In this document: piece by piece, positions 1 through 64,000 of the stretch
Position numbering within the stretch: position 1 is the stretch's first letter
Layout of the letters: each line of letters opens with the position of its first letter
Assembly (NCBI RefSeq): GCF_007741535.1
Contig: NZ_CP036525.1
Span: 5,022,001 to 5,086,000 of the forward strand
Direction of reading: 5' to 3'
From: Rubripirellula lacrimiformis
GTDB taxonomy: Bacteria > Planctomycetota > Planctomycetia > Pirellulales > Pirellulaceae
DNA length: 64,000 nt
Notes under the pieces: generated by a model
What the model saw: the letters and a program-made list of their open reading frames with translations, nothing else
Told to the model about the DNA's origin: nothing
Databases searched by the model: none
Program-made: the position numbers and the translations under genes

Positions 1-1
1 C

Positions 2-382
2 GTCTTTCGCAGCACCGAAGGTATCCCGGCCGACGACATTGCGGTCGGCTTGGTCGATCACCTTCGCAGTAGCCTGCGCCAAATCAGCGCCGAACCCGGG
101 CACTTGAAAGTCCTGGCCCGCGCCGGTGACGACATTGCGGTAGCCAATCTGATCGATAGCGATTCACCAACGGTGTTATCGCTATCGACCCAGACGACTT
201 CGCCAGAGGTGGCAGCCATCATCAACGCGCGCGTGCGGATGGCTCCCGAAGTGTTAAGCGAACATGTCCAAGCTGCCATCCAAGCGATGGCAAAGTCCTA
301 TCAAGCCACGACGGAAATCACGCAGATGGAAAGTTTTCGTCCTGGCCGTCCGGTGCCGACATACCGCAGCACGTCGTCCTAG
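2..382 (+). CDS. C-terminal part of a possible CobW/P47K-type GTPase (5' truncated by window)
   Basis: The reading frame is open from the first bases of the window, so the start lies upstream; about 126 residues are visible. The visible part reads as an amphipathic alpha/beta segment with short matches (HLKVLARAGDD, AVANLIDS, INARVRMAPEVL) that resemble the C-terminal part of planctomycete CobW/P47K G3E GTPases as I remember them. No nucleotide-binding motif is in the window, so the family call is tentative. The gene ends in TAG at 380-382, and its last bases form CTAG, which also supplies the stop codon of the convergent gene on the other strand; the two genes therefore share a palindromic end with no room for a terminator between them. 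Confidence 0.45.
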   Translation, partial: VFRSTEGIPADDIAVGLVDHLRSSLRQISAEPGHLKVLARAGDDIAVANLIDSDSPTVLSLSTQTTSPEVAAIINARVRMAPEVLSEHVQAAIQAMAKSYQATTEITQMESFRPGRPVPTYRSTSS

Positions 383-1437
383 TTCTCGGATTCGCTGTTG
401 CGATTAGCGGTGTGCGTGTCGCCGCCCATCGTTCGCGTGACACTTTCAATCGCGTCATCATCGCCTTCGTTGAACGTCAACGTCGTCGCGGTGTACCGGG
501 CATTGAAGGTCAGTGGGCTGGTCGCGATCAATTCCAACTTCGCTCCACCGACTCGGACAAACAACGTTCGGTCTTCGCGGCTGACGTCGTATCCGTCGTA
601 CTTGCCGACAAGGCGATCCAGTTCGGCCGGCGTCAGCTGGACGATTGATGTTTCGTAGGCGGTTGTCCGTGGGGTTCGCGGCGATTCATCCAACGGGCGG
701 ATCCAGATATTGCGGTATCGGACCGGGTTGCCGTGATCCTGCAGCGACAGAGGCAACTTGTCCGAATGATGGTCAAAGGATCCCGGTTCTAGCCACGATG
801 TTGGGCCAAACGGTTCGGTCGAATCTTGAACCAGAACACCGTTGTGCAGGACGGTGACCCGAGGCGACGAAACCAGTTCGCCGCTTGCGCCGAAACGTGG
901 GCGACGGAAAATGATGTCGTAACTTTGCCATTGCCCGGGACCACGCGAAGCATTGACCAAGGGCGGGTACTGGCCATAGATCGATGCGGCACTGCCATCG
1001 GCGTAGGTCTTGTTTTCAAAGCTGTCCAGCACCTGCACCTCGTACTTGCCCATCAGGAACACACCACTGTTGCCACGCCCCTGGCTGTTTCCTTTGACAT
1101 CGGCCGGTGATGCCCATTCGATATGAAGTTGGCAATCGCCGTACGCTTGGCGTGTGAAGACGTAACCGCTGCCTGCGACCGATTCCATCACACCGTCTAC
1201 GATCACCCATTTCGACGGACCACCGTCACTGCTGCGCCACTGCGACAGGTCCGTGCCGTCAAACAGGACGGTAGCGTCACTGGGCGGAGTCACCTTCAGA
1301 TTGCCGTCGCCCGGGGTGATCACCTTCGGCAAGGGCCGATCGATGTCATGCTGACGCCATCCGTTGGGCAATTGAGCCACACCAAGGGAAGTCCAGGCAC
1401 AGAGGACCAAAACCGGGGAGAACAGGCGCCACGTCAT
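379..1437 (-). CDS. Secreted DUF1080 (3-keto-disaccharide hydrolase-like) protein
   Basis: 352 residues. An N-terminal signal peptide (hydrophobic run LFSPVLVLCAWTSLGVA, cleavage near residue 21) directs export. Residues about 55-250 are a DUF1080 jellyroll: LFDGTDLSQW opening strand, GNSGVFLMGKYEVQVLDSF, GQWQSYDIIFR, the LQDHGNPVRYRNIWIRPL end. In this family the fold binds or hydrolyses 3-keto-glycosides, and planctomycetes carry dozens of copies. A C-terminal extension of about 90 residues (after residue 255) follows, with PAELDRLVGKYDGYDV and a beta-rich remainder; it looks like the short domain often attached to secreted planctomycete hydrolases and its role is unknown. It converges on the upstream partial gene with overlapping stop codons. 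Substrate cannot be predicted. Confidence 0.85.
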   Translation of the reverse strand: MTWRLFSPVLVLCAWTSLGVAQLPNGWRQHDIDRPLPKVITPGDGNLKVTPPSDATVLFDGTDLSQWRSSDGGPSKWVIVDGVMESVAGSGYVFTRQAYGDCQLHIEWASPADVKGNSQGRGNSGVFLMGKYEVQVLDSFENKTYADGSAASIYGQYPPLVNASRGPGQWQSYDIIFRRPRFGASGELVSSPRVTVLHNGVLVQDSTEPFGPTSWLEPGSFDHHSDKLPLSLQDHGNPVRYRNIWIRPLDESPRTPRTTAYETSIVQLTPAELDRLVGKYDGYDVSREDRTLFVRVGGAKLELIATSPLTFNARYTATTLTFNEGDDDAIESVTRTMGGDTHTANRNSESEN

Positions 1438-1951
1438 AAAGTTGACTCAATCATCGGGAGGGGTAAATGGGGACCCGGCGGACGCCAAGTCGCGGGGCAC
1501 AATCATAGTCGATCCCATGCCGGGACAGGGACTTTGATCGCCAGACTTGACTGCCTCCTACAATGAAGGCTTCGCCAAACGAAACTCACACCGCGAGGCC
1601 CAGTCCCACCCCACACGAAGGTTAAGAATCGCCATTGTGGGGCACCGCAGACGTTGATTCCCCCGCCTGGCCCCAAGCTGACCCAAATGGTGGTTTGCAG
1701 CCGCCGATAGGAAGAATGCGGCTCAGTATTGGTGTGGTTCCTGTGAAATGGCGTACGAGCCCACCTCGCGGATCCGGAGAGTTCGAAGCGGATTTGCGAT
1801 CCCCACCAGATTGAGTGGATGCACTCAACAATAACCTTTTGATTTGATAATAATCGCCCGGGCACGCTGAAAACGACGGTTTACCGCAACGTTTCCTCAC
1901 CCGACCTCGGGGACGGCAGACCCAAATTCAGGAAACCGGCCCACAGCAGGA
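1438..1951. other. Intergenic region with one short perfect hairpin
   Basis: About 510 bases between the divergent DUF1080 gene and the PAS-LuxR gene. Overlapping minus-strand ORFs here (1503-1865 and 1622-1900) have no recognisable domain and look spurious. A perfect hairpin, 7-bp arms and a 4-base loop, lies at 1811-1828 (TTGAGTG, GATG, CACTCAA) followed by an AT-rich stretch to about 1855. Promoters for both flanking genes should be here, but I could not pick out convincing -35/-10 pairs. Confidence 0.4.
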
Positions 1952-2977
1952 TTGACCCGGGTAGGCCAAGTGCCACAGAGTCTGAACAGCGGCAGCAAAC
2001 CAACGAAGTCAATCGGCGCAAAGGGCGTCGCAAATTGCCGCAGCCAATCGAAACGCCAGAATGGTCACCAAAAGTTGTCCCCACTAACCGCATCATCGTT
2101 CCCGGCAGCAATCGATTGGGCAAAGCTTTTTGCCCTCGAAGAAGGCATCGGACTGAGCATCATTCGCACCGATGGAATCTTCCGATACTGCAGCCCCGGG
2201 TTCCTTCGTAAAGTTGGCATCTCGACATCCAGCGATTTGACCGGCATCAACCTGCTGGACGTTTTCGAAGAGTCGTTTGCCAAAGAACGCATCCAATGGC
2301 TCCAGAAGGTTTCTCAAACCGAACGGCCAGCGAGGACCGAACATGTGCTGCATGGCAGGGCGATCGCGTCGACCCTGATGCCGCTGCAGGAAGAACCGTT
2401 TGCGGATCACGTCTTGGTGCTTTCGCGATCGATCGCATCGAACGACGAAGATAATCATCCGCCCATGCCGGTTCCCAGTGCGGCCGCCGCCAATCCCGAG
2501 GCCCCGCTGAATCCCGACGCAGTGAATCCCGACGCTTCGGGCCACACCGGCGCAGCCCCCCAGACGGAACAACCAGGGGAGATCGCGGACACTGCGGTTT
2601 CGCCCAATCCGATCCCATCGGAATCGGCGTGTTCAACCACAGCGGCGTCCGAAACGGTCGATGGCGTCTCGTCAAAAGGCGAAACGTTTCGATCGAACCT
2701 GATCGATTTAGGCCCACTTAGCATTTTGGGCAAACGAGAACTGGAAGTGCTGATTTTGCTAGGCAACGGGTATTCGGTTCCCGAAACCGCCCGATTTTTG
2801 TATCGCAGTCCACGGACGGTTGAACGGCACAAGGCTGAAATCGGACGGAAGATCGGCGCATCGACCATCGCTGACATCGTTTCGGTGGTCTGCCGTGCCG
2901 GGTTGCGTCCCGAGCATCGCAATCTGACACGGATCAACGCCGTGCATGCGTCCTATCGCGAAAACGGCGTCCTCTAG
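1952..2977 (+). CDS. PAS-like sensor with C-terminal LuxR-type HTH
   Basis: 341 residues as drawn from a TTG; GTG at 1970 or TTG at 2075 are equally possible because no clear ribosome site precedes any of them, and the first 45 residues are low complexity. Residues about 55-165 fit a PAS fold (IGLSIIRTDGIFRYCSPGF, then LDVFEESFAKERIQWLQKV). Residues 170-245 are a Pro/Ala/Asp-rich linker with a short repeat encoding NPDA (bases 2510-2539, 15-bp period). Residues about 262-325 are a LuxR/FixJ-type helix-turn-helix: LGKRELEVLILLGNGYS, ETARFLYRSPRTVERHK, IGASTIADIV. There is no receiver domain, so signal input would go through the PAS domain. Expected role: one-component transcription regulator; targets unknown. 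Confidence 0.75.
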   Translation: MTRVGQVPQSLNSGSKPTKSIGAKGVANCRSQSKRQNGHQKLSPLTASSFPAAIDWAKLFALEEGIGLSIIRTDGIFRYCSPGFLRKVGISTSSDLTGINLLDVFEESFAKERIQWLQKVSQTERPARTEHVLHGRAIASTLMPLQEEPFADHVLVLSRSIASNDEDNHPPMPVPSAAAANPEAPLNPDAVNPDASGHTGAAPQTEQPGEIADTAVSPNPIPSESACSTTAASETVDGVSSKGETFRSNLIDLGPLSILGKRELEVLILLGNGYSVPETARFLYRSPRTVERHKAEIGRKIGASTIADIVSVVCRAGLRPEHRNLTRINAVHASYRENGVL

Positions 2978-3130
2978 GTCTCGCGTCTGATCGATCAACG
3001 CCCCACCCCAAACCCGGTTGGGGGGATTTGGCCTGCGTCGCATTGCCGGGTCATGGAATCCGGCCCACAGCGTCCCAGATCGTGCGGGCGCATCTTTTCA
3101 AGCCGTTGAAATAACGATAGCCTTCGCTGA

Positions 3131-6100
3131 ATGGCATCTTCAGCCGCGACGACCGCTCATAAACTCGCCGACGTGCCCCGTCTGTTGGACCAGGCCGCGG
3201 GGATCAGCGCGCAATTAGCGAAGCTAAAAAAGCCGAGCAAGCGGTCAAGAAATGCCAAGGCAAAGAAAGCCACTCCATTAGCGTTCGCTGGCGTTTGGGG
3301 GGCACTGCGAGGCGTCTTTGCGGCGTCTGTCGCGATCCAGCGTCCCCACATCCTGATGTTGTTGCCACAGGCAGCCGACGCCGACATCGTCGCCGGCGAC
3401 GCGATCGCGTTTGGGCTGACCGAAGCGGTGTCGCTGCCGTTGTCGGCCGCTGACGTTTCCGCGTCATCGATTCGCGATGAAGACTACGCTGACCGCCTGC
3501 AAGTGCTGCAGAAACTGCTGCAGCGGAACGAGGCCCCCGAAAACCCGCTGCTGATCACGGCGTTCATCGGCGGTGCGATGCAGTTGGTGCCGACGCCCCA
3601 GAAGCTTCAGGATTCGACGCGCCGAATCAACGTTGGCGACGAAGTCGAGCCCGAGGAAATTCGCCGCTGGTTGGCCGAAGCCGGGTTCGCAGCGACCACG
3701 GCGGTGGCGCTGCCGGGCGAATTTGCCACTCGCGGCGGGTTGTTGGATATCTATTCAGCGGACCAACCGCAACCGATTCGAATCGAATGGTTCGGCGACG
3801 AAATTGAATCGATCCGCCGATTTGATCCGGGCAGCCAACGCAGTATCGAATCGCTAAATCATGTCGAAATCGCTGCGGTGGGTGTCAGTGGCGCGGATGA
3901 CGACGAATCGCCCGACGATGCCAGTGCATTCGGTTCGATCGCGGACTATTTGCCCGACGATGCGATCGTCGTCGTGGTCGATCCACAGGACACCGAAAAG
4001 TCGGCCCGAGATCTGATCAAACGAACCGGCGACGGTGCGAACTTGATCAGCTATGACCAACTGATGGATTCACTATCCGGTCACAACGTGATTTCCGCGT
4101 CGATGTTGGCCGAACCGGATGCCAAGAAAGTCGTCGACGTTCACTCCAGTACCGCTGATGCGTTTGCGTCGTCGCTGGACGAAACGCTGATCAAGATCGA
4201 TACGGTCGCGGCCGAACATGAAGTCATCCTGGTGGGCGATACGCCGGCCGATGGCGAACGGTTGACCGAACTGCTGCATGACAGCGCAGCGACTCGCGAA
4301 GGCCGACTGCACCTGACGGTTGCCGAGCTATCGGGCGGGTTCCGATTGGTGGCCGCCAAAGTGTTGGTGCTGACCGGCGCCGAACTATTCCATCGCAGCC
4401 CGGTGCGTCGTGGCCGTTCGCGTTCGCGCGGAAAACCGATCAACAGTCTGATGCAGTTGGAACCAGGTGACCTGGTTGTCCACCTGTCCTATGGCATCGG
4501 GCTCTATCGCGGCCTGAAACACATCGAGAAAAACGGCCAGCACCTTGAACACCTAACGATCGAGTTCGACGAAGGCACCAAGATCTATGTGCCGGCATCT
4601 CGTATCGGATTGATCCAGCGTTACGTTGGCGGCACCACCCGGCAACCGCGACTTGCCAAGATCGGCGGCCAAGCATGGAAGTCCCAGCGCAAGGCAGCCG
4701 AAAGTGCCGTCACCGACATGGCCGAAGAACTGCTGGAAATGCAGGCCCAGCGGACGACCCGGCAAGGGATTTCGTTCGACTTGGACAACGATTGGCAGCG
4801 GCAGTTTGACGCTAGTTTCCCCTACATGGAAACACCCGACCAATTGACGGCGATCGATGCGCTGAAGTTGGACATGGAATCGACGCGGCCGATGGATCGG
4901 TTGATCTGCGGTGACGTCGGTTACGGCAAGACCGAAGTTGCGATGCGAGCAGCGTTCAAGGCAGTGACCAGCGGTTTCCAAGTTGCGATCTTGGTTCCCA
5001 CGACGGTGTTGGCCGAACAGCACTATCATAATTTTCGCGAACGGATGGCCGAGTTCCCGGTCGAAATTCGCAAACTATCGCGATTCGCCACTCGATCCGA
5101 ACAACGCGAAACGGTCAAAGACCTGCGGCGTGGAAAGGTCGATATCGTGGTCGGCACCCACCGTCTGGCCAGCAAAGATGTCGACTTCAGCAATTTGGGC
5201 CTGGTCGTCGTTGACGAAGAACAGCGGTTTGGCGTGGCGGTCAAAGAGAAACTAAAAACACTGCACAGCAACGTGGACGTCTTGACCCTGTCGGCGACGC
5301 CCATCCCACGGACGTTGCACATGGCCCTTGTCGGCGTGCGGGACATTAGCAACCTGGAAACGCCACCGGCCGAACGCCGATCGATCGAAACCAAAGTGGT
5401 CCGCTGGGACGACAACCTGATCCGAACGGCGATCGTTCGGGAACTGAACCGCGGCGGACAGATCTTTTTTGTCCACAACCGCATTGGCGATATGCCCCAA
5501 CTGGTCGAAAAGCTGAAATCGATCGTGCCGGAGGTACGCATTGGAATCGGGCACGGCCAGATGGCCGAAGGTCAACTCGAACAGGTCATGGTGGACTTTA
5601 TCGAACACAAGTTCGACATGTTGGTGGCGACCACGATCGTTGAAAGCGGCTTGGACATTCCGAATGCGAACACGATGTTCATTGACGATGGTGATCGGTA
5701 CGGACTTAGCGAGTTGCACCAACTTCGCGGGCGTGTTGGCCGGTACAAGCATCAAGCGCACTGCTACCTGATCGTTGCCAAGCACAAACACCTGTCGCCC
5801 GAGTCGTCCAAGCGTCTGCGTGCGATCGAAGAATTCAGCCAGATGGGCGCTGGCTTTGCGATTTCGATGCGTGACTTAGAAATCCGTGGCGCGGGCAATC
5901 TGCTGGGGTCACAGCAATCCGGTCACATCGCCGCCGTCGGATACGAACTTTATTGTTCGTTGTTAGAAGACGCCGTACGCACCCTGCAAAAGTTGCCGCC
6001 CAAGTTGTCGGCCGATGTCGACATTGATCTACCCGTCGAAGCCTATCTGCCCGACGACTACGTACCGGACCTTCGCCACAAGATCGATCTGTATCGCCGG

Positions 6101-6445
6101 ATCGCCAAGATCAACAACGCATCCGAGATCGTCACGATCCGCGAGGAACTGAAGGACCGATTCGGCGAACCACCCGAAGCCGCCAAACGCATGCTGGAGA
6201 TTGCCGAGCTGCGGATGGACGCAGCAGCATGGCAAATTGCAGCCATCACGACCAACGATCGATTCATTGTCCTCCACTACACCAACCGGCAACGAATCGA
6301 ACAACTCGAAAAGAATACTCAGATTCCCATTCGCATCGTTGACAACAAACGCGCCTACATTCCCACCAAGGCGTACAACATGAACGTCGATTCCGCCGGA
6401 ACCAGCTGGCTGCAACTGGCTCGCGCGGCCCTTCACTTGGGATAG
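3131..6445 (+). CDS. mfd: Transcription-repair coupling factor Mfd
   Basis: 1104 residues, slightly shorter than E. coli Mfd (1148). It removes stalled RNA polymerase from damaged template and recruits UvrA. The N-terminal third (to about residue 400) is the UvrB-like region (PLLITAFIGGAMQLVPTP, FATRGGLLDIYS, PIRIEWFGDEIESIRRFD). A CarD-like RNA-polymerase-interacting domain follows (about 440-500, LEPGDLVVHLSYGIGLYRG). The RecG-type helicase has Walker A GDVGYGKTE at 594-602, Walker B DEEQ at 695-698, LSATPIPRTL, and the motif VI region LHQLRGRVGRYKHQAHCYL. The C-terminal TRCF domain ends the protein (LPDDYVPDLRHKIDLYRRI). Start ATG is chosen because sequence similarity to helical N-termini of Mfd begins soon after; no strong Shine-Dalgarno is visible. 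It appears to be a single gene. Confidence 0.97.
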   Translation: MASSAATTAHKLADVPRLLDQAAGISAQLAKLKKPSKRSRNAKAKKATPLAFAGVWGALRGVFAASVAIQRPHILMLLPQAADADIVAGDAIAFGLTEAVSLPLSAADVSASSIRDEDYADRLQVLQKLLQRNEAPENPLLITAFIGGAMQLVPTPQKLQDSTRRINVGDEVEPEEIRRWLAEAGFAATTAVALPGEFATRGGLLDIYSADQPQPIRIEWFGDEIESIRRFDPGSQRSIESLNHVEIAAVGVSGADDDESPDDASAFGSIADYLPDDAIVVVVDPQDTEKSARDLIKRTGDGANLISYDQLMDSLSGHNVISASMLAEPDAKKVVDVHSSTADAFASSLDETLIKIDTVAAEHEVILVGDTPADGERLTELLHDSAATREGRLHLTVAELSGGFRLVAAKVLVLTGAELFHRSPVRRGRSRSRGKPINSLMQLEPGDLVVHLSYGIGLYRGLKHIEKNGQHLEHLTIEFDEGTKIYVPASRIGLIQRYVGGTTRQPRLAKIGGQAWKSQRKAAESAVTDMAEELLEMQAQRTTRQGISFDLDNDWQRQFDASFPYMETPDQLTAIDALKLDMESTRPMDRLICGDVGYGKTEVAMRAAFKAVTSGFQVAILVPTTVLAEQHYHNFRERMAEFPVEIRKLSRFATRSEQRETVKDLRRGKVDIVVGTHRLASKDVDFSNLGLVVVDEEQRFGVAVKEKLKTLHSNVDVLTLSATPIPRTLHMALVGVRDISNLETPPAERRSIETKVVRWDDNLIRTAIVRELNRGGQIFFVHNRIGDMPQLVEKLKSIVPEVRIGIGHGQMAEGQLEQVMVDFIEHKFDMLVATTIVESGLDIPNANTMFIDDGDRYGLSELHQLRGRVGRYKHQAHCYLIVAKHKHLSPESSKRLRAIEEFSQMGAGFAISMRDLEIRGAGNLLGSQQSGHIAAVGYELYCSLLEDAVRTLQKLPPKLSADVDIDLPVEAYLPDDYVPDLRHKIDLYRRIAKINNASEIVTIREELKDRFGEPPEAAKRMLEIAELRMDAAAWQIAAITTNDRFIVLHYTNRQRIEQLEKNTQIPIRIVDNKRAYIPTKAYNMNVDSAGTSWLQLARAALHLG

Positions 6446-6511
6446 CACAGCGATCCAGTGGTGAAATGTCTTCCTCGGACGATCCGTCCCATCCCGATCC
6501 TAAGGTTCATC

Positions 6512-7822
6512 ATGAAACGCTTCGCATTCCAGCTTTCCGCCCTTCCGGTCATGATGCTGGCCATCGGACTTGGCGGCGAAGCATCGCCCGCGATCGCCGA
6601 CTGGCCCGCGTTCTTAGGTGGACAAGCCAAGGATCAGATCGAAAAGTTTTCGCCACCGATCGAGTGGTCGCCAACAGAAAACATCGCCTGGCAAGCGGCG
6701 ATCACCGGTTACGGGCAGTCCAGCCCAGTCATCGTGGGCGACCATGTCTACGTCACGGCGGTTGATGGACCGATGAAAGAATCGAATCTGGTCGCTTGCT
6801 ATTCGCTGGCCGACGGTACCAAGCGATGGGAAAAGTCGTTCCCCAGTTCGCTGCAGGTCAAAAACGATCTCTACACCAGTCGTGCGGCCCCCACACCGAC
6901 CGCCGACGAAGCGGGCATTTATGCGTTTTTTGAAAGCGGAAACATGGTCGCACTGACTCCCACCGGCGACCTGCGGTGGGAACGGGACCTGATGGCCGAC
7001 TATGGAAAATTTGACGGCCGCTTTGGACTCGGGGGGTCGCTGGTCCAGAACGACAGCAGTGTCTTTGTACTAGCCGACAACGACGGCGCCGCCTACATCG
7101 CAGCGTTCGATAAATCCAGCGGCAAAACCATTTGGAAGACGGACCGAACGCCTAGAATTTCGTGGTCCTCGCCAACCCTTGTCCCCGTCGGCGATTCCCA
7201 TCACATCGTGGTTTCGTCCTCGGGTTCCGTCGATGGCTATGACCCTGTCTCCGGTGCATTGCTATGGACGTTTGATGATGTGGGGGGCAACACCGTCGCC
7301 ACGCCGATCGCGGTCGGCGATGCCCGGTTCTTGGTTGGTGCGTCGCCTGGACGTAGTGGCGAGAATGCAGAGGGCGCGAAACAGTCCAACATGCTGATGC
7401 AGATTGTTCCACTGCCAGCCGATGGTGCGACACAGTATGTTGCCGAAGTTGTGTGGCGAAACGAATCGGCGACCAGTTCCTTTGGGTCACCGATCGCATA
7501 CCGCGGCTACGCCTATTACACCAATCGCGCCGGCGTCCTCTACTGCATCGACCTCAACCATGGTGACACCGCCTACACTTCGCGAATGCCACAGTCCAAT
7601 TGGGCAACGCCGTACGGAATCGGCGAGAATGTATTCATCTTTGGTAAAAGCGGCACCACTTCGGTGATCGCTGCGGGCGACGAAATCAACATGGTCGCCG
7701 AGAACCAGTTGTGGGTCGCATCCGAAGCCGAAGCGGGTGAGACTCTGTACGGGGTAGCCCCGCTACCCGACGGCTTCCTGGTCCGCACCGGCACCCGTCT
7801 GTTCCGAATCGTCGCCCCGTAG
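6512..7822 (+). CDS. Secreted PQQ-like beta-propeller repeat protein
   Basis: The frame is open from 6458, but the ATG at 6512 gives a proper signal peptide (MKRFAFQLSALPVMMLAIGL, cleavage near AIAD), so a 436-residue product is preferred. The mature part opens with DWPAFLG and continues with repeated blades: GYGQSSPVIVGDHVYVTAVDG, LVACYSLADGTKRWEKSF, APTPTADEAGIYAFFESG, YIAAFDKSSGKTIWKTDR, SWSSPTLV. These are the WPxFxG opening and SSPVVxxxxVY / G..W elements of planctomycete PQQ-binding-like propellers. Such proteins are exported and usually of unknown function; quinone-dependent dehydrogenase activity cannot be inferred because no catalytic domain is attached. It sits 66 bases after mfd on the same strand. 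Confidence 0.9.
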   Translation: MKRFAFQLSALPVMMLAIGLGGEASPAIADWPAFLGGQAKDQIEKFSPPIEWSPTENIAWQAAITGYGQSSPVIVGDHVYVTAVDGPMKESNLVACYSLADGTKRWEKSFPSSLQVKNDLYTSRAAPTPTADEAGIYAFFESGNMVALTPTGDLRWERDLMADYGKFDGRFGLGGSLVQNDSSVFVLADNDGAAYIAAFDKSSGKTIWKTDRTPRISWSSPTLVPVGDSHHIVVSSSGSVDGYDPVSGALLWTFDDVGGNTVATPIAVGDARFLVGASPGRSGENAEGAKQSNMLMQIVPLPADGATQYVAEVVWRNESATSSFGSPIAYRGYAYYTNRAGVLYCIDLNHGDTAYTSRMPQSNWATPYGIGENVFIFGKSGTTSVIAAGDEINMVAENQLWVASEAEAGETLYGVAPLPDGFLVRTGTRLFRIVAP

Positions 7823-7850
7823 CGATAAAAACGCCAGATGAAGCAGCCCC

Positions 7851-7946
7851 GATCCAAGCAGCCCCGATCCAAGTAGGCCGGATCCAAGTAGGTCGGATCC
7901 AAGTAGGTCGGATCCAAGTAGGTCGGATCCAAGTAGGTCGGATCCA
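7851..7946. repeat. 15-bp tandem repeat, about 6.5 copies
   Basis: Units of 15 bases start at 7851, 7866, 7881, 7896, 7911 and 7926, with a partial unit at 7941. The core unit is GATCCAAGTAGGTCG; four copies are identical and the outer ones differ by 1-5 bases. A degenerate copy precedes at about 7837. Each junction makes a BamHI-type GGATCC. The repeat fills much of the 355-base gap between the PQQ-propeller gene and the HAD gene (7823-8177); the rest of the gap shows nothing I can name. Because the period is a multiple of three, every frame through it is open, which creates artificial ORFs rich in LGSD, DPTYL or WIRPT. Confidence 0.95.
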
Positions 7947-8177
7947 GGAGCGCAGCGACGCAGATCCGGCAATCCCCCACCCAATCACCCACCAAGCATG
8001 CCGGAGCCGCGCTTCGCTTGCTCCTGCCTACATTTGTGCTGGCGGATCGCAATGCGGCTTGGGCTGAACGTGGCAACAGGGCGTGAATTTTGGATGCCGT
8101 TTGCCGTTCGGGAAAGAATCGTTAGGTTTGTCGCGGAACACCTCCCCTGAATCTTCCGAAAGAAAGCTGCCAAAACT

Positions 8178-8777
8178 GTGCGCGACGCTGACTACACCCG
8201 CGAGTTCGATGGACTGATTTTTGATTGCGACGGCACCCTGAGCCATTCGATGCCGCTCCACTTCGTGGCGTGGCGCGACACCATGTCGAAGTATGCAATC
8301 ACATTCGGTGAAGATCGTTTCTATTCGATGGGCGGCATGCCCAGCGACAAAATCATCGAGATCTTGTCCGGCGAACAAGGGGTTTCGGTCGATGCATCCG
8401 TCGTCGCCCAAGAGAAGGAAGACGCTTTCGAAAAGCTGATTGACCAGTTGCCCACACTGGACGACGTCGTGGACGTGGCGAGACGACACCATGGTCGGAT
8501 GCCGATGGCCGTTGCCAGCGGAGGCATCCGAACCATCGTGAACCGGCAATTGGACCAGATGGGAATCACGGATCTATTTGCGGCGGTCGTCACTGCCGAA
8601 GACACTCAGCGGCACAAACCCGAACCGGACGTGTTCCTGGAAGCCGCCCGGCAACTGGGACTCGATCCGACCAAGTGCTTGGTGTTCGAAGACTCGCCGC
8701 TTGGATTTCAGGCTGCTGATGCTGCGGGCATGCAGTGGATCGATGTGCGTCCCTACCATCCCGAATCAGGTAGCTAG
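8178..8777 (+). CDS. HAD-superfamily phosphatase (beta-phosphoglucomutase-like)
   Basis: 199 residues from a GTG start; an ATG does not occur until residue 31, after motif I, so GTG is required. HAD motif I is FDCDGTL with nucleophile D16 and acid D18; an alpha-helical cap follows (about 23-90, MPLHFVAWRDTMSKY); motif II is AVASGG, motif III the Lys of RHKPEPD, motif IV VFEDSPLG. This set matches the subfamily containing beta-phosphoglucomutase, phosphoglycolate phosphatase and fructose-1-phosphate phosphatase (YqaB). The short cap and S/G-rich motif II do not discriminate the substrate. The gene stands alone between repeat-bearing intergenic regions. Confidence 0.9.
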   Translation: MRDADYTREFDGLIFDCDGTLSHSMPLHFVAWRDTMSKYAITFGEDRFYSMGGMPSDKIIEILSGEQGVSVDASVVAQEKEDAFEKLIDQLPTLDDVVDVARRHHGRMPMAVASGGIRTIVNRQLDQMGITDLFAAVVTAEDTQRHKPEPDVFLEAARQLGLDPTKCLVFEDSPLGFQAADAAGMQWIDVRPYHPESGS

Positions 8778-8986
8778 GAGCCGCTCGGTTGCTTCACCGG
8801 TTGGGCGATAGCGACCGTGAAGCAGTTCGCATGCGGATGCCAATAACGGTTTGTCGATTCAGTCAGCCGTTTCGCGATAGCCTCGGATTCGTCACCCACG
8901 AACCGGGGCTACCGGCCAAGGCGGCTGATGGGGGGACCCTGAACGATTCCAGTCCACCAGCTCGGGCCGATGCCACGTCGCCCCAG

Positions 8987-9034
8987 GTATCCAGACAGGC
9001 AGGTATCCAGACAGCCAAGCATCCAGACAGAATT
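8987..9034. repeat. 16-bp tandem repeat, three copies
   Basis: Three units at 8987-9002, 9003-9018 and 9019-9034 share GTATCCAGACAG with variable last four bases. They lie just beyond the stop of the minus-strand cyclotransferase gene, in the 270-base space after the HAD gene. Sequence is unrelated to the 15-bp repeat 1 kb upstream. Confidence 0.85.
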
Positions 9035-9051
9035 GGGGATCCTCGGATCCG

Positions 9052-9498
9052 CTACTTGGCGGCCGAACCGTTGGTTGGCCAGACCGCGGGCCCGTCTGTG
9101 ACGACTTTCCGGAACCCGTCGGCAATCGGATCGCGTGCATAAAAATAGGCGTTCGCCATGGCCATGGGTATGGCGTTTGGGGTCTGCTGGTCGGGGGCTT
9201 CGCCGTCATAGGGGTAGGCCTGCACGACGGCGCGGTCGTACAGATTGGGCAGTCCTGGCTGATGGCATCCTTCGATTTGGTCCAACACCGTCATCACGCG
9301 ATCGATGTCCGAGTCAGCAAATAGGCGGATTTCACCGACGACGATCCCGTTTCCCGCGACGACGGCGGGGTAGTCGTGACGGTCGAATAGGCACCCCCGA
9401 ATCCAAGCTGGGCGGATGGAGATCGGTTCCGCCGGCCACAGATGGGCCCGACATTGTCCCTGCTTCAGCGTGCCATAGGCAAATACGTGTGGATTCAT
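9052..9498 (-). CDS. Gamma-glutamylcyclotransferase-fold (AIG2-like) protein
   Basis: 148 residues. The N-terminal FAYGTLKQGQ (residues 6-15) is the substrate-binding loop typical of the GGCT/AIG2 family, and LDQIEG near residue 85 corresponds to the conserved segment with the acidic residue near the active site. Family members act on gamma-glutamyl dipeptides or gamma-glutamylamines, releasing 5-oxoproline, but many bacterial members are uncharacterised. The C-terminus (ANAYFYARDP) completes the barrel. The ATG start is directly followed by the YGTL strand, leaving no alternative upstream. It is divergent from rsmG with about 105 bases between. Confidence 0.85.
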   Translation of the reverse strand: MNPHVFAYGTLKQGQCRAHLWPAEPISIRPAWIRGCLFDRHDYPAVVAGNGIVVGEIRLFADSDIDRVMTVLDQIEGCHQPGLPNLYDRAVVQAYPYDGEAPDQQTPNAIPMAMANAYFYARDPIADGFRKVVTDGPAVWPTNGSAAK

Positions 9499-9603
9499 CG
9501 CAGGAAACGGGGATCCGAGAGTTCGAACGGTCGGCCAGAATGGGTCGCTTTGAGAGCGGCGCCGAATATGTCATGATTACGGTACCGAAAGCAATTCCCG
9601 TTC

Positions 9604-10284
9604 ATGACTGCGACCCGACCCACCATGCCGATCGATCCCGATTTTGCCGCCGCGCTCGCTTCCCACTCGATCGAAATGGACGAGGCGATGGCTCAAAGGT
9701 TGCAAGACTATGTCACTGTGATGTGGCGATTCAATGAACAATTGAATCTGACCCGCCACACCACGTGGGACCTTTTTGTTGGTCGGGACCTCCGCGACTG
9801 CTTGCAGCTCGCACCTCTGTTGGCCGAGGGCGAAGAGGTCTTGGACATGGGCAGCGGAAATGGGGTTCCCGGTATCCCGCTGGCCATCCTGCGGCCTGAC
9901 ATCGAAGTCTCGTTGGCCGAATCGGTTGCCAAGCGAGCCAAGGCGCTCAGCGAGATTGTGGCGGAGGTCGGGATCCAGGTCCCGGTGTACGCGGCCCGGG
10001 GCGAAGATCTGATGGAAGATTTTCGGTTCACGTCGGTCGTCTCACGCGCCGTCGGCAGCATCGCGAAGTTCTGTCGCTGGATCGAACCCCACTGGATGAT
10101 GGTGGACCGCCTGTTGTTGATCAAAGGCCCCAAGTGGCTCGATGAACGGGGCGAAGCCCGCCACTTGGGTTCCTTGGCGAATTTGCAAATGCGAAAAGTC
10201 GCCTCCTATCCACTGGGGGATGCCGAAGAATCCGAGGGCGTGATTCTGCAGATTTGGCCAAAGGGCTCGACACGGTACCAATAG
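9604..10284 (+). CDS. rsmG: 16S rRNA (guanine-527-N7)-methyltransferase RsmG
   Basis: 226 residues. The SAM-binding motif I is VLDMGSGNGVPGIPLAIL (about residues 79-96), followed by the acidic end of strand 2 (IEVSLAESVAKRA) and the family-specific VVSRAVGSIAKFCRW around residue 145. The protein methylates G527 of 16S rRNA; loss gives low-level streptomycin resistance in other bacteria. ATG at 9604 is used; ATG at 9625 would remove seven residues and is also possible. Unlike many bacteria it is not beside mnmG or parA/parB. Confidence 0.93.
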   Translation: MTATRPTMPIDPDFAAALASHSIEMDEAMAQRLQDYVTVMWRFNEQLNLTRHTTWDLFVGRDLRDCLQLAPLLAEGEEVLDMGSGNGVPGIPLAILRPDIEVSLAESVAKRAKALSEIVAEVGIQVPVYAARGEDLMEDFRFTSVVSRAVGSIAKFCRWIEPHWMMVDRLLLIKGPKWLDERGEARHLGSLANLQMRKVASYPLGDAEESEGVILQIWPKGSTRYQ

Positions 10285-10389
10285 CTCTGTTAGGTCCGGG
10301 ACACTCGTTTCACCCGGGGCTACTAACCACTCAGGCGGCGCTTATACTCCTGGGCTGGATTCTCCACAAACACTCAATTTTTTGGCGAA

Positions 10390-11301
10390 ATGTCGGACTA
10401 CAACCTCACCCACCTCAAGCAGCTCGAAGCGGAATCAATCCACATCATGCGCGAGGTCGTTACCGAGTTCAATAAACCGGTAATGCTGTACAGCATTGGC
10501 AAAGATTCAGCCGTGCTGGTCCACCTTGCGCTAAAGGCGTTCTACCCAGCCAAGCCGCCATTCCCGCTATTGCATGTCGACACGACCTACAAGTTTCGCG
10601 AGATGATCGAGTTCCGCGAACAGTACGCACGGAAGGAACTCGGCTTGGACCTGCTGGTTCACATCAACGAAGAAGGAATCAAGCACGACATCAAGCCGTG
10701 GGAAGACAGCGAACGCCACACGGAAATCATGAAAACCGACGCGCTGAAGCAGGCGTTGGACAAGTACCAGTTCGATGCAGCTTTCGGTGGTGCACGTCGC
10801 GACGAAGAGAAGAGCCGCGCCAAAGAACGTGTCTTCAGCTTCCGTGATAAGTCCCATCGATGGGACCCCAAGAATCAGCGGCCCGAGCTCTGGAACCTAT
10901 ACAACGGCCGCGTGAACAAGGGCGAATCGATTCGCGTCTTTCCAATGAGCAATTGGACCGAACTAGACGTGTGGCAGTACATCCACTTGGAAAACATCCC
11001 CATCGTGCCTCTGTACCTATCGGCGCCCCGCCGCGTGGTCGAGCGTGATGGCGTGTTGTTGATGCGAGACGACGATCGCATGCCGCTGCTGGCCGGCGAA
11101 AAAGAAGAAACCAAGATGGTTCGCTTCCGCACACTGGGCTGTTACCCGCTGTCCGGAGCCGTCGAAAGCGAAGCGGCGACCTTGCCCGAAGTGATCCAGG
11201 AAATGCTGCTGGCGACGACCAGCGAACGCCAAGGCCGAATCATCGACCAAGACGAAGGCGGTGCGGGAATGGAAGAGAAGAAACGCCGCGGATACTTTTA
11301 A
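10390..11301 (+). CDS. cysD: Sulfate adenylyltransferase subunit 2 (CysD)
   Basis: 303 residues, normal length. It is the PP-loop ATP pyrophosphatase subunit that makes adenosine 5'-phosphosulfate from ATP and sulfate. The PP-loop is [14 protein letters not shown] (about 36-49), followed by [17 protein letters not shown] and [23 protein letters not shown], which are diagnostic of CysD. The C-terminal SGAVESEA...TTSERQGR segment is also typical. It is followed 117 bases later by cysNC on the same strand, so the two are probably an operon providing activated sulfate for assimilation and for sulfotransferases. Start ATG 10390 gives [13 protein letters not shown], the usual N-terminus. Confidence 0.97.
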
Positions 11302-11418
11302 CGAACAGGTTGCAGACGGCTCTGTCCCCCACCTGCTTTTCAGCAAAGCGTTGACGGCTGCCAACCATTCGTTTGTTCTTGTTACCTGACACCTGTCACC
11401 TGAAACCTATCTTTCTCC

Positions 11419-13365
11419 ATGTCCCATCAATCTGACCTGATCGCGACCGACATTGACGCCTATCTGAAGCAGCATGAACAGAAGCAGTTGCTTCGGTTGA
11501 TCACCTGCGGCAGCGTTGATGACGGAAAGAGCACGTTGATCGGCCGACTGCTATTCGACAGCAAAATGGTCTACGAAGACCACCTGAAACAACTGGAAGT
11601 CGATTCCAAACTGGTCGGTACGACCGGCGGTCAAATCGATACCGCACTGTTGATGGATGGATTGAAGGCCGAGCGTGAACAGGGCATCACGATCGATGTT
11701 GCGTACCGCTATTTCAGTACCGCAAAACGCAAATTCATCATCGCCGACACCCCCGGCCACGAACAATACACGCGGAACATGGCCACCGGCGCCAGTTCGG
11801 CCGACCTGGCTGTGATCTTGATCGATGCTCGGCACGATCACGGCGTGTTGACGCAAACCAAACGACACTCGTTCATCGTTTCCCTGCTGGGGATTCGTCA
11901 CGTCGTTGTCGCGATCAACAAGATGGACTTGGTCGATTACAGCGAAGAACGTTTCGAAGAAATCTGTGACGATTACCGCTCGTTCGCGACGCGTTTGGAT
12001 CTTCCCGATCTGCACTTCATTCCGATCAGCGCGCTCAATGGCGACAACGTCGTCGATCGCAGCGAGCACATGCCGTGGTACACCGGCAGCACGCTGATGA
12101 ATTTCCTAGAGAACGTCTACATCGGCAGCGACCGGAACCTGCAAGATTTCCGGATGCCGGTACAGTACGTCAATCGCCCCGATCTAAACTTCCGCGGTTT
12201 CTGTGGCACGATTTCATCCGGCATCATCCGTGCCGGCGAGGAAATCATGGTTCTGCCAAGCGGCCAAAAGTCGCATGTTAAACGCATCGTCACCTTCGAC
12301 GGGGATATCGACGAGGCGTTCGCGCCGCAATCGGTGACGCTGACATTCGCGGACGAGATCGACGCCAGCCGTGGCGACATGATTGTGCGTCCCGGCAATT
12401 TGCCGCGATCGCGATCCGAATTTGACGCGATGCTGGTTTGGATGAACGCAGATGGAATGGTGCCTGGCAAAACCTATCTGTTCAAACACACAACGCAAAC
12501 ATTACCCGGAACGATCGACACGCTGAAATATCGCGTGGATGTCAATTCGCTGCACCGCAGCCCCGCCCCGGCGTTGGAACTGAATGAAATCGGCCGCGTC
12601 GGCATTACTTTGTCGGCCCCGATCCATATGGACGCCTATCGAAAGAACCGCAGCACCGGTGCCTTCATCGTCGTGGATCGATTGACCAACGCCACCGTGG
12701 CGGCGGGCATGATTTTGGACAAATCCGGTGATGCGAAGAACCGAACCGTGTGGGACGATTCGGATGCCGATGCATCGACGTCCCCCAACGCCGTATCGCA
12801 GGTTTCTGCGGATGATCGTGCGGCCCGCTTCGGCCAGCGTCCGGCCACCGTGTTGCTGACTGGGCTAACCGGCAGCGGCAAAACCTCGATCGCACACGCA
12901 GTCGAACGCAAACTATTCGACGCCGGCCGCGCCGTGGCCAGCATCGATGGCGAAACGGTGCGACGAGGGCTCAGCCGTGACTTGGGCTTCACCGCCGAAG
13001 ACCGCAGCGAGAACTTGCGTCGCAGCGGCCATTTGGCTCACACATTGAACGATGCCGGCATGATTTGCATCGCGTCGTTCGTCGCACCATCGGGCGACGT
13101 ACGCCAGAAAGTCGCCAAATTGATCGGCGAAGGCAAATTTTTGGTCGTCCACGTTGCGACCCCCGTCGATGTGTGCCGCCAACGTGATACCAAGGGACAG
13201 TATGCCAAGGCCGACGCAGGCGAATTGGTGAACTTCCCAGGCGTGACGGCGACCTACGACGTCCCCGAAAACGCGGATCTGACAATCGACACGACCAGCG
13301 ACACCGTCGATCAGTGTGCCGATGCCGTCGTCGATATGCTGCGATCCCGCGGTTTCATCAAATAG
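11419..13365 (+). CDS. cysNC: CysN-CysC fusion: sulfate adenylyltransferase GTPase subunit and APS kinase
   Basis: 648 residues. The N-terminal ~440 residues are a translation-factor-type GTPase: P-loop GSVDDGKST at 31-39, [17 protein letters not shown] (G3), NKMDLV (G4). It powers the CysD reaction by GTP hydrolysis. After a variable linker (about 440-475) comes APS kinase with P-loop GLTGSGKT at 482-489, [28 protein letters not shown] and [14 protein letters not shown], which phosphorylates APS to PAPS. The fusion permits channelling to PAPS, the sulfate donor; the window also holds a sulfotransferase-domain protein. In the kinase part, the residue after SF.. is VAPSGD rather than the commoner ISPFRAD, a variant I believe is found in other fused proteins. 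Confidence 0.96.
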
Positions 13366-13500
13366 CGATCCGAGCCGTTGGTGGTCGCCAATCATTTTGA
13401 CGTCATCCGGTACAAACGTGTACTGGATGTTCGTCAGATGGGATTTTGGCCGTCACCTTTCGCCCATTGTGTCGCTACGATCGGCATGACAGGGATATTG

Positions 13501-13594
13501 CCCCAGATTGCTGGCTGGGGTAGTGGCATTTGTCACCAAATTGCCACAAGGAGGCTCGAGAAAGTAACGGCGCTGCAATTCTATGGAGGTGATT
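13501..13594 (+). promoter_or_regulatory. Structured 5' leader with two hairpins and two start-less Shine-Dalgarno matches
   Basis: Upstream of the receiver-GGDEF gene two adjacent hairpins can be drawn: 13501-13520 (CCCCAG / CTGGGG, 8-base loop) and 13523-13547 (GTGGC / GCCAC with a partly paired interior). AAGGAGG follows at 13548-13554 and GGAGGTGAT, a nine-base complement of the 16S 3' end, at 13586-13594. Neither has a start codon at the normal distance, except that GGAGGTGAT itself lies inside a nine-codon ORF (13583-13612). The gene's own site is AAAGGA at about 13624-13629, eight bases before ATG 13637. This arrangement is seen directly; a regulatory role is inferred. Confidence 0.45.
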
Positions 13595-13636
13595 AGGGCT
13601 TCACTTTTTTGACTCCAGCGGGCAAAGGATCTATCG

Positions 13637-14533
13637 ATGTTAGGTATTTCACCTAAGGCGATTAGCGTCCTTTTGGTTGAAGATCAGGAAAGCGAGGCCT
13701 TCATGGTCACACGCATTCTGACCCGCACATCGCAGGCTGTCTTCGAAGTCGAACATGCGTCGTCACTGCAGGAAGCCATCCAGCAGCTTTCAGAAAACGA
13801 TTTCGACGTTTGCTTGCTCGATCTTGGGCTTCCCGACGGACACGGAATTGAATCGCTGCATCAGATCCGATGCGTGGACGCGAGACTTCCAGTGGTGGTC
13901 CTGACCGGAAACGACAACGAAACACTTGGCCTAGCCGCGATTGAAAAAGGCGCCCAGGATTACGTTGCCAAGGGAGCAATCAGCGGCCAATTGCTGACTC
14001 GATCGCTAAGCTTTGCGATCGCAAGGCAGCAAAAGATGCTGGGCATTGCAGCCGACGCCAACACAGACATCCTGACAGGGATGCCCAACCGCAGGCGTCT
14101 TAGCGCCAGTTTTTCCGAACTGGTCGAACATTGCAAAGTGATGTGCATCGCTTTGTTGGACATTGACCATTTCAAGCGAGTCAATGACCTGCACGGCCAC
14201 TTGGTCGGCGATCACGTGCTTCGCCACATCGCCAAACTGATCAGCGAATCTTCGCAACATGGAATCCAAGCTGCCCGATACGGCGGCGAAGAATTCGCAA
14301 TTCTGTTGCCAGAGGCCGGGCTAGAAAACGCGATCCACCACGCTACCGAATTGATTCGCAGCATCGAGTCATCGCAAATCGAACTGAGAGACGTTTGTTT
14401 GAAAGTCACCGCTAGCGTCGGAATCACATCGGTCATCGACGGGGACCAGTTGGAAGACGCACTACGACGAAGCGATGTAGCCCTGTACGACGCCAAGCGT
14501 TCGGGCCGCAACCAAGTCTGCGTGAAAATCTAA
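13637..14533 (+). CDS. Response regulator with GGDEF diguanylate cyclase output
   Basis: 298 residues. The receiver domain (about 10-125) has acidic pair E15-D16, phosphoacceptor D62 in LLDLGLPDG, T at LTGND and K in YVAKGA. After a linker helix comes a GGDEF domain (about 145-298) with TGMPNRR, LDIDHFKRVND and active-site GGEEF at 216-220, so it should synthesise c-di-GMP when phosphorylated. The inhibitory RxxD site normally beginning nine residues before GGEEF is absent (Q and I occupy the key positions), so product inhibition is not expected. Its stop TAA overlaps the ATG of the next gene (TAATG), implying translational coupling with the sensor kinase. Confidence 0.93.
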   Translation: MLGISPKAISVLLVEDQESEAFMVTRILTRTSQAVFEVEHASSLQEAIQQLSENDFDVCLLDLGLPDGHGIESLHQIRCVDARLPVVVLTGNDNETLGLAAIEKGAQDYVAKGAISGQLLTRSLSFAIARQQKMLGIAADANTDILTGMPNRRRLSASFSELVEHCKVMCIALLDIDHFKRVNDLHGHLVGDHVLRHIAKLISESSQHGIQAARYGGEEFAILLPEAGLENAIHHATELIRSIESSQIELRDVCLKVTASVGITSVIDGDQLEDALRRSDVALYDAKRSGRNQVCVKI

Positions 14534-17112
14534 TGGAAACCTTGTCTGCATCGCCTGCGGAACAGATCCGTACCACGGTTGCGAAGGCGCACGTTCTGCA
14601 ACGGCTTCTGTGGATCGTGATTGTCCTGGCGATCGGTTTCACGCTATTCGCTTGGAACTATTCTCGGCGTTATCAAACCGAACGATTAGAGCAGCGTTTC
14701 GATCGTGAAGCCGACCAAGTCGTCGCCTTGGTGATCGATCGGATGACGAAGTACGAAGACATCCTGTGGGCCGGCACTGCGTTTGCAAACACCGTCGACG
14801 GCAGGGTGGAACATGGCCAATGGGAACGTTTCGCAAATTCGATTCGCGTCGAGCAAAAGTACCCGGGAATCAACGGGATCGGATTGATCGAACCGCTTCA
14901 AAACGATGAGGTGGAAGCATTCTTAGCCGAACAACGTCTGCAACGACCTGATTTTGTAATTCATCCCAATCGAAAGGGTGAACAGTATTGGCCAATCCAA
15001 TCGATCACCCCGCTAGTCGGAAACGAAAGTGCGGTTGGTCTGGATATCGCGCACGAAAGCAACCGCATCACAGCGGCTCGCAAAGCGCGTGATACGGGCA
15101 CCGCACAGGTAACTGGTCCGATCATTTTGGTTCAGGACTCTCAGAAAACACCCGGTTTCCTGTTCTACGCTCCCTATTACGGCCCCAACGGTGGCCCCAA
15201 CAACGTCGATTCATTCCGCGGATTGGTCTACGCACCATTCGTGTTTCGCAAACTGATTGCCGGAGTCCTAGAGAGCGATCGACGTCAGGTTGGCATACGA
15301 TTGAGCGACAGCGGCACGGACCTTTTTAACGAATTAATGCCTTCGGATTCGGACTTCGATCCGGATCCCCTGTTCAAAAAGAACTACAACTTCGACGTGT
15401 ATGGTCGTCGATGGGATTTTTCCATCTGGTCGTCCAAGTCGTTCCGCGACAGTGTTGACCAATCCCAATCCAACTTCATCCTGCTTGCCGGAGTGTTGAT
15501 CGACCTATTGTTGATCGGAACATTCTTCCTGATTGCGCGCGAATCCAAACGGTCCATTGCGATGGCCGACGAAGCCACCGGGCGTCTGGAAAAACTAGGG
15601 CTGGCTGCCAAAGTGAATCGGATCGGCGTCTTTGACTTCGATCCCATCGGCGGAGCGCTCGATTGGAGCGATTCGATGTACGAACTCTATGGGCTAGAGC
15701 GTTCCAGCTTTGACGGTGCCTATCAGAGTTGGTTGTCCAGCGTTCACCCCGACGATCGCGCCCCATCGGAGGCCGCATTGGAACAGTCGATGCAGCGTGG
15801 CGAGCCATTCGATTTTGAATTCCGTATCGTCCGTCCGGATGGCGAAATTCGCTACCTGGACGCAAAAGCGGTGGTGTTTTGCGATGACAGCGGTCGTGCG
15901 ATTCGAGTCTTAGGAGCCAACTCCGACGTCACCGACCGTAAACTGGCAGCCTTAGAGTTGGCAGCGACGCAGCGACTACAAGCCGCGATCCAAGATGCTG
16001 CGGGCGTGTCGATCATTGCAACCGATCCCTATGGCGTGATCACGTCGGTCAATGCGATGGCCGAAAAAATGTTGGGCTACGAGAGTCGCGAATTGGTGTT
16101 CAAGCACTCGCCTCAGATTTTTCACGACCGGGACGAAGTCGTCCATCGTGCAAAGTGGCTTAGCGAAACGACCAATACCACCGTGGAACCAGGTTTCGAT
16201 GTCTTCGCCCAGATCGCGAAAGGTGGAAAAGTGGCTCCGCTTGAATGGACTTACATTCATAAAAATGGAACCCGATTGCCGGTCGTCTTGTCGGTCACAG
16301 CACTGCTGGACAACGATGGAACGACGACCGGATACCTGGGCGTTGCCAGCGATATTTCCGAACAAAAGAAGACAGAACGTGAACTGCAGAAAATGAACTT
16401 CAGCCTAGAACGCAGTAACCAAGAATTGGCCCAGTTCGCCTATGTTGCGTCGCATGACCTCCAAGAACCCCTGCGAAAAGTAACCGCGTTTTGCGATTTA
16501 TTGATGGAAGATTGTATCGACCAAATCGACGATGGCGGGAAACGATACGTGGGATACATCGTCGACGGTGCCAAGCGAATGCGGTCGCTGATTCAAGACC
16601 TATTGGCGTACTCTCAAGTCCAAACGTTGGAACACCAAACTGAATTGCTGGATATACGAGTCATCGCATCGTTTGCAGTGGATACGCTTTCCGAAGCAAT
16701 CGCAGAATCGGACGCAACGATCACGTTCGGCGAAATGCCGCAGGCACATGCGAATGCCAGACAGATGGAACAACTGTTCCAGAACCTGATCGGAAACGCG
16801 ATCAAGTATCACGGCGATCAATCCCCGGTGATTCAAATCGAGGGCGAGTTCGTCGACGGCAACGCCCGCTACTCTGTCTCGGACAACGGAATCGGAATCA
16901 AACGGGAATACCGCGAACAGGTGTTCGGGATCTTCAAAAGATTGCACAACCAAACCGCCTACAAGGGCACGGGAATCGGGCTGGCCATCTGTCAACGAAT
17001 CGTCGATCGCCTAGAAGGGCGGATCTGGGTGGAGGAATCCCCCCTGGGCGGATCTACCTTCCTATTCGAATTCCCAAGCGATAGCGACGTCCCATTCGAA
17101 GCAAACGTCTAG
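14533..17112 (+). CDS. CHASE-PAS-PAS sensor histidine kinase
   Basis: 859 residues. Transmembrane helix at about 25-43; an extracytoplasmic CHASE domain to about 310 (KYPGINGIGLIEPL, GLDIAHESNRITAARKARDTG, PGFLFYAPYY); second transmembrane helix at about 314-335; PAS domains at about 350-475 and 480-610, the first with a PAC tail (GEIRYLDAKAVV). The HisKA segment FAYVASHDLQEPLRKV carries H641; the ATPase has N-box N755 in GNAIKYHG, G1 DNGIGI from 784, and G2 GTGIGLAIC from 812. It lacks a receiver, so the coupled receiver-GGDEF protein is the natural partner. CHASE domains bind small molecules such as cytokinin-like or peptide ligands in characterised cases; the ligand here is unknown. Confidence 0.94.
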   Translation: METLSASPAEQIRTTVAKAHVLQRLLWIVIVLAIGFTLFAWNYSRRYQTERLEQRFDREADQVVALVIDRMTKYEDILWAGTAFANTVDGRVEHGQWERFANSIRVEQKYPGINGIGLIEPLQNDEVEAFLAEQRLQRPDFVIHPNRKGEQYWPIQSITPLVGNESAVGLDIAHESNRITAARKARDTGTAQVTGPIILVQDSQKTPGFLFYAPYYGPNGGPNNVDSFRGLVYAPFVFRKLIAGVLESDRRQVGIRLSDSGTDLFNELMPSDSDFDPDPLFKKNYNFDVYGRRWDFSIWSSKSFRDSVDQSQSNFILLAGVLIDLLLIGTFFLIARESKRSIAMADEATGRLEKLGLAAKVNRIGVFDFDPIGGALDWSDSMYELYGLERSSFDGAYQSWLSSVHPDDRAPSEAALEQSMQRGEPFDFEFRIVRPDGEIRYLDAKAVVFCDDSGRAIRVLGANSDVTDRKLAALELAATQRLQAAIQDAAGVSIIATDPYGVITSVNAMAEKMLGYESRELVFKHSPQIFHDRDEVVHRAKWLSETTNTTVEPGFDVFAQIAKGGKVAPLEWTYIHKNGTRLPVVLSVTALLDNDGTTTGYLGVASDISEQKKTERELQKMNFSLERSNQELAQFAYVASHDLQEPLRKVTAFCDLLMEDCIDQIDDGGKRYVGYIVDGAKRMRSLIQDLLAYSQVQTLEHQTELLDIRVIASFAVDTLSEAIAESDATITFGEMPQAHANARQMEQLFQNLIGNAIKYHGDQSPVIQIEGEFVDGNARYSVSDNGIGIKREYREQVFGIFKRLHNQTAYKGTGIGLAICQRIVDRLEGRIWVEESPLGGSTFLFEFPSDSDVPFEANV

Positions 17113-17284
17113 CCACCATCGAAGACCGCGCTGCGTTCGAACAGCAACGAACGGTGGACGGATGGTCGCCAAATCAGACAGACAACCGGCATTGGTCGTC
17201 TGAAGGTGATGCGTCAGGTGATCGAGTCACCCGTGCTGCCGCTCGATACGGTGTCCACCGAATGATCCACCGTCTTGGAGCCGA

Positions 17285-17623
17285 TTAAGCTTTCTTGACG
17301 AATTCGGACTTCAACGACATGGCACCGACACCGTCGATTTTACAATCGATGTCATGATCTCCGTCGACCAATCGAATGTTCTTCACCTTGGTGCCGCCTT
17401 TGACGACCAGTGACGAACCTTTGACTTTCAGGTCCTTGATGACGACGATCGTATCGCCAGATTGCAAGACATTTCCATTGGCGTCTTTGACCGCAGCTTC
17501 ATCGGCCTTGGCGGCTTCTTCGGCCGGTGACCATTCATGACCACACGACGGACACACCAACAGGATGCCGTCTTCGTATGCGAATTCCGATTGACAAGCA
17601 GGACAGGGAGGTAATTGGCTCAT
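17285..17623 (-). CDS. yjdM: PhnA/YjdM-type zinc-ribbon protein
   Basis: 112 residues from the ATG at 17621-17623; the frame extends upstream but those codons do not resemble the family. A zinc ribbon CPACQSEF...CPSCGHEW occupies residues 8-31, followed by the compact SH3-like PhnA domain ([42 protein letters not shown]). The family was once linked to phosphonate use but its biochemical role is unsettled. The length and domain order match E. coli YjdM. It stands alone. Confidence 0.92.
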
Positions 17624-17786
17624 AGAAACAGATCGTAACGACGGAACGAACGGGCCAGCGGAACTTTGCCAGCGGAGTTGCAGGATGAAACAGTGGCCAG
17701 TATAGCGATTCACACCGCACCTACGAACCTGCGTGACAGAAGGACGCACCGGATCGATGTCGCCGATGCCCTTCGGCTGTCCGGCC

Positions 17787-17963
17787 TTATTTTGCCATCT
17801 GAACTTCTTCCGCCGGCGGCAGCAGCTTAGGCTTGATGGTCAGATGGCCAATCGGAACGAAACGCATGCTGCTGGCGACCGCCGCAATGTTGTGCGTTCC
17901 GCATCCGGTCATCATCAGGTGAGCGGTTTTCGTAGAACAAAATCCCGCCCTAGGGGCTTCCAT
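17787..17963 (-). CDS. Doubtful small ORF, 58 residues
   Basis: The 410-base space between yjdM and the BLUF gene (17624-18036) has little else. This minus-strand ORF from ATG 17961-17963 encodes MEAPRAGF..., with a Cys-His pair ([12 protein letters not shown]) and a basic, proline-rich tail. I do not recognise it, no ribosome site precedes it, and the opposite strand is also open. A stop codon lies shortly upstream, so it is not obviously the tail of a larger gene. Confidence 0.2.
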
Positions 17964-18036
17964 CTTATGAAAGTCCAGCAAGCGAAACGACGTTCACGGC
18001 TTTCGGGAACACCCACTGTGTGATGTCGTGCAGTCG

Positions 18037-18606
18037 TCAGATCGAACGACTTGGCACCGCTTCGATTCTACTTGCTTGCCACGACCTTGGTTCGGCAAAG
18101 TCACCGGTTGTCTCGTTCGCATGCAGCATCCACCGTCCGCGGTGAAAGCCTTCTAGAACCAGACGAATCCGCAACGAATCACGTTCAAGATCCGTGAATT
18201 TGGGAGGACCTGCATTCAAGTCGTGCTCCTTTGCATCGCGATTCCCAAAGAAATCGACGAAACCTGGCAGCCTAGCGATCCGTTCAGGGTCACAGATGAA
18301 GCCCAGGCTCCACGCACCGAAATTCCGCCGCTCGATCACACGATTGGCCAACAGAATCCTGCCGCTGTGTCGCGTGTCACTGGCAATGCGTTCGTAAAGC
18401 GAGCTGACCGAACTTGCCGGTCCTTCCAACACATGAAAAAAGGCATCGTCGCGGTAAAGCAACACGCCGCTAATTTGATGCGTTTCGTTTTTATGGCGTG
18501 AACGTTGAACGAGTTCGCCAATTTCCGTATCGCTGAACGATACGAGTGCCGTGCTGGCATAGACCAGCTGTTTCAGCTCGCCATGCTCAGTATCAATTGA
18601 TTTCAT
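18037..18606 (-). CDS. BLUF-domain protein with the photoactive glutamine replaced by histidine
   Basis: 189 residues from ATG 18604-18606; the frame is open to 18687 but the extra residues do not look like protein. BLUF domains bind FAD and sense blue light. Aligned without gaps to AppA, Y16 matches Tyr21, N40 matches Asn45 and W99 matches Trp104, with identical spacings of 24, 18 and 41. The position of Gln63 is H58, in FFHVLEG, encoded by CAT (bases 18433-18435, read on the minus strand). That Gln is required for the hydrogen-bond switch in studied BLUF proteins. A C-terminal extension of about 80 residues (ERIARLPGFVDFFG...RWMLHANE) contains no output domain I recognise; short BLUF proteins act through partners. 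Family certain, photoactivity uncertain. Confidence 0.88.
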   Translation of the reverse strand: MKSIDTEHGELKQLVYASTALVSFSDTEIGELVQRSRHKNETHQISGVLLYRDDAFFHVLEGPASSVSSLYERIASDTRHSGRILLANRVIERRNFGAWSLGFICDPERIARLPGFVDFFGNRDAKEHDLNAGPPKFTDLERDSLRIRLVLEGFHRGRWMLHANETTGDFAEPRSWQASRIEAVPSRSI

Positions 18607-18799
18607 GATTTGTACCAATGCCAAGAGAATGCCCCGCGCTTGGCAGCCTTGAAAGGTCAGATTCGTCCAACCGTTCCCGACTATCAAAAGTCTGTGTCAG
18701 CTTTGCGACCATTGCAGCTTGGGAAGCCGCGGAATCACCATTCACTGTCACCGCATAACATGCTGTGACGATGGTGCGGGTTCTCTGATCGGATGCTGA

Positions 18800-19240
18800 T
18801 CAAGAGGGGCCGCTGGGACCGTCAGAGGCCGGCGGAATGGTCCAGCAGGACGGATGCTGATGCATCCCGATCCCTTGGCTATCCGACAAATGGGCGTAAT
18901 AGGTCACCGCGTCGGGAGCAGCAAGCAAAATCAGGCGAGTATCCAAGCCCGCCGCATCATGGATCGCTGCAATCAGAGATCGGCCGATTCCCTGGCTCTG
19001 AAATGCGACATCGACCGCCAAATCGGAAAGATAAGTGCAGTAGGCGAAATCCGTCATCGCACGCGCGACACCCACGAGCAGCGCACGGTCATTTCGGGCG
19101 GTCACGATCAAATCCGCATTCGCCAGCATCTTCGAAATTGTCGCCACGCTATCCACCGGTCGCCGCGCCGCCAGCGTCGATCGCTGCAACACGTCGATGA
19201 ATTCATCCGCCGTTAAATCCGCCTCGATCGCGTACTGCAT
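18800..19240 (-). CDS. GNAT-family N-acetyltransferase
   Basis: 146 residues. Core GNAT features: strand pair [39 protein letters not shown] where V..xxQGIGxxL is the acetyl-CoA pyrophosphate-binding motif A, and a C-terminal [21 protein letters not shown] that matches the YYxxxGF end of many bacterial members. The substrate cannot be predicted. ATG at 19238-19240 begins [14 protein letters not shown], a typical first strand, so it is kept. Isolated between the BLUF gene and the DTW operon. Confidence 0.9.
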
Positions 19241-19328
19241 CCGTTGTCTTTCGGTCGATAGTGGAGTGGAAAACGATCAGGCCACGCAGCATGGGACAAA
19301 TCGCGGAGCACGGTTTCACAATCGGCAA

Positions 19329-20585
19329 TCACTTTTGCTGATCAGCATCCATGGATGCCAGGCTTGAAAAATGTTGGGTCAGCGCGATCGTGTTCGCCAA
19401 TCGTTGTGCGGCGCGGGTGTCGTTCATCGGCGCTGCGGCGTTTGCGTCGGCCGACTCGTCGGCCTTGATCGACTTCAAAACCAAGCATGGGTGACGCGGG
19501 GACACCTCGTTTCGAGTGATCAATTTTTCCGTTCCCGGATGGCGAACGACCACGGTGTCATGCTTTCGCAGGAACCCTTGCCACGATTCGCGAAACTCGT
19601 CCAACGACACCGCGGTGCCGACCTTCGCATCGTCGAGCCCGATCTGGTCGCGAAAGTACTCGTCGCCCAGGCAATCGGCCTGGATCACCATTTCGAAACG
19701 TTCGCCTGTCACCAAACGTTGGGCGACCCAATAGACAGGCCGCGGAGGAACTTTTGACTTCGGCGGACGGACTCGTGGCTTTGGCCGAACGGAAGCCGGT
19801 CGATAGTCACCCTGTTCCTGTTCACCGTAGGCGACGACGATGTTTTCCAAAGTGCCGCGCAGTGCCTTAGGAACGTTGTTGGCATCGGGGACTCGTTTGG
19901 AGTTCACGCGCCAATTGGATTTTGGATTGGCGATCTGTTGGTCGATGATTCGATCAAACGCCTGCATCAACTCGGCTAGTTGCAAGGCAAGTCCCGGCGT
20001 CTCGGGTTCGTTGTCCGCCAATGCAGCGATCACCGCTTCCAAAGTCGAAAGGGCCTGATCGTCGGGTTCACGGCGGATTCGGTATCGTCCCGGTTCGGGT
20101 GGCGCCAACTTGAAACGGGGAAGCGTCGCCAAGCGGGGAATGTCCCGCATCAGTGTTTTGGTGTGGTGCCAGGTTCCGTCCAAGACAATCAATTGCGATG
20201 GACGCTGATCGACCGGCAAATCGGTCAACAGCGGCACGTCATCGCCGGGATACAGAACGGCCGCATCATCGGCCAGCGTGACTTCGTTCATCCGCCGAGC
20301 CAACACGTCGTTGTTTTCAACGATCAATCGGCAACGGTCCAACGCCATGTCGACCATCCGAGCGGTGTTGAACGGATGTTCGCGTTCTCGCCGATGCTGC
20401 AAAATCAGCACGTCGGTGCGATTGGCAACCGAAGGAATCAGAGAGCAGTAGCACAGTTTCTGTGGCCGGAAACAGCGCAGGCAACGAGGCTGGAAGTCAG
20501 GTGCCGCCTGGGTTTCCCCAGGTTGATTGTTTGAATCGGCGGCGGGCACTGATGGGGGGGGTGGTTGATCCGACGGAGTATTCAA
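19329..20585 (-). CDS. DTW-domain (tRNA acp3U synthase-like) protein with C-terminal extension
   Basis: 418 residues from a TTG that overlaps the TGA of the transglutaminase gene (TTGA), so translation is probably coupled; the next in-frame ATG is inside the domain. Cys35, Cys38, Cys45 and Cys47 form the zinc-binding N-terminal cluster (CLRCFRPQKLCYC), and D136-G-T138-W139 is the DTW signature (LDGTWHHTKTL). DTW proteins such as TapT/TuaA transfer 3-amino-3-carboxypropyl from SAM to uridines in tRNA. The DTW part ends near residue 215. About 200 more residues follow (PRPVYWVAQRLVTGERFEMV, FRDQIGLDD, ESWQGFLRKHDTVVVRHPGTE), a segment I do not recognise and not part of short bacterial DTW proteins. 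Confidence 0.85.
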   Translation of the reverse strand: MNTPSDQPPPPSVPAADSNNQPGETQAAPDFQPRCLRCFRPQKLCYCSLIPSVANRTDVLILQHRREREHPFNTARMVDMALDRCRLIVENNDVLARRMNEVTLADDAAVLYPGDDVPLLTDLPVDQRPSQLIVLDGTWHHTKTLMRDIPRLATLPRFKLAPPEPGRYRIRREPDDQALSTLEAVIAALADNEPETPGLALQLAELMQAFDRIIDQQIANPKSNWRVNSKRVPDANNVPKALRGTLENIVVAYGEQEQGDYRPASVRPKPRVRPPKSKVPPRPVYWVAQRLVTGERFEMVIQADCLGDEYFRDQIGLDDAKVGTAVSLDEFRESWQGFLRKHDTVVVRHPGTEKLITRNEVSPRHPCLVLKSIKADESADANAAAPMNDTRAAQRLANTIALTQHFSSLASMDADQQK

Positions 20586-21652
20586 ACGACCGGCCCCTCG
20601 TCACCAAAAAAGAACATCCGCTGCGATGATGGATCTTGCAAAGGTGGTTGTCTCGATTTCTGCTGCTGTTGGCTCTGTTGCTGAGGTTGGTTCTGTTGCT
20701 GCAATCCAGCACCGGGGACCACGCCGGCCGATGGTTCATCAATCGGTTCGACATCCACACTGACACGCAGCGAAGGTTTCCCACCGCCCAACACCACGCC
20801 ACGCATCGGGCTGACGTCGTTGTAATCGCGCCCGACACAGATCGGCACGTGTTGTGTCCCAACGAAACATGCATTGGTGGGATCATAACCAACCCACTGA
20901 TGCTCCGAACCAGCGTACACGCTTAGCCATGCATGCGATTCGTCCGCACCGACCATCCGTTCTTTCCCGGGGGGCGGCAAAGTCCTTAGATAGCCGCTGA
21001 CATAGCGCGCCGGGATTCCCAACGATCGCAGACAAGCGATTTCGATATGTGCGAAATCTTGGCAGACCCCCGCCCGTAGTTCGAACGCTTTATCGGTGGG
21101 TGTGTTGACCTCGGTCGCCGACGAATCGTATTTAAAGTCGCGGTGGATTCGGCGCGTCAGATCCAACGTCGCAGCTAAGATCCCGCGGCCCGGCAAAAAC
21201 GACTGACGTGCGTACTGGGCGAAGATTTCCGATGCCGAGATGCGAGCGGAATCGAAGCGATATTCCAGAACTCGCAGAGGCGTATCGGCGGTCGTAAGCG
21301 CCTGTTCGACAATGGTTTCCCAAAGGACGTCTCCCTCGAACGTGCTGCCCTCGGGCGTCGACGTTTCCGGAGGCATGTCGACCGCCGCGACCGTCACATC
21401 GCTAGTGGCCACAACCTTCAATTCCCGATGTAAAAACTCGATCGCGAACGAATAGACTTGGTTGCCAAAGTAATCCTTGTGTTCAAACACGCTGTCGGGC
21501 GACGGGTGAATCGACATCGTGGAACTATGCACCGTCACACGCCCACCGGATCGCGGCTGCATCCGCAATTGGTTCTGGCAAATCGCCACCTGATCACTAT
21601 ACGAATAGTGCGTCTGGTGGGTGATTCGATAGCGGGCGGATTGATTGGACAC
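20582..21652 (-). CDS. Transglutaminase-like cysteine protease-fold protein
   Basis: 356 residues. The N-terminal half is the beta-rich domain preceding bacterial transglutaminase-like proteins (YRITHQTHYSYSDQVAICQNQLRM). The catalytic triad is present: C197 in RAGVCQDFAHIE, H240 in ADESHAWLSV and D257 in VGYDPTNA. A Gln/Pro-rich tail (from about 322) is low complexity. Proteins of this type are regularly encoded beside circularly permuted ATP-grasp and alpha-E proteins; the joint function is unknown, though peptide ligation and cleavage has been proposed. No signal peptide, so cytoplasmic. Overlaps the DTW gene and lies 92 bases after the ATP-grasp gene, all on the minus strand. Confidence 0.93.
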   Translation of the reverse strand: MSNQSARYRITHQTHYSYSDQVAICQNQLRMQPRSGGRVTVHSSTMSIHPSPDSVFEHKDYFGNQVYSFAIEFLHRELKVVATSDVTVAAVDMPPETSTPEGSTFEGDVLWETIVEQALTTADTPLRVLEYRFDSARISASEIFAQYARQSFLPGRGILAATLDLTRRIHRDFKYDSSATEVNTPTDKAFELRAGVCQDFAHIEIACLRSLGIPARYVSGYLRTLPPPGKERMVGADESHAWLSVYAGSEHQWVGYDPTNACFVGTQHVPICVGRDYNDVSPMRGVVLGGGKPSLRVSVDVEPIDEPSAGVVPGAGLQQQNQPQQQSQQQQKSRQPPLQDPSSQRMFFFGDEGPVV

Positions 21653-21744
21653 GGCGCGTGTGGTGAATGGGATCGAGATGGGAAGTGGGATTCGGTCGCC
21701 ATGACAGCGACACAGGAATCAGGGACGGCACCAGACCAAATCCG

Positions 21745-24300
21745 TTACGAAATGATGGGCGGCAGAACACCGGTCAGCGACTGAGTTGCGCCGGTGTGGA
21801 TCAAATATCTTGCAGCGATCACGTTGGACAATTCCGGCAGGACTTCCAACATCCGATCGAGCAACCGCTGCAGTTTAATGCGTCGGTCGGCATCCCCACT
21901 TTCCGACAAATCATTTGGATCCGCCATCCGCAGATAGTGTACCAATTCCAATGCTAGTTTCTCGTCATGCCCCAAGCCGACCGAACTGGAACTATTTGGC
22001 AATTGATCCAAAACCCGACAGATTTCGTCAAGCTGGAAGCGAATCGAACGGGGATTCGTCTCGTCGGTGACCAGCAGATCCAAGGTCGGCGCCACACGAA
22101 CCAGATTCAGATATCGCGAACGATAGGTCATCAGACTGTCGGATGTTTCCAAGACGGCTTCACAGACCGCGCGTTCGCCTCTGCCGACCGGAACCAATGT
22201 CGCGGACAATAATTCGGCGGTTTGGTAAGCCCGTTCCAGGCGACGTCCCAGTTCCAAGAACTGCCACGCATGGGTCCGAGTAAAGCTTTCGCTAAGCACC
22301 CCGGCGAAACCCAACAGGTCGACAATCAATCCGTTCATCCGCTCGATCAGACGCCCGATATTTCGTTCAGCCAGCGGGGCGTTCAGATCGGCTTCGGCCC
22401 GTTGAATGATCCGATAGGCATCGATGGACAGGCGGTCACGAACCACCATCGCATTGTGGATCACGGATCCGATGGTGCTTTGCAGTCCACGTGGTTGCCC
22501 GGCGTCCATCACCGATGCGGGCAACATGTCTTCCAGCCGCGGCATCGACACTTCCAACGGCGCGATCGCATAGTCCGGTTCGATCTGACCGATCGCGGCC
22601 AACCCAGCCACCAACCGTGGCAGTTCGGGCAATTCGTGCAGTTCGTTTTCGCTGGCCAGCCGAGTCAAGGTGGTTCGCAACAGCCGCGCGATCGCTTCGC
22701 CACGCTCGGCATAACGTCCCAACCAAAACAGGTGTTCGGCGACTCGGCTAGGCAGTTCGTCCCCAGACCGTTTCAACACAATCTTTGCATCCGCAGGCGC
22801 CAACAAGGTCGCATCGCTGTCGACCGGATGGTCGCTAGCGATCCAACAATCTTGGGCCATTTGACCACTGTGGGCCGACCGTCCCAACGACCTTTCGGTC
22901 GGGCTCAATCGTGCCAAGGCACCGGGAAGGACTTCCACGCCCCTTTCGGTTTGCAACTGAAAACAACGCAAAGCGACATGCCAAGGTTGCCACTTGCCGT
23001 CGTTCCAGACCGGCGTCGTGCTATGCGGCAACCTTTCTTGCGCAATGTATTCACGCGGATTGGCTTTGATCGCCGATACCAGTTCAGACCTGGCTTCGCT
23101 GGATAGTTCCTGCGGGTGGATCGGCGATGTGCCCGTCACCGCGAAGGCACCGCGAATCGCAAGCGTGTCCAGGTTATCCAGGACATACTGCAATTCCTTA
23201 GGACCGCCACACCAATACGTTGCGACCGAAGGCAGCTTGAGATCTTCGCCGAAAAAGAATCGGTTTGCCCCAGGCAGGAACGGCATCAATGCAGGAATCT
23301 GAGCCATGACGCTGCCGATCGCGTTGGCGACGGCCAGATTGCCACCGCGGATCGCCCGCAACAGCCCCGTCACACCCTCGGTCGAATCGGGCAACAGTTC
23401 CAAAGGATCACATTTGCGATCCGAGATGTGCCGCCACAGGACTTCGATCGAAAGCAGGCCACCCAAGGTCTTCAGATTCAGCCGACCGCCGCGAACGGCC
23501 AAGTCGGTTCCCTGGACCAGCGTCAGTCCCAGGTACCGAGCCAGGTAGGCGTCTTCGAATTCGCGATAGCTGTCGACACCGGGCGTCAGCAAAGCAACGC
23601 GAGGGTTCTCTCGCATCGCCGGTGCAAGCGATCGCAAATGCACTCGCAACGATTCGAAAAAATGCGCCAAACGTCGCGTATTGCTTTGCCGCACCAGCCT
23701 GGGGAAAACGCGGCTGGTGATGATCCGGTTCTCCAGCAGGTACCCCAGCCCGCTGGGGGCACGCGTACGATCGCTGACAACCCACCACGCTCCATCCTTG
23801 GCGCGTGCCATATCGGTTGCCGTGATGTGCAGCCGAGTGCCACCAAAACTTGGCACACCGTGATAGGCACGTTGGAAAATGGGGTTGGCCGCTAACAGTT
23901 CCGCCGGAACGATGCGTTCTTTGACCAGCCGTTGGCGGCCAAGCAGGTCCCCCAAGACGGCCTCTAGCAATCGGGTGCGTTGCGCCAGACCGGCTTCGAC
24001 CTTTTTCCAAGATTCCGAATCGATCACCAGCGGTACTGGCGAAAGTTGCCATGGACGATTCTGGCGTCCTTCGCCTTCGTTCTCGTTTTCCACCAAGAAC
24101 GTGGTGCCGTTTTCACGCAGCAATTGATCGATCGTCGATTCACGTTCGTTCATCCCGGCCAATCCGAGTTGTTCAACGTGTGCAGCCAACAGTTGCCAAG
24201 AGGGTCGAATTTTCCCGTCGGCGGTTTTGCACTCGTCGTAACGATCCGCCGGCGGCTGGTAATCGCTTAGCGAACAGTTCGAAGTGACGGTAGCGTTCAA
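21745..24300 (-). CDS. Circularly permuted ATP-grasp / alpha-E fusion protein
   Basis: 851 residues. Residues about 15-500 are the circularly permuted type-2 ATP-grasp domain (formerly DUF404/DUF407): FQRAYHGVPSFGGTRLHIT, GAWWVVSDRTRAPSGLGYLLENR, ALLTPGVDSYREFEDAYLAR, LTLVQGTDLAVRGG. Residues about 520-840 are the alpha-E domain (DUF403): PSRVAEHLFWLGRYAERGEAIARLLR, PRGLQSTIGSVIHNAMVVRDRLS, RTHAWQFLELGRRLERAYQTAELL. Many bacteria encode these as two adjacent genes; here they are one polypeptide. The ATP-grasp part should form an amide or thioester from a carboxylate. Start ATG 24298-24300 gives MNATVTSNCSLSDYQPP. First gene of the likely three-gene operon with the transglutaminase and DTW genes. 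Confidence 0.92.
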   Translation of the reverse strand: MNATVTSNCSLSDYQPPADRYDECKTADGKIRPSWQLLAAHVEQLGLAGMNERESTIDQLLRENGTTFLVENENEGEGRQNRPWQLSPVPLVIDSESWKKVEAGLAQRTRLLEAVLGDLLGRQRLVKERIVPAELLAANPIFQRAYHGVPSFGGTRLHITATDMARAKDGAWWVVSDRTRAPSGLGYLLENRIITSRVFPRLVRQSNTRRLAHFFESLRVHLRSLAPAMRENPRVALLTPGVDSYREFEDAYLARYLGLTLVQGTDLAVRGGRLNLKTLGGLLSIEVLWRHISDRKCDPLELLPDSTEGVTGLLRAIRGGNLAVANAIGSVMAQIPALMPFLPGANRFFFGEDLKLPSVATYWCGGPKELQYVLDNLDTLAIRGAFAVTGTSPIHPQELSSEARSELVSAIKANPREYIAQERLPHSTTPVWNDGKWQPWHVALRCFQLQTERGVEVLPGALARLSPTERSLGRSAHSGQMAQDCWIASDHPVDSDATLLAPADAKIVLKRSGDELPSRVAEHLFWLGRYAERGEAIARLLRTTLTRLASENELHELPELPRLVAGLAAIGQIEPDYAIAPLEVSMPRLEDMLPASVMDAGQPRGLQSTIGSVIHNAMVVRDRLSIDAYRIIQRAEADLNAPLAERNIGRLIERMNGLIVDLLGFAGVLSESFTRTHAWQFLELGRRLERAYQTAELLSATLVPVGRGERAVCEAVLETSDSLMTYRSRYLNLVRVAPTLDLLVTDETNPRSIRFQLDEICRVLDQLPNSSSSVGLGHDEKLALELVHYLRMADPNDLSESGDADRRIKLQRLLDRMLEVLPELSNVIAARYLIHTGATQSLTGVLPPIIS

Positions 24301-24496
24301 ATTGCGGGACCTTTGCGGAATTGCTGAACATCAGACTCTCATCACGCCCAATCACTCGGAAGCCGATCGGTTGTCCCCTGCTAAATCCGATGCCAGATCC
24401 GAGCGGATGATTGGTAGACGCATCTTATCGGACGGCCACGGGAATGGGCACTCGGGGCGGGCAAGACGGTTTGGCGATTACGGCAACTAGCACACC

Positions 24497-26431
24497 CTAA
24501 GGTGGCGAAATCGTCTCAATCCGTATTTCAGACAGCGAAAACGACGACTCGTGATTCGATCCGATGACCAACTTCGCCTCGTCCGTACCGGTCCAACCGC
24601 CCCCCATGACCAACGCCGACGGATCACCACGCCAATCCAAGATCGATTGATCGCCAAAGAAGCACTGGATGCCATCATCGCGGACATCCATCGATATTCG
24701 TTGCGGCTGGTCACCAAGTGGGGGACAACGGCGCTGAACCGAAATCAGTCTGCCATCGGACGTAAATCCGATCCCCGCAATCGATTCGGAAGAACGTTGG
24801 GAATCGATCAAGATGAAACACTGCGATTGTCCGTGGACCGGCAAGAACATGACCAACGGACCGGTGCCCTCGACGCGACGTACCGTCACGATCAACCGAT
24901 ATTCTTCCAGGACACGAATCGGCACCGACAACAAGCTGGGGGTGGAATTCGGAATCAGCAGTTCGGTGTCCGTTAGTTCCCATCCAGTTCCGGTTTGAAT
25001 CGAACGATCGGTGTCCAAATAACCGAACAGATCCAACGGGGGAGAAACCGTTTGGATCTTGGGGGGCGACACCACCGCCTGTTTGCCTTCGGATGGATTG
25101 TCTGCATCGACGTCACCGGGCAGATCGTCTGCAATCGTCTCCATCACCAGGGCCAGGTTCGCAGCTTGCCGCCGGATCGTGTGCACGGTCAGGCCTGCCA
25201 GGATCGCAATCGTCAACATCGCTGCGCCGCCAACCAACGACCACTGAATCAAACGACGACGACGCGAACGGGCCTCGATCATCGATTGCAGACGCGGCGA
25301 CTGGTCCGAAAGGACACTGCTGAAATCACGCTGGATGCGGCGCAGATCGCCCAACAATTCGGACGCATCGCGATACCGTTTGCTAGGACTTTTGGCCAGC
25401 ATTTTGGTGAAGATCGGGTCAAATTCAGTGGGCACATCGCGACAGCGTTGGGACAACAACGGGACCGCTTTTTCGCGATGGGCAATCACCCGTTCCAGCG
25501 TTGACTTCCCACGTTCGCGATAGGGGGGATTGCCGGTCACCAGAAAGTGGAATGTGCAACCAAGGCCATAGATGTCCACCGATGGTGATACCTTTCGCGA
25601 ATCGACAGCTTGTTCGGGCGCCATGTAGTCGATCGTCCCGACAATCTGGCCACGCTGAGTCAGGTTGGCGTCGGTGGTCGCGTCGACTGTGACGGGCGCC
25701 TGGTCGGCCAGGTCCTTGGTATCGACGTCGTCTTCGCTGACCGTGGCACCGTCGCCAAACCGAGCCAGACCGACGTCCAAAAGTTTGACCTGCCGGTCGC
25801 CGCAGATCAAAATATTTCCTGGTTTGATGTCGCGGTGAATGATGTTGTTTTTGTGGACAAACTTTAGTCCCTCGGCCGCCTGCACCAGAACGTTCAACGC
25901 GTCGGGAAACGACATCGTTCCATTCTTTTTGACGTGGGTCGAAAGGTCCATTCCTTCGACGTATTCCATCACCAAATAACAATTGGCACCGCGATATCCC
26001 GCATCCAGAGCGCTGACGATGTTGGGGTGGACCAAACGCGAAAGGGCTTCCACTTCGCGACGGAACCGTTCGTCGTCCGACGCATCGGGGTCATCATTCT
26101 TTGCGAATTTAACTGCGACCTCCCGCCCCATCACGGTGTGCCGGGCGCGATAGACCGATCCCATTCCCCCTGAACCAATTTCGTCCAGAATCAGATAATC
26201 GTCCAAGACAAGTTCATCCGATTTTCCATCGCGAACACTGCAAGCCTGAAAGTCGGTCAACACGCCCGAATCGGTCAATTGCTTGGCCAAAACTTGGTCG
26301 CGATCCTTCGTGTGGCTATCTTCGCGGTCCCCCATCGCAGCCAGTTCGGCGCGGATGCCTTCGATCTGTCCTTCGGATACCGTGCCCGACTTGATCAACA
26401 GTTCGACCAATCGATTCAGTGACTTGCTCAT
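24497..26431 (-). CDS. Membrane Ser/Thr protein kinase with extracytoplasmic sensor domain
   Basis: 644 residues. An N-terminal helical segment (1-75) precedes the Hanks-type kinase: GSGGMGSV at 86-93, Lys108, HRD at 199-201 in HRDIKPGN, metal-binding D219 in LLDVG (the usual Phe of DFG is Val), and GTIDYMAPEQ at 265-274. The stretch between D219 and the APE is lengthened by about 30 acidic residues. A transmembrane helix lies at about 394-418; the remaining ~220 residues would be outside the cytoplasm and end in a jellyroll-like domain (YRLIVTVRRVEGTGPLVMFLP, ISMDVRDDGIQCFFGDQSI). ATG overlaps the stop of the upstream glycosyltransferase gene (ATGA), so the two are translationally coupled. 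Confidence 0.93.
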   Translation of the reverse strand: MSKSLNRLVELLIKSGTVSEGQIEGIRAELAAMGDREDSHTKDRDQVLAKQLTDSGVLTDFQACSVRDGKSDELVLDDYLILDEIGSGGMGSVYRARHTVMGREVAVKFAKNDDPDASDDERFRREVEALSRLVHPNIVSALDAGYRGANCYLVMEYVEGMDLSTHVKKNGTMSFPDALNVLVQAAEGLKFVHKNNIIHRDIKPGNILICGDRQVKLLDVGLARFGDGATVSEDDVDTKDLADQAPVTVDATTDANLTQRGQIVGTIDYMAPEQAVDSRKVSPSVDIYGLGCTFHFLVTGNPPYRERGKSTLERVIAHREKAVPLLSQRCRDVPTEFDPIFTKMLAKSPSKRYRDASELLGDLRRIQRDFSSVLSDQSPRLQSMIEARSRRRRLIQWSLVGGAAMLTIAILAGLTVHTIRRQAANLALVMETIADDLPGDVDADNPSEGKQAVVSPPKIQTVSPPLDLFGYLDTDRSIQTGTGWELTDTELLIPNSTPSLLSVPIRVLEEYRLIVTVRRVEGTGPLVMFLPVHGQSQCFILIDSQRSSESIAGIGFTSDGRLISVQRRCPPLGDQPQRISMDVRDDGIQCFFGDQSILDWRGDPSALVMGGGWTGTDEAKLVIGSNHESSFSLSEIRIETISPP

Positions 26432-28161
26432 GGTGCCTCACGATCGCGCGGCGTGACATTCGGATGGCTGGACTGTTTGTCCGCCGGAGCGTCCATGATC
26501 TGAAACGGATCGGGATAGATTCGGCGCAGCGAATGTTCCCATCCATCGATGTCCGCTTCGGTGGGCGCACCCGCTGCCCCGCGAAACGCGTTTCCGCTGC
26601 CATCACTGCCATCGCTGGACAATGTGCCACAGCCCGTCTGTTGGGAACCATCTATCTGTTGGGAACCATCGGGCCAACCACATTCGCTGGCCTGTGGGAC
26701 GTACGAATCGGATTCAATTCCGAAACCAAAGGGCAGGGACGAATCAACATGGCCCCACGAGCGCCCCTTGGAATCGTACCCGGACCCACTTTCCGAATGC
26801 ACAAACATCGACGGTGACGATGAATCGTGCGTGACGCCTTGGCAGTCGGTGCTAGGTGACATCGCTGAACCGCGGGTGCGGGGATCACGCGTTGCCCTTC
26901 CCGCTGCATCGCCTTGCTGGGCGCGGTTCAGATCGAACGTCATGACCGCGGCGGCCACGCTTTCGTATTCCAAGGTTAGACGTGCGTAGGGCCATCGATC
27001 GTACTGACGATCACGATCGCGAATCATCTGATCCAAGCGAAAATCCAAGTCACCGGGAGCTCCACGTCGACGATAGCTAGCCCGCAGCGCGTCGCGGTCT
27101 CGGCGCAACTGCAACAGCGTTGGCTTGGACGCTAGTTTGGCGATCACCGGCAACCATCGATGCAGCGTCGACACAAATCGCGGATCCTTGATCACCCAAG
27201 GTTGCGGTAGTTCCTGCAGAGCCGCCAGTGCGGCCCGACCATCCCAGCGTCCGGTTTGGATGTACCGTTCGTTGAGATCGCGGATGGTTGCATGTTCGGC
27301 AAACTCTTGATCCGCGGGGCCTAGATTCCAGCCCATCTGTTGCAGCATGCGAGTGACGATCGTAGTACCGCTATGCCCTACCGCTAGAACGATTAACGAC
27401 GGCATCAAGATGGCGTCGTCTTCGAAGTGATAGGGCAAGATGCGTTTGTAGTGATCGATGCCACGCGAACGCAGGTAGGCTTCGAAGAATGCCGCTGCCC
27501 GTCGTCGATAAACGAGATAGTCTTTGGGCCTGGGTTGCGGGACGTGATAGATCCGGGGGACCGAACACGCAGCGATCCGCCAATTTCCAGCAAGTTTGAT
27601 CTCGTAAAAAAACGGGCAGTGCTCGCCAATCTTCAGCTTGTCGACCCAGCGATGTTCCGCCAGCATTTCGCGGCGGAACAACGCAAAATTCCAAACCATG
27701 TCGCACAGGCGGTAAGCGATTCCCGACGCCGTGACCTCGACCCGGTGAATCGCTTCGCGAACCCGCATCGTGCGACGGCAAACCTCGATATCCAACGCAT
27801 AACACGTCACTCGCGAATCGGCCCCGCGAATCGCACCGCCCACGGCACCGATGGTTTCATCCGCCTGAAGAACCTCCCGCATCGGTTCGATCTGCGTTTC
27901 CTCGGTAAACAGAAAGTCGTCTTCTAGGATCAGAAGATAATCGGTCTGCAGGTGATCGATCAACGCATTTCGGGCACGGGAGAGACCACAGTCAAAGGGC
28001 ATCCGCAGAACTTCGACGTCGTCCGGCAACCGGGCGTGGACATTGCCATTGTCGGCCACCACAATTCGCACCCGTGGATAGCGAAGCCGTATCGATTCGA
28101 CCAACCGTCGGACCAATCCGGGACGATTGAAGGTGGTGATTCCGAACGTGACGTCATGCAT
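26428..28161 (-). CDS. Glycosyltransferase family 2 / sulfotransferase fusion
   Basis: 577 residues. Residues 1 to about 240 are a GT-A glycosyltransferase (TFGITTFNRPGLVRRLVES, VVADNGN, LILEDDFLF with the DD metal site, and a later RREMLAEHRWVD region). Residues about 255-420 look like a P-loop sulfotransferase: VLAVGHSGTTIVTRMLQQMGW is the 5'-phosphosulfate loop with the GTT signature and VIKDPRF the 3'-phosphate region. The last ~140 residues are low-complexity Ser/Gly/Asp-rich, with a six-residue repeat (DGSQQI, DGSQQT; bases 26649-26684 as two 18-bp copies). A single enzyme that adds a sugar and sulfates it is the simplest reading; PAPS would come from the CysD/CysNC pair. Acceptor unknown. 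Confidence 0.8.
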   Translation of the reverse strand: MHDVTFGITTFNRPGLVRRLVESIRLRYPRVRIVVADNGNVHARLPDDVEVLRMPFDCGLSRARNALIDHLQTDYLLILEDDFLFTEETQIEPMREVLQADETIGAVGGAIRGADSRVTCYALDIEVCRRTMRVREAIHRVEVTASGIAYRLCDMVWNFALFRREMLAEHRWVDKLKIGEHCPFFYEIKLAGNWRIAACSVPRIYHVPQPRPKDYLVYRRRAAAFFEAYLRSRGIDHYKRILPYHFEDDAILMPSLIVLAVGHSGTTIVTRMLQQMGWNLGPADQEFAEHATIRDLNERYIQTGRWDGRAALAALQELPQPWVIKDPRFVSTLHRWLPVIAKLASKPTLLQLRRDRDALRASYRRRGAPGDLDFRLDQMIRDRDRQYDRWPYARLTLEYESVAAAVMTFDLNRAQQGDAAGRATRDPRTRGSAMSPSTDCQGVTHDSSSPSMFVHSESGSGYDSKGRSWGHVDSSLPFGFGIESDSYVPQASECGWPDGSQQIDGSQQTGCGTLSSDGSDGSGNAFRGAAGAPTEADIDGWEHSLRRIYPDPFQIMDAPADKQSSHPNVTPRDREAP

Positions 28162-28357
28162 CAGCCAAAGTCTCCTGCGCCGTTACGAATGCCCCCGATC
28201 AGAAAACGATTGTACCCTTTCGGGGGGCACCCAGGTTCGCCACACGTCGCTGTGACTTGGTTCCTGTTCTAGAATGCTGGTGCAGCACACGCCGAGGCCG
28301 CAGTGTGATAGCCCGATCCAAGCATCCCCAACGCCCCCACCTACCTGAACACGGAAC

Positions 28358-29461
28358 ATGTCTAGCCAACCTCTTGTGGAATCCCCGACCGGCCCCGCCA
28401 TGGACGCATTGTGCGAATCGCTACGCGACGCAGCGCCGCGGTGGCATGGCGTGAATGATTGGCCGGGTGAATCTCTGCGTCGGTGTGGCCAGTCGGGCGT
28501 GTACCGTTGGTTTCTGCCCCGGCATGCTGGGGGAATGGAATGGTCGGATACCGATCAAACGCGCGGTTATCTGCGACTAGCCGAAGCCGACCTGACCACC
28601 ACATTCATCATTACGCAGTACATGGGTGCGATTCGCCGCATCGTCAGCAGCGGTAACCAATCGATCATGGATCGATATGTCGAATCGCTGTCGTCCGGCA
28701 AACAATTTGGCACCGTCGGGATCAGCCACCTGACCACCAGCCGTCGGCACCTGGCCAAACCCGTGCTGATGGCTACCGAAACCAAAGACGGATTTCGATT
28801 GGACGGAATGTCGCCGTGGGTCACCGGAGCTCCGCATGCGGACGTGTACGTCATCGGGGCCACCCTGGATGACGGACGTCAGATTCTTGCTGCGGTACCG
28901 TCCGATTTGCCGGGAGTGGTTTCCGGAGCGGGAACAGAATTGATTGCGTTGTCGGCCAGTTGCACCGATCAAGTTCGTTTCGATGGGGTGTTGATTGATC
29001 ACGCATCCCTATTGGCCGGGCCCGAAGACAACGTGATGACCGGCGGCAGCGGTGCGCGAACCGGCGGGCTTCAGACTTCGACCTTGGCGGTTGGGCTAGC
29101 GCGAGCGGCAGGAAACTATCTGGCATCCGAATCCGATCAACGACCGGACCTGCGCGAAGCGAGCGATGAGTTGACCAAGGACATTGATCAGTTGGAGGCA
29201 TCGCTGCTTCGCGTCGGTCGGGAGGGTGATTCATCGGAAGGATGCGATCCATCGGAAATTCGTGGCCAGGCCAATCGACTGGTGCTGCGGACCACTCAAG
29301 CCGCGTTGACCGCCGCCAAGGGGGCCGGTTTTGTGCAGGGTCACTTAGTCGGCCGATTGTGCCAGCAAGCGCTGTTCTTTCTTGTCTGGAGCTGTCCAGC
29401 GCCGGTCGCCCAGTCGCATCTGTGTGAACTAGCGTTTGGAAGCGACCATCGAAGCGATTAA
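28358..29461 (+). CDS. Acyl-CoA dehydrogenase-family protein
   Basis: 367 residues. The ACAD fold is visible: helical N-terminal domain with LAEADLTTTFIITQYMGAIRRI, middle beta domain FGTVGISHLTTSRRH and FRLDGMSPWVTGAPHADVYVIGA (the flavin-contacting WxTxA-type strand, here PWVTGAPHAD), and a C-terminal helical bundle. The usual catalytic Glu motif near the C-terminus (YEG-type) is not seen; the equivalent end reads SCPAPVAQSHLCELAFG. It could therefore be a FAD/FMN monooxygenase or an oxidase of the ACAD fold rather than a dehydrogenase. Divergent from the glycosyltransferase gene with 196 bases between; no partner electron-transfer genes are near. Confidence 0.8.
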   Translation: MSSQPLVESPTGPAMDALCESLRDAAPRWHGVNDWPGESLRRCGQSGVYRWFLPRHAGGMEWSDTDQTRGYLRLAEADLTTTFIITQYMGAIRRIVSSGNQSIMDRYVESLSSGKQFGTVGISHLTTSRRHLAKPVLMATETKDGFRLDGMSPWVTGAPHADVYVIGATLDDGRQILAAVPSDLPGVVSGAGTELIALSASCTDQVRFDGVLIDHASLLAGPEDNVMTGGSGARTGGLQTSTLAVGLARAAGNYLASESDQRPDLREASDELTKDIDQLEASLLRVGREGDSSEGCDPSEIRGQANRLVLRTTQAALTAAKGAGFVQGHLVGRLCQQALFFLVWSCPAPVAQSHLCELAFGSDHRSD

Positions 29462-29539
29462 GCAACGAGCGATCAAGAATTGTCGTTTCTTTCTTCCCCC
29501 CTCTCTCTAACTCCCTCCCTGAATGAGCATTTTCTTCGT

Positions 29540-29643
29540 GCTGGCATCTTCGGATGCGGCCACATGCGAAGATGCCAGCGAGCGTGCGCCCGAGTTTCTG
29601 GCAGCGGAACACACCCAGGAAGGATGGGTGGTTCCGCTGCCAG
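29540..29643. terminator. Two long perfect hairpins between convergent genes
   Basis: Hairpin one: 13-base arms at 29540-29552 (GCTGGCATCTTCG) and 29567-29579, with a 14-base spacer that itself has three pairable bases. Hairpin two: 13-base arms at 29598-29610 (CTGGCAGCGGAAC) and 29631-29643, extended by ACCC/GGGT pairing. Both fall in the 204-base space (29462-29665) between the end of the ACAD-like gene and the end of the minus-strand 1041-residue gene. Position suits bidirectional termination; no clear U-run follows either, so intrinsic termination is only a guess. Confidence 0.6.
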
Positions 29644-29665
29644 CCGCGGAATAGACGGCAAGACT

Positions 29666-32600
29666 TTAGTTCTTTAACCATGCGACCCGCGGTGCATTCT
29701 CTTCACTCAGGGCGATCGCAACCCACCCGCCACGCAGTTCCAACTGGCTGACGGCCAACCCCTTCATCGCCGGATGCTGGGTTAGTACCGGTAGTGTCAG
29801 CGGCAACGGTCGGCTAGCCGCAAGCACTTTGTTGAAAATCGCTCGCACTGGCAATCGCTCTCGCATCGACATTCCAGGTCCACTGATTCGCAGATGGCCA
29901 TCACGAACCAGCGAAGCATCCAATCCGTCTACCTGCGGAATGTAGGCCGCACGGACGATGAACTGGGTCAGATCCACTCGCGTCCCTTGGCTCAACCGCA
30001 CGATCCGCATCGTCACCCACAACTTGCCATCTTCGATTTCGACTGTGATTGGTCGAGTTCGTGCAAATTGGATCGTGACGCCTTCGGGCATATCCTCGGG
30101 CATCGAGAATTCTTTGCCGAACATTCCGGCACCATGGGCGATGACGTCTTCGATCGGCATCGGTTGATCACGTGGTACCAACTGTTCCAGCGTGTTGTTG
30201 ATGGCCGACTGGTGAACCTGCAGGCTCATCAAACTGGACTTCGGTGCCCGAGGTCGCGGGGTGAACGCAGCAAGTTGCCAATCCCCAGCCAATCGATAAC
30301 GTGCCAACAGTCGATCGTTGGTGGTTTGCATATCGATCACTTGCGGATCCAACTTCAGTTTGCCGAGCGGCCCCAGCACCAAATTGGACAGTTGGTCCGT
30401 TGCAGAGGACACTTGTTCGTCCAAGCGTCCCTGCATCTCTGACGCAACTTCCTGTTTGATCTTGCTGCTAGCCATACGGTTCGAAATCGGTGCCATCTCG
30501 TCATACCGGCTCTCGGCAATGCTGCGGACCAAGGATCCCACCAATGGCCAGCGATCGTAGTCCGATCGAATGCCACGAAGCTTCATCCGTCCGTCGACGT
30601 CCACGTTCACATCGCCAGTGGCGATGCCGTTGCGTGACACGACGATCGGTGTCGCTGCGACAAATCGCGATGAACCAGTCGTATCAACCGCAACCGGACC
30701 ACTGAAACCCGTCGATCGGGTGCTGACATGCCCCAACGTGCTAAGACGCAGCATCCATCGATCCGGTGATGGGGTCAGCGAGATCGCTAGATCGCTGTTG
30801 ATCTGGCTGACTCCGCGGATACGGTTGCCCATCATGGTCGTGTTGACCGGCACATTTTGGGGATCGATCGACGGCAACATACGGTTCAGCATGTCTTCGC
30901 TGATCGCCATTCGCACGTTGGCGTTTCGATAGTAGGCCCCCAACGATTTTGCGATCGCGACGGCGGAATCATTCTCGGCAAACCGAAGCGTTTGCACAGC
31001 GTCGGCAATATCGATCGCGGCCAAATCGATCGCGTCGGTTTCTTGGCGTTCGATTTGTGCCAACAGATCCGCATAGTCCACGGCGCCACGAGCCCAGGGC
31101 CGAACCGTGTTGGCCAACTGGTTTACCGAATCACGATCCAACCATTGCAAATGTCCCTCTTGCAGTGCATGCCAGCTGAGTCGGGACAACAGTCGCTGGG
31201 CCACGATCGAACGTTCTTCGCGTTTGGCGACGTCACGATGGGTTGCCGTGGCAGCCTTTTCGATTTCGTCCAACAACAGGTACGAAGCCCAACCTTCGAC
31301 GTCACCGGTTTCATGGAGGTCGGCTCGCACCGCCTCGATCGCCGCAACCACTTCGTCGATCACGACCAACAGCGATGCCGATCCATCGATCTGGTCGGTC
31401 ACCATCCAAGTCGGCTGACTATCGCGAGTCACCGCCCATACCGGTTGCCAGACCTGGACACGGCGCGTCAGCCCATGAACGGCTCGCAGCCAATCCACTT
31501 GGGATTCACGATCTTCCAGGGCCTCGGCCGCCGCCTCGCCCTCGATCGCCAATTTGCCCAAGTCGCCGATCAGATCGCCAGCCCGTTGATCGCCCAGACG
31601 CGGCAGCGATCGAAGCGTTGCCAATTTGCTGGCGACGTCCTCTGACCACTGATGGATGGCGGGGTCGTTGGCTTGGTTGGCCAAGGCCGCCAATTGCGCG
31701 TCCAACTGCGTCGTCACAGGCCATCCGGCTGGCCAATCACTTGCCGATCGTTTGCTGACCGTGTGGCTGGGCAGATTCAATCGGATCTGCGGCAGGTCCG
31801 TCACGAACGACTCGGTGTCGCCGTTGGTGACAGTTTCCAGGACCGGTTGTTCGACCCGAACTGGCTTGGCCAACGCCCGATTCGATTCCGGCAAACTGGA
31901 CGGTCGCCGGGCTGGCTTCAGCTCGAAAACGTTCGGATCCGAGTCGTCGTTCTTTGCGACGTTGGATCCCGAGTCCTGCTGTGCACGTGCCTGGGCTGGC
32001 GAAATCAACGCGATCGTTTCTTGGTCAATCACCAAGTCATCGCTGGCATCCAAATCACGGCGTGGAACCACCTGCAGGACACGACTGCGATTGCGCAGAC
32101 TTTGCAGCGTTCGATGATTCAGCGGGACGTCGGCAATGATGCAAGTCCCGTCGGCCAAATCCTGTGCCGCCGATTGATCCTGATGCAACTGCAACGCCAA
32201 CCCAGCCAATTCAAATTGCTCGGACCGAACGGGTGCAAGCAGCGGCGTCGGATTGTCCTGTCCGAAAGCCTCGGCCACTCGCTGCGGTAGCCGCACGCCG
32301 CGTGACCCATGCTCGTCACGATCGGTGACGGGATGCGTCGACGCCAATTCGAACACGCCATTGGACCAATCCACAGGGCGGGAGTACGCCGTGGTGGTGG
32401 CGTTCGTTACGGCGCCCGACGTCGCGGCTTTGGACGTGGCCGGAGCCAGACGCGCCAGCGCTGCCAGGTTGGTGCTCGACAGGTCCCGCTGCGAATGTCT
32501 CGACCCGATCGATCCATGTCGATCGTGCGAGAAGCTATTCGGCACCGGCACCGTCCATTCGGCGCCCGGCACCGGTTCGGTGGACCTCCGGAACCTGGAC

Positions 32601-32791
32601 GACGTCGTCGGCTGCCCCGAGTCGAAGGAAAGGGAATTCAGTGCCAACGCAACCGGGCGTTCGATCGATGCAATCATCGACGAGGTATCCGACAGACTGG
32701 GCAACTGGGTACCCATCCACGATACAGCCGTGATCGTCGCAGACGCGGCGGCAGGCCACAGCAACAGGGTTCGTTTGACTTCCTTGCGCAT
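29666..32791 (-). CDS. Large secreted protein of unknown function
   Basis: 1041 residues from ATG 32789-32791 (MRKEVKRTLLLWPAAASATITA, an export signal with basic N-terminus); the frame extends to 32854 but adds an unlikely preface. Residues ~40-340 are polar, Ser/Arg/Asp-rich and probably disordered. Residues ~340-640 are helical (LAALANQANDPAIHQW, WASYLLLDEIEKAATATHRDVAKREER). Residues ~650-1041 are beta-rich with alternating hydrophobics: VNTTMMGNRIRGVSQINSDLAISLTPS, GDVNVDVDGRMKLRGIRSDYDRWPLVGSLVRSIAESRYDE, IRVTLTQFIVRAAYIPQVDGLD-like repeats. The last part could be a lipid-binding or beta-sandwich fold, but I recognise no family. Probably periplasmic. Confidence 0.75.
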   Translation of the reverse strand: MRKEVKRTLLLWPAAASATITAVSWMGTQLPSLSDTSSMIASIERPVALALNSLSFDSGQPTTSSRFRRSTEPVPGAEWTVPVPNSFSHDRHGSIGSRHSQRDLSSTNLAALARLAPATSKAATSGAVTNATTTAYSRPVDWSNGVFELASTHPVTDRDEHGSRGVRLPQRVAEAFGQDNPTPLLAPVRSEQFELAGLALQLHQDQSAAQDLADGTCIIADVPLNHRTLQSLRNRSRVLQVVPRRDLDASDDLVIDQETIALISPAQARAQQDSGSNVAKNDDSDPNVFELKPARRPSSLPESNRALAKPVRVEQPVLETVTNGDTESFVTDLPQIRLNLPSHTVSKRSASDWPAGWPVTTQLDAQLAALANQANDPAIHQWSEDVASKLATLRSLPRLGDQRAGDLIGDLGKLAIEGEAAAEALEDRESQVDWLRAVHGLTRRVQVWQPVWAVTRDSQPTWMVTDQIDGSASLLVVIDEVVAAIEAVRADLHETGDVEGWASYLLLDEIEKAATATHRDVAKREERSIVAQRLLSRLSWHALQEGHLQWLDRDSVNQLANTVRPWARGAVDYADLLAQIERQETDAIDLAAIDIADAVQTLRFAENDSAVAIAKSLGAYYRNANVRMAISEDMLNRMLPSIDPQNVPVNTTMMGNRIRGVSQINSDLAISLTPSPDRWMLRLSTLGHVSTRSTGFSGPVAVDTTGSSRFVAATPIVVSRNGIATGDVNVDVDGRMKLRGIRSDYDRWPLVGSLVRSIAESRYDEMAPISNRMASSKIKQEVASEMQGRLDEQVSSATDQLSNLVLGPLGKLKLDPQVIDMQTTNDRLLARYRLAGDWQLAAFTPRPRAPKSSLMSLQVHQSAINNTLEQLVPRDQPMPIEDVIAHGAGMFGKEFSMPEDMPEGVTIQFARTRPITVEIEDGKLWVTMRIVRLSQGTRVDLTQFIVRAAYIPQVDGLDASLVRDGHLRISGPGMSMRERLPVRAIFNKVLAASRPLPLTLPVLTQHPAMKGLAVSQLELRGGWVAIALSEENAPRVAWLKN

Positions 32792-33116
32792 CCCTAGGTC
32801 TCTTCCTAACAGGGTGATAAGACAGCCGCAGCGAAATCGGTCCCTCCGATCCATGCCACGGTCGCGTACAAGTCCAATCGACCAATCACGGAGACAGATC
32901 TACAGTCCCCTGCCGTCTTCCCCCAAACCAAACAGGCAACGGAATCCGGATAGTCGGTGCAATCGGAATGGACTGGGCAATCCAACCGGTTGCATCGCCC
33001 AAACACCGTGAAAACGCGACTGCAAGGATGAATGACGCTAGCGGTCGGGGCATCAACATCCGTCTTGCGCGTGCCCAACATTCGGATTCCCATTCGCGCC
33101 TTCCCCTTTCCCAATT

Positions 33117-34082
33117 ATGCTTTCGCCCATGAACACGCCAAATATCGAAAAGGTTTACATCGCTGGGCACCGCGGAATGGTGGGCTCGGCCCTCTGTCGT
33201 CGGCTTGCCGGTACCAACACCGATGTGGTGACGGCCAGCCGAAACGAACTGGACCTGTGCGATCCTGCGGCGACGGCTGACTTTTTCCGAACTCACCGCC
33301 CCGATGCGGTCATCTTTGCCGCCGCCAAGGTCGGTGGAATCGTCGCCAACAACACGTATCCCGTTGAATTCCTGTCGCAGAACGTCGCAATGGCGATGTC
33401 GGCGATCAACGCTGCCTACCAAGCCGGAGTCAAACGATTCCTCTTCCTTGGCAGCACCTGCATCTACCCGCGGGATTGCCCACAACCGATCCGCGAGGAA
33501 TCGTTGTTGACCGGACCGCTGGAACCCACCAACGAAGCCTACGCGTTGGCCAAGATCGCCGGCTTGAAACTTTGCCAGTACTACCGCCGCCAACACGGCG
33601 TGATGTTCCATAGTGCGATGCCGACAAATTTGTACGGTCCCGGCGACAACTATCACCCCGAACACAGCCACGTTCTACCGGCTTTGATCCGGCGATTTCA
33701 CGAGGCCAAGATGGACGCGCTTCCGTCCGTGACCATCTGGGGAACCGGATCGCCACGTCGCGAGTTTCTGTATGTCGACGACTTGGCCGACGCTCTGGTC
33801 CATCTGTGCACGATCGCCGATCCACCGGACTGGGTGAACGTCGGCACCGGAGTGGACCAAACCATTCTAGAAGTCGCCCGCCAGGTTGCTGGAACGGTTG
33901 GCTACCAAGGCGAAATCCTGACCGACCCACAGCGTCCCGATGGAACCCCGATCAAGTGCACCGATGTGTCGCGACTTCACGCGACCGATTGGAAACATCA
34001 GGTATCGTTAGCAGACGGCTTGAAGAGGACCTACGAAAGCTTCCTCAGCGAAACCGGCGCCGGCAACCTGCGTTCGGTTTAA
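33117..34082 (+). CDS. fcl: GDP-L-fucose synthase
   Basis: 321 residues. It converts GDP-4-keto-6-deoxy-mannose to GDP-L-fucose (3,5-epimerisation then NADPH reduction). The Rossmann motif is [47 protein letters not shown] and the YxxxK pair [10 protein letters not shown] are diagnostic of GER/Fcl. [11 protein letters not shown] and [19 protein letters not shown] complete the family signature. Start: ATG 33117 or ATG 33129 ([14 protein letters not shown]); the second puts the first strand at the usual distance. gmd follows 116 bases downstream, reversing the common gmd-fcl order. The space 32792-33116 upstream (325 bases) has no feature I can name. Confidence 0.95.
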
Positions 34083-34198
34083 CGAACGGGAATAACGGCA
34101 CGCATCACGCGGTGGCGATTCCATCGGATCCGCTGTCACCTTCCCACCACACCCCTCGTCCATTTTCCCCTTATCCGCCCAGAACGGCTTTTCATCCC

Positions 34199-35215
34199 AT
34201 GACCAAATCAGCATTAATCACTGGTATTACCGGCCAAGACGGCAGTTACCTGACGGAACTGTTGCTCGAAAAAGGCTACAACGTTCACGGGCTGGTTCGT
34301 CGTAGCAGCACGTTCACGACGGGACGGATCGACCACCTTTACCAAGACGTTCACACCGAATCGCGATTGCGACTCCACTACGGTGACCTGACCGACGGCC
34401 AAGCACTGACCAACTTGGTTTTGGAAATTCAACCCGACGAAATTTACAACTTGGGTGCCCAAAGCCACGTGCGCGTGTCGTACGACCAACCGGTGTACAC
34501 GTTGCAAACCGTTGGTGTCGGGGCGCTCAACGTTCTGGAAGCAGCAAGACTGTTGAACAAAACTAAAACGGTTCGTGTTTACCAGGCCAGCAGCAGCGAG
34601 ATGTTTGGCGAAGTTCTGGAGACGCCTCAGAAGGAAACCACACCGTTCAACCCGCAGTCGCCCTATGCGTGTGCCAAGGTTTACGCGTACCACCAAACGG
34701 TGAACTATCGCCGCGGCTATGACATGTTCGCCAGCAACGGGATCCTGTTCAACCATGAATCGGAACGCCGCGGCGAAACCTTCGTGACTCGCAAGATCAC
34801 TCGCGCCGCTGGCCGCATCAAAGCCGGCCTGCAACAGAAACTGTACCTGGGCAATCTGGACGCCAAACGCGACTGGGGCTACGCCAAGGACTACGTCGAG
34901 GGGATGTGGCGGATCCTGCAACACGACGAAGCGGACGACTTTGTGCTGGCCACCGGGCGAACCGAATCGGTGCGTGATTTCTGCAAACTGGTGTTCGAGC
35001 AGCTAGACCTGAATTACGAAGAATACGTCGAAATCGATCCTCGTTATTTCCGCCCTGCGGAAGTCGACCTGTTGCTCGGTGACGCTTCGAAAGCCAAAGA
35101 AAAACTAGGCTGGACCGCCACCACCGATCTGGAACAACTGGCCCGGATCATGACGCAGCACGATTACGAACTGGCCCAACGCGAATCGCATGCGAAGAGC
35201 TTCGTGCCTAGCTGA
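34199..35215 (+). CDS. gmd: GDP-mannose 4,6-dehydratase
   Basis: 338 residues from ATG 34199; the open frame reaches back to 33806 but overlaps fcl and is not family-like. It dehydrates GDP-D-mannose to GDP-4-keto-6-deoxy-D-mannose, the substrate of Fcl. NADP-binding [50 protein letters not shown], YxxxK in [18 protein letters not shown], and [21 protein letters not shown] are all present. With fcl it gives complete GDP-L-fucose synthesis from GDP-mannose, probably for fucosylated surface polymer. Confidence 0.97.
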
Positions 35216-35354
35216 TCGACCAACGTCCGCCACCCCACACTGTGTCGGTGGCGACCGCCCCCGCTCGACTTAGTCACCACGACGGGCCACAATCGACCCA
35301 AACCGTCGTGTTGGTGACGGAAGACGACATGCGAGACGATCCTTCGGAGAGATG

Positions 35355-35708
35355 ATGGTAAAGAGGAAAAAGGCCGCTGCAACGTTTGAGCACGTCGAAC
35401 CGATCGGCGATCGAGTGCTGGTGCGAAAAGACGAGCCCAAACGAGAAACCCGCGGCGGCATTGCGCTGCCCGATGCGGCTGAGATCCCCACGATCACCGG
35501 ACGGATCGTCACGATCAGCGCGGTTGTCGAGAACGACGAAGAACTGCCGCTTCGCCAATACGACAAGATCTTGTTCCACCCCAAGAACGCGATCCCCGTC
35601 GATTTGGAACACGATAACCAACTGTTCGTGGTCCCCGTGGACGATATCGTCGCGGTTTTCCGCCGCTCGACGAGCCCCGAAGTGGTCGAAGAAGCCGACG
35701 ACGATTGA
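35355..35708 (+). CDS. groES: Co-chaperonin GroES (Cpn10), standalone
   Basis: 117 residues from the second of two adjacent ATGs (35352 and 35355); GGAGAG at 35346-35351 gives better spacing to the latter. The Cpn10 fold is clear: FEHVEPIGDRVLVRKDEPKRETRGGIALPDAA, with the mobile loop region ETRGGIALP, and GRIVTISAVVENDEELPLRQYDKILFHPKNAIPVD. An acidic tail (EVVEEADDD) ends it. The mobile-loop segment normally binds GroEL; no GroEL gene is adjacent. Planctomycetes often have several groES/groEL copies, so it may be an accessory copy. Confidence 0.92.
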   Translation: MVKRKKAAATFEHVEPIGDRVLVRKDEPKRETRGGIALPDAAEIPTITGRIVTISAVVENDEELPLRQYDKILFHPKNAIPVDLEHDNQLFVVPVDDIVAVFRRSTSPEVVEEADDD

Positions 35709-35762
35709 TCCGGGGCCCTGCTTGCCCCCCCGGCATTCTTAGGCCGGACGGTATCACTAGGC

Positions 35763-35784
35763 CTCGATCGGGCTTGCGATCGAG
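35763..35784. terminator. Hairpin downstream of groES
   Basis: Eight-base perfect arms CTCGATCG (35763-35770) and CGATCGAG (35777-35784) around a six-base loop, 55 bases after the groES stop. No U-run follows on the plus strand. It also lies just past the end of the doubtful minus-strand ORF at 35802-36092, so it may terminate from either side. Confidence 0.45.
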
Positions 35785-35801
35785 CGTGCCGGGTGACAGA
35801 A

Positions 35802-36092
35802 TTACACTGGTTCAGCGAAGTCCATTCGGGCAGTGGATGACGCATCGCTGAAACGTTTGACATCGGTTCGATACTTCGGAAACAGGGGCAAACCAGTTTC
35901 CGCAGCAGCGATCGCGTCATGATTTTGGGGCACATCCATGATCAGGACGCATCCACCATCAGCGCGTGCCACGATCAGGCCGGCCGTCTTTCTGATTCGT
36001 GGCCCCCGTTTTGCACTGGAACGTCTGGTAGCAGTGGCGTCCGCTGCGAATTGCAGCAGAAGCGATCGCTTGGGATGTTTCTCTGAACCCAC
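35802..36092 (-). CDS. Hypothetical 96-residue protein
   Basis: Starts at GTG 36090-36092 (V-GSEKHPKRSLLLQF...). No family recognised. The middle portion looks like real protein (RIRKTAGLIVARADGGCVLIMDVPQNHDAIAAAETGLPLFP): alternating hydrophobic residues then an Asp/Ala-rich helix. It lies in the 440-base space between groES and the metalloprotease gene, which otherwise has only the hairpin at 35763. No ribosome site is evident, so it may be spurious. Confidence 0.35.
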   Translation of the reverse strand: MGSEKHPKRSLLLQFAADATATRRSSAKRGPRIRKTAGLIVARADGGCVLIMDVPQNHDAIAAAETGLPLFPKYRTDVKRFSDASSTARMDFAEPV

Positions 36093-36145
36093 GCTGCCGT
36101 CGGACTGATACCTAGCCCTCCCTCATCTCAACCAGTGGGCAATGC

Positions 36146-38707
36146 ATGTTTCGTTGTAAACGGAGTTCGGCGATCCGCCGCAACCAAAATACAAAGAGGG
36201 TCCGGGTTCGCTCCTCGCGAATCGAATCGCTTGAACCCAGGCGGTTGATGGTTGCCGAAGGTGCGATCTTTGATCTTACCACGCCCGTCGATACCGCTGG
36301 TTTAGTGGGCAACGCGTCGGCGCTGATCGATTGGGGCGATGGAACCTCTAGCAACGGTACAGTCGCCGGTGGCAACTCGACGGGCAACATCAAAATCGTG
36401 CTGGACTATTCGTTGGACACCAACAAGTTCTTCGGCACGTCGGCCAGCGATCCGTTTCGGATCCGATTGCAGCAAGCCGCCGATGCGCTAGCCAGCAGGT
36501 TCAACGACACGTTGGCCGCTGTGGCCCCCAAGCCCTACGTGACTGTCAGGCCAAAGATCTTCCATCCGTCCCAAGGGCCGGCCAACTCGACCGCCGGCAC
36601 ACTCCATTCACTGCCTGAAAATCCAACGATCGCGGCGAACACCATCATCATCTACGCCGGTGCTCGTGACCTGCCCGGTGCGTCGCGTGGCGTGGGCGGC
36701 GGTGCGTCGATCAGCTTCACCCGAACCTGCATCCCCGGTCCACAATGCACCACCGCACAAGCCAACCAGGACGCGATCGAAAGTCGGGGCGAAGCTGGCG
36801 TGTTGGCGGCCAACCCGACTGATATCGCACCGCTTTACGGTTCGATCAGTTTCGATACCCCCACCAAACCGATGTTCTATTTGGGCCAGGATGGCGATGC
36901 GATCGCGCCGGACCAATTGGATTTCCTAAGCGTTGCGACGCATGAATTGGCACACGCGCTGGGGCTAGGGACGTCCGAATCATGGACGACAAATGTCTCG
37001 GGAAGTGTGTTCACCGGCCCCAATGCGCGAGCCGCTTACGAAGGTTCAGGGAATGTCCCGCTTTCGGGAGGCCACTGGAACCCGTCCGTCGTCGCGCTGC
37101 AGCCAACGTTGATGGGGCCTTCGATCAGCTTCGGTCAACGAGTTCCCTTTTCGCCGCTGGATTTCGCAGCGATGAAGGACATCGGTTGGGAAGTCGCCAA
37201 TACATCCGCAACCGTGACCGCGTCGCACCGATACGGCGATGACGGTTCCTATCCGGTATCGGTAACATTGTCCGGGTCCACGATTGGCAAGGTCGAAAAA
37301 GACCTCAGCCCCGTATCGGTGACGAATGTGGCGCCGACTTTGCAAGTCCCCGCAAACCGCACCGGCACCGTCGGTCAGCCGATCTCCATCACGGACATTG
37401 GGATTTTTACGGATCCGGGCTACGCCCAACCCAACGGCACACCTGCGACGAACGAAACCTTTGATTTCACGGTCGATTGGGGCGACGGAACCATCGACAA
37501 CGGGGTTGCCACCATCGACATCGCAGGCAATTCGACGGGGCGTTTGACCACGGGTTCGTTCAACGCATCGCACACCTACGCGGTGCCCGGAACACGAACG
37601 GTCAAAGTCGTGGTCACCGACGATGATGGCGGGACGACACAGAATACATTCCAGATCGCCGTCAATGCGACGCCCGAAATCACGCTTCAGCTTAGCCAGC
37701 CCACCGTTCGCGAAGACGACGGTTCCAGCGCCGCAACCTTGACGGTCAGTCGCAGCGGCCCCGTGCTCGCGATCGATCAAACGGTGACGCTTTCGTCCAA
37801 CGATCCGTCCGAAGCCACCGTTCCGACATCGGTCGTGATCCGGGCTGGTCAATCGAGCGTTACCACGGTGGTGAGCGCCGTCGATGACGCGCTGCTGGAT
37901 GGCGCACAATCGGTCACGTTGACCGCGGTTGCCGCGGGCGCCACCACGGGATCCATCGGTTTGCAGGTCGCGGATTACGAAACGCTGACAGCACGGTTTA
38001 CCAACGCATCGGTCGTCGAGGGAACCACGGACGCGAACGTGTTGGTGATCAGCCGAAGCAACACCGACGTTTCCAGCGCGATCACGGTTGGGATCGCTGG
38101 CGCGGGCGTCAGTCAAACCAGCCTCGGTACGTCGATTTCGCTTCGCGCGGGCGAGATGAATCGATCGATCAGCTTCGACACCATCGACAACGACCAACCT
38201 GAATTGCCGCGGACGCTGCAGTTCACCTTCACTGCGTCGGGATACGATTCGGCTGCTGCATCGTTCGAAATCCTGGATGACGAGTCGCCAGAATTCCAGA
38301 ACCCCGTCAATCAGTTCGACGTCAACAACGATAGCGAAGTGACCGCCTCGGACGCGCTGCGGGTGATCAACCAGATGGCCCGCCAATCGACACCCCTGTT
38401 GGATCCTGCGACCGAAGACCCCAACGGCGTTTTCTATGACGTCAACGGCGACTATGCGGTGACCGCCGTGGACGCGTTGCAGGTGATCAACGAACTGGCT
38501 CGGCGTCGGAGTGCAGCGACCGCCCAAGGTTCCCAAGCCCAAACGCCGCAGTTCGGCATTCCAGCCTCGGAAGCAGTGGACGATTCGGCTCGCTTTGATG
38601 CGGCCCTAGCAGCATCCAGCATCGGATGGCTGACATCACCGGGTTTGGATGGCGATGACGAGGACGCGATTGGATTTGGCTTGGACTCTTCCGGGCAAAT
38701 GTTCTGA
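36146..38707 (+). CDS. Secreted leishmanolysin-like metalloprotease with LEPR-XLL, Calx-beta and dockerin domains
   Basis: 853 residues. The N-terminus carries SRIESLEPRRLM, the LEPR-XLL surface-protein motif of planctomycetes. A zinc protease domain spans about 75-345: HELAHALGLG with H266 and H270, then GGHWNPS with H310 and TLMGPS with M323 and DIGW. The third metzincin ligand is missing at the normal position (Thr at 276), but His in GGHW followed by LM matches leishmanolysin-type proteases, where the third His comes after an insertion. PKD-like beta domains follow (VDWGDGTIDNG; AVPGTRTVKVVVTDDDGG), then two Calx-beta-like repeats (about 510-715). Two dockerin-type EF-like repeats end it (FDVNNDSEVTASDALRVIN, YDVNGDYAVTAVDALQVIN). 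Confidence 0.85.
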   Translation: MFRCKRSSAIRRNQNTKRVRVRSSRIESLEPRRLMVAEGAIFDLTTPVDTAGLVGNASALIDWGDGTSSNGTVAGGNSTGNIKIVLDYSLDTNKFFGTSASDPFRIRLQQAADALASRFNDTLAAVAPKPYVTVRPKIFHPSQGPANSTAGTLHSLPENPTIAANTIIIYAGARDLPGASRGVGGGASISFTRTCIPGPQCTTAQANQDAIESRGEAGVLAANPTDIAPLYGSISFDTPTKPMFYLGQDGDAIAPDQLDFLSVATHELAHALGLGTSESWTTNVSGSVFTGPNARAAYEGSGNVPLSGGHWNPSVVALQPTLMGPSISFGQRVPFSPLDFAAMKDIGWEVANTSATVTASHRYGDDGSYPVSVTLSGSTIGKVEKDLSPVSVTNVAPTLQVPANRTGTVGQPISITDIGIFTDPGYAQPNGTPATNETFDFTVDWGDGTIDNGVATIDIAGNSTGRLTTGSFNASHTYAVPGTRTVKVVVTDDDGGTTQNTFQIAVNATPEITLQLSQPTVREDDGSSAATLTVSRSGPVLAIDQTVTLSSNDPSEATVPTSVVIRAGQSSVTTVVSAVDDALLDGAQSVTLTAVAAGATTGSIGLQVADYETLTARFTNASVVEGTTDANVLVISRSNTDVSSAITVGIAGAGVSQTSLGTSISLRAGEMNRSISFDTIDNDQPELPRTLQFTFTASGYDSAAASFEILDDESPEFQNPVNQFDVNNDSEVTASDALRVINQMARQSTPLLDPATEDPNGVFYDVNGDYAVTAVDALQVINELARRRSAATAQGSQAQTPQFGIPASEAVDDSARFDAALAASSIGWLTSPGLDGDDEDAIGFGLDSSGQMF

Positions 38708-38882
38708 TGGCGAGATAGGCAGAAGGGACTGCAGACGCGGCGCCGCCATCCGCTTGGCACCGCTTGGCACCGTCTGGCAAAATCATCTTGTTGCGGGCGG
38801 ACTGATTCTCAGCTTGCCAGCAATCCCCTAGGCTGTGTGGCCGTTCGAAGTTTGGACCACTGCCCCCCCAGCCGATATCGCT

Positions 38883-39812
38883 ATGACGGTTTTGCCGCTG
38901 CTGTTTACCTATTGTGTCGTGATCGTGATTGCATCGATGGCTGGCGGCTGGTTGCCGACTCTGATGCGGATGACGCACCTGCGGACGCAGCTGTTGATGA
39001 GTTTTGTTTCGGGATTGATGCTGGGCATCGCGACACTGCATTTGTTGCCGCACGCCACCGTCGAACTGAATTCAGCCAGCAAGGCGGGCGCGGCGACCCT
39101 GGGCGGAATTCTGTCCATGTTCCTGTTGATCCGGCTCTTCCACGTGCACCAGCACGATGCGCCGGCGATAAAATCCAGCCCGGAAGATCAGCTTTCGCAC
39201 GATCATCAGGCGGCCGCTGCCTGCGACCACGACCACTCGCATTCCGATCCCCACAACCATGGCAACGCCGGTTGGGGATGGCTGGCGATGATGTTTGGAC
39301 TGGGGCTGCACACGCTGGTCGACGGAGTCGCTTTGGCCGCTAGTGTGGTGGCCGATGCGCAGCACGGCGCGTGGCTTCCCCTGGCCGGGGTCGGAACATT
39401 CCTGGCAGTGGTTCTGCACAAACCGCTGGACGCCTTCGCGATCACATCGGTGATGCAGAAGGGTGGCTGGACGGCCGGACAACGTGCCCTGGCGAACATG
39501 ACGTTTTCGTTGGCCTGTCCGATCGGTGCCGCCCTGTTCTACTTTGGTGCAATGCGGATGACCGGTGGATCGGCCATCCTTGGGTGGGGCCTAGCGATCT
39601 CGGCCGGGTTCTTTATCTGTATCTCTTTGGCCGACCTGTTGCCCGAAGTCGCCTTTCACGACCACGACCGCGGCAAACTAACCGCCGCGCTGCTGATCGG
39701 TGTCGCCTTGGCTGTCGCGGTCGAGAACCTGCCGGGGCACAAGCACACCGCACCAACACCGGCGGGTGAATCGGTTGAAAGCCCGCAGGATACGATCAGC
39801 CCCACGTCCTAG
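38883..39812 (+). CDS. ZIP-family divalent metal transporter
   Basis: 309 residues from ATG 38883; a GTG at 38835 adds 16 polar residues that are not part of the first helix. Hydrophobic helices include PLLFTYCVVIVIASMAGG, LLMSFVSGLMLGIATLHLLPHATVE and GTFLAVVLHKPLDAFAITSV. The His-rich loop (DHDHSHSDPHNHG) between the third and fourth helices and the HTLVDGVALAA and LHKPLDAFA motifs are ZIP hallmarks. Expected role: import of zinc or another divalent cation across the inner membrane. A 10-base direct repeat (GCTTGGCACC twice, 38753-38772) precedes it. No regulator is adjacent. Confidence 0.93.
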   Translation: MTVLPLLFTYCVVIVIASMAGGWLPTLMRMTHLRTQLLMSFVSGLMLGIATLHLLPHATVELNSASKAGAATLGGILSMFLLIRLFHVHQHDAPAIKSSPEDQLSHDHQAAAACDHDHSHSDPHNHGNAGWGWLAMMFGLGLHTLVDGVALAASVVADAQHGAWLPLAGVGTFLAVVLHKPLDAFAITSVMQKGGWTAGQRALANMTFSLACPIGAALFYFGAMRMTGGSAILGWGLAISAGFFICISLADLLPEVAFHDHDRGKLTAALLIGVALAVAVENLPGHKHTAPTPAGESVESPQDTISPTS

Positions 39813-39831
39813 GCTTTCCCCAGTGAAAGCC
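39812..39831 (+). terminator. Hairpin at the end of the ZIP gene
   Basis: Arms GGCTTTC (39812-39818) and GAAAGCC (39825-39831) with a six-base loop begin on the last base of the stop codon. A second overlapping hairpin uses GCCAGC (39829-39834) and GCTGGC (39844-39849). Position suits transcription termination; no U-run is present. Confidence 0.45.
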
Positions 39832-39919
39832 AGCACGGGCCCCGCTGGCATACGCCCCAACAGTGGCAAGCATCACCCCCGTGCCCAAGCGGCAGAGCGT
39901 TGCGCCGTAGCGTCATCAC

Positions 39920-39990
39920 GTAGCGCAAACTCGCCAACAGTTTCGGCCAACACGGGGGGGATCGCCGAAAGTCTTGGCGACTTGCGCTAC
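39920..39990. repeat. Imperfect 18-base inverted repeat and related short repeats
   Basis: GTAGCGCAAACTCGCCAA (39920-39937) faces TTGGCGACTTGCGCTAC (39974-39990), one gap apart from perfect. Further copies of a degenerate GGCG.(A/C)TTGCG(C/T)TACG element follow at about 39999-40018 and 40020-40040, and a weaker one at 40059-40075 falls inside the last codons of the asparagine-synthetase-like gene. The 240-base space between that gene and the ZIP gene is thus mostly repeat. I think similar GTAGCGCAAG elements recur elsewhere in planctomycete genomes, but this is from memory. Confidence 0.7.
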
Positions 39991-40052
39991 GGGTGGGGCG
40001 GCGAATTGCGTTACGAATTCGGCGGCTTGCGATTTGGGGGGGCAGGATGGCT

Positions 40053-41531
40053 TTAGCGGTTTGCGATTGGCGGCTGCGAAAACAGCTCGTCAAAGGCTTT
40101 GCGATATTCGCGATCGTCTTGGGGGAACAGGGAATCAAAGGTAGCGCCGTCGACCGCCCCTCGCTGAAACCGTTGCTTAGGAAAGACGGGCATTTCCGTA
40201 CCAGTGATCTGTCGCACGCCTGCTGCGACGACCTGGCCTTTCAGCCCGTACAAGCGTTGGTGATCCCAGTCCGTCAGTTCGACAAACGGAATCGCCTCGG
40301 CCGCTTCGATCACGTCGGGCACCGCAAAGGGACTGAATCCGCGAAACCCTAGCTTCGTCGCGGGCGCACTGGTTCGCACATGCCCCCGACTTTGACCGCC
40401 GCTATAGGTCAAGGAATGCTTGACCGCATCGACGCCCCAACCTTCTTGATACAGCATGCGATTGCCCAGCACGCTGCGGATCGTCAGTTCGGGATTTTCT
40501 TCGATGGGGTAGTCCTTCAGGTTTTCGTCGCCACCATCGCCATCGATCAGATAACGCCATTCGGGGTACCGCCGGCGGACTTCACGCAACAGGGCCAATC
40601 CCATGGTTGCCGATTGGATATCCAACGGCTTGTAGTCCTCGGTCACACCGATCGCGTCGCGCCACGACAACGCAGATCGAGGCACCGAAACGATTTCCAG
40701 CAGCATTTCACGGTCAACGGCCTTCAAGAACTGCGACGCTTGTCGCGGGTCCGAAGCATCGCCATCGACCGACAATGTAAACGCTTTGAGACGCGACGAA
40801 GATTGTCCGCGGCGACGGATCAAGAAATCGGTCACGATCAGCACCGCGCCGCTGTCCACGCCACCGCTGAACATCAAACCGATCGGCTCGTCGGCGGGGA
40901 TGCTGTCCAACCACGCGTCGATCGATTCGGCCAATTTACCGATGTACGCTTGGCCGATCGCGTCGATGTTCGCAGGCAAACGATTGCGTTGTGGCGAAAA
41001 ATAGCGGTGCAGTTTCGGATTGGGATCGGGGCAGCCGACCAATTGCAGTTCCAACAGGTGGTGGGCCGGGACCATTCGCGTGTAAGCAGCGCGGAACTGA
41101 TCGGCCAACCCTTCCTTGTCCAACTGGCTAGCGATCTCGTCCATCCGTTCCGCGACGATCAAAGCCGGCCCTTCGGCTCGCTTGGCCAAAAAATAACGCA
41201 TTGGTCGTCCGATCGATCGAGCCATCCGAATCGTCTTTCCGGATTGCTGCAGAATCGCGAACTGGCCCCCAATTTGGCGGATCGCTTCGACACTGCCGCT
41301 GCGGACAGCCGCATTGGCCTGATCTCGGGTGGTCCCCAATAGAACGTCACCGGCCGGATCCAGCAGATTGACGACCCGGTCAATCAACTCCATCGGTTGC
41401 CCCACCACAGGGGGCATCTCGGGCACCTTGGTCGTGTCTGCGGCGGTGGTCCTGTGGGACGAATCGCTGGCCGCTTCTTTCATGCCGGGCACTGCGGATG
41501 AATCGGTGGACGCGGATTTGGCGTTATTCAT
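40053..41531 (-). CDS. Asparagine-synthetase-like PP-loop amidotransferase lacking the glutaminase cysteine
   Basis: 492 residues. The N-terminal ~200 residues have the fold of the class II glutaminase domain (LLGTTRDQANAAVRSGSVEAIRQIGGQFAILQ...GRPMRYFLA), but the protein begins MNNAKSA..., so the essential Met-Cys start is absent. The synthetase domain has PP-loop SGGVDS at 222-227, DGDGGDENLKDYP and LKAFTLSVDGDASD, placing it with asparagine synthase B/beta-lactam synthetase enzymes that adenylate a carboxylate and form an amide. Without a glutaminase it would need ammonia or an amine as nucleophile. It is divergent from the FAAL-ACP-AONS gene, 475 bases apart. Confidence 0.9.
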   Translation of the reverse strand: MNNAKSASTDSSAVPGMKEAASDSSHRTTAADTTKVPEMPPVVGQPMELIDRVVNLLDPAGDVLLGTTRDQANAAVRSGSVEAIRQIGGQFAILQQSGKTIRMARSIGRPMRYFLAKRAEGPALIVAERMDEIASQLDKEGLADQFRAAYTRMVPAHHLLELQLVGCPDPNPKLHRYFSPQRNRLPANIDAIGQAYIGKLAESIDAWLDSIPADEPIGLMFSGGVDSGAVLIVTDFLIRRRGQSSSRLKAFTLSVDGDASDPRQASQFLKAVDREMLLEIVSVPRSALSWRDAIGVTEDYKPLDIQSATMGLALLREVRRRYPEWRYLIDGDGGDENLKDYPIEENPELTIRSVLGNRMLYQEGWGVDAVKHSLTYSGGQSRGHVRTSAPATKLGFRGFSPFAVPDVIEAAEAIPFVELTDWDHQRLYGLKGQVVAAGVRQITGTEMPVFPKQRFQRGAVDGATFDSLFPQDDREYRKAFDELFSQPPIANR

Positions 41532-41629
41532 GGGGGATCGGCGACTAGGATAGAAGGAGATATCGGGATCAAACCGTGTTCAAAAACGCTTGTTAACGAC
41601 TGCGAATGCTTCTCGGTACAGACAATTGG

Positions 41630-41681
41630 CCAGCTCCATTATCCAGCTCCATTGTCCAGTTCCATTGTCCAGTTCCATTGT
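41630..41681. repeat. 13-bp tandem repeat, four copies
   Basis: Four exact-length units at 41630, 41643, 41656 and 41669, each CCAG(C/T)TCCATT(A/G)T. Period 13 is not a multiple of three, so open frames across it (NWTMELDNG-type peptides) are not coding. It lies in the 475-base space between the divergent synthetase and megasynthase genes, which otherwise shows nothing I can name and must hold both promoters. Confidence 0.9.
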
Positions 41682-42006
41682 TTCGTTGCATCTTCCGCTG
41701 TACCGACCGCGTTCGGCACGAACGCGTCGGCGGCGGGTTGGTTCTGCCGGTTCTGGCGATCACGTATTCGGGTGGCTCGCGACATTCCGACCAAAGCTCC
41801 GAATCGGTAACGGTCAGGGTGTTTGGGTGGTTTTTTTCCGAAACGCACGCTAGCACAGTGACGTGAATGTCCGTTTCGGTATTCTAGAGGGTTCGTCGGG
41901 GCAGCTTACCCTATTTGAATCCAACGCAAACCAGATCCCGACTGGCTTTGATCGAACTCACCATGAGTTCGGTAACGAAGTCGTTTTTATTACTCGCAGA
42001 GCAACG

Positions 42007-45000
42007 GTGAATCGGTCCGTGGACTTGCAGACGTATTTCGGCACGCATTCGCCCCCGAGAGATCATTTCATCTCGGTGCTGGAGCATTGGGCAGAACATC
42101 GCCCCAATGACACCGCGTACTACTTTACCGACGTTGAATCGGTCGAGCAGCGATTGACGTACGCCCAGTTGTGGGACCAAGTCCAATCCTTGGCCGGTCA
42201 CATGCAATCGGCCTGTCGGGTCCGAGCGGGCGATCGAATCCTGCTGGTCTATCCACCGGGGCTGGAATTTGTGGTCGGCTTTTTTGCCTGTCACGCCGCC
42301 GGCGCCATCGCAGTCCCGGCCTACCCGCCACGGCGCAATCGCAAAGCATCGCGTATTCGTTCGATCGTGGTCGACGCCAACGCACGTTGGGCCTTATCGA
42401 CGCGCAGCATGGTGGAACAACTCTCGGGCGACCAACAGCACGACGACTTGATCGGCGTCCAACTATTGGGAACCGACGATCCGGAAATCCGAGACGCCGC
42501 GGCTTGGCGACGACCGAAACTAAGCGAGCACTCGCTGGCCGTGCTGCAGTATACCAGCGGTTCGACCGGTTCCCCCAAGGGGGTGATGCTGAATCATCGC
42601 AATCTGATCGCCAACAGCGAGCTGATCCTAGAAGCCTTTGATCCGCCCGAACACTTCACAGGCATGAGCTGGTTGCCGACGTACCACGACATGGGATTGG
42701 TCGGCGGCGTGCTGATGCCGCTGTACACCGGTCGTACGAACGTGTTGATGAGCCCGATGACATTCTTGCAGCGGCCAGCCCGTTGGCTGCAAGGGATCTC
42801 GAAGTACGGCGTGACGATCAGCGGCGGACCGAACTTTTCGTACCAGCTTTGCGCCGACAAGATCCAGGACTCGGAACTGGAAGGCGTCGATCTGTCGAAG
42901 TGGGCGATTGCGTTCAATGGTGCCGAACCGATCCGGCCATCCACGTTGCAAGACTTTGCCAAACGATTCGCAAAGCAGGGCTTCAATCCGGCCGCGTCGC
43001 TGCCCTGTTACGGGATGGCGGAAACCACGTTGATCGTGACCGGCGGACCAACCACACCGCGTCCGGTCACGACCACCTTCGACGGTCGCGGTCTGGAAGA
43101 AAAGATCGTGCGCCCGGTCGCTGCCGATCACTCCTCCGCTCGCGCCTTGGTCGGTTGTGGCGCGGTACTGAAAAACGAAACGGTGATCATCGTCGATCCA
43201 GAAACTCGCGAGCAATTGCCAAGCGACTCGATCGGCGAAATTTGGGTCCAAAGCGACTCGGTCGGCCAAGGCTACTATCGCCGCAAAGAAGCGTCCGAGC
43301 AGACGTTTCGGGCGACCACGATGGACGGCGAAGGACCATTCCTGCGCACCGGTGACCTGGGCTTTCTGTACAACGGACAACTTTACGTTTCCGGCCGCTT
43401 GAAGGACATGATCATTGTTCGCGGCGTCAATCGGTATCCGCAAGACATCGAAGAGACCGTCGAACTAGCGTCCGAAGCCGTCCAAGCCGGTTCGGTCGGC
43501 GCGGTGGCGATGGAACATGATGGACGAGAACAATTGGTGATCGTGGCCGAAACCGTCCGCGCCCGTGACTTGGACTGGGACATGCACATCCAGGCCATCC
43601 GTCGCGCCGTGACGGCTGAACACGAATTGCCGCCGGATGCCGTCTACCTGGTGCGCAACAGCAGCATCCCCAAGACCAGCAGCGGCAAGATTCAACGCCA
43701 CGCCTGTCTGCACTCGGTCCGCGATGGTGACTTGAAACTGATCGCCAAGTGGGTCCGCTGGGAAGAATCCGGGGGCAACGGATTTTCCGATGCCGCCCCG
43801 ATGATGCAGGCCGCATCGGCGAGTGGGTCCGAAAAAGTCAATCCTGCCGATATCAGTGGCCCGATCGTCGAAGTGATCGGACACCACGTGCGCCGCGTAG
43901 CAGGTGAACGCGCCGGTGCCCTGAACCTGGAAACCAACATCGTTTTGGATCTCGGCTTGGACAGCCTAGAACGGCTGGAGATCGCTCGAAAATTAGAACG
44001 AACCTTCGGCGGCCGTTTTCCTGAACAAGTGCTGGACGAAATCGAAACCATCGGACAGACCGCGCTCGCGATCCAGCGATACCTTCCGCCCGGCGGCGAA
44101 GCCCGTGCCGAAGCGCTGCTGCGTGGTGAGTTCACCGACGACGATTCCGCCACCGAGGGCCGCGCGTCGTCCGAACGAAATGGGCAGGCGACCGAAACGG
44201 TCGAAGCCGAAGACAGCATCGAACAGTTTGCCGAATACCGTCGACTGAAGACGACGATGCGACAGATGTTGATGACGGGTGTTCCGAACCCCTTCTTCAC
44301 CGTTCATGACGGAATCGTGGGTGACAAGACCATCGTTGACGGTCGCGAACTGATCAGCTTTGCCAGCTACAACTACCTGGGACTCAGCGGACACCCCGAT
44401 GTTTCCGAGGCGGCCTCGGCAGCGGTTCGGAAGTATGGGACCAGTGTGTCGGCCAGCCGTTTGGTTTCTGGTGAAAAACCGATTCACGGACAACTGGAAA
44501 AATTGATCGCACGATGGATCGGAGTCGACAACTCGATCCTGATGGTGGGCGGTCACGCCACCAACGAAACCACGATTGGCCACTTGGTGGGTGCGGGCGA
44601 TTTGATTGTGCACGATGCCCTGTCACACAACAGTATCGTGCAAGGCGCCCTGCTGTCGGGCGCTCGGCGGCGACCGTTTCCGCACAACGACTATGCAGCG
44701 TTGGACCGCATGCTGGGCGAGATTCGCGGACAGTACCGACGGGTGCTGATCGTGATCGAAGGCGTCTACAGCATGGACGGCGACTATTCGGATCTGCCCA
44801 AGTTCATCGAAGTCAAGAAGAAGCATCGCGCCATGTTGATGGTCGACGAAGCCCACAGTTTTGGCACGATGGGCGAAACCGGACGCGGGATGGCCGAACA
44901 CTTTGGCGTCGATGCTCGCGATGTCGACATTTGGATGGGCACCCTCAGCAAGAGCGCGGCGTCCTGCGGCGGATACATCGCCGGCAGTGATGCCTTGGTC

Positions 45001-45438
45001 GAACTGCTGCGTTACACCGCCCCCGGCTTTGTGTTCAGCGTCGGCATGCCCCCGGCACAAGTCGCCGCTGCAATGGCTGCGATCGAAACGCTTGAACGTG
45101 AACCCGAACGCGTTCAACGACTGCGCCGGCAAAGCGATCTGTTCCTGTCGCTATGCCGCGAAGCAGGCCTGGATACCGGTGACAGCAGTGGCACGCCGGT
45201 GGTTCCCGTCATCACGGGCAATTCGATGGTCGCGCTTCGATTGTCGAACCGGTTGAAAGCAGACGGGATCAACGTGCAACCGATCCTGTATCCGGCCGTG
45301 GATGAATCCGCCGCTCGATTGCGATTCTTCATCACCAGCGAACATACCGACGAACAAATTCGGTTCACCGTCGCCAAGACCGCCGAACACATGCAAGAGC
45401 TAAGCGTGGGAAGTTTGGAACTGGAAGTGAAGAGCTAG
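42007..45438 (+). CDS. Fatty-acyl-AMP ligase / acyl carrier protein / alpha-oxoamine synthase megasynthase
   Basis: 1143 residues from GTG 42007; the frame is open from 41863 but the added 48 residues do not resemble the family. Domain order: FAAL (1-600) with YTSGSTGSPKGVMLNH from 182 and SWLPTYHDMGLVGGVL, CYGMAETTLIVTGG; acyl carrier protein (620-700) with phosphopantetheine Ser653 in GLDSLERLEIA; alpha-oxoamine synthase (about 740-1130) with FASYNYLGLSGHP, DALSHNSIVQGA, DEAHSFGTMG and PLP Lys982 in TLSKSAASCGG. It should activate a fatty acid as acyl-AMP, load it on the ACP, and condense it with an amino acid with loss of CO2 to give a 2-amino-ketone. Related reactions start sphingoid, sulfonolipid, prodiginine and saxitoxin pathways. 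Confidence 0.92.
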   Translation: MNRSVDLQTYFGTHSPPRDHFISVLEHWAEHRPNDTAYYFTDVESVEQRLTYAQLWDQVQSLAGHMQSACRVRAGDRILLVYPPGLEFVVGFFACHAAGAIAVPAYPPRRNRKASRIRSIVVDANARWALSTRSMVEQLSGDQQHDDLIGVQLLGTDDPEIRDAAAWRRPKLSEHSLAVLQYTSGSTGSPKGVMLNHRNLIANSELILEAFDPPEHFTGMSWLPTYHDMGLVGGVLMPLYTGRTNVLMSPMTFLQRPARWLQGISKYGVTISGGPNFSYQLCADKIQDSELEGVDLSKWAIAFNGAEPIRPSTLQDFAKRFAKQGFNPAASLPCYGMAETTLIVTGGPTTPRPVTTTFDGRGLEEKIVRPVAADHSSARALVGCGAVLKNETVIIVDPETREQLPSDSIGEIWVQSDSVGQGYYRRKEASEQTFRATTMDGEGPFLRTGDLGFLYNGQLYVSGRLKDMIIVRGVNRYPQDIEETVELASEAVQAGSVGAVAMEHDGREQLVIVAETVRARDLDWDMHIQAIRRAVTAEHELPPDAVYLVRNSSIPKTSSGKIQRHACLHSVRDGDLKLIAKWVRWEESGGNGFSDAAPMMQAASASGSEKVNPADISGPIVEVIGHHVRRVAGERAGALNLETNIVLDLGLDSLERLEIARKLERTFGGRFPEQVLDEIETIGQTALAIQRYLPPGGEARAEALLRGEFTDDDSATEGRASSERNGQATETVEAEDSIEQFAEYRRLKTTMRQMLMTGVPNPFFTVHDGIVGDKTIVDGRELISFASYNYLGLSGHPDVSEAASAAVRKYGTSVSASRLVSGEKPIHGQLEKLIARWIGVDNSILMVGGHATNETTIGHLVGAGDLIVHDALSHNSIVQGALLSGARRRPFPHNDYAALDRMLGEIRGQYRRVLIVIEGVYSMDGDYSDLPKFIEVKKKHRAMLMVDEAHSFGTMGETGRGMAEHFGVDARDVDIWMGTLSKSAASCGGYIAGSDALVELLRYTAPGFVFSVGMPPAQVAAAMAAIETLEREPERVQRLRRQSDLFLSLCREAGLDTGDSSGTPVVPVITGNSMVALRLSNRLKADGINVQPILYPAVDESAARLRFFITSEHTDEQIRFTVAKTAEHMQELSVGSLELEVKS

Positions 45439-45492
45439 CTTCGCCGCACGCGCGAGCAGCGCAGGAACGTTGGCGACCACCGCGCGTGAGTG

Positions 45493-45552
45493 ATTGCCAC
45501 TGAAACCATTGCCACTGAAACCATTGCCAGTGAAACCATTGCCAGTGACCGA
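45493..45552. repeat. 15-bp tandem repeat, four copies
   Basis: Units at 45493, 45508, 45523 and 45538: two copies of ATTGCCACTGAAACC, then two with CAG in place of CAC, the last one diverging at its end. It lies 55 bases after the megasynthase stop, in the 419-base space (45439-45857) before the next gene; the remainder shows only the promoter noted below. Confidence 0.92.
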
Positions 45553-45725
45553 TGGCCGGTCGGTCCACGCGGTCGAAGACATCTGACTGCGGCCATGCCA
45601 AGCAGTGTTTCTCACTTCCCCTCTAGTGAGTTACGTGCACTGCGATCGATGGTGTCCATTCTGCCGCTGGTACATTTCCAGGCACGCTGCATCGTTGACT
45701 TCCGCATCCAGAATCGGTTTAGCCC

Positions 45726-45753
45726 TTGCGGTGGCGGTGACGTGTTCTAGAAT
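45726..45753 (+). promoter_or_regulatory. Sigma-70-like promoter of the 60-residue gene
   Basis: TTGCGG at 45726-45731, 16-base spacer, TAGAAT at 45748-45753. Start of transcription near 45760 would leave about 100 bases of leader before TTG 45858. The identical TTCTAGAAT core occurs at 28268-28275 before the ACAD-like gene, though there the -35 is poor. Confidence 0.4.
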
Positions 45754-45857
45754 TGGTAGGTGCGCGATTGTCGTGGACGGCGATAGGAATTCGAGTCTGG
45801 CGACGGGCTGGAATACCTCACGGCGACGTGTCTAGTTTCTATTTTGAGGAGATTGTT

Positions 45858-46040
45858 TTGCTTACCGAGTCCACCGTCGAGAACATGTTTCGGCAATTGA
45901 TGAAGACCGAAGATCGCAACGAAGAGACCTTCGAAAAGGCGGAAGAGCTGTTGGAAGTCGAGCTTCGCCCCGAAAGCCCGTTGCGTCACCGCTTGACCGT
46001 CGAATTGGAAGAGCTTCGCACGCTGGCGACCAAGAGCTAG
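45858..46040 (+). CDS. Small acidic conserved-looking protein, 60 residues
   Basis: The frame is open from 45753, but GAGGAGA at 45846-45852 sits six bases before TTG 45858, giving (M)LTESTVENMFRQLMKTEDRN... as the true start. The protein is rich in Glu and Leu and should be two amphipathic helices (FEKAEELLEVELRPESPLRHRLTVELEELRTLA). No family recognised; such small planctomycete proteins are often regulatory or partner proteins. It has its own promoter, and stands alone between the megasynthase and the BBP7-like gene. Confidence 0.65.
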   Translation: MLTESTVENMFRQLMKTEDRNEETFEKAEELLEVELRPESPLRHRLTVELEELRTLATKS

Positions 46041-46322
46041 TTCAGCCAACCGGCTTCCCAGTAGCGATCAGTAGAATTGATTCAAGACGCTTCGGCGTCC
46101 CACCGCTAGCTATCCATCGGTCGTGGCGATCATGCCCGACTAGCTGAAACGCATCTCTCCCGATTCCTTTGTCCCAGTGCCCACTGCGACAACCGTTTCG
46201 GGTTTTTTCTTGCGCCCGCAGGGACGTCGTGACCTGATAGAGATGCCACCGCCCGCGGGGATGCGATCCCGCACTGGGGTGTTTGGGTTCGCTGCGAAGT
46301 CCTGGCGTACGTGGACGCCAAG

Positions 46323-46352
46323 ACCGTCTGCGATGTCACCGTCTGCGATGTC
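46323..46352. repeat. 15-bp repeat, two copies plus remnant
   Basis: ACCGTCTGCGATGTC occurs at 46323-46337 and 46338-46352, followed by ACCG. It is in the space 46041-46436, which otherwise holds only the terminator below; a minus-strand ORF through it has no recognisable content. Confidence 0.75.
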
Positions 46353-46363
46353 ACCGCCGGCGC

Positions 46364-46398
46364 ATAAAAAACGACACCGCAAAGTAACCTTTGCGGTG
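46364..46398 (-). terminator. Intrinsic terminator of the BBP7-like gene
   Basis: On the minus strand, a hairpin with perfect 10-base arms (46389-46398 and 46375-46384, CACCGCAAAG / CTTTGCGGTG) and a four-base loop is followed by a run of six U (A-run 46366-46371 on the plus strand) three bases beyond the stem. It begins 39 bases after the barrel gene's stop codon. This is the clearest Rho-independent terminator in the window. Confidence 0.9.
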
Positions 46399-46436
46399 CC
46401 GAATGTTCGCTGCAAGCGATGGTAGCAAGTTTGGGT

Positions 46437-47660
46437 TTAGTGGTTCAGACTCAGTCCGAAGGTTCCACCAACCATCACATAGCCTTGGTCATTGTCACCG
46501 GCACTGAGTGCACCGCCGGCTCCGCTGCCTCCTCGCCACAAGCCCCGAGCGATGTCGATGACTTGAACACCGGCTCGGATTTGAAGCATCTTGGTCAGTT
46601 GGTAGCCCACTTCGCCCCGCACATCGAATCCGATGAAGAACTCTTCGTTGCGTTCGTATACCGGTGGGACACCGTCTTGGTCATGACGGATGAACACAGG
46701 TGGATCACCGATCGTGGTTGGGTTGTCGTAGAACACGCTTTCGATCTGACGATCGTACTTGGCACTTTGGTAAGATCCGCCCAAGAAGCATTTGAAGTCG
46801 CTGGTGAAGCTAAACCGTTCACGCTGTTTCAGGTAGCGGAAACCAACTTGCATCCCCAGCATCTCGTTCTCGGTGATCGATCGATCCGAAGTTAGCTGTT
46901 CGACAAAGGTGTCGGCAGGGTCACCCGAACCAGGTCCGATCACTGCGGTCGTACCGGGGAAAGCAGCAAAGCTTTGGGTCCCGTTCAGGTCATTGACTCG
47001 CAGCCACCGAAGGCCGACCAATGGTTCCAGAATACCACCGTAGTGGTACGGTTCCATCCGCCAAGTCTTGTTCAGTTCGTAACTGTTGTAGTTGATATAG
47101 TTCTGGGTATCACCGATATCGATGAACCGATAACTATTCCCCTCGTTGTTCCGAGTTCCCGGAGGCGTCTCGAAACCAAAGGCGCCGAAGGCACCGCTGT
47201 CGCCACTACCGCCTGTGACCTGACCGCCGTTGTAACGGTTCAGTCTTTCGCGGCGTACCGTGTAGACTTCATGGACCTCGTTTTTGGTCCAGTTGAAAGT
47301 CCAACCTTTGTCTTCGCCGGGCAACATGTAACCGACTTCATATCGGTGCCCGTAACCCGAGTCGAGCCTCGTCTTGGCGTTGGTTTCGCCAAAGACTCCG
47401 CCAATGGACGGCGAGTCCAAATCGGGTCGTGATCCATAAAGGTGCAAGCGATCGTACGTCGCGAACCACCCTGTCGCTGCGCGTTTGCTCGGCTTCATGT
47501 CGGCCAAGTCCATGTCATAGACCGGCTCGAACCAGTTAAAGTCGGGATCGAACGCGAATGGGTCCGCCACCGGAACGTGTTCCTGGGCGCCCACCGATGC
47601 GACTCCGCCTAGCAGTGCTAGGGCTGTGAGCAGACTTGCAGTCAGCTTCCGTACCGACAT
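46437..47660 (-). CDS. BBP7-like outer-membrane beta-barrel protein
   Basis: 407 residues from ATG 47658-47660, preceded by GGTGGA eight bases upstream (the frame begins at GTG 47672). Signal peptide MSVRKLTASLLTALALLGGVASVGAQ, cleavage before EHVP. The rest has alternating polar/aromatic strands (GWFATYDRLHLYGSRPDLDS, YGHRYEVGYMLPGEDKGWTFNWTKN, YHYGGILEPLVGLRWLRVND, FFIGFDVRGEVGYQLTKMLQIRAGV) and a terminal FGLSLNH. This matches the BBP7 barrel family known from Pirellulaceae, a set of abundant outer-membrane proteins of unknown transport role. It has its own intrinsic terminator. Confidence 0.85.
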   Translation of the reverse strand: MSVRKLTASLLTALALLGGVASVGAQEHVPVADPFAFDPDFNWFEPVYDMDLADMKPSKRAATGWFATYDRLHLYGSRPDLDSPSIGGVFGETNAKTRLDSGYGHRYEVGYMLPGEDKGWTFNWTKNEVHEVYTVRRERLNRYNGGQVTGGSGDSGAFGAFGFETPPGTRNNEGNSYRFIDIGDTQNYINYNSYELNKTWRMEPYHYGGILEPLVGLRWLRVNDLNGTQSFAAFPGTTAVIGPGSGDPADTFVEQLTSDRSITENEMLGMQVGFRYLKQRERFSFTSDFKCFLGGSYQSAKYDRQIESVFYDNPTTIGDPPVFIRHDQDGVPPVYERNEEFFIGFDVRGEVGYQLTKMLQIRAGVQVIDIARGLWRGGSGAGGALSAGDNDQGYVMVGGTFGLSLNH

Positions 47661-48280
47661 CGCTTGTTCCACCGTCTTGCAGTTAATTTGTCTCGAGAGT
47701 GCCGCCCCTGTGGCCGACCCTCGTCATCCCAAACGCCGGAAAACTCCCGACGCGACCCGCTCCGTTCTCAGCTGACCTCGGAAACTCAATTCCGTGGTTC
47801 CGAATCACCCCCGTAAAGAGGCTTGCTGTTCTGGAAAACTTCGGGTTGTGCCGGTAGTATCGGCCAGGCCATGCGAAAAGGCTTAGCTTGTTTAGGCATA
47901 GAAGCGGCAAAAGTGCGAGAATCTGCAAAACCCGCACAAATTATGGCCGCGTTGGGCTGGACCAACGTCGGACTTTCCAGCCTAGGTAATCTAGGGAACT
48001 TCCGACCTGCCAGAAGATGCCGTTTGATTCCGATCCCTGCGGGCCCCAGCCAACGCCTACGGTCGATGCGTTCCGAAACCGAGTATCGCGACCAGCGGAA
48101 CCCACGCGTTGCCCAGCGGAGCTGACAAGCGTCCCGTCGTGGACGGCAGCGAGTCGCCTGCCACCATCTTGGTGCGAGTGGACGCGATCAGGGACACCGG
48201 CGCGGTGGGATCGCCCCCTCTTCCCCTCGACGCGGATCCGGACGATCAAACTCGAACCAGGCCAAGCAGGTTCCGGCCGG
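47661..48280. other. 620-base region without a recognisable gene
   Basis: Between the barrel gene's start and tadA's stop. Candidate ORFs (47823-48125, 48017-48469 on plus; 47941-48312 on minus) are basic/Pro/Ser-rich and unrecognised, each overlapping the others, so I do not call a gene. One hairpin, GGCTGGA (47955-47961) with TCCAGCC (47976-47982), is present. The barrel promoter should lie between about 47680 and 47900 on the minus strand; I did not find a convincing one. Confidence 0.4.
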
Positions 48281-48778
48281 CTACTTCTTTCCCATCGCCC
48301 GCTTGGACGCAAAAAACTCGGTCAGTACACGTCCCGCCTGATCAGCCATGACGCCGGACGTCACCAAGCATTGGTGGTTCAGCCGTGGATCGGTCAGCAC
48401 CTGGTACAGACTCTGGACGGCGCCGCCCTTGGGGTCAGCGGCACCGAACACGATCCGGGGGATACGTGACTGCACGATCGCACCGGCGCACATCAAACAG
48501 GGTTCCAACGTGACGTACAACGTGCACCGTTCCAGTCGCCAATCGTCGATGGCGGCGGCGGCCTGAGTGATCGCGATCATCTCGGCGTGCGCGGTGGGGT
48601 CGTGCAGGGATTCACGTTGATTGGCCGCTGCGGCGATCATTTCACCATCACGCAGGATGACCGCCCCGACCGGGACCTCGTCCGCCGTCGCGGCGGCATA
48701 GGCCTGTTCCATCGCCCGCTGCATCCAGTGGGCGTCAAACTGGGCCAGCAACTCTGCATCTTCGCTACTCATCTTCAC
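48281..48778 (-). CDS. tadA: tRNA-specific adenosine deaminase TadA
   Basis: 165 residues. It deaminates A34 of tRNA-Arg(ACG) to inosine. The zinc site is H64 and E66 in TAHAEMIAI plus C94 and C97 in PCLMCAGA; the substrate-binding [15 protein letters not shown] and [11 protein letters not shown] are typical of TadA rather than cytidine deaminases. The start overlaps the preceding gene's end by 14 bases; the alternate Met at 48770-48772 removes two residues. Followed by nothing on the same strand. Confidence 0.95.
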
Positions 48779-49502
48779 TCGCTCGCAAATCGGCGGCCTT
48801 TTTTGCCTCGGCCAATTCGGCCTTCGAGAGGGTCCGAACGCGAATTTTCCGATACTCTGCGTCGCACTGGTACGCCGCTAGCCCGATCGGTTCGCATAGT
48901 TCCATCCCGAATCGCAGATCGAACGTGTGATTCAAGCGTGGCTGTTCGACCGAGATTTTGTCATCGATCCAGCACTGGATCTGATGCGGGTCCACACGCA
49001 CGCGGACTTTGTACCAACGATTCATATCGAAGGTTTGGTAATAGGTTTGTTCGTTTTCGCTGGCGTCCATCCCGTCGATATTGCTGATCCCGACGACGCC
49101 GCCCCCCCATCCGCCTAGGACATAGGTCACATGGCTATCCCCCACGGGGAAGGTCAATCCACAAAAGAAATCGAACCCATCGGTGCGGCGTGCTTCCAGT
49201 TCGATCTCGAAGCTGTCCTTGGCTGCATCCCCCGTCCAATGAACTCCCGTCAACGGATCCCCCACGCCCATCTTGATCGAGTTGCCTTTGATTTCGATGG
49301 GTCCGTCGCCACCGAACTGAGCTGCTTTCCACGATCCCTTCAGCTCCCGCCACTCGGTGGACGGGGTCGCGGACGAGTTTCCCGGCTTGGTCTTTGGTTC
49401 TGTCGTAGTTTTCGGATCCGATACAGGCGGCTGATCGGCGTTTAGGACACCGGTAGTCGCCAGCAGCGCGAAAAACAGGACACAGCAGATAAATCGATTC
49501 AC
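48765..49502 (-). CDS. Secreted DUF1080/LamG-like domain protein
   Basis: 245 residues from GTG 49500-49502, preceded by AGAGGT eight bases upstream; the frame is open to 49784 but the extra residues are not protein-like. Signal peptide ([21 protein letters not shown]). Residues ~55-215 are a jellyroll domain: [84 protein letters not shown]-like end, as in DUF1080 proteins though shorter than the hydrolases. The C-terminus ([19 protein letters not shown]) is helical. It overlaps tadA, suggesting a two-gene unit, an odd pairing that is probably just compaction. Confidence 0.8.
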
Positions 49503-49691
49503 GACAGACACCTCTAAAGATCGATGGAAACGTACGCCGGGACTACCGATTATTCCGGTCGCGCCGATCATGATTGACGCGGATTTGACGCGGGTCAGGA
49601 GACGATTGTGCAGCGAATTCGACAACCATTCTTTCGCGCGGTGGCCACCACGGCGGCGACTGTGCCAGCTTACTCGATCGAAAACTATCCC

Positions 49692-50090
49692 ATGCGCCCG
49701 GTCACAAAAATATCGCTGCTGGGAATCCGGTTGGCCATCATTGCGCTGGCGATCTACTGGATCGCAATTTTTACCGGCACCCACCTACCGGCGGTCTCGG
49801 ACTTCTCACCGCGAATGAACGACAAGATCAAGCACTTTTCGGCGTTCTTCGGGCTGGCCACTCTGTTGTGCTATTCCACCACGTCATCGAACTTGGTCAA
49901 GCGTTTCGGGACGATCGCTGCCGTGATCGCGGTCTACGCTGCGTTCGATGAATTCACACAGCAGTTCATTCCGGGACGGACAGCCGATCCGTACGATTTC
50001 ATTGCAGACATGGCAGGCGCTCTGACCGCGATCGCGGTCTACATCGTCGTTCGCTGGATGCTGGCATCCAAACGCACCCCGGCGGTTTGA
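49692..50090 (+). CDS. VanZ-like membrane protein
   Basis: 132 residues from ATG 49692 (MRPVTKISLLGIRLAIIALAIYW); earlier starts only add a polar leader. Transmembrane helices at about 8-25, 49-67 (IKHFSAFFGLATLLCY), 78-95 and 105-122. NDKIKHFSAFFGLA and FDEFTQQFIPGRTADPYDFIADMAGALTA match the VanZ family, where D/E and DxxD residues line the membrane domain. VanZ of glycopeptide-resistance clusters lowers teicoplanin binding, but most homologues have no known function. Isolated. Confidence 0.85.
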   Translation: MRPVTKISLLGIRLAIIALAIYWIAIFTGTHLPAVSDFSPRMNDKIKHFSAFFGLATLLCYSTTSSNLVKRFGTIAAVIAVYAAFDEFTQQFIPGRTADPYDFIADMAGALTAIAVYIVVRWMLASKRTPAV

Positions 50091-50233
50091 CGCACAGCCC
50101 ACGACGGCTGGAAAGATGCGGATCAATCCCCGACCGCCGTTCCGGTGGCTGGGCGACAGGGGGTCTCGCTTGCTGAACCGGCGTTTCGGGGTACAGGAAA
50201 GTTCTAGTTCGTTTCTTTCAGGCGGCCTGTTCG

Positions 50234-51715
<1,482 letters not shown>

Positions 51716-51718
51716 GGT

Positions 51719-54700
51719 TTATGACCGGTTCAGGAATTCGTGGAGGTTCAGGATCGTGCGTGTCACAACGGTCCATGCCGCGATCTCGGTGACGTCGGCG
51801 CCGTCGGCAAGCGGAGTCTGCCCGATCGCGACAAGTGCCTGCGCGTCGTCAGGATTCGATGCGTAGTGAGCGCGTTGACGGCGCAGCAGTTCCGCCAAGA
51901 CCTGGTGTTCGTCGGACGTGGGAGACCGCTGCAGAGCAGTCTGAAACGCAAACTCGAAACGATCGCCATCGATCTTGGCTTCGTCGTCCGCACCGGCGTC
52001 AACGGAACCCGGGACATCCGCACTAGCGTCTGCCCCCGAGGTCGCATTCGAATCTTGCGGCGCAGAATCCAGTTCGCGGGTCTCCGTTGTGCGGGTCTCC
52101 AGTTCGCGGGTCTCCAGCACACGGGTCTCCAGCACACGGGTCTCCAGTACGCGGGTCGCAAAAACACGGGCCGCCTCGACGAACGTCGGGTCGTTCAACA
52201 ATGCCAATGCCTGGCCCGGCGTGTTGGTGATGTTCCGCATCGCCGTACACTCCTGCCGCGTGGGAGCGTCGAAAGCCAACATGGTCGGATGGATGTTCTG
52301 TCGTTTCCAGAACGTGTACATGCTGCGGTGGTACTGATTGCGATCTTCGCTGGTATTCCAAGCCAGGTGTCGGCTGCCGAACATGACTTTGTCTGAACGG
52401 GTCCAATAGGCACTTGGCTGATAGGGAAAGAAGCTAAGGATTGGCACATCGCCGGACACTTTCAGCAATCCCGCAGCGTCCAAAGCCGAATCACGAATCG
52501 TTTCGGCAGGCAGTCGAAAACGACTTTGCCGGGCATGCCAACGGTTGCTGGGATCACGTTGACGCAGATCATCGCTAGGCTGCGAATCGAGTCGATAGGC
52601 ATCGGTCGACGTCAACAGTCGGACCATGTGTTTACGGTCCCAACCACTGTCGCGAAACTCGGTCGCCAACCAGTCCAACAGCGCCACATGCGAAGGCCAC
52701 GATCCCTGTGTCCCGGCGTCTTCCAATGTTTCGCTGATGCCTCGGCCAAAGAACGTCTTCCACAGTCGATTCACATACACTCGTGCGGTCAACGGGTTCT
52801 GGGCATCGAACAACCAATTCGCCAGGTCCAGTCGGGTCGGACGTCCCTTGTCCGTCGCGATCGTCCCCAGAAACTCGGGGATCGCCGGCGACACGAGCGG
52901 CCCAGCGGTGTCTTGGTAGTCGCCCCGATTCAACAGCCGCGTTTCCTTCCGTGTTTCCGATTGGCGCGACACCAACACCGGCATCGCCGCGGCACGGACC
53001 CGACCCAATTCCGATTCCAACTTTCGCAATCGATCCATGGACGAACCGCCGGTCGATTCACGATAGGCATCGATGACAAGTTCTTGTTGCACATCATCGC
53101 GGCTTTTCGAATCCGCCAATACCGATTTGGCGACCTGTTCGGCACGCGACTGATAGACCTGGCGATTCATGGGCGTTTCCCACCACTTTCGAATCGCGGT
53201 TTCGCCCAACTGCAACGCGGTCGCTTTGTCTTGCCGTACTTCCAGACCGCTGTCGCCCCACATCACCGATCCGTCAAAACTAAGCCATGCCATCCCAACG
53301 GCTTCAAACGATTGACCGCCGACCGGTTGGATCATCTGATCGAAGGGGACTTCTAGCCGCACCCATCCCGATTCCTGGGGCAGATCCCCCATCCGCTTGA
53401 CTCGCGCCGGATCGCTCCACGGGTACGTCTTTGACAAGGCGCCGGATGAGTCGTTTCCCCAAAAATACGTTTCGTAATTCGCTGTTCGCCAACCCACGCG
53501 GCCATAGTCACCGTGGCTGATCTGAAAGCCGATCATTTCCGGTCGATCATCGGCATCCAACCAAACGTCGACGAACCAGCGGTCTCGCTTGGCATCGGAT
53601 TTTTGGGATCGTTGATTGATGTATCCGGTCATCAGTTCAGCCACGTGGTGGCGGCGCAGTCCACCGCCATCGGCGACATCACGGCGAGCCAACCGGCCCG
53701 CGACCGTTTCCATTTCGAAGCGGCCTTCGATGATTCGAGCCCACGGTATCTCGGCCCCGATCCAGACAAATCCACCGTGATCCTGTTCGCTCTTCAATTT
53801 CGCCCGGGTTTCCGTTTCCCAGGCATCGAATGCCGAGCGGCTAAATTCGGATTTCGTCGGACCGGAACCATCTGCATCCTCGGCCAAATGGCTGGACATG
53901 TTCTCGGTGATTTCGGCGATCTTCGCCATCAGTTGCCGGTCTTGCTGGGCGTCGTCATCGGATGCATGGACATAGTGCAGCGGTTCGCGACGATCGCCAG
54001 GCGTGTACACCCCGGCTTCGACCAAGTCGTCAAAGAAGGCAGCTAAGCTGTAGTAGTCCTTGGCCAGGATAGGATCGAACTTGTGATCGTGGCACTCGGC
54101 GCAGCCGGTGGTCAGCCCCAGCCAAACCGTGCCCAGGGCTCGCACGTGTTCGCCCTTTAGTTTGTACAGCTGTTCGGTTTCGATCGCCCCCGCTTCGCAG
54201 TTCGTATTGACGATGCGGTTGTACCCGGACGCCACCAGTTGATCGCTGGTGGGGTTGTCCAACAGGTCGCCTGCCAATTGTTCGATCGAAAACTGATCGA
54301 AGGGCATGTTGCGGTCGATCGCTTCGATGATCCATGCGCGATAGGCACCCGAAGCAATCGGTTCGTCACTGACCAATCCGCTGGTGTCCGCCCAACGCAC
54401 CAAGTCCAACCACTGCACCGCCTGGTGTTCGGCATAGGCCAGTTCGTTCATCCATCGGTCGCGAAACGCCAAGAACGTTTCATCCGTCGGCGATTGTTCG
54501 ATTTGCCGGACTTCGGCGGCCGTCGGTGGAATTCCTCGCAGATCGAAACTTAGCCGGCGCAGCAACTGCCGCGGCGAACCTCGGCCGACCGGCGTGACCC
54601 CTTGATCCTGCCATGCCGACTGCAAGAACGCATCCACGATTGCTGCCTTTTGCGACTCCCCGTCTGCGTCCAAAACTTCGGCTTTTGAAACACCCATGTC

Positions 54701-55108
54701 CGGTGCGTCTGGACGGCGTAGTGGTCGCCAAGCCCAGTGTTGCTGGTAAGTGCCGCCCTGCTGGATCCATCGCCGGATCAAATCTTGATCGGCGGGCGAA
54801 ATCTGTTTTTCGGTTTCCGGAGGCGGCATCACTTCGTCCGGGTCGTCGCTGACAATCCGCCGCAGCAGTTCGGACTCATCGGGCTTCCCCGGGACCAATG
54901 CATCGGAATCGGTGGCACCTTCTAGCGTGTCCAGTCGCAATCCTGCCTTGCGGTTGGCCTGGTCAAAACCATGACAGTAGAAACAGTTCTCGCTTAGAAT
55001 CGGTCGAATATCACGATTGAACTCCAGCGGATCATCGGCTGACGCGACACACGCCGTCCCGGCGGCAACCGCTACGGACACGATCCAAAACAACGCAGTG
55101 ATTTTCAT
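51719..55108 (-). CDS. PSCyt1-PSCyt2-PSD1 cytochrome-like protein with a pentapeptide repeat insertion
   Basis: 1129 residues, longer than typical (about 800-1050). Signal peptide, then PSCyt1 with a haem-binding CFYCH at 42-46 in LSENCFYCHGFD; PSCyt2 (DUF1549) from about 160, with a second CAECH motif in GLTTGCAECHDHKFDP; a middle insertion of about 220 residues that is beta-rich and may bind sugar (ETVAGRLARRD...VGMAWLSFDGSVM); PSD1 (DUF1553) near 720-1090 (LTARVYVNRLWKTFFGRGI). Within PSD1, residues ~980-1011 are five ETRVL-like pentapeptides and an acidic, low-complexity stretch follows. The second CxxCH does not prove a second haem. Function unknown. Confidence 0.92.
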   Translation of the reverse strand: MKITALFWIVSVAVAAGTACVASADDPLEFNRDIRPILSENCFYCHGFDQANRKAGLRLDTLEGATDSDALVPGKPDESELLRRIVSDDPDEVMPPPETEKQISPADQDLIRRWIQQGGTYQQHWAWRPLRRPDAPDMGVSKAEVLDADGESQKAAIVDAFLQSAWQDQGVTPVGRGSPRQLLRRLSFDLRGIPPTAAEVRQIEQSPTDETFLAFRDRWMNELAYAEHQAVQWLDLVRWADTSGLVSDEPIASGAYRAWIIEAIDRNMPFDQFSIEQLAGDLLDNPTSDQLVASGYNRIVNTNCEAGAIETEQLYKLKGEHVRALGTVWLGLTTGCAECHDHKFDPILAKDYYSLAAFFDDLVEAGVYTPGDRREPLHYVHASDDDAQQDRQLMAKIAEITENMSSHLAEDADGSGPTKSEFSRSAFDAWETETRAKLKSEQDHGGFVWIGAEIPWARIIEGRFEMETVAGRLARRDVADGGGLRRHHVAELMTGYINQRSQKSDAKRDRWFVDVWLDADDRPEMIGFQISHGDYGRVGWRTANYETYFWGNDSSGALSKTYPWSDPARVKRMGDLPQESGWVRLEVPFDQMIQPVGGQSFEAVGMAWLSFDGSVMWGDSGLEVRQDKATALQLGETAIRKWWETPMNRQVYQSRAEQVAKSVLADSKSRDDVQQELVIDAYRESTGGSSMDRLRKLESELGRVRAAAMPVLVSRQSETRKETRLLNRGDYQDTAGPLVSPAIPEFLGTIATDKGRPTRLDLANWLFDAQNPLTARVYVNRLWKTFFGRGISETLEDAGTQGSWPSHVALLDWLATEFRDSGWDRKHMVRLLTSTDAYRLDSQPSDDLRQRDPSNRWHARQSRFRLPAETIRDSALDAAGLLKVSGDVPILSFFPYQPSAYWTRSDKVMFGSRHLAWNTSEDRNQYHRSMYTFWKRQNIHPTMLAFDAPTRQECTAMRNITNTPGQALALLNDPTFVEAARVFATRVLETRVLETRVLETRELETRTTETRELDSAPQDSNATSGADASADVPGSVDAGADDEAKIDGDRFEFAFQTALQRSPTSDEHQVLAELLRRQRAHYASNPDDAQALVAIGQTPLADGADVTEIAAWTVVTRTILNLHEFLNRS
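52076..52165. repeat. In-frame 15-bp tandem repeat within the PSD1 gene
   Basis: Units start at 52076, 52091, 52106, 52121, 52136 and 52151. Core is GCGGGTCTCCAG(C/T)(A/T)C; the last copy is the most diverged. Translated on the minus strand it gives ETRVL or ETREL repeats, so the copy number can change without altering the frame. Confidence 0.92.
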
Positions 55109-55376
55109 GGCGGGCGAATCGGTAGCGAACGAAGCAGAGGCAGAGGGAAACAGCCTATGTTACACCTTTCCCGCACCGATCAAACCTCTCGCTTGATTAG
55201 CATGGGCCTGGACCCCGACAATCATCAGCCCCCCCTTTGCCAAAGCCGCTCTGCTAAAATCGGCTCGCTGCCAACCTGTGTGCCGGCGGTCCGGCCCCAC
55301 TGGAATAGCGACCAATCGGTGACTCGCTGTGTGGCTGCCCCCCCTTCCTGAACGCCCCCGCTAGAACGAAACGTCC

Positions 55377-57956
55377 ATGCAATCCATTTCTTTTTTGCCC
55401 CGCCCCCGCGCTGCTTGGGCATGCCTGATGGCAGTCCTTTCGCTTCACTGCGTCGCCCTTGCAGACGATCCGAAGGGAACCTTTACCGACGGAACGTTCA
55501 AGGACAGCCAGCTGTTTCCAGGAACAGAGCGTCAGTACAGCGTTTACATTCCACCGCAGTACCGATCGGACCAGCCCGTGAAGTTGATGGTCTTCATGGA
55601 CGGAAAGAACTATCGCAAACAAGGTGGTTCATTTGACGTGCCCGCGGTCTTCGATCGGTTGATCGAAGAAAAAGCGATGCCCGTCACCGTTGCGGTATTC
55701 GTCAATCCCGGAACCGTCACCGCATCGATGCCGGGCACCAAGAACCGTAGCAATCGATCCTTTGAATACGATTCATTGGGAGACCGGTACGCGAAGTTTC
55801 TGACCACCGAATTCCTTCCCGTCGCGTTGGAAGGGGTCAACGTATCGACCGCCCCGGCTGACCGTGCGGTTTGTGGAATTTCGTCGGGCGGGATCGCCGC
55901 GTTCACCGTGGCCTGGCAGATGCCCGAACAGTTTGGCAAGGTGATCAGCCACATCGGTAGCTACACCAACATCCGTGGTGGATGGGCGTACCCGGGATTG
56001 GTCCGCAAAACCAAGAACGATCCCAAACCGATCAAGGTCTACCTGCAGGAAGGCAAAGACGACCTCAGCAATCTGCACGGTAACTGGCCGCTTGCCAATC
56101 AAGACCTCGCCGCGGCACTTCAATTCGCAGGCTATCCCTACAAATTGGTGATGACCGACGGTGGTCACAGCGGCAAGTACGCAGGCCAAGAATTCCCAAA
56201 TGCGTTGCGATGGCTGTGGGACGATTCCGCTGAATCGGACAATGTCCCGTCGCCTGCGACGAAGCCCAAATGGCAGCCGCATCCCGATGCGATCGCTCGC
56301 GATTCGGTGCCCACAGGCAAAGTCATCGAGATGCCCGAATTTGAATCCAAGGTATTTGCTGGCACCACCCGAAAATGGGCGGTCTATGTCCCAGATCAAT
56401 ACAAAGCTGACCAGCCAGCCGCGCTGATGATTTTTCAAGACGGCGAGCGAATGCGAGACACCAACGGCCGATGGCGAATTCCAACGGTCTTTGACAACCT
56501 GATTGCCGGTGGCGAGATGCCGCCCACAATCGCTGTGTTTATCGATCCCGGACACGAAATCGCCAAACCACGACGCGGCAACAAATCATCCAATCGCAGT
56601 TTTGAATACGATTCACTTGGCGATCGCTACAGCCGTTTTCTGTTGGACGAGATCATTCCAGAGGTCAGCCAGCAGTACAACCTTTCCAGTGATCCGAAGA
56701 TGCGAGCCATCGGCGGATCCAGCAGCGGAGCGATCTGCGCTTTCACCGCGGCATGGGAACATCCCGATCAGTTTGGCAAAGTATTTTCAAGCGTCGGCAG
56801 TTTCACCAACCTGCGTGGCGGTGATGTCTACGCGTCTCTGATTCGTAAAACCGAACCGAAACCCATCCGCGTCTACATGGCCGATACCAGCGGCGACGTC
56901 GACAATGCATTCGGCAGCTGGCCCTGGGCCAATCAACGAGTGGCCTCGTCGCTAAAGTACATGGGATACGATTCGCGGCTGGATTGGGCCGAAGGTTATG
57001 CACACAATGCCGACTACGGGAGCTCGCGATTTCCTGATGCGATGCGTTGGCTATGGCGAAACGAAGATCACAATCCGGTCATCGACACGTCCGATGATTT
57101 GGGAGGCGACCTGACACTGTTGAACCTATTGGTGCCTGGAAAGACATGGGAAGTGGTCGCCGAAAACATCGGGTTCGCCGACGCCCCCTGTACCGATGAT
57201 CAAGGCAACTTTTACTACTGCGACATGAAGGCACCAGCGGTTTACCGAGTCGACGCGGTCAGCGGAAAATCGTCCGTGATCGCCACGGAATCCGTCAGCG
57301 GATTGGAATTCGGTCCCGACGGTGTCCTTTACGCGTGCCAAGGATCCAAAGACCGAGTGATCTCGATCGATCCCAATAACGGTGATGTTGCAGTCGTCGC
57401 GTCGGGTGTCAAACCGAACGACATGGCCGTGACGGCTGATGGATGGATCCTGATCACGGAAACACGCGACCACAAAGTGACTCGCATCGATCCCAAGAAT
57501 GGTGACGTCGCCACAGCCGACCTCGGCATTCAACGTCCCAACGGCATCGCAATCTCCCCCGACGGCGGCACACTTGCAGTCTCGGACTACGGCGGCCCTT
57601 CCACCTGGACATTCCGAATTTCCGAAGGCGGCGAACTGGATGCCAAGATGCCAAGCATGCCAATGCGGCTGGCGATCGACCCAGAGGGTGAATTCAATTT
57701 CAACCAACCGCCACCGTACCAAACGGCTTCGCGCGGGGATGGCATGGCAGTCGACCACATCGGTCGCTACTACGTGACAAGCGAAGTTGGTGTCCAGGTG
57801 TTCGATCCAACAGGTCGACCCTGTGGCGTGCTGCCGAAACCGGATTCAAGCCAACCGCTGACCAGCTGTATCTTGGCCGGTCCCGACCATAGCTACCTTT
57901 ACGTCACCAACGGCACGACGATCTTCCGTCGTCCATTGACCGTGACCAAGCCGTAA
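55377..57956 (+). CDS. Double esterase (enterochelin-esterase-like) fused to SMP-30-type propeller
   Basis: 859 residues. A signal peptide (PRAAWACLMAVLSLHCVALA) is followed by two tandem esterase-D-type alpha/beta hydrolases. The first (about 40-285) has Ser169 in GISSG, the phrase ERQYSVYIPPQYRSDQPVKLMVFMDG and a late His in GGHSGKYAG; the second (about 320-570) has Ser449 in GSSSG, RKWAVYVPDQYKADQPAALMIFQDGE, and an equivalent His in GYAHNADYG. Residues ~590-850 are an SMP-30/gluconolactonase propeller (CTDDQGNFYYCDMKAPAVYRVD, GLEFGPDGVLYAC, RPNGIAISPDGGTLAVSD). All three parts suit breakdown of esterified carbohydrate, e.g. acetylated or ferulated polysaccharide. No binding module seen. 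Confidence 0.92.
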   Translation: MQSISFLPRPRAAWACLMAVLSLHCVALADDPKGTFTDGTFKDSQLFPGTERQYSVYIPPQYRSDQPVKLMVFMDGKNYRKQGGSFDVPAVFDRLIEEKAMPVTVAVFVNPGTVTASMPGTKNRSNRSFEYDSLGDRYAKFLTTEFLPVALEGVNVSTAPADRAVCGISSGGIAAFTVAWQMPEQFGKVISHIGSYTNIRGGWAYPGLVRKTKNDPKPIKVYLQEGKDDLSNLHGNWPLANQDLAAALQFAGYPYKLVMTDGGHSGKYAGQEFPNALRWLWDDSAESDNVPSPATKPKWQPHPDAIARDSVPTGKVIEMPEFESKVFAGTTRKWAVYVPDQYKADQPAALMIFQDGERMRDTNGRWRIPTVFDNLIAGGEMPPTIAVFIDPGHEIAKPRRGNKSSNRSFEYDSLGDRYSRFLLDEIIPEVSQQYNLSSDPKMRAIGGSSSGAICAFTAAWEHPDQFGKVFSSVGSFTNLRGGDVYASLIRKTEPKPIRVYMADTSGDVDNAFGSWPWANQRVASSLKYMGYDSRLDWAEGYAHNADYGSSRFPDAMRWLWRNEDHNPVIDTSDDLGGDLTLLNLLVPGKTWEVVAENIGFADAPCTDDQGNFYYCDMKAPAVYRVDAVSGKSSVIATESVSGLEFGPDGVLYACQGSKDRVISIDPNNGDVAVVASGVKPNDMAVTADGWILITETRDHKVTRIDPKNGDVATADLGIQRPNGIAISPDGGTLAVSDYGGPSTWTFRISEGGELDAKMPSMPMRLAIDPEGEFNFNQPPPYQTASRGDGMAVDHIGRYYVTSEVGVQVFDPTGRPCGVLPKPDSSQPLTSCILAGPDHSYLYVTNGTTIFRRPLTVTKP

Positions 57957-57973
57957 AGCGGTCCGACGTCACA

Positions 57974-57999
57974 ACGATCGTTCCAAGGGGAACGATCGT
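57974..57999. terminator. Strong hairpin between convergent genes
   Basis: Perfect 11-base arms ACGATCGTTCC (57974-57984) and GGAACGATCGT (57989-57999), four-base loop AAGG, 17 bases after the esterase stop and 60 before the end of gdx on the minus strand. No U-run flanks it, so it may act in either direction as a Rho-assisted or weak terminator. Confidence 0.65.
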
Positions 58000-58058
58000 C
58001 AGGCACGGCGATCGGGCAACAACCCAAATCCCACGCGGATGAGCTAACCAGCCATCCG

Positions 58059-58379
58059 CTAGGCGGTTGCGGTTAACTTCAGCCCGATCACACCGACGAT
58101 GATCAGCAGCACAAAAAACACCCTGCTTGGACTAGCCGGTTCGTCCAGCATCAGGACTCCGAACAACACCGTCCCCACGATTCCGATCCCGACCCAAACG
58201 CCGTAGGCGGTCCCCACCGGCAGCGAACGCAGGGATACCCCCAGCAATCCAAAGCTGGCGATCATCGCGGTGATGGTCCACACCGTCGGCCACAGTTTCG
58301 AGAACCCGTCGGAATACTTCAGCCCGATGGCCCAGCCGACTTCGAACAGACCTGCGATAAAAAGAACAAACCAAGCCAT
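58059..58379 (-). CDS. gdx: Guanidinium exporter Gdx (SugE-type SMR protein)
   Basis: 106 residues with four transmembrane helices (MAWFVLFIAGLFEVGWAIGLKYSDG; WPTVWTITAMIASFGLLGVSLRSLP; GTAYGVWVGIGIVGTVLFGVLM; VFFVLLIIVGVIGLKLTA). Essential Glu13 is in GLFEVGWAIGLKYS, and GTAYGVWVGIG matches the Gdx subtype rather than the EmrE polyaromatic-cation exporters. Gdx exports guanidinium ion by proton exchange. Its mRNA leader carries a guanidine-II riboswitch, which confirms the subtype independently of sequence similarity. Ends 18 bases before the convergent esterase gene's hairpin. Confidence 0.95.
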   Translation of the reverse strand: MAWFVLFIAGLFEVGWAIGLKYSDGFSKLWPTVWTITAMIASFGLLGVSLRSLPVGTAYGVWVGIGIVGTVLFGVLMLDEPASPSRVFFVLLIIVGVIGLKLTATA

Positions 58380-58397
58380 GGCTTACCCCGTTGACTG

Positions 58398-58442
58398 CAG
58401 GGCCGTCCCTGATTGTGGTCGGAGCGGTGGGGTCGTCCCCAC
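58398..58442 (-). promoter_or_regulatory. Guanidine-II (mini-ykkC) riboswitch
   Basis: On the minus strand, just upstream of gdx, two hairpins lie in tandem: GTGGGG-ACGA-CCCCAC (58442-58427), then a 15-base linker, then CAGGG-ACGG-CCCTG (58411-58398). Both have the ACGR loop closed by G-C, the defining feature of guanidine-II. The second hairpin ends 18 bases before the start codon, and GGGG about 8-11 bases before the ATG is the probable ribosome site. Known role: guanidine binding by the two loops releases the ribosome site and turns on export genes. Family, gene context and both loops agree; not tested. Confidence 0.9.
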
Positions 58443-58671
58443 TTCCTAGAGAATGTTTGGGCTTCGGTCGCACCGAGATGCGAAGCACGATCCACGCATC
58501 CGTTGATGCATGGCGAGCCGCCGACACTTTGTCGGCATTTGAAGCCGGAACGTGCCAGCGATGGAATCCACAGGATGCGGTCATCACCGGCACAGTAGAA
58601 TCGTAGCCACGCAGGGCAACGTGTTCAAGGCGATAGCGTTAGCCCAAAACAGACAAGCGATTGAGCCCCCC

Positions 58672-58716
58672 CTGCCTCATCGCCCGCTGCCTCATCGCCC
58701 GCTGCCTCATCACGAC
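58672..58716. repeat. 15-bp tandem repeat, three copies, with an inverted partner
   Basis: Units CTGCCTCATCGCCCG start at 58672 and 58687, with a diverged third at 58702-58716. An inverted copy, GGCGATGAGGCAA, follows at 58728-58740, so the transcript of the Gfo/Idh/MocA gene (minus strand) can fold the arm against any of the three copies. The space from the gdx start to the oxidoreductase stop (58380-58766) also has the riboswitch and a hairpin with arms 58461-58466 and 58481-58486. Confidence 0.8.
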
Positions 58717-58766
58717 GTTCAGGATTGGCGATGAGGCAAAAGAAGGGAAGTCGTCGATCGATACGA

Positions 58767-59792
58767 TTATTCCGTCGCCGATTCAAGCAACTTGGTGGCT
58801 TCGCGTTCGGCGGCCTCGACGACGTCCTTCACCTGGATCGGTACACCACCGGCATCCTTGCTGGCCTGGGCAGCCTGCATGAACGCATACAGTTCGATCG
58901 TTTCCTGTGGTTCGATCGGGACGACTCCGGTGCGGAAGAACTTGGCAATCTGGACGACAAGCGCCTTGTAGCCTTCGTAGGGTCCGATGTCCTCGACGGC
59001 CTTCTCACCAAATACCAGGCCACCGTAGCCCGACTTGCCATTCTTGATTCCGCGGAACGTGCCAACACGTCCGTCGTTCCAAGTGCCAACGGCTAGCTCG
59101 TAGTCATCGGTGGACGTATGCGTGACCGATTCGCAGCCCACACCCATGCAGGTGTACAACGTTTCGACGCCGTGGATGCCGTACCAGTAAAGGTCGGTGT
59201 GCGAAGGTTCGATTGAACACGGGCTGTAACTACTGCAGCCCAACACACGGCCAACCTTGCCGCCACGAATTGCCTGAGCACCGGAGCTGTACCGAAGCGA
59301 GGAACTGGAGAACATCGGAACGTCGTACTGCTTGGCCGCTCGAAAAATGGCGATGACCTCGCTCAAGTTCGCACCGGTCGGCTTGTCAATGAACACGGGC
59401 TTGCCAGCACGGAAGACCTGCAACGCCTGATTCAAGTGCAATGTCCCGTCGTTGGTTTCCAACAAAATGCAGTCCACCATCCCCAACAACTGTTCGATCG
59501 AATCGGCAATCGTGATGCCCATTTCTTTCATTTGTTCGGTGTACTTCGGGATCCGGCTCGCACTGGATTCAATCGCCGAACTTCCAAACGGATACGCGGC
59601 TACGACCCGAAACCCCGACATCGGGTCACCCGTTGGGTGATCGCCATTGAATTCTTTGGTGAAGGCTGGAACGTGTGACGTATCAAGCCCGATGATCCCA
59701 ATCCGAATGGTCTTGGATTCCGAAACTTCTTCAGCGGCCATGGTCATAGTGCAAGTAAGGAAAGCGGCAAGAAAAAACACAGGTACACGCAT
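58767..59792 (-). CDS. Secreted Gfo/Idh/MocA-family oxidoreductase
   Basis: 341 residues from ATG 59790-59792 (MRVPVFFLAAFLTCTMTMAAEE, a signal peptide); the frame extends to 59825. Rossmann domain IRIGIIGLDTSHVPAFTKEF, although the GxGxxG is altered to GLDTSH, then GKPVFIDKPTGANLSEVIAI with the conserved EKP-like Lys in DKP. The C-terminal beta domain has YWYGIHGVETLYTCMGVGCESV. Many exported planctomycete members act on sugars, with NAD(P) held from cytoplasmic loading in Tat-exported homologues; here the signal is Sec-like, so cofactor use is doubtful. Substrate unknown. Followed by nothing on the strand until the riboswitch-gdx unit. Confidence 0.85.
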   Translation of the reverse strand: MRVPVFFLAAFLTCTMTMAAEEVSESKTIRIGIIGLDTSHVPAFTKEFNGDHPTGDPMSGFRVVAAYPFGSSAIESSASRIPKYTEQMKEMGITIADSIEQLLGMVDCILLETNDGTLHLNQALQVFRAGKPVFIDKPTGANLSEVIAIFRAAKQYDVPMFSSSSLRYSSGAQAIRGGKVGRVLGCSSYSPCSIEPSHTDLYWYGIHGVETLYTCMGVGCESVTHTSTDDYELAVGTWNDGRVGTFRGIKNGKSGYGGLVFGEKAVEDIGPYEGYKALVVQIAKFFRTGVVPIEPQETIELYAFMQAAQASKDAGGVPIQVKDVVEAAEREATKLLESATE

Positions 59793-60064
59793 CAGAGAGA
59801 TCCAGTGGTAGAGGAATGCAAACAAGATTACAGGAACAAGGTGTTGCCATCGTGAGCGGCGTTTCAGTTTGGTCGAATTTCAACCGGGCCCATCGGCCTG
59901 CTGATTTGGTAACCCGATGCCTAAGCGAAGGATTCGATTCCGCCACTGCCTTACGCGTCGAATCGTGATTCTAACGCTACATTCTCGGCAACGACGAAGT
60001 CAGCAGGCCGCCATCGGCCAAAGGTTCATCCCAGCCAACCCGGATGTTCCGTCGTGATAACGCA

Positions 60065-61471
60065 CTAGGTCAGAATCCCCTGGACAACCTTGCCGGCAAC
60101 ATCGGTCAATCGAAAATCACGACCGGCGTGCTGGTAGGTCAATTTCAGGTGATCGAGCCCCATTAGGTGCAGAATCGTGGCGTGCAAGTCGTGGATATGG
60201 ACTTTGTCTTTGACGGCGTAATAACCGTATTCATCGGTCTCGCCATACTGGATCCCAGTCTTGACTCCGGCGCCGGCCATCCACATCGTGAATCCTTCGG
60301 GGTTATGGTCTCGCCCGTCTCGGCCCGATCCCTGACAGGTCGGCGTTCGCCCAAATTCGCCGCCCCACAACACCAATGTATCTTCCAGCAATCCGCGGTT
60401 CTTCAGATCCTGCAGCAGTCCAGCGATCGGTTTGTCGACTTCGGCGGCATTTTGCTCGTGCCCCTTTCGCAAATTCCCGTGCTGGTCCCACTGGACCTCG
60501 GTGTTGCTATGGGTGACCTGAACAAATCGAACGCCGCGTTCAACAAACCGTCGTGCCATCAAACATTGGCGACCAAAATCTTCGGTCACTTTGGAATCGA
60601 TTCCATAGGCTTGGTGCGTCGCTGCGGTTTCCGTGGCCAGATCAAGCGCATCGGGCATTTCGGACTGCATCCGGAACGCCAGTTCGAATGATTTGATGCG
60701 GGCTTCCAGGCTAGAATCCGGTCCAGACGTTTCTAGGAAGTCACGGTTCAGCGACTGCATCAAATCAAGCTGCAAACGCTGTGACGTTCGATCCAACCGA
60801 GTGTTCTGGACATGCTTCACGCGAGCCTGATCGGATGGCTGACTGGCGATCCCCAGTGGCGTCCCCGAATGGCTGGCAGGCAGGAATGCGGAGCTCCAGT
60901 TTTTGGTGCCACCGTGAGCCAGCGTGGGACAAATCGTGATGAAGCCCGGCAGATTTTCATTCTCGGTACCCAGCCCATACGAGATCCATGACCCCATGCT
61001 AGGCCGCAGAAAGACATCACTGCCCGTGTGGATCTTCATGCAGGCGCCGCCGTGAGCCGGATTCGAACCGTGCATCGAATTGATGATGCACAAGTCATCG
61101 ACACACTGTGCGACATGGGGGAACAGTTCGCTGACCTGGATGCCACTTTCGCCATAGGGACGAAATTTCCAAGGCGACCCCAACAAGTTTCCCGTCGGCG
61201 CGAACTGAACACGTGGCTTATCAAACGGCAGCGGCTTGTCGTCGTCCTTTTGAAGCTGCGGCTTGTAGTCAAAGCTGTCCATGTGCGACGGGCCACCCTT
61301 CATGAACAGAAAGATGATCCGTTTTGCCTTGGCAGGAAAGTGCGGCATCGGGTTCCCCGGCATCGCCACTCCGCTGGCGGCCACGCCTTGATCCGCCAAC
61401 AGGGATGCCAGCGCTAAAGACCCGAACCCCGCACTGGTCGTCTTCAATAAATGTCGTCTGGAGACCGCCAT
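60065..61471 (-). CDS. DUF1501 protein (second copy)
   Basis: 468 residues from ATG 61469-61471, one base beyond the stop codon of the upstream PSD1 gene; ATG 61481-61483 overlaps that gene by 11 bases and is nearly as likely. The N-terminus has [22 protein letters not shown] (twin-arginine-type export signal). The DUF1501 fold: [68 protein letters not shown], and a terminal [17 protein letters not shown]. Same gene order (PSD1 then DUF1501) as the pair at 50-55 kb. Confidence 0.93.
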
Positions 61472-61472
61472 T

Positions 61473-63995
61473 CTATCGGACATAAAGAAACTCGCTGGAT
61501 GAGAGTACGGCTTGGCAATACGCTTGCCAGGCCTTGCGGTTTGCGTCAGTGGCGTTTGTTCCCTGGTCCGCCGATTCCGCTGGGAAGGCGTCGATGAACT
61601 GTCGCGCGATCGCAACGTCATGCTCGCTTGCCGGGCGACCGAAGGTTTGTCGATAAATCGCTTGGATGCGCTGATCAAAATCTGTCGACATCCCCAGGAT
61701 GCGATCCGCAACCGAATCAGCGATCTCGCCCATCAGGTCCGAATTCATCATGAACAGTGCCTGTGGTGCCACGGTGCTGACGTTTCGGTCCCCGGTCAGG
61801 ACGCTGGCATCCGAGTAGTCGAACAAGCGAAACATGTCGTACAAGTGGTTGCGTATGACCGGCACGTAGATCGATCGACGCACGGTATCGTAGCTAGACT
61901 TATCGTCAGAGGTGTGGTTAAAAACGTAGGCACGGTTGTCGTAGGCCAGTTCGCTGCCACCGGTCTTCAGATCCAATTTCCCGCTGATGGCAAGCAGTCC
62001 GTCGCGAATCGCTTCGGCTTCCAGACGTCGAAGATTCTGACGCCAATACCATTGATTTTCGGGATCCAATTCGATGTTCTTCGGATCGTAGTCGCTTGCC
62101 ATTTGATAAGTCTGGGAAAGCATGATCGTTCGGTGCATCGATTTGACGGACCAACCTCTTTCGACAAACTCCGTCGCCAACCAATCCAACAGTTGGGGAT
62201 GACTCGGCGGGCTCCCTTGGATCCCAAAATTATCGACCGTCGTGACCAGCCCTTTCCCAAAGTGACCACGCCAAATCCGGTTGACCATCACGCGAGCGGT
62301 CAGGGGGTGATCGGGACTGGCCAACCAGCGAGCAAACTCTAGCCGGCCGCTACGGTCATCGGGTAATTCAGACTGATCGGTCGGAACCAGGACCTGCGGG
62401 AAACGCCGGGGCACGACGTCGCCCAATGTCAGGTGGCTGCCGCGAAGGTGAATCGATGTGTCCGCCACTTCACCGTCAATCACTCCCATCGCTTTGGGCA
62501 GTTCGGGAGCTTCCTTTTTCAGTTCAACCAATTCGTCCCGCAGCGTTTTCAACTTTCCGGTCGTCGACTGGTCGAATAGTTTTTCCCGCTCGGCAAGAGC
62601 CAGTTCTTGCTGTTTTGGTTCCAACGTTTCGGTAGCGTCTGCGATGAACTGGTCAATCCGTTTCTGTTTCGATTCCACCTTGCGATCGAAACATTCTTGC
62701 TGTTGAAGTTGTTGCGGTGACGCAATCTCGTTTTCGTGCCAGACCGCGACAGTCTTGTAGCTGTCCATGGTCTGCGTACTTTTGAAGATCCCCGCCAAAC
62801 CGTAGTAATCATGGTGGCTGATCGGATCAAATTTGTGGGTATGGCAGCGGGCACAGCCCAGCGTTAGCCCCATCATGGATCGGCCAATGGTATCGATCTG
62901 TTCGTCGATGATGTCCATTTCCATCTTGGCTTCGTCCTGTTCGGCCAAGAACTTGGGCCCCAGAACAAGAAAGCCTGTGGCGATCAAGCGTTCATTGCGC
63001 TGCTGGTAACTATCGCTATCGGGCAGCAGATCCCCGGCCAACTGCTGGACCACAAATTGGTCATAGGGTTTGTCGTTGTTGAACGCATCGACCACGTAAT
63101 CGCGATATCGCCAGGCGTTTCCATGCGCGACATTTTCGTCCACACCGTTGGAATCGGCGTACCTAGCGATATCCAACCAGTGACGGCCCCATCGCTCGCC
63201 GTAATGGGGCGAGGCGAGCAAACGATCGACCACGCGGGCGAACGCTTGGTCCGAATCATCGGCTAAAAACTGATCAATCTCTTCAACCGTCGGTGGCAAG
63301 CCGATCAAATCGAAGGTCGCACGTCGAATCAAAGTCAGCTTGTCGGCCGCAGGAACCCGAGTCAAACCGGTTCGTTGCAGGCCGGCGATGATGAACGCGT
63401 CCACTGGGTTGTCGATCCATCCGGAATGGCGATCGCTGGCTGCAACGGCCGTCGTCATGCCATCGATTTCGGGTGGCGTGGTTCGAACCGGAGGTTGAAA
63501 TGCCCAGTGTTGCCGCCCTTCGTCCAAGTCGACATCACCCGTGCGACGAATCAGCTTGACGCTGCCCGAATCCGGATGCGGTGCGCCCATTTCGATCCAA
63601 CGCGAAATATCAGCGACTTGTGCATCGGACAGCTTCCCCTCGGGCGGCATCCGCAAATCGTTGTCGCGATAGCCGACGGCCGTGATGAATAAACTGCGCT
63701 GCGGTTTGCCGGGAACGATCGATGCGCCCGCATGACCGCCTTGCAGCATGCCTTCCAACGTGTCGACTCGCAAACCGGATTCTTGCTCGTCATCCGAGTG
63801 ACACTCGTAGCAGTGGTCCACCAGTACTGGACGGATCTTCGATTCAAAGAATTCGATCTGTTTGGCGGTCGCCTGCTGGTCCGGTTGGGCCGCGGGCTCT
63901 GCTGACTGCGCGAAACGACCGTGCGGGTCGATCCCGATGGATATCCACAGAACGACGAACGGCAACCACTTGGGGCAAGTTAGCGGCAGATGCAT
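61473..63995 (-). CDS. PSCyt1-PSCyt2-PSD1 cytochrome-like protein (second copy)
   Basis: 840 residues; the ATG at 63993-63995 lies five bases from the window end, so a further upstream start cannot be excluded, but [18 protein letters not shown] forms a signal peptide. PSCyt1 with CYECH in [13 protein letters not shown]1549 with [23 protein letters not shown] and second CARCH in [13 protein letters not shown]; then a short coiled stretch ([26 protein letters not shown]...[10 protein letters not shown]) and PSD1/DUF1553 with [20 protein letters not shown] and [22 protein letters not shown]. No repeat insertion, unlike the copy at 51.7-55.1 kb. Haem binding is likely but unproven. Confidence 0.93.
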
Positions 63996-64000
63996 GGCGG

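Follow-up and report, generated by a model that had tools for sequence, protein, structure and literature searches.

A guanidine-II riboswitch in front of a Gdx-type gene of a planctomycete, and the exporters that accompany its class

Guanidine-II (mini-ykkC, RF01068) and Guanidine-III (ykkC-III, RF01763) are guanidine sensors, and the RNA fold of the second is unrelated to that of the first. Regarding Guanidine-II, passages in four sources describe a guanidine-induced folding of both hairpins that exposes the Shine-Dalgarno (SD) sequence (PMC9094411, PMC9300104, PMC5486947, PMC12186494), and in two of them the passages locate a putative anti-SD within the linker (PMC9094411, PMC9300104). Guanidine-III is presented in the abstract of PMC5696562 as an H-type pseudoknot. 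With respect to the exporter, a passage of PMC7695847 gives the numbering E13, W16, S42, Y59 and W62 for Gdx-Clo, and states that W16 is conserved in the Gdx subtype, the Qac subtype having Gly or Ala at this position.

The stretch analysed here, hereafter the window, comprises 64 kb of the 8.54-Mb genome of the planctomycete Rubripirellula lacrimiformis (G000). Rfam cmscan returned a minus-strand match to RF01068 that covers the model in full (positions 1-48 of 48) and scores 45.4 bits against a gathering score of 32 (E = 8.4e-6 for a search size of 64 kb x 4227 Rfam families), being the only match to this model found in the genome, and no other Rfam family reached its gathering score in the 64 kb. 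An earlier note on this DNA had described, from the letters alone, two tandem hairpins with ACGA and ACGG loops and stems of six and five base pairs upstream of gdx, as well as a GGGG ribosome site just past the second stem, and had proposed the covariance model as a check. All of these elements are where it had put them (Table 1), the ribosome site being part of CGGGGU, and the model recognizes them, which confirms, at the level of sequence, a real guanidine-II riboswitch with two hairpins before a Gdx-type gene.

Table 1. Features of the gdx leader in the window, and positions of the switch in the plasmid records that carry it before a PACE gene
Feature	Position	Strand	Basis or remark
Guanidine-II (mini-ykkC) riboswitch aptamer	58398..58444	-	full RF01068 match, 45.4 bits
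P1 hairpin, 6 bp, GUGGGG/CCCCAC	58437-58442 with 58427-58432	-	sequence; pair types vary among leaders
P1 loop ACGA	58433-58436	-	sequence
Putative lower extension of P1: GGA (58444-58446) with UCC (58421-58423), A/CGC internal loop between	58421..58446	-	
P1-P2 linker, 15 nt	58412-58426	-	sequence
Putative anti-SD GCUCCG, 5' end of the linker	58420..58425	-	6-bp complement (G-U counted) to CGGGGU
P2 hairpin, 5 bp, CAGGG/CCCUG	58407-58411 with 58398-58402	-	sequence; positions 4 and 5 vary
P2 loop ACGG	58403-58406	-	sequence
Shine-Dalgarno region CGGGGU	58385..58390	-	sequence
gdx ATG	58377-58379	-	18-nt spacer from P2, SD within
gdx (sugE-type), SMR-family guanidinium exporter by sequence, 106 aa	58059..58379	-	ORF, NCBIfam, Pfam, residues
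Plasmid PACE genes with a switch (L301, L302, L303, L306, L308, L309, L310, L313, L314, L315)	PACE start 301, switch about 225-282		

Might two such hairpins be an accident of a GC-rich genome? Individual GGACGRCC sites are frequent, with nine in the window against a mean of 9.2 in first-order Markov copies of it, and at least one match in the phylum close to the cut-off (L023, 32.1 bits), located in an open acidic reading frame, looks accidental. Nevertheless, the extended form GGGACGRCCC occurs in the window only at the P1 and P2 sites, two GGACGRCC sites 8-40 nt apart arose five times in 200 Markov copies of the whole window, the match lies 13 bits above the cut-off with the E value already given, and each of the 12 matches in the family of the window precedes an SMR gene. 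The comparative data thus make a chance origin very unlikely, to the point of being hardly conceivable. The stability of the predicted fold is not unusual in this one leader (z -0.26), and due to this the case for a riboswitch rests on the covariance model, the comparison of leaders and the position of the element rather than on energy.

The protein encoded behind the element scores 126.7 bits against NCBIfam NF008512 (SugE, cut-off 126) and 100 bits against PF00893 (SMR family). Among the other NCBIfam models listed, those for Qac, EmrE and Mdt stay far under their cut-offs. Its best match in the PDB is 6wk5 (together with 6wk8), which we take to be Gdx-Clo (E 4.2e-30, aligned 1-104), and the alignment to this chain places E13, W16, S42, Y59 and W62 in the window protein, identical in both. 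The assignment to the Gdx subtype, which the earlier note had based on the RNA, is independent of the riboswitch, since it follows from the SugE score and the Gdx-type residues, W16 among them. The subtype is in this way supported by sequence, and guanidinium export is the function that it predicts. Regarding the surroundings, gdx and an ORF with esterase and SGL domains (55377-57956, +) are convergent, and a Gfo/Idh/MocA-family ORF lies upstream on the strand of gdx, 387 bases apart; a promoter scan of the sigma-70 type found none between 57900 and 58800. The product of the convergent ORF, 859 aa long, combines an SGL-type propeller with two esterase stretches and has long relatives (64-71% identity) elsewhere in several genomes of the same genus. 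There is no match to Guanidine-I in the genome, nor to Guanidine-III in the window or in the rest of the genome, nor a urea carboxylase over its cut-off in the genome, and therefore guanidinium export is the evident use of the sensor. Taken together with the switch, this leads us to infer that guanidine export is regulated at the window gdx, as the earlier note had held.

The same architecture was looked for in other planctomycete gdx leaders, a survey that the earlier note had also suggested, and the two ACGR hairpins recur there with compensating changes. The alignment contains 21 gdx leaders of the phylum, 19 of them distinct, and the hairpin-finding script required GG plus ACGR and at least four pairs, which means that the loops and the pairing at positions 1-4 are given by construction. 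Beyond that, the pair types at P1 positions 3-6 change on both sides among the 19 distinct leaders, and positions 5 and 6 of P1, whose pairing was not required by the search, are paired in 17/19 and 18/19 leaders, versus 2/19 and 13/19 when the arms are slid by one base. Pair types vary at P2 positions 4 and 5 as well. The P1 loop is ACGA in all 19, and the P2 loop is ACGG in ten and ACGA in nine. Thus, as judged from the aligned sequences, the guanidine-II stems are backed by covariation in relatives. A possible 3-bp extension of P1 across the A/CGC loop is found in 11 of the 19 distinct leaders, in the variants GGA/UCC, GGA/UCU and AGA/UCU, all of them able to pair, and the same extension sequence precedes the gdx of the gammaproteobacterium Methylophaga. 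Apart from these leaders, and outside the counts, there is the case of one genome (G395; L170:378-480) with two GGGACGACCC hairpins upstream of gdx and about 58 nt between them. An additional hairpin is predicted within this intervening stretch (fold z -0.61), and the leader stays below the Rfam gathering score, with 19.5 bits over the downstream hairpin; it is possibly a linker-insertion variant, of which this is the single case. A long-linker pattern matched 9/241 genomes of the family of the window and was discarded, since reversed-pattern controls match too and the pattern is consequently meaningless without position.

Within that family, Guanidine-II was found in 12 of 241 genomes, always over the cut-off and, by coordinates, always directly upstream of an SMR match. 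SMR matches are present in 105 of the 241 genomes, 45 of them over the SugE cut-off; the SMR leaders read in the family were those of 30 SMR loci, 60 further regions and the riboswitch loci, weaker matches being left out. Outside it, an even sample of the phylum gave Guanidine-II in 27/392 genomes (22 over the cut-off), and another family of the same class, that of the genome G152, gave 16/170 (13 over the cut-off). Such a patchy trait, in a family where the exporter is much more frequent than the switch, is what a degenerate and nonfunctional remnant carried along with gdx would leave; against it, both loops and stems are intact in the window at a score of 45.4 bits and at 18 nt from the ATG, and diverged Gdx leaders retain the hairpins with compensating changes, which makes a remnant quite improbable.

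The earlier note had placed the element outside the Proteobacteria, the group to which it assigned most known examples. The host is indeed a planctomycete, but this location is not new, given the Gloeobacter structure in a passage of PMC5486947 and the RF01068 matches in the public records of Rhodopirellula baltica (L074) and R. rubra (L075), which have exact 600-base stretches in common with two of the 12 family genomes (G588 and G544, respectively). A search of open-access papers for guanidine-II or mini-ykkC in planctomycetes or Rhodopirellula found none, and the alignments of the 2007 discovery and of the 2017 binding work may include one; a passage in PMC2864571 names Planctomycetes, but for another motif. 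The class of the switch is already known, and the pattern that surrounds it has more interest than the single element. Guanidine-III is found in 30/241 genomes of this family, where an SMR match always follows it within about 85 nt (e.g., L158, L164, L161), and none of the 241 has both classes. In the genus of the window, Guanidine-II is found in R. lacrimiformis and Guanidine-III in G557 and G575, and G555 has a gdx whose leader gives no Rfam match. Separately, in the family f14 of the phylum (L002, L003, L006, L009, L011, L018, L019) Guanidine-II elements occur in pairs, one on each strand, with about 100-400 bases between them. Seven proteins near such elements in L011, L013 and L018 gave UAAP1/UAAP2 over the cut-off and, below the respective cut-offs, components of ABC transporters and a protein resembling creatininase, neighbours that are as expected for guanidine breakdown.

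The relationship between exporters and switches was followed on two Gdx trees. The first, of 112 rows, was built with 14 of the 80 genome-contig loci and with tblastn matches of at least 60 bits, duplicates and L211 having been removed, and its switch labels were assigned by a pattern script, eight rows being changed by hand after the Rfam results. On this tree the labels change 13 times, versus 49.9 when shuffled. Among its 88 labelled family rows, the switch class takes 9 changes (minimum 2, mean 34.9 with shuffled labels) and the genus takes 45 (minimum 32, mean 69.2 with shuffled labels), that is, both cluster, and the genera g1, g315 and g324 each hold Guanidine-II, Guanidine-III and no switch. 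In the second tree, of 73 rows after dropping 39 long branches and near copies by the author's choice, the Gdx proteins with Guanidine-III form a clade with support 100/99, together with Streptomyces, Myxococcus and Comamonas sequences and two rows with no switch, and rows with Guanidine-II and with no switch are intermixed outside it. The Guanidine-II label is scattered in both (9 changes in the 112-row tree, 7 in the 73-row tree). The window Gdx is located among those with Guanidine-II in the first, a quick tree, and weakly beside the Guanidine-III clade (54/88) in the second. A single clade for the eight rows of genus g324 was rejected (p-AU 6e-6). The trees constrained to unite the window with the same-genus Gdx of the Guanidine-III type (p-AU 0.068), to join the window to the Guanidine-III clade (0.485) or to gather all 19 Guanidine-II rows in one clade (0.0865) were not rejected.

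As for the genomic context, the three same-genus genomes with gdx (G557, G575, G555) gave no empty-site or synteny proof of a gdx insertion. Relatives of the flanking genes of the window were found on contigs other than that of gdx in G557 and G575, and hundreds of kilobases from gdx in G555. The observation that the earlier note had named as adverse, close relatives that keep the flanking sequence and lose the loops, was not made in these genomes, two of which have Guanidine-III and one a leader with no match, with the flanking genes elsewhere or not found. Because of the clustering of labels, the mixed genera and the flanking genes located elsewhere, exporter and switch are read as moving together: they seem to have been mostly inherited or moved as one, which is well supported for the Guanidine-III clade and for the mixed rows of g324, and less so, though likely, for the window gdx and its switch.

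How would the switch work? In the reading that we prefer, with a probability of about 0.93, the gdx leader is a complete guanidine-II riboswitch in which guanidinium would make the loops kiss, the SD would be freed and Gdx would export guanidinium, exporter and switch being probably inherited or transferred together. By analogy with other members of the class, it is most likely a translational ON switch, the ligand, the kissing and the ON direction being taken from published work on those members. As guanidinium rises, each ACGR loop would bind one ion and the two loops would kiss; the kissing complex would then keep GCUCCG, at the 5' end of the linker, away from the SD region, and, with the SD free, the ribosome would start and Gdx would export guanidinium. 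For the window leader itself we infer both which stretch is the anti-SD and that the transcript contains nothing further. The linker of the window begins with CGCUCCG, and the pairing of GCUCCG with CGGGGU amounts to 6 bp. In 11/19 distinct planctomycete leaders, the UCC/UCU of the anti-SD element can also pair with the GGA/AGA that precedes P1, and our own proposal is that the CUCC element may swap partners, being paired at the base of P1 in the ON state and with the SD in the OFF state.

The evidence for this anti-SD is uneven. In a broad comparison of 23 leaders (20 planctomycete and 3 gammaproteobacterial), the complementarity between the whole linker and the SD was no better than in the controls, which were at least as good in 249/300 permutations of partners, 274/300 shuffles of the linker and 95/300 shuffles of the downstream part. 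When both hairpins were forced, in a model that cannot represent kissing or ligand, the accessibility of the SD rose in only 14 of the 23 leaders, with medians of 0.45 and 0.46, and fell from 0.19 to 0.14 in that of the window. A narrow comparison, chosen post hoc after the failure of the broad one and reduced to the first eight bases of the linker in the 14 leaders where it opens with CGCUC or CUCUC, yielded on average -6.36 kcal/mol, versus -5.49 with swapped partners (10/1000 as good), -4.67 with shuffled partners (0/1000) and -3.17 with other linker 8-mers (0/1000). It is this post hoc comparison that points to the start of the linker as a putative anti-SD. The best fold predicted for the free window leader retains P1 but lacks P2, and in it the SD is buried by pairing with the first codons, so that the OFF state may be built differently: the leader would be a guanidine-II switch with an OFF hairpin specific to the window, in which the first codons GGCUUGGUUUGUUCU would take up the SD/AUG stretch GGGGUAAGCC and the coding region would pair with the 3' arm of P2, with no anti-SD in the linker. 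This hairpin, besides being the predicted free fold, was picked up by scanning (58363-58389, minus strand) as a stem of 11 pairs with a run of T's after it, inside the coding region; yet the count of terminator-like sites, one, equals the expectation from shuffles (mean 1.0), and only 3/11 of its pairs are G-C, so that we regard it as unlikely, albeit far from negligible.

Guanidine-II is also found before exporters of a different family. In the planctomycete G152 (L020:1050-1549), an element scoring 35.2 bits precedes a 143-aa PACE gene (PF05232, 165 bits), for which no relatives were found in the other 169 genomes searched of its family or in viral contigs. Together with it, 17 plasmid copies (16 alphaproteobacterial and one from Vibrio) make up a hand-picked set of 18 PACE genes, 11 of which have Guanidine-II hairpins before them, nine over the Rfam cut-off. 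The plasmid copies are mainly the best rows of 183 matching records (182 by another count), with Pantoea (50 records) absent, Sinorhizobium (55) present once, and near copies or shared genera in Nitratireductor (3), Microvirga (3) and Roseibium/Labrenzia (2); because the sample is hand-picked and contains near copies, the 10/17 plasmid PACE genes with two GGACGRCC hairpin cores within 100 nt before the start are no estimate of frequency. Eight of these ten leaders exceed the Rfam cut-off of 32, and L302 (31.4) and L315 (30.6) fall just short. Among the seven plasmid PACE genes with no switch, four have an annotated LysR gene just upstream on the opposite strand and the other three belong to records with almost no annotated genes; no LysR gene was found within 300 nt in the eight annotated loci of the ten that bear the switch. 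No paper tying PACE to a guanidine riboswitch was found in a literature search, and the link does not appear in the passages seen of PMC10149990 and PMC7266159; a role of PACE in guanidinium export was not found in the literature searched either. These leaders suggest that a subfamily of PACE exports guanidinium. In a broader reading, for which the chances seem to us evenly balanced, Guanidine-II would be a mobile cassette with an exporter whose family can be swapped (Gdx, or PACE in a planctomycete and in alphaproteobacterial plasmids), and the Gdx of one planctomycete family would be accompanied by either of two unrelated switches, Guanidine-III in a lineage of its own.

The window gene, whose NCBIfam name is that of a quaternary-ammonium pump, receives in this way a likely function, that of a guanidinium exporter controlled by guanidine, and the survey of its family offers a natural experiment, with Gdx under either of two unrelated guanidine sensors within one genus. 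Provided that the switch is a guide to the substrate, guanidinium would be exported by one subfamily of PACE (PF05232, "chlorhexidine efflux"), and through this link a physiological substrate could be tested directly for some members of a drug-efflux family. Compared with the structures 6wk5/6wk8 of Gdx-Clo, the window protein has the same residues at positions 13, 16, 42, 59 and 62 (E, W, S, Y and W). Compared with the described Guanidine-II elements, the one in the window has the same two ACGR hairpins beside the ribosome-binding site of an SMR exporter gene and a 15-nt linker within the range of 7-40 given in a passage of PMC7544219, but its host is a planctomycete, whereas the class is mostly proteobacterial (a passage in PMC12186494). 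It differs as well in the possible 3-bp extension of P1, found in 11/19 planctomycete leaders and common in its sequence to a gammaproteobacterium. Finally, Guanidine-III occupies the same place before gdx in 30/241 genomes of the family, two of the same genus among them, but it has an unrelated fold, gives no match in the genome of the window and accompanies a different and well supported Gdx clade.
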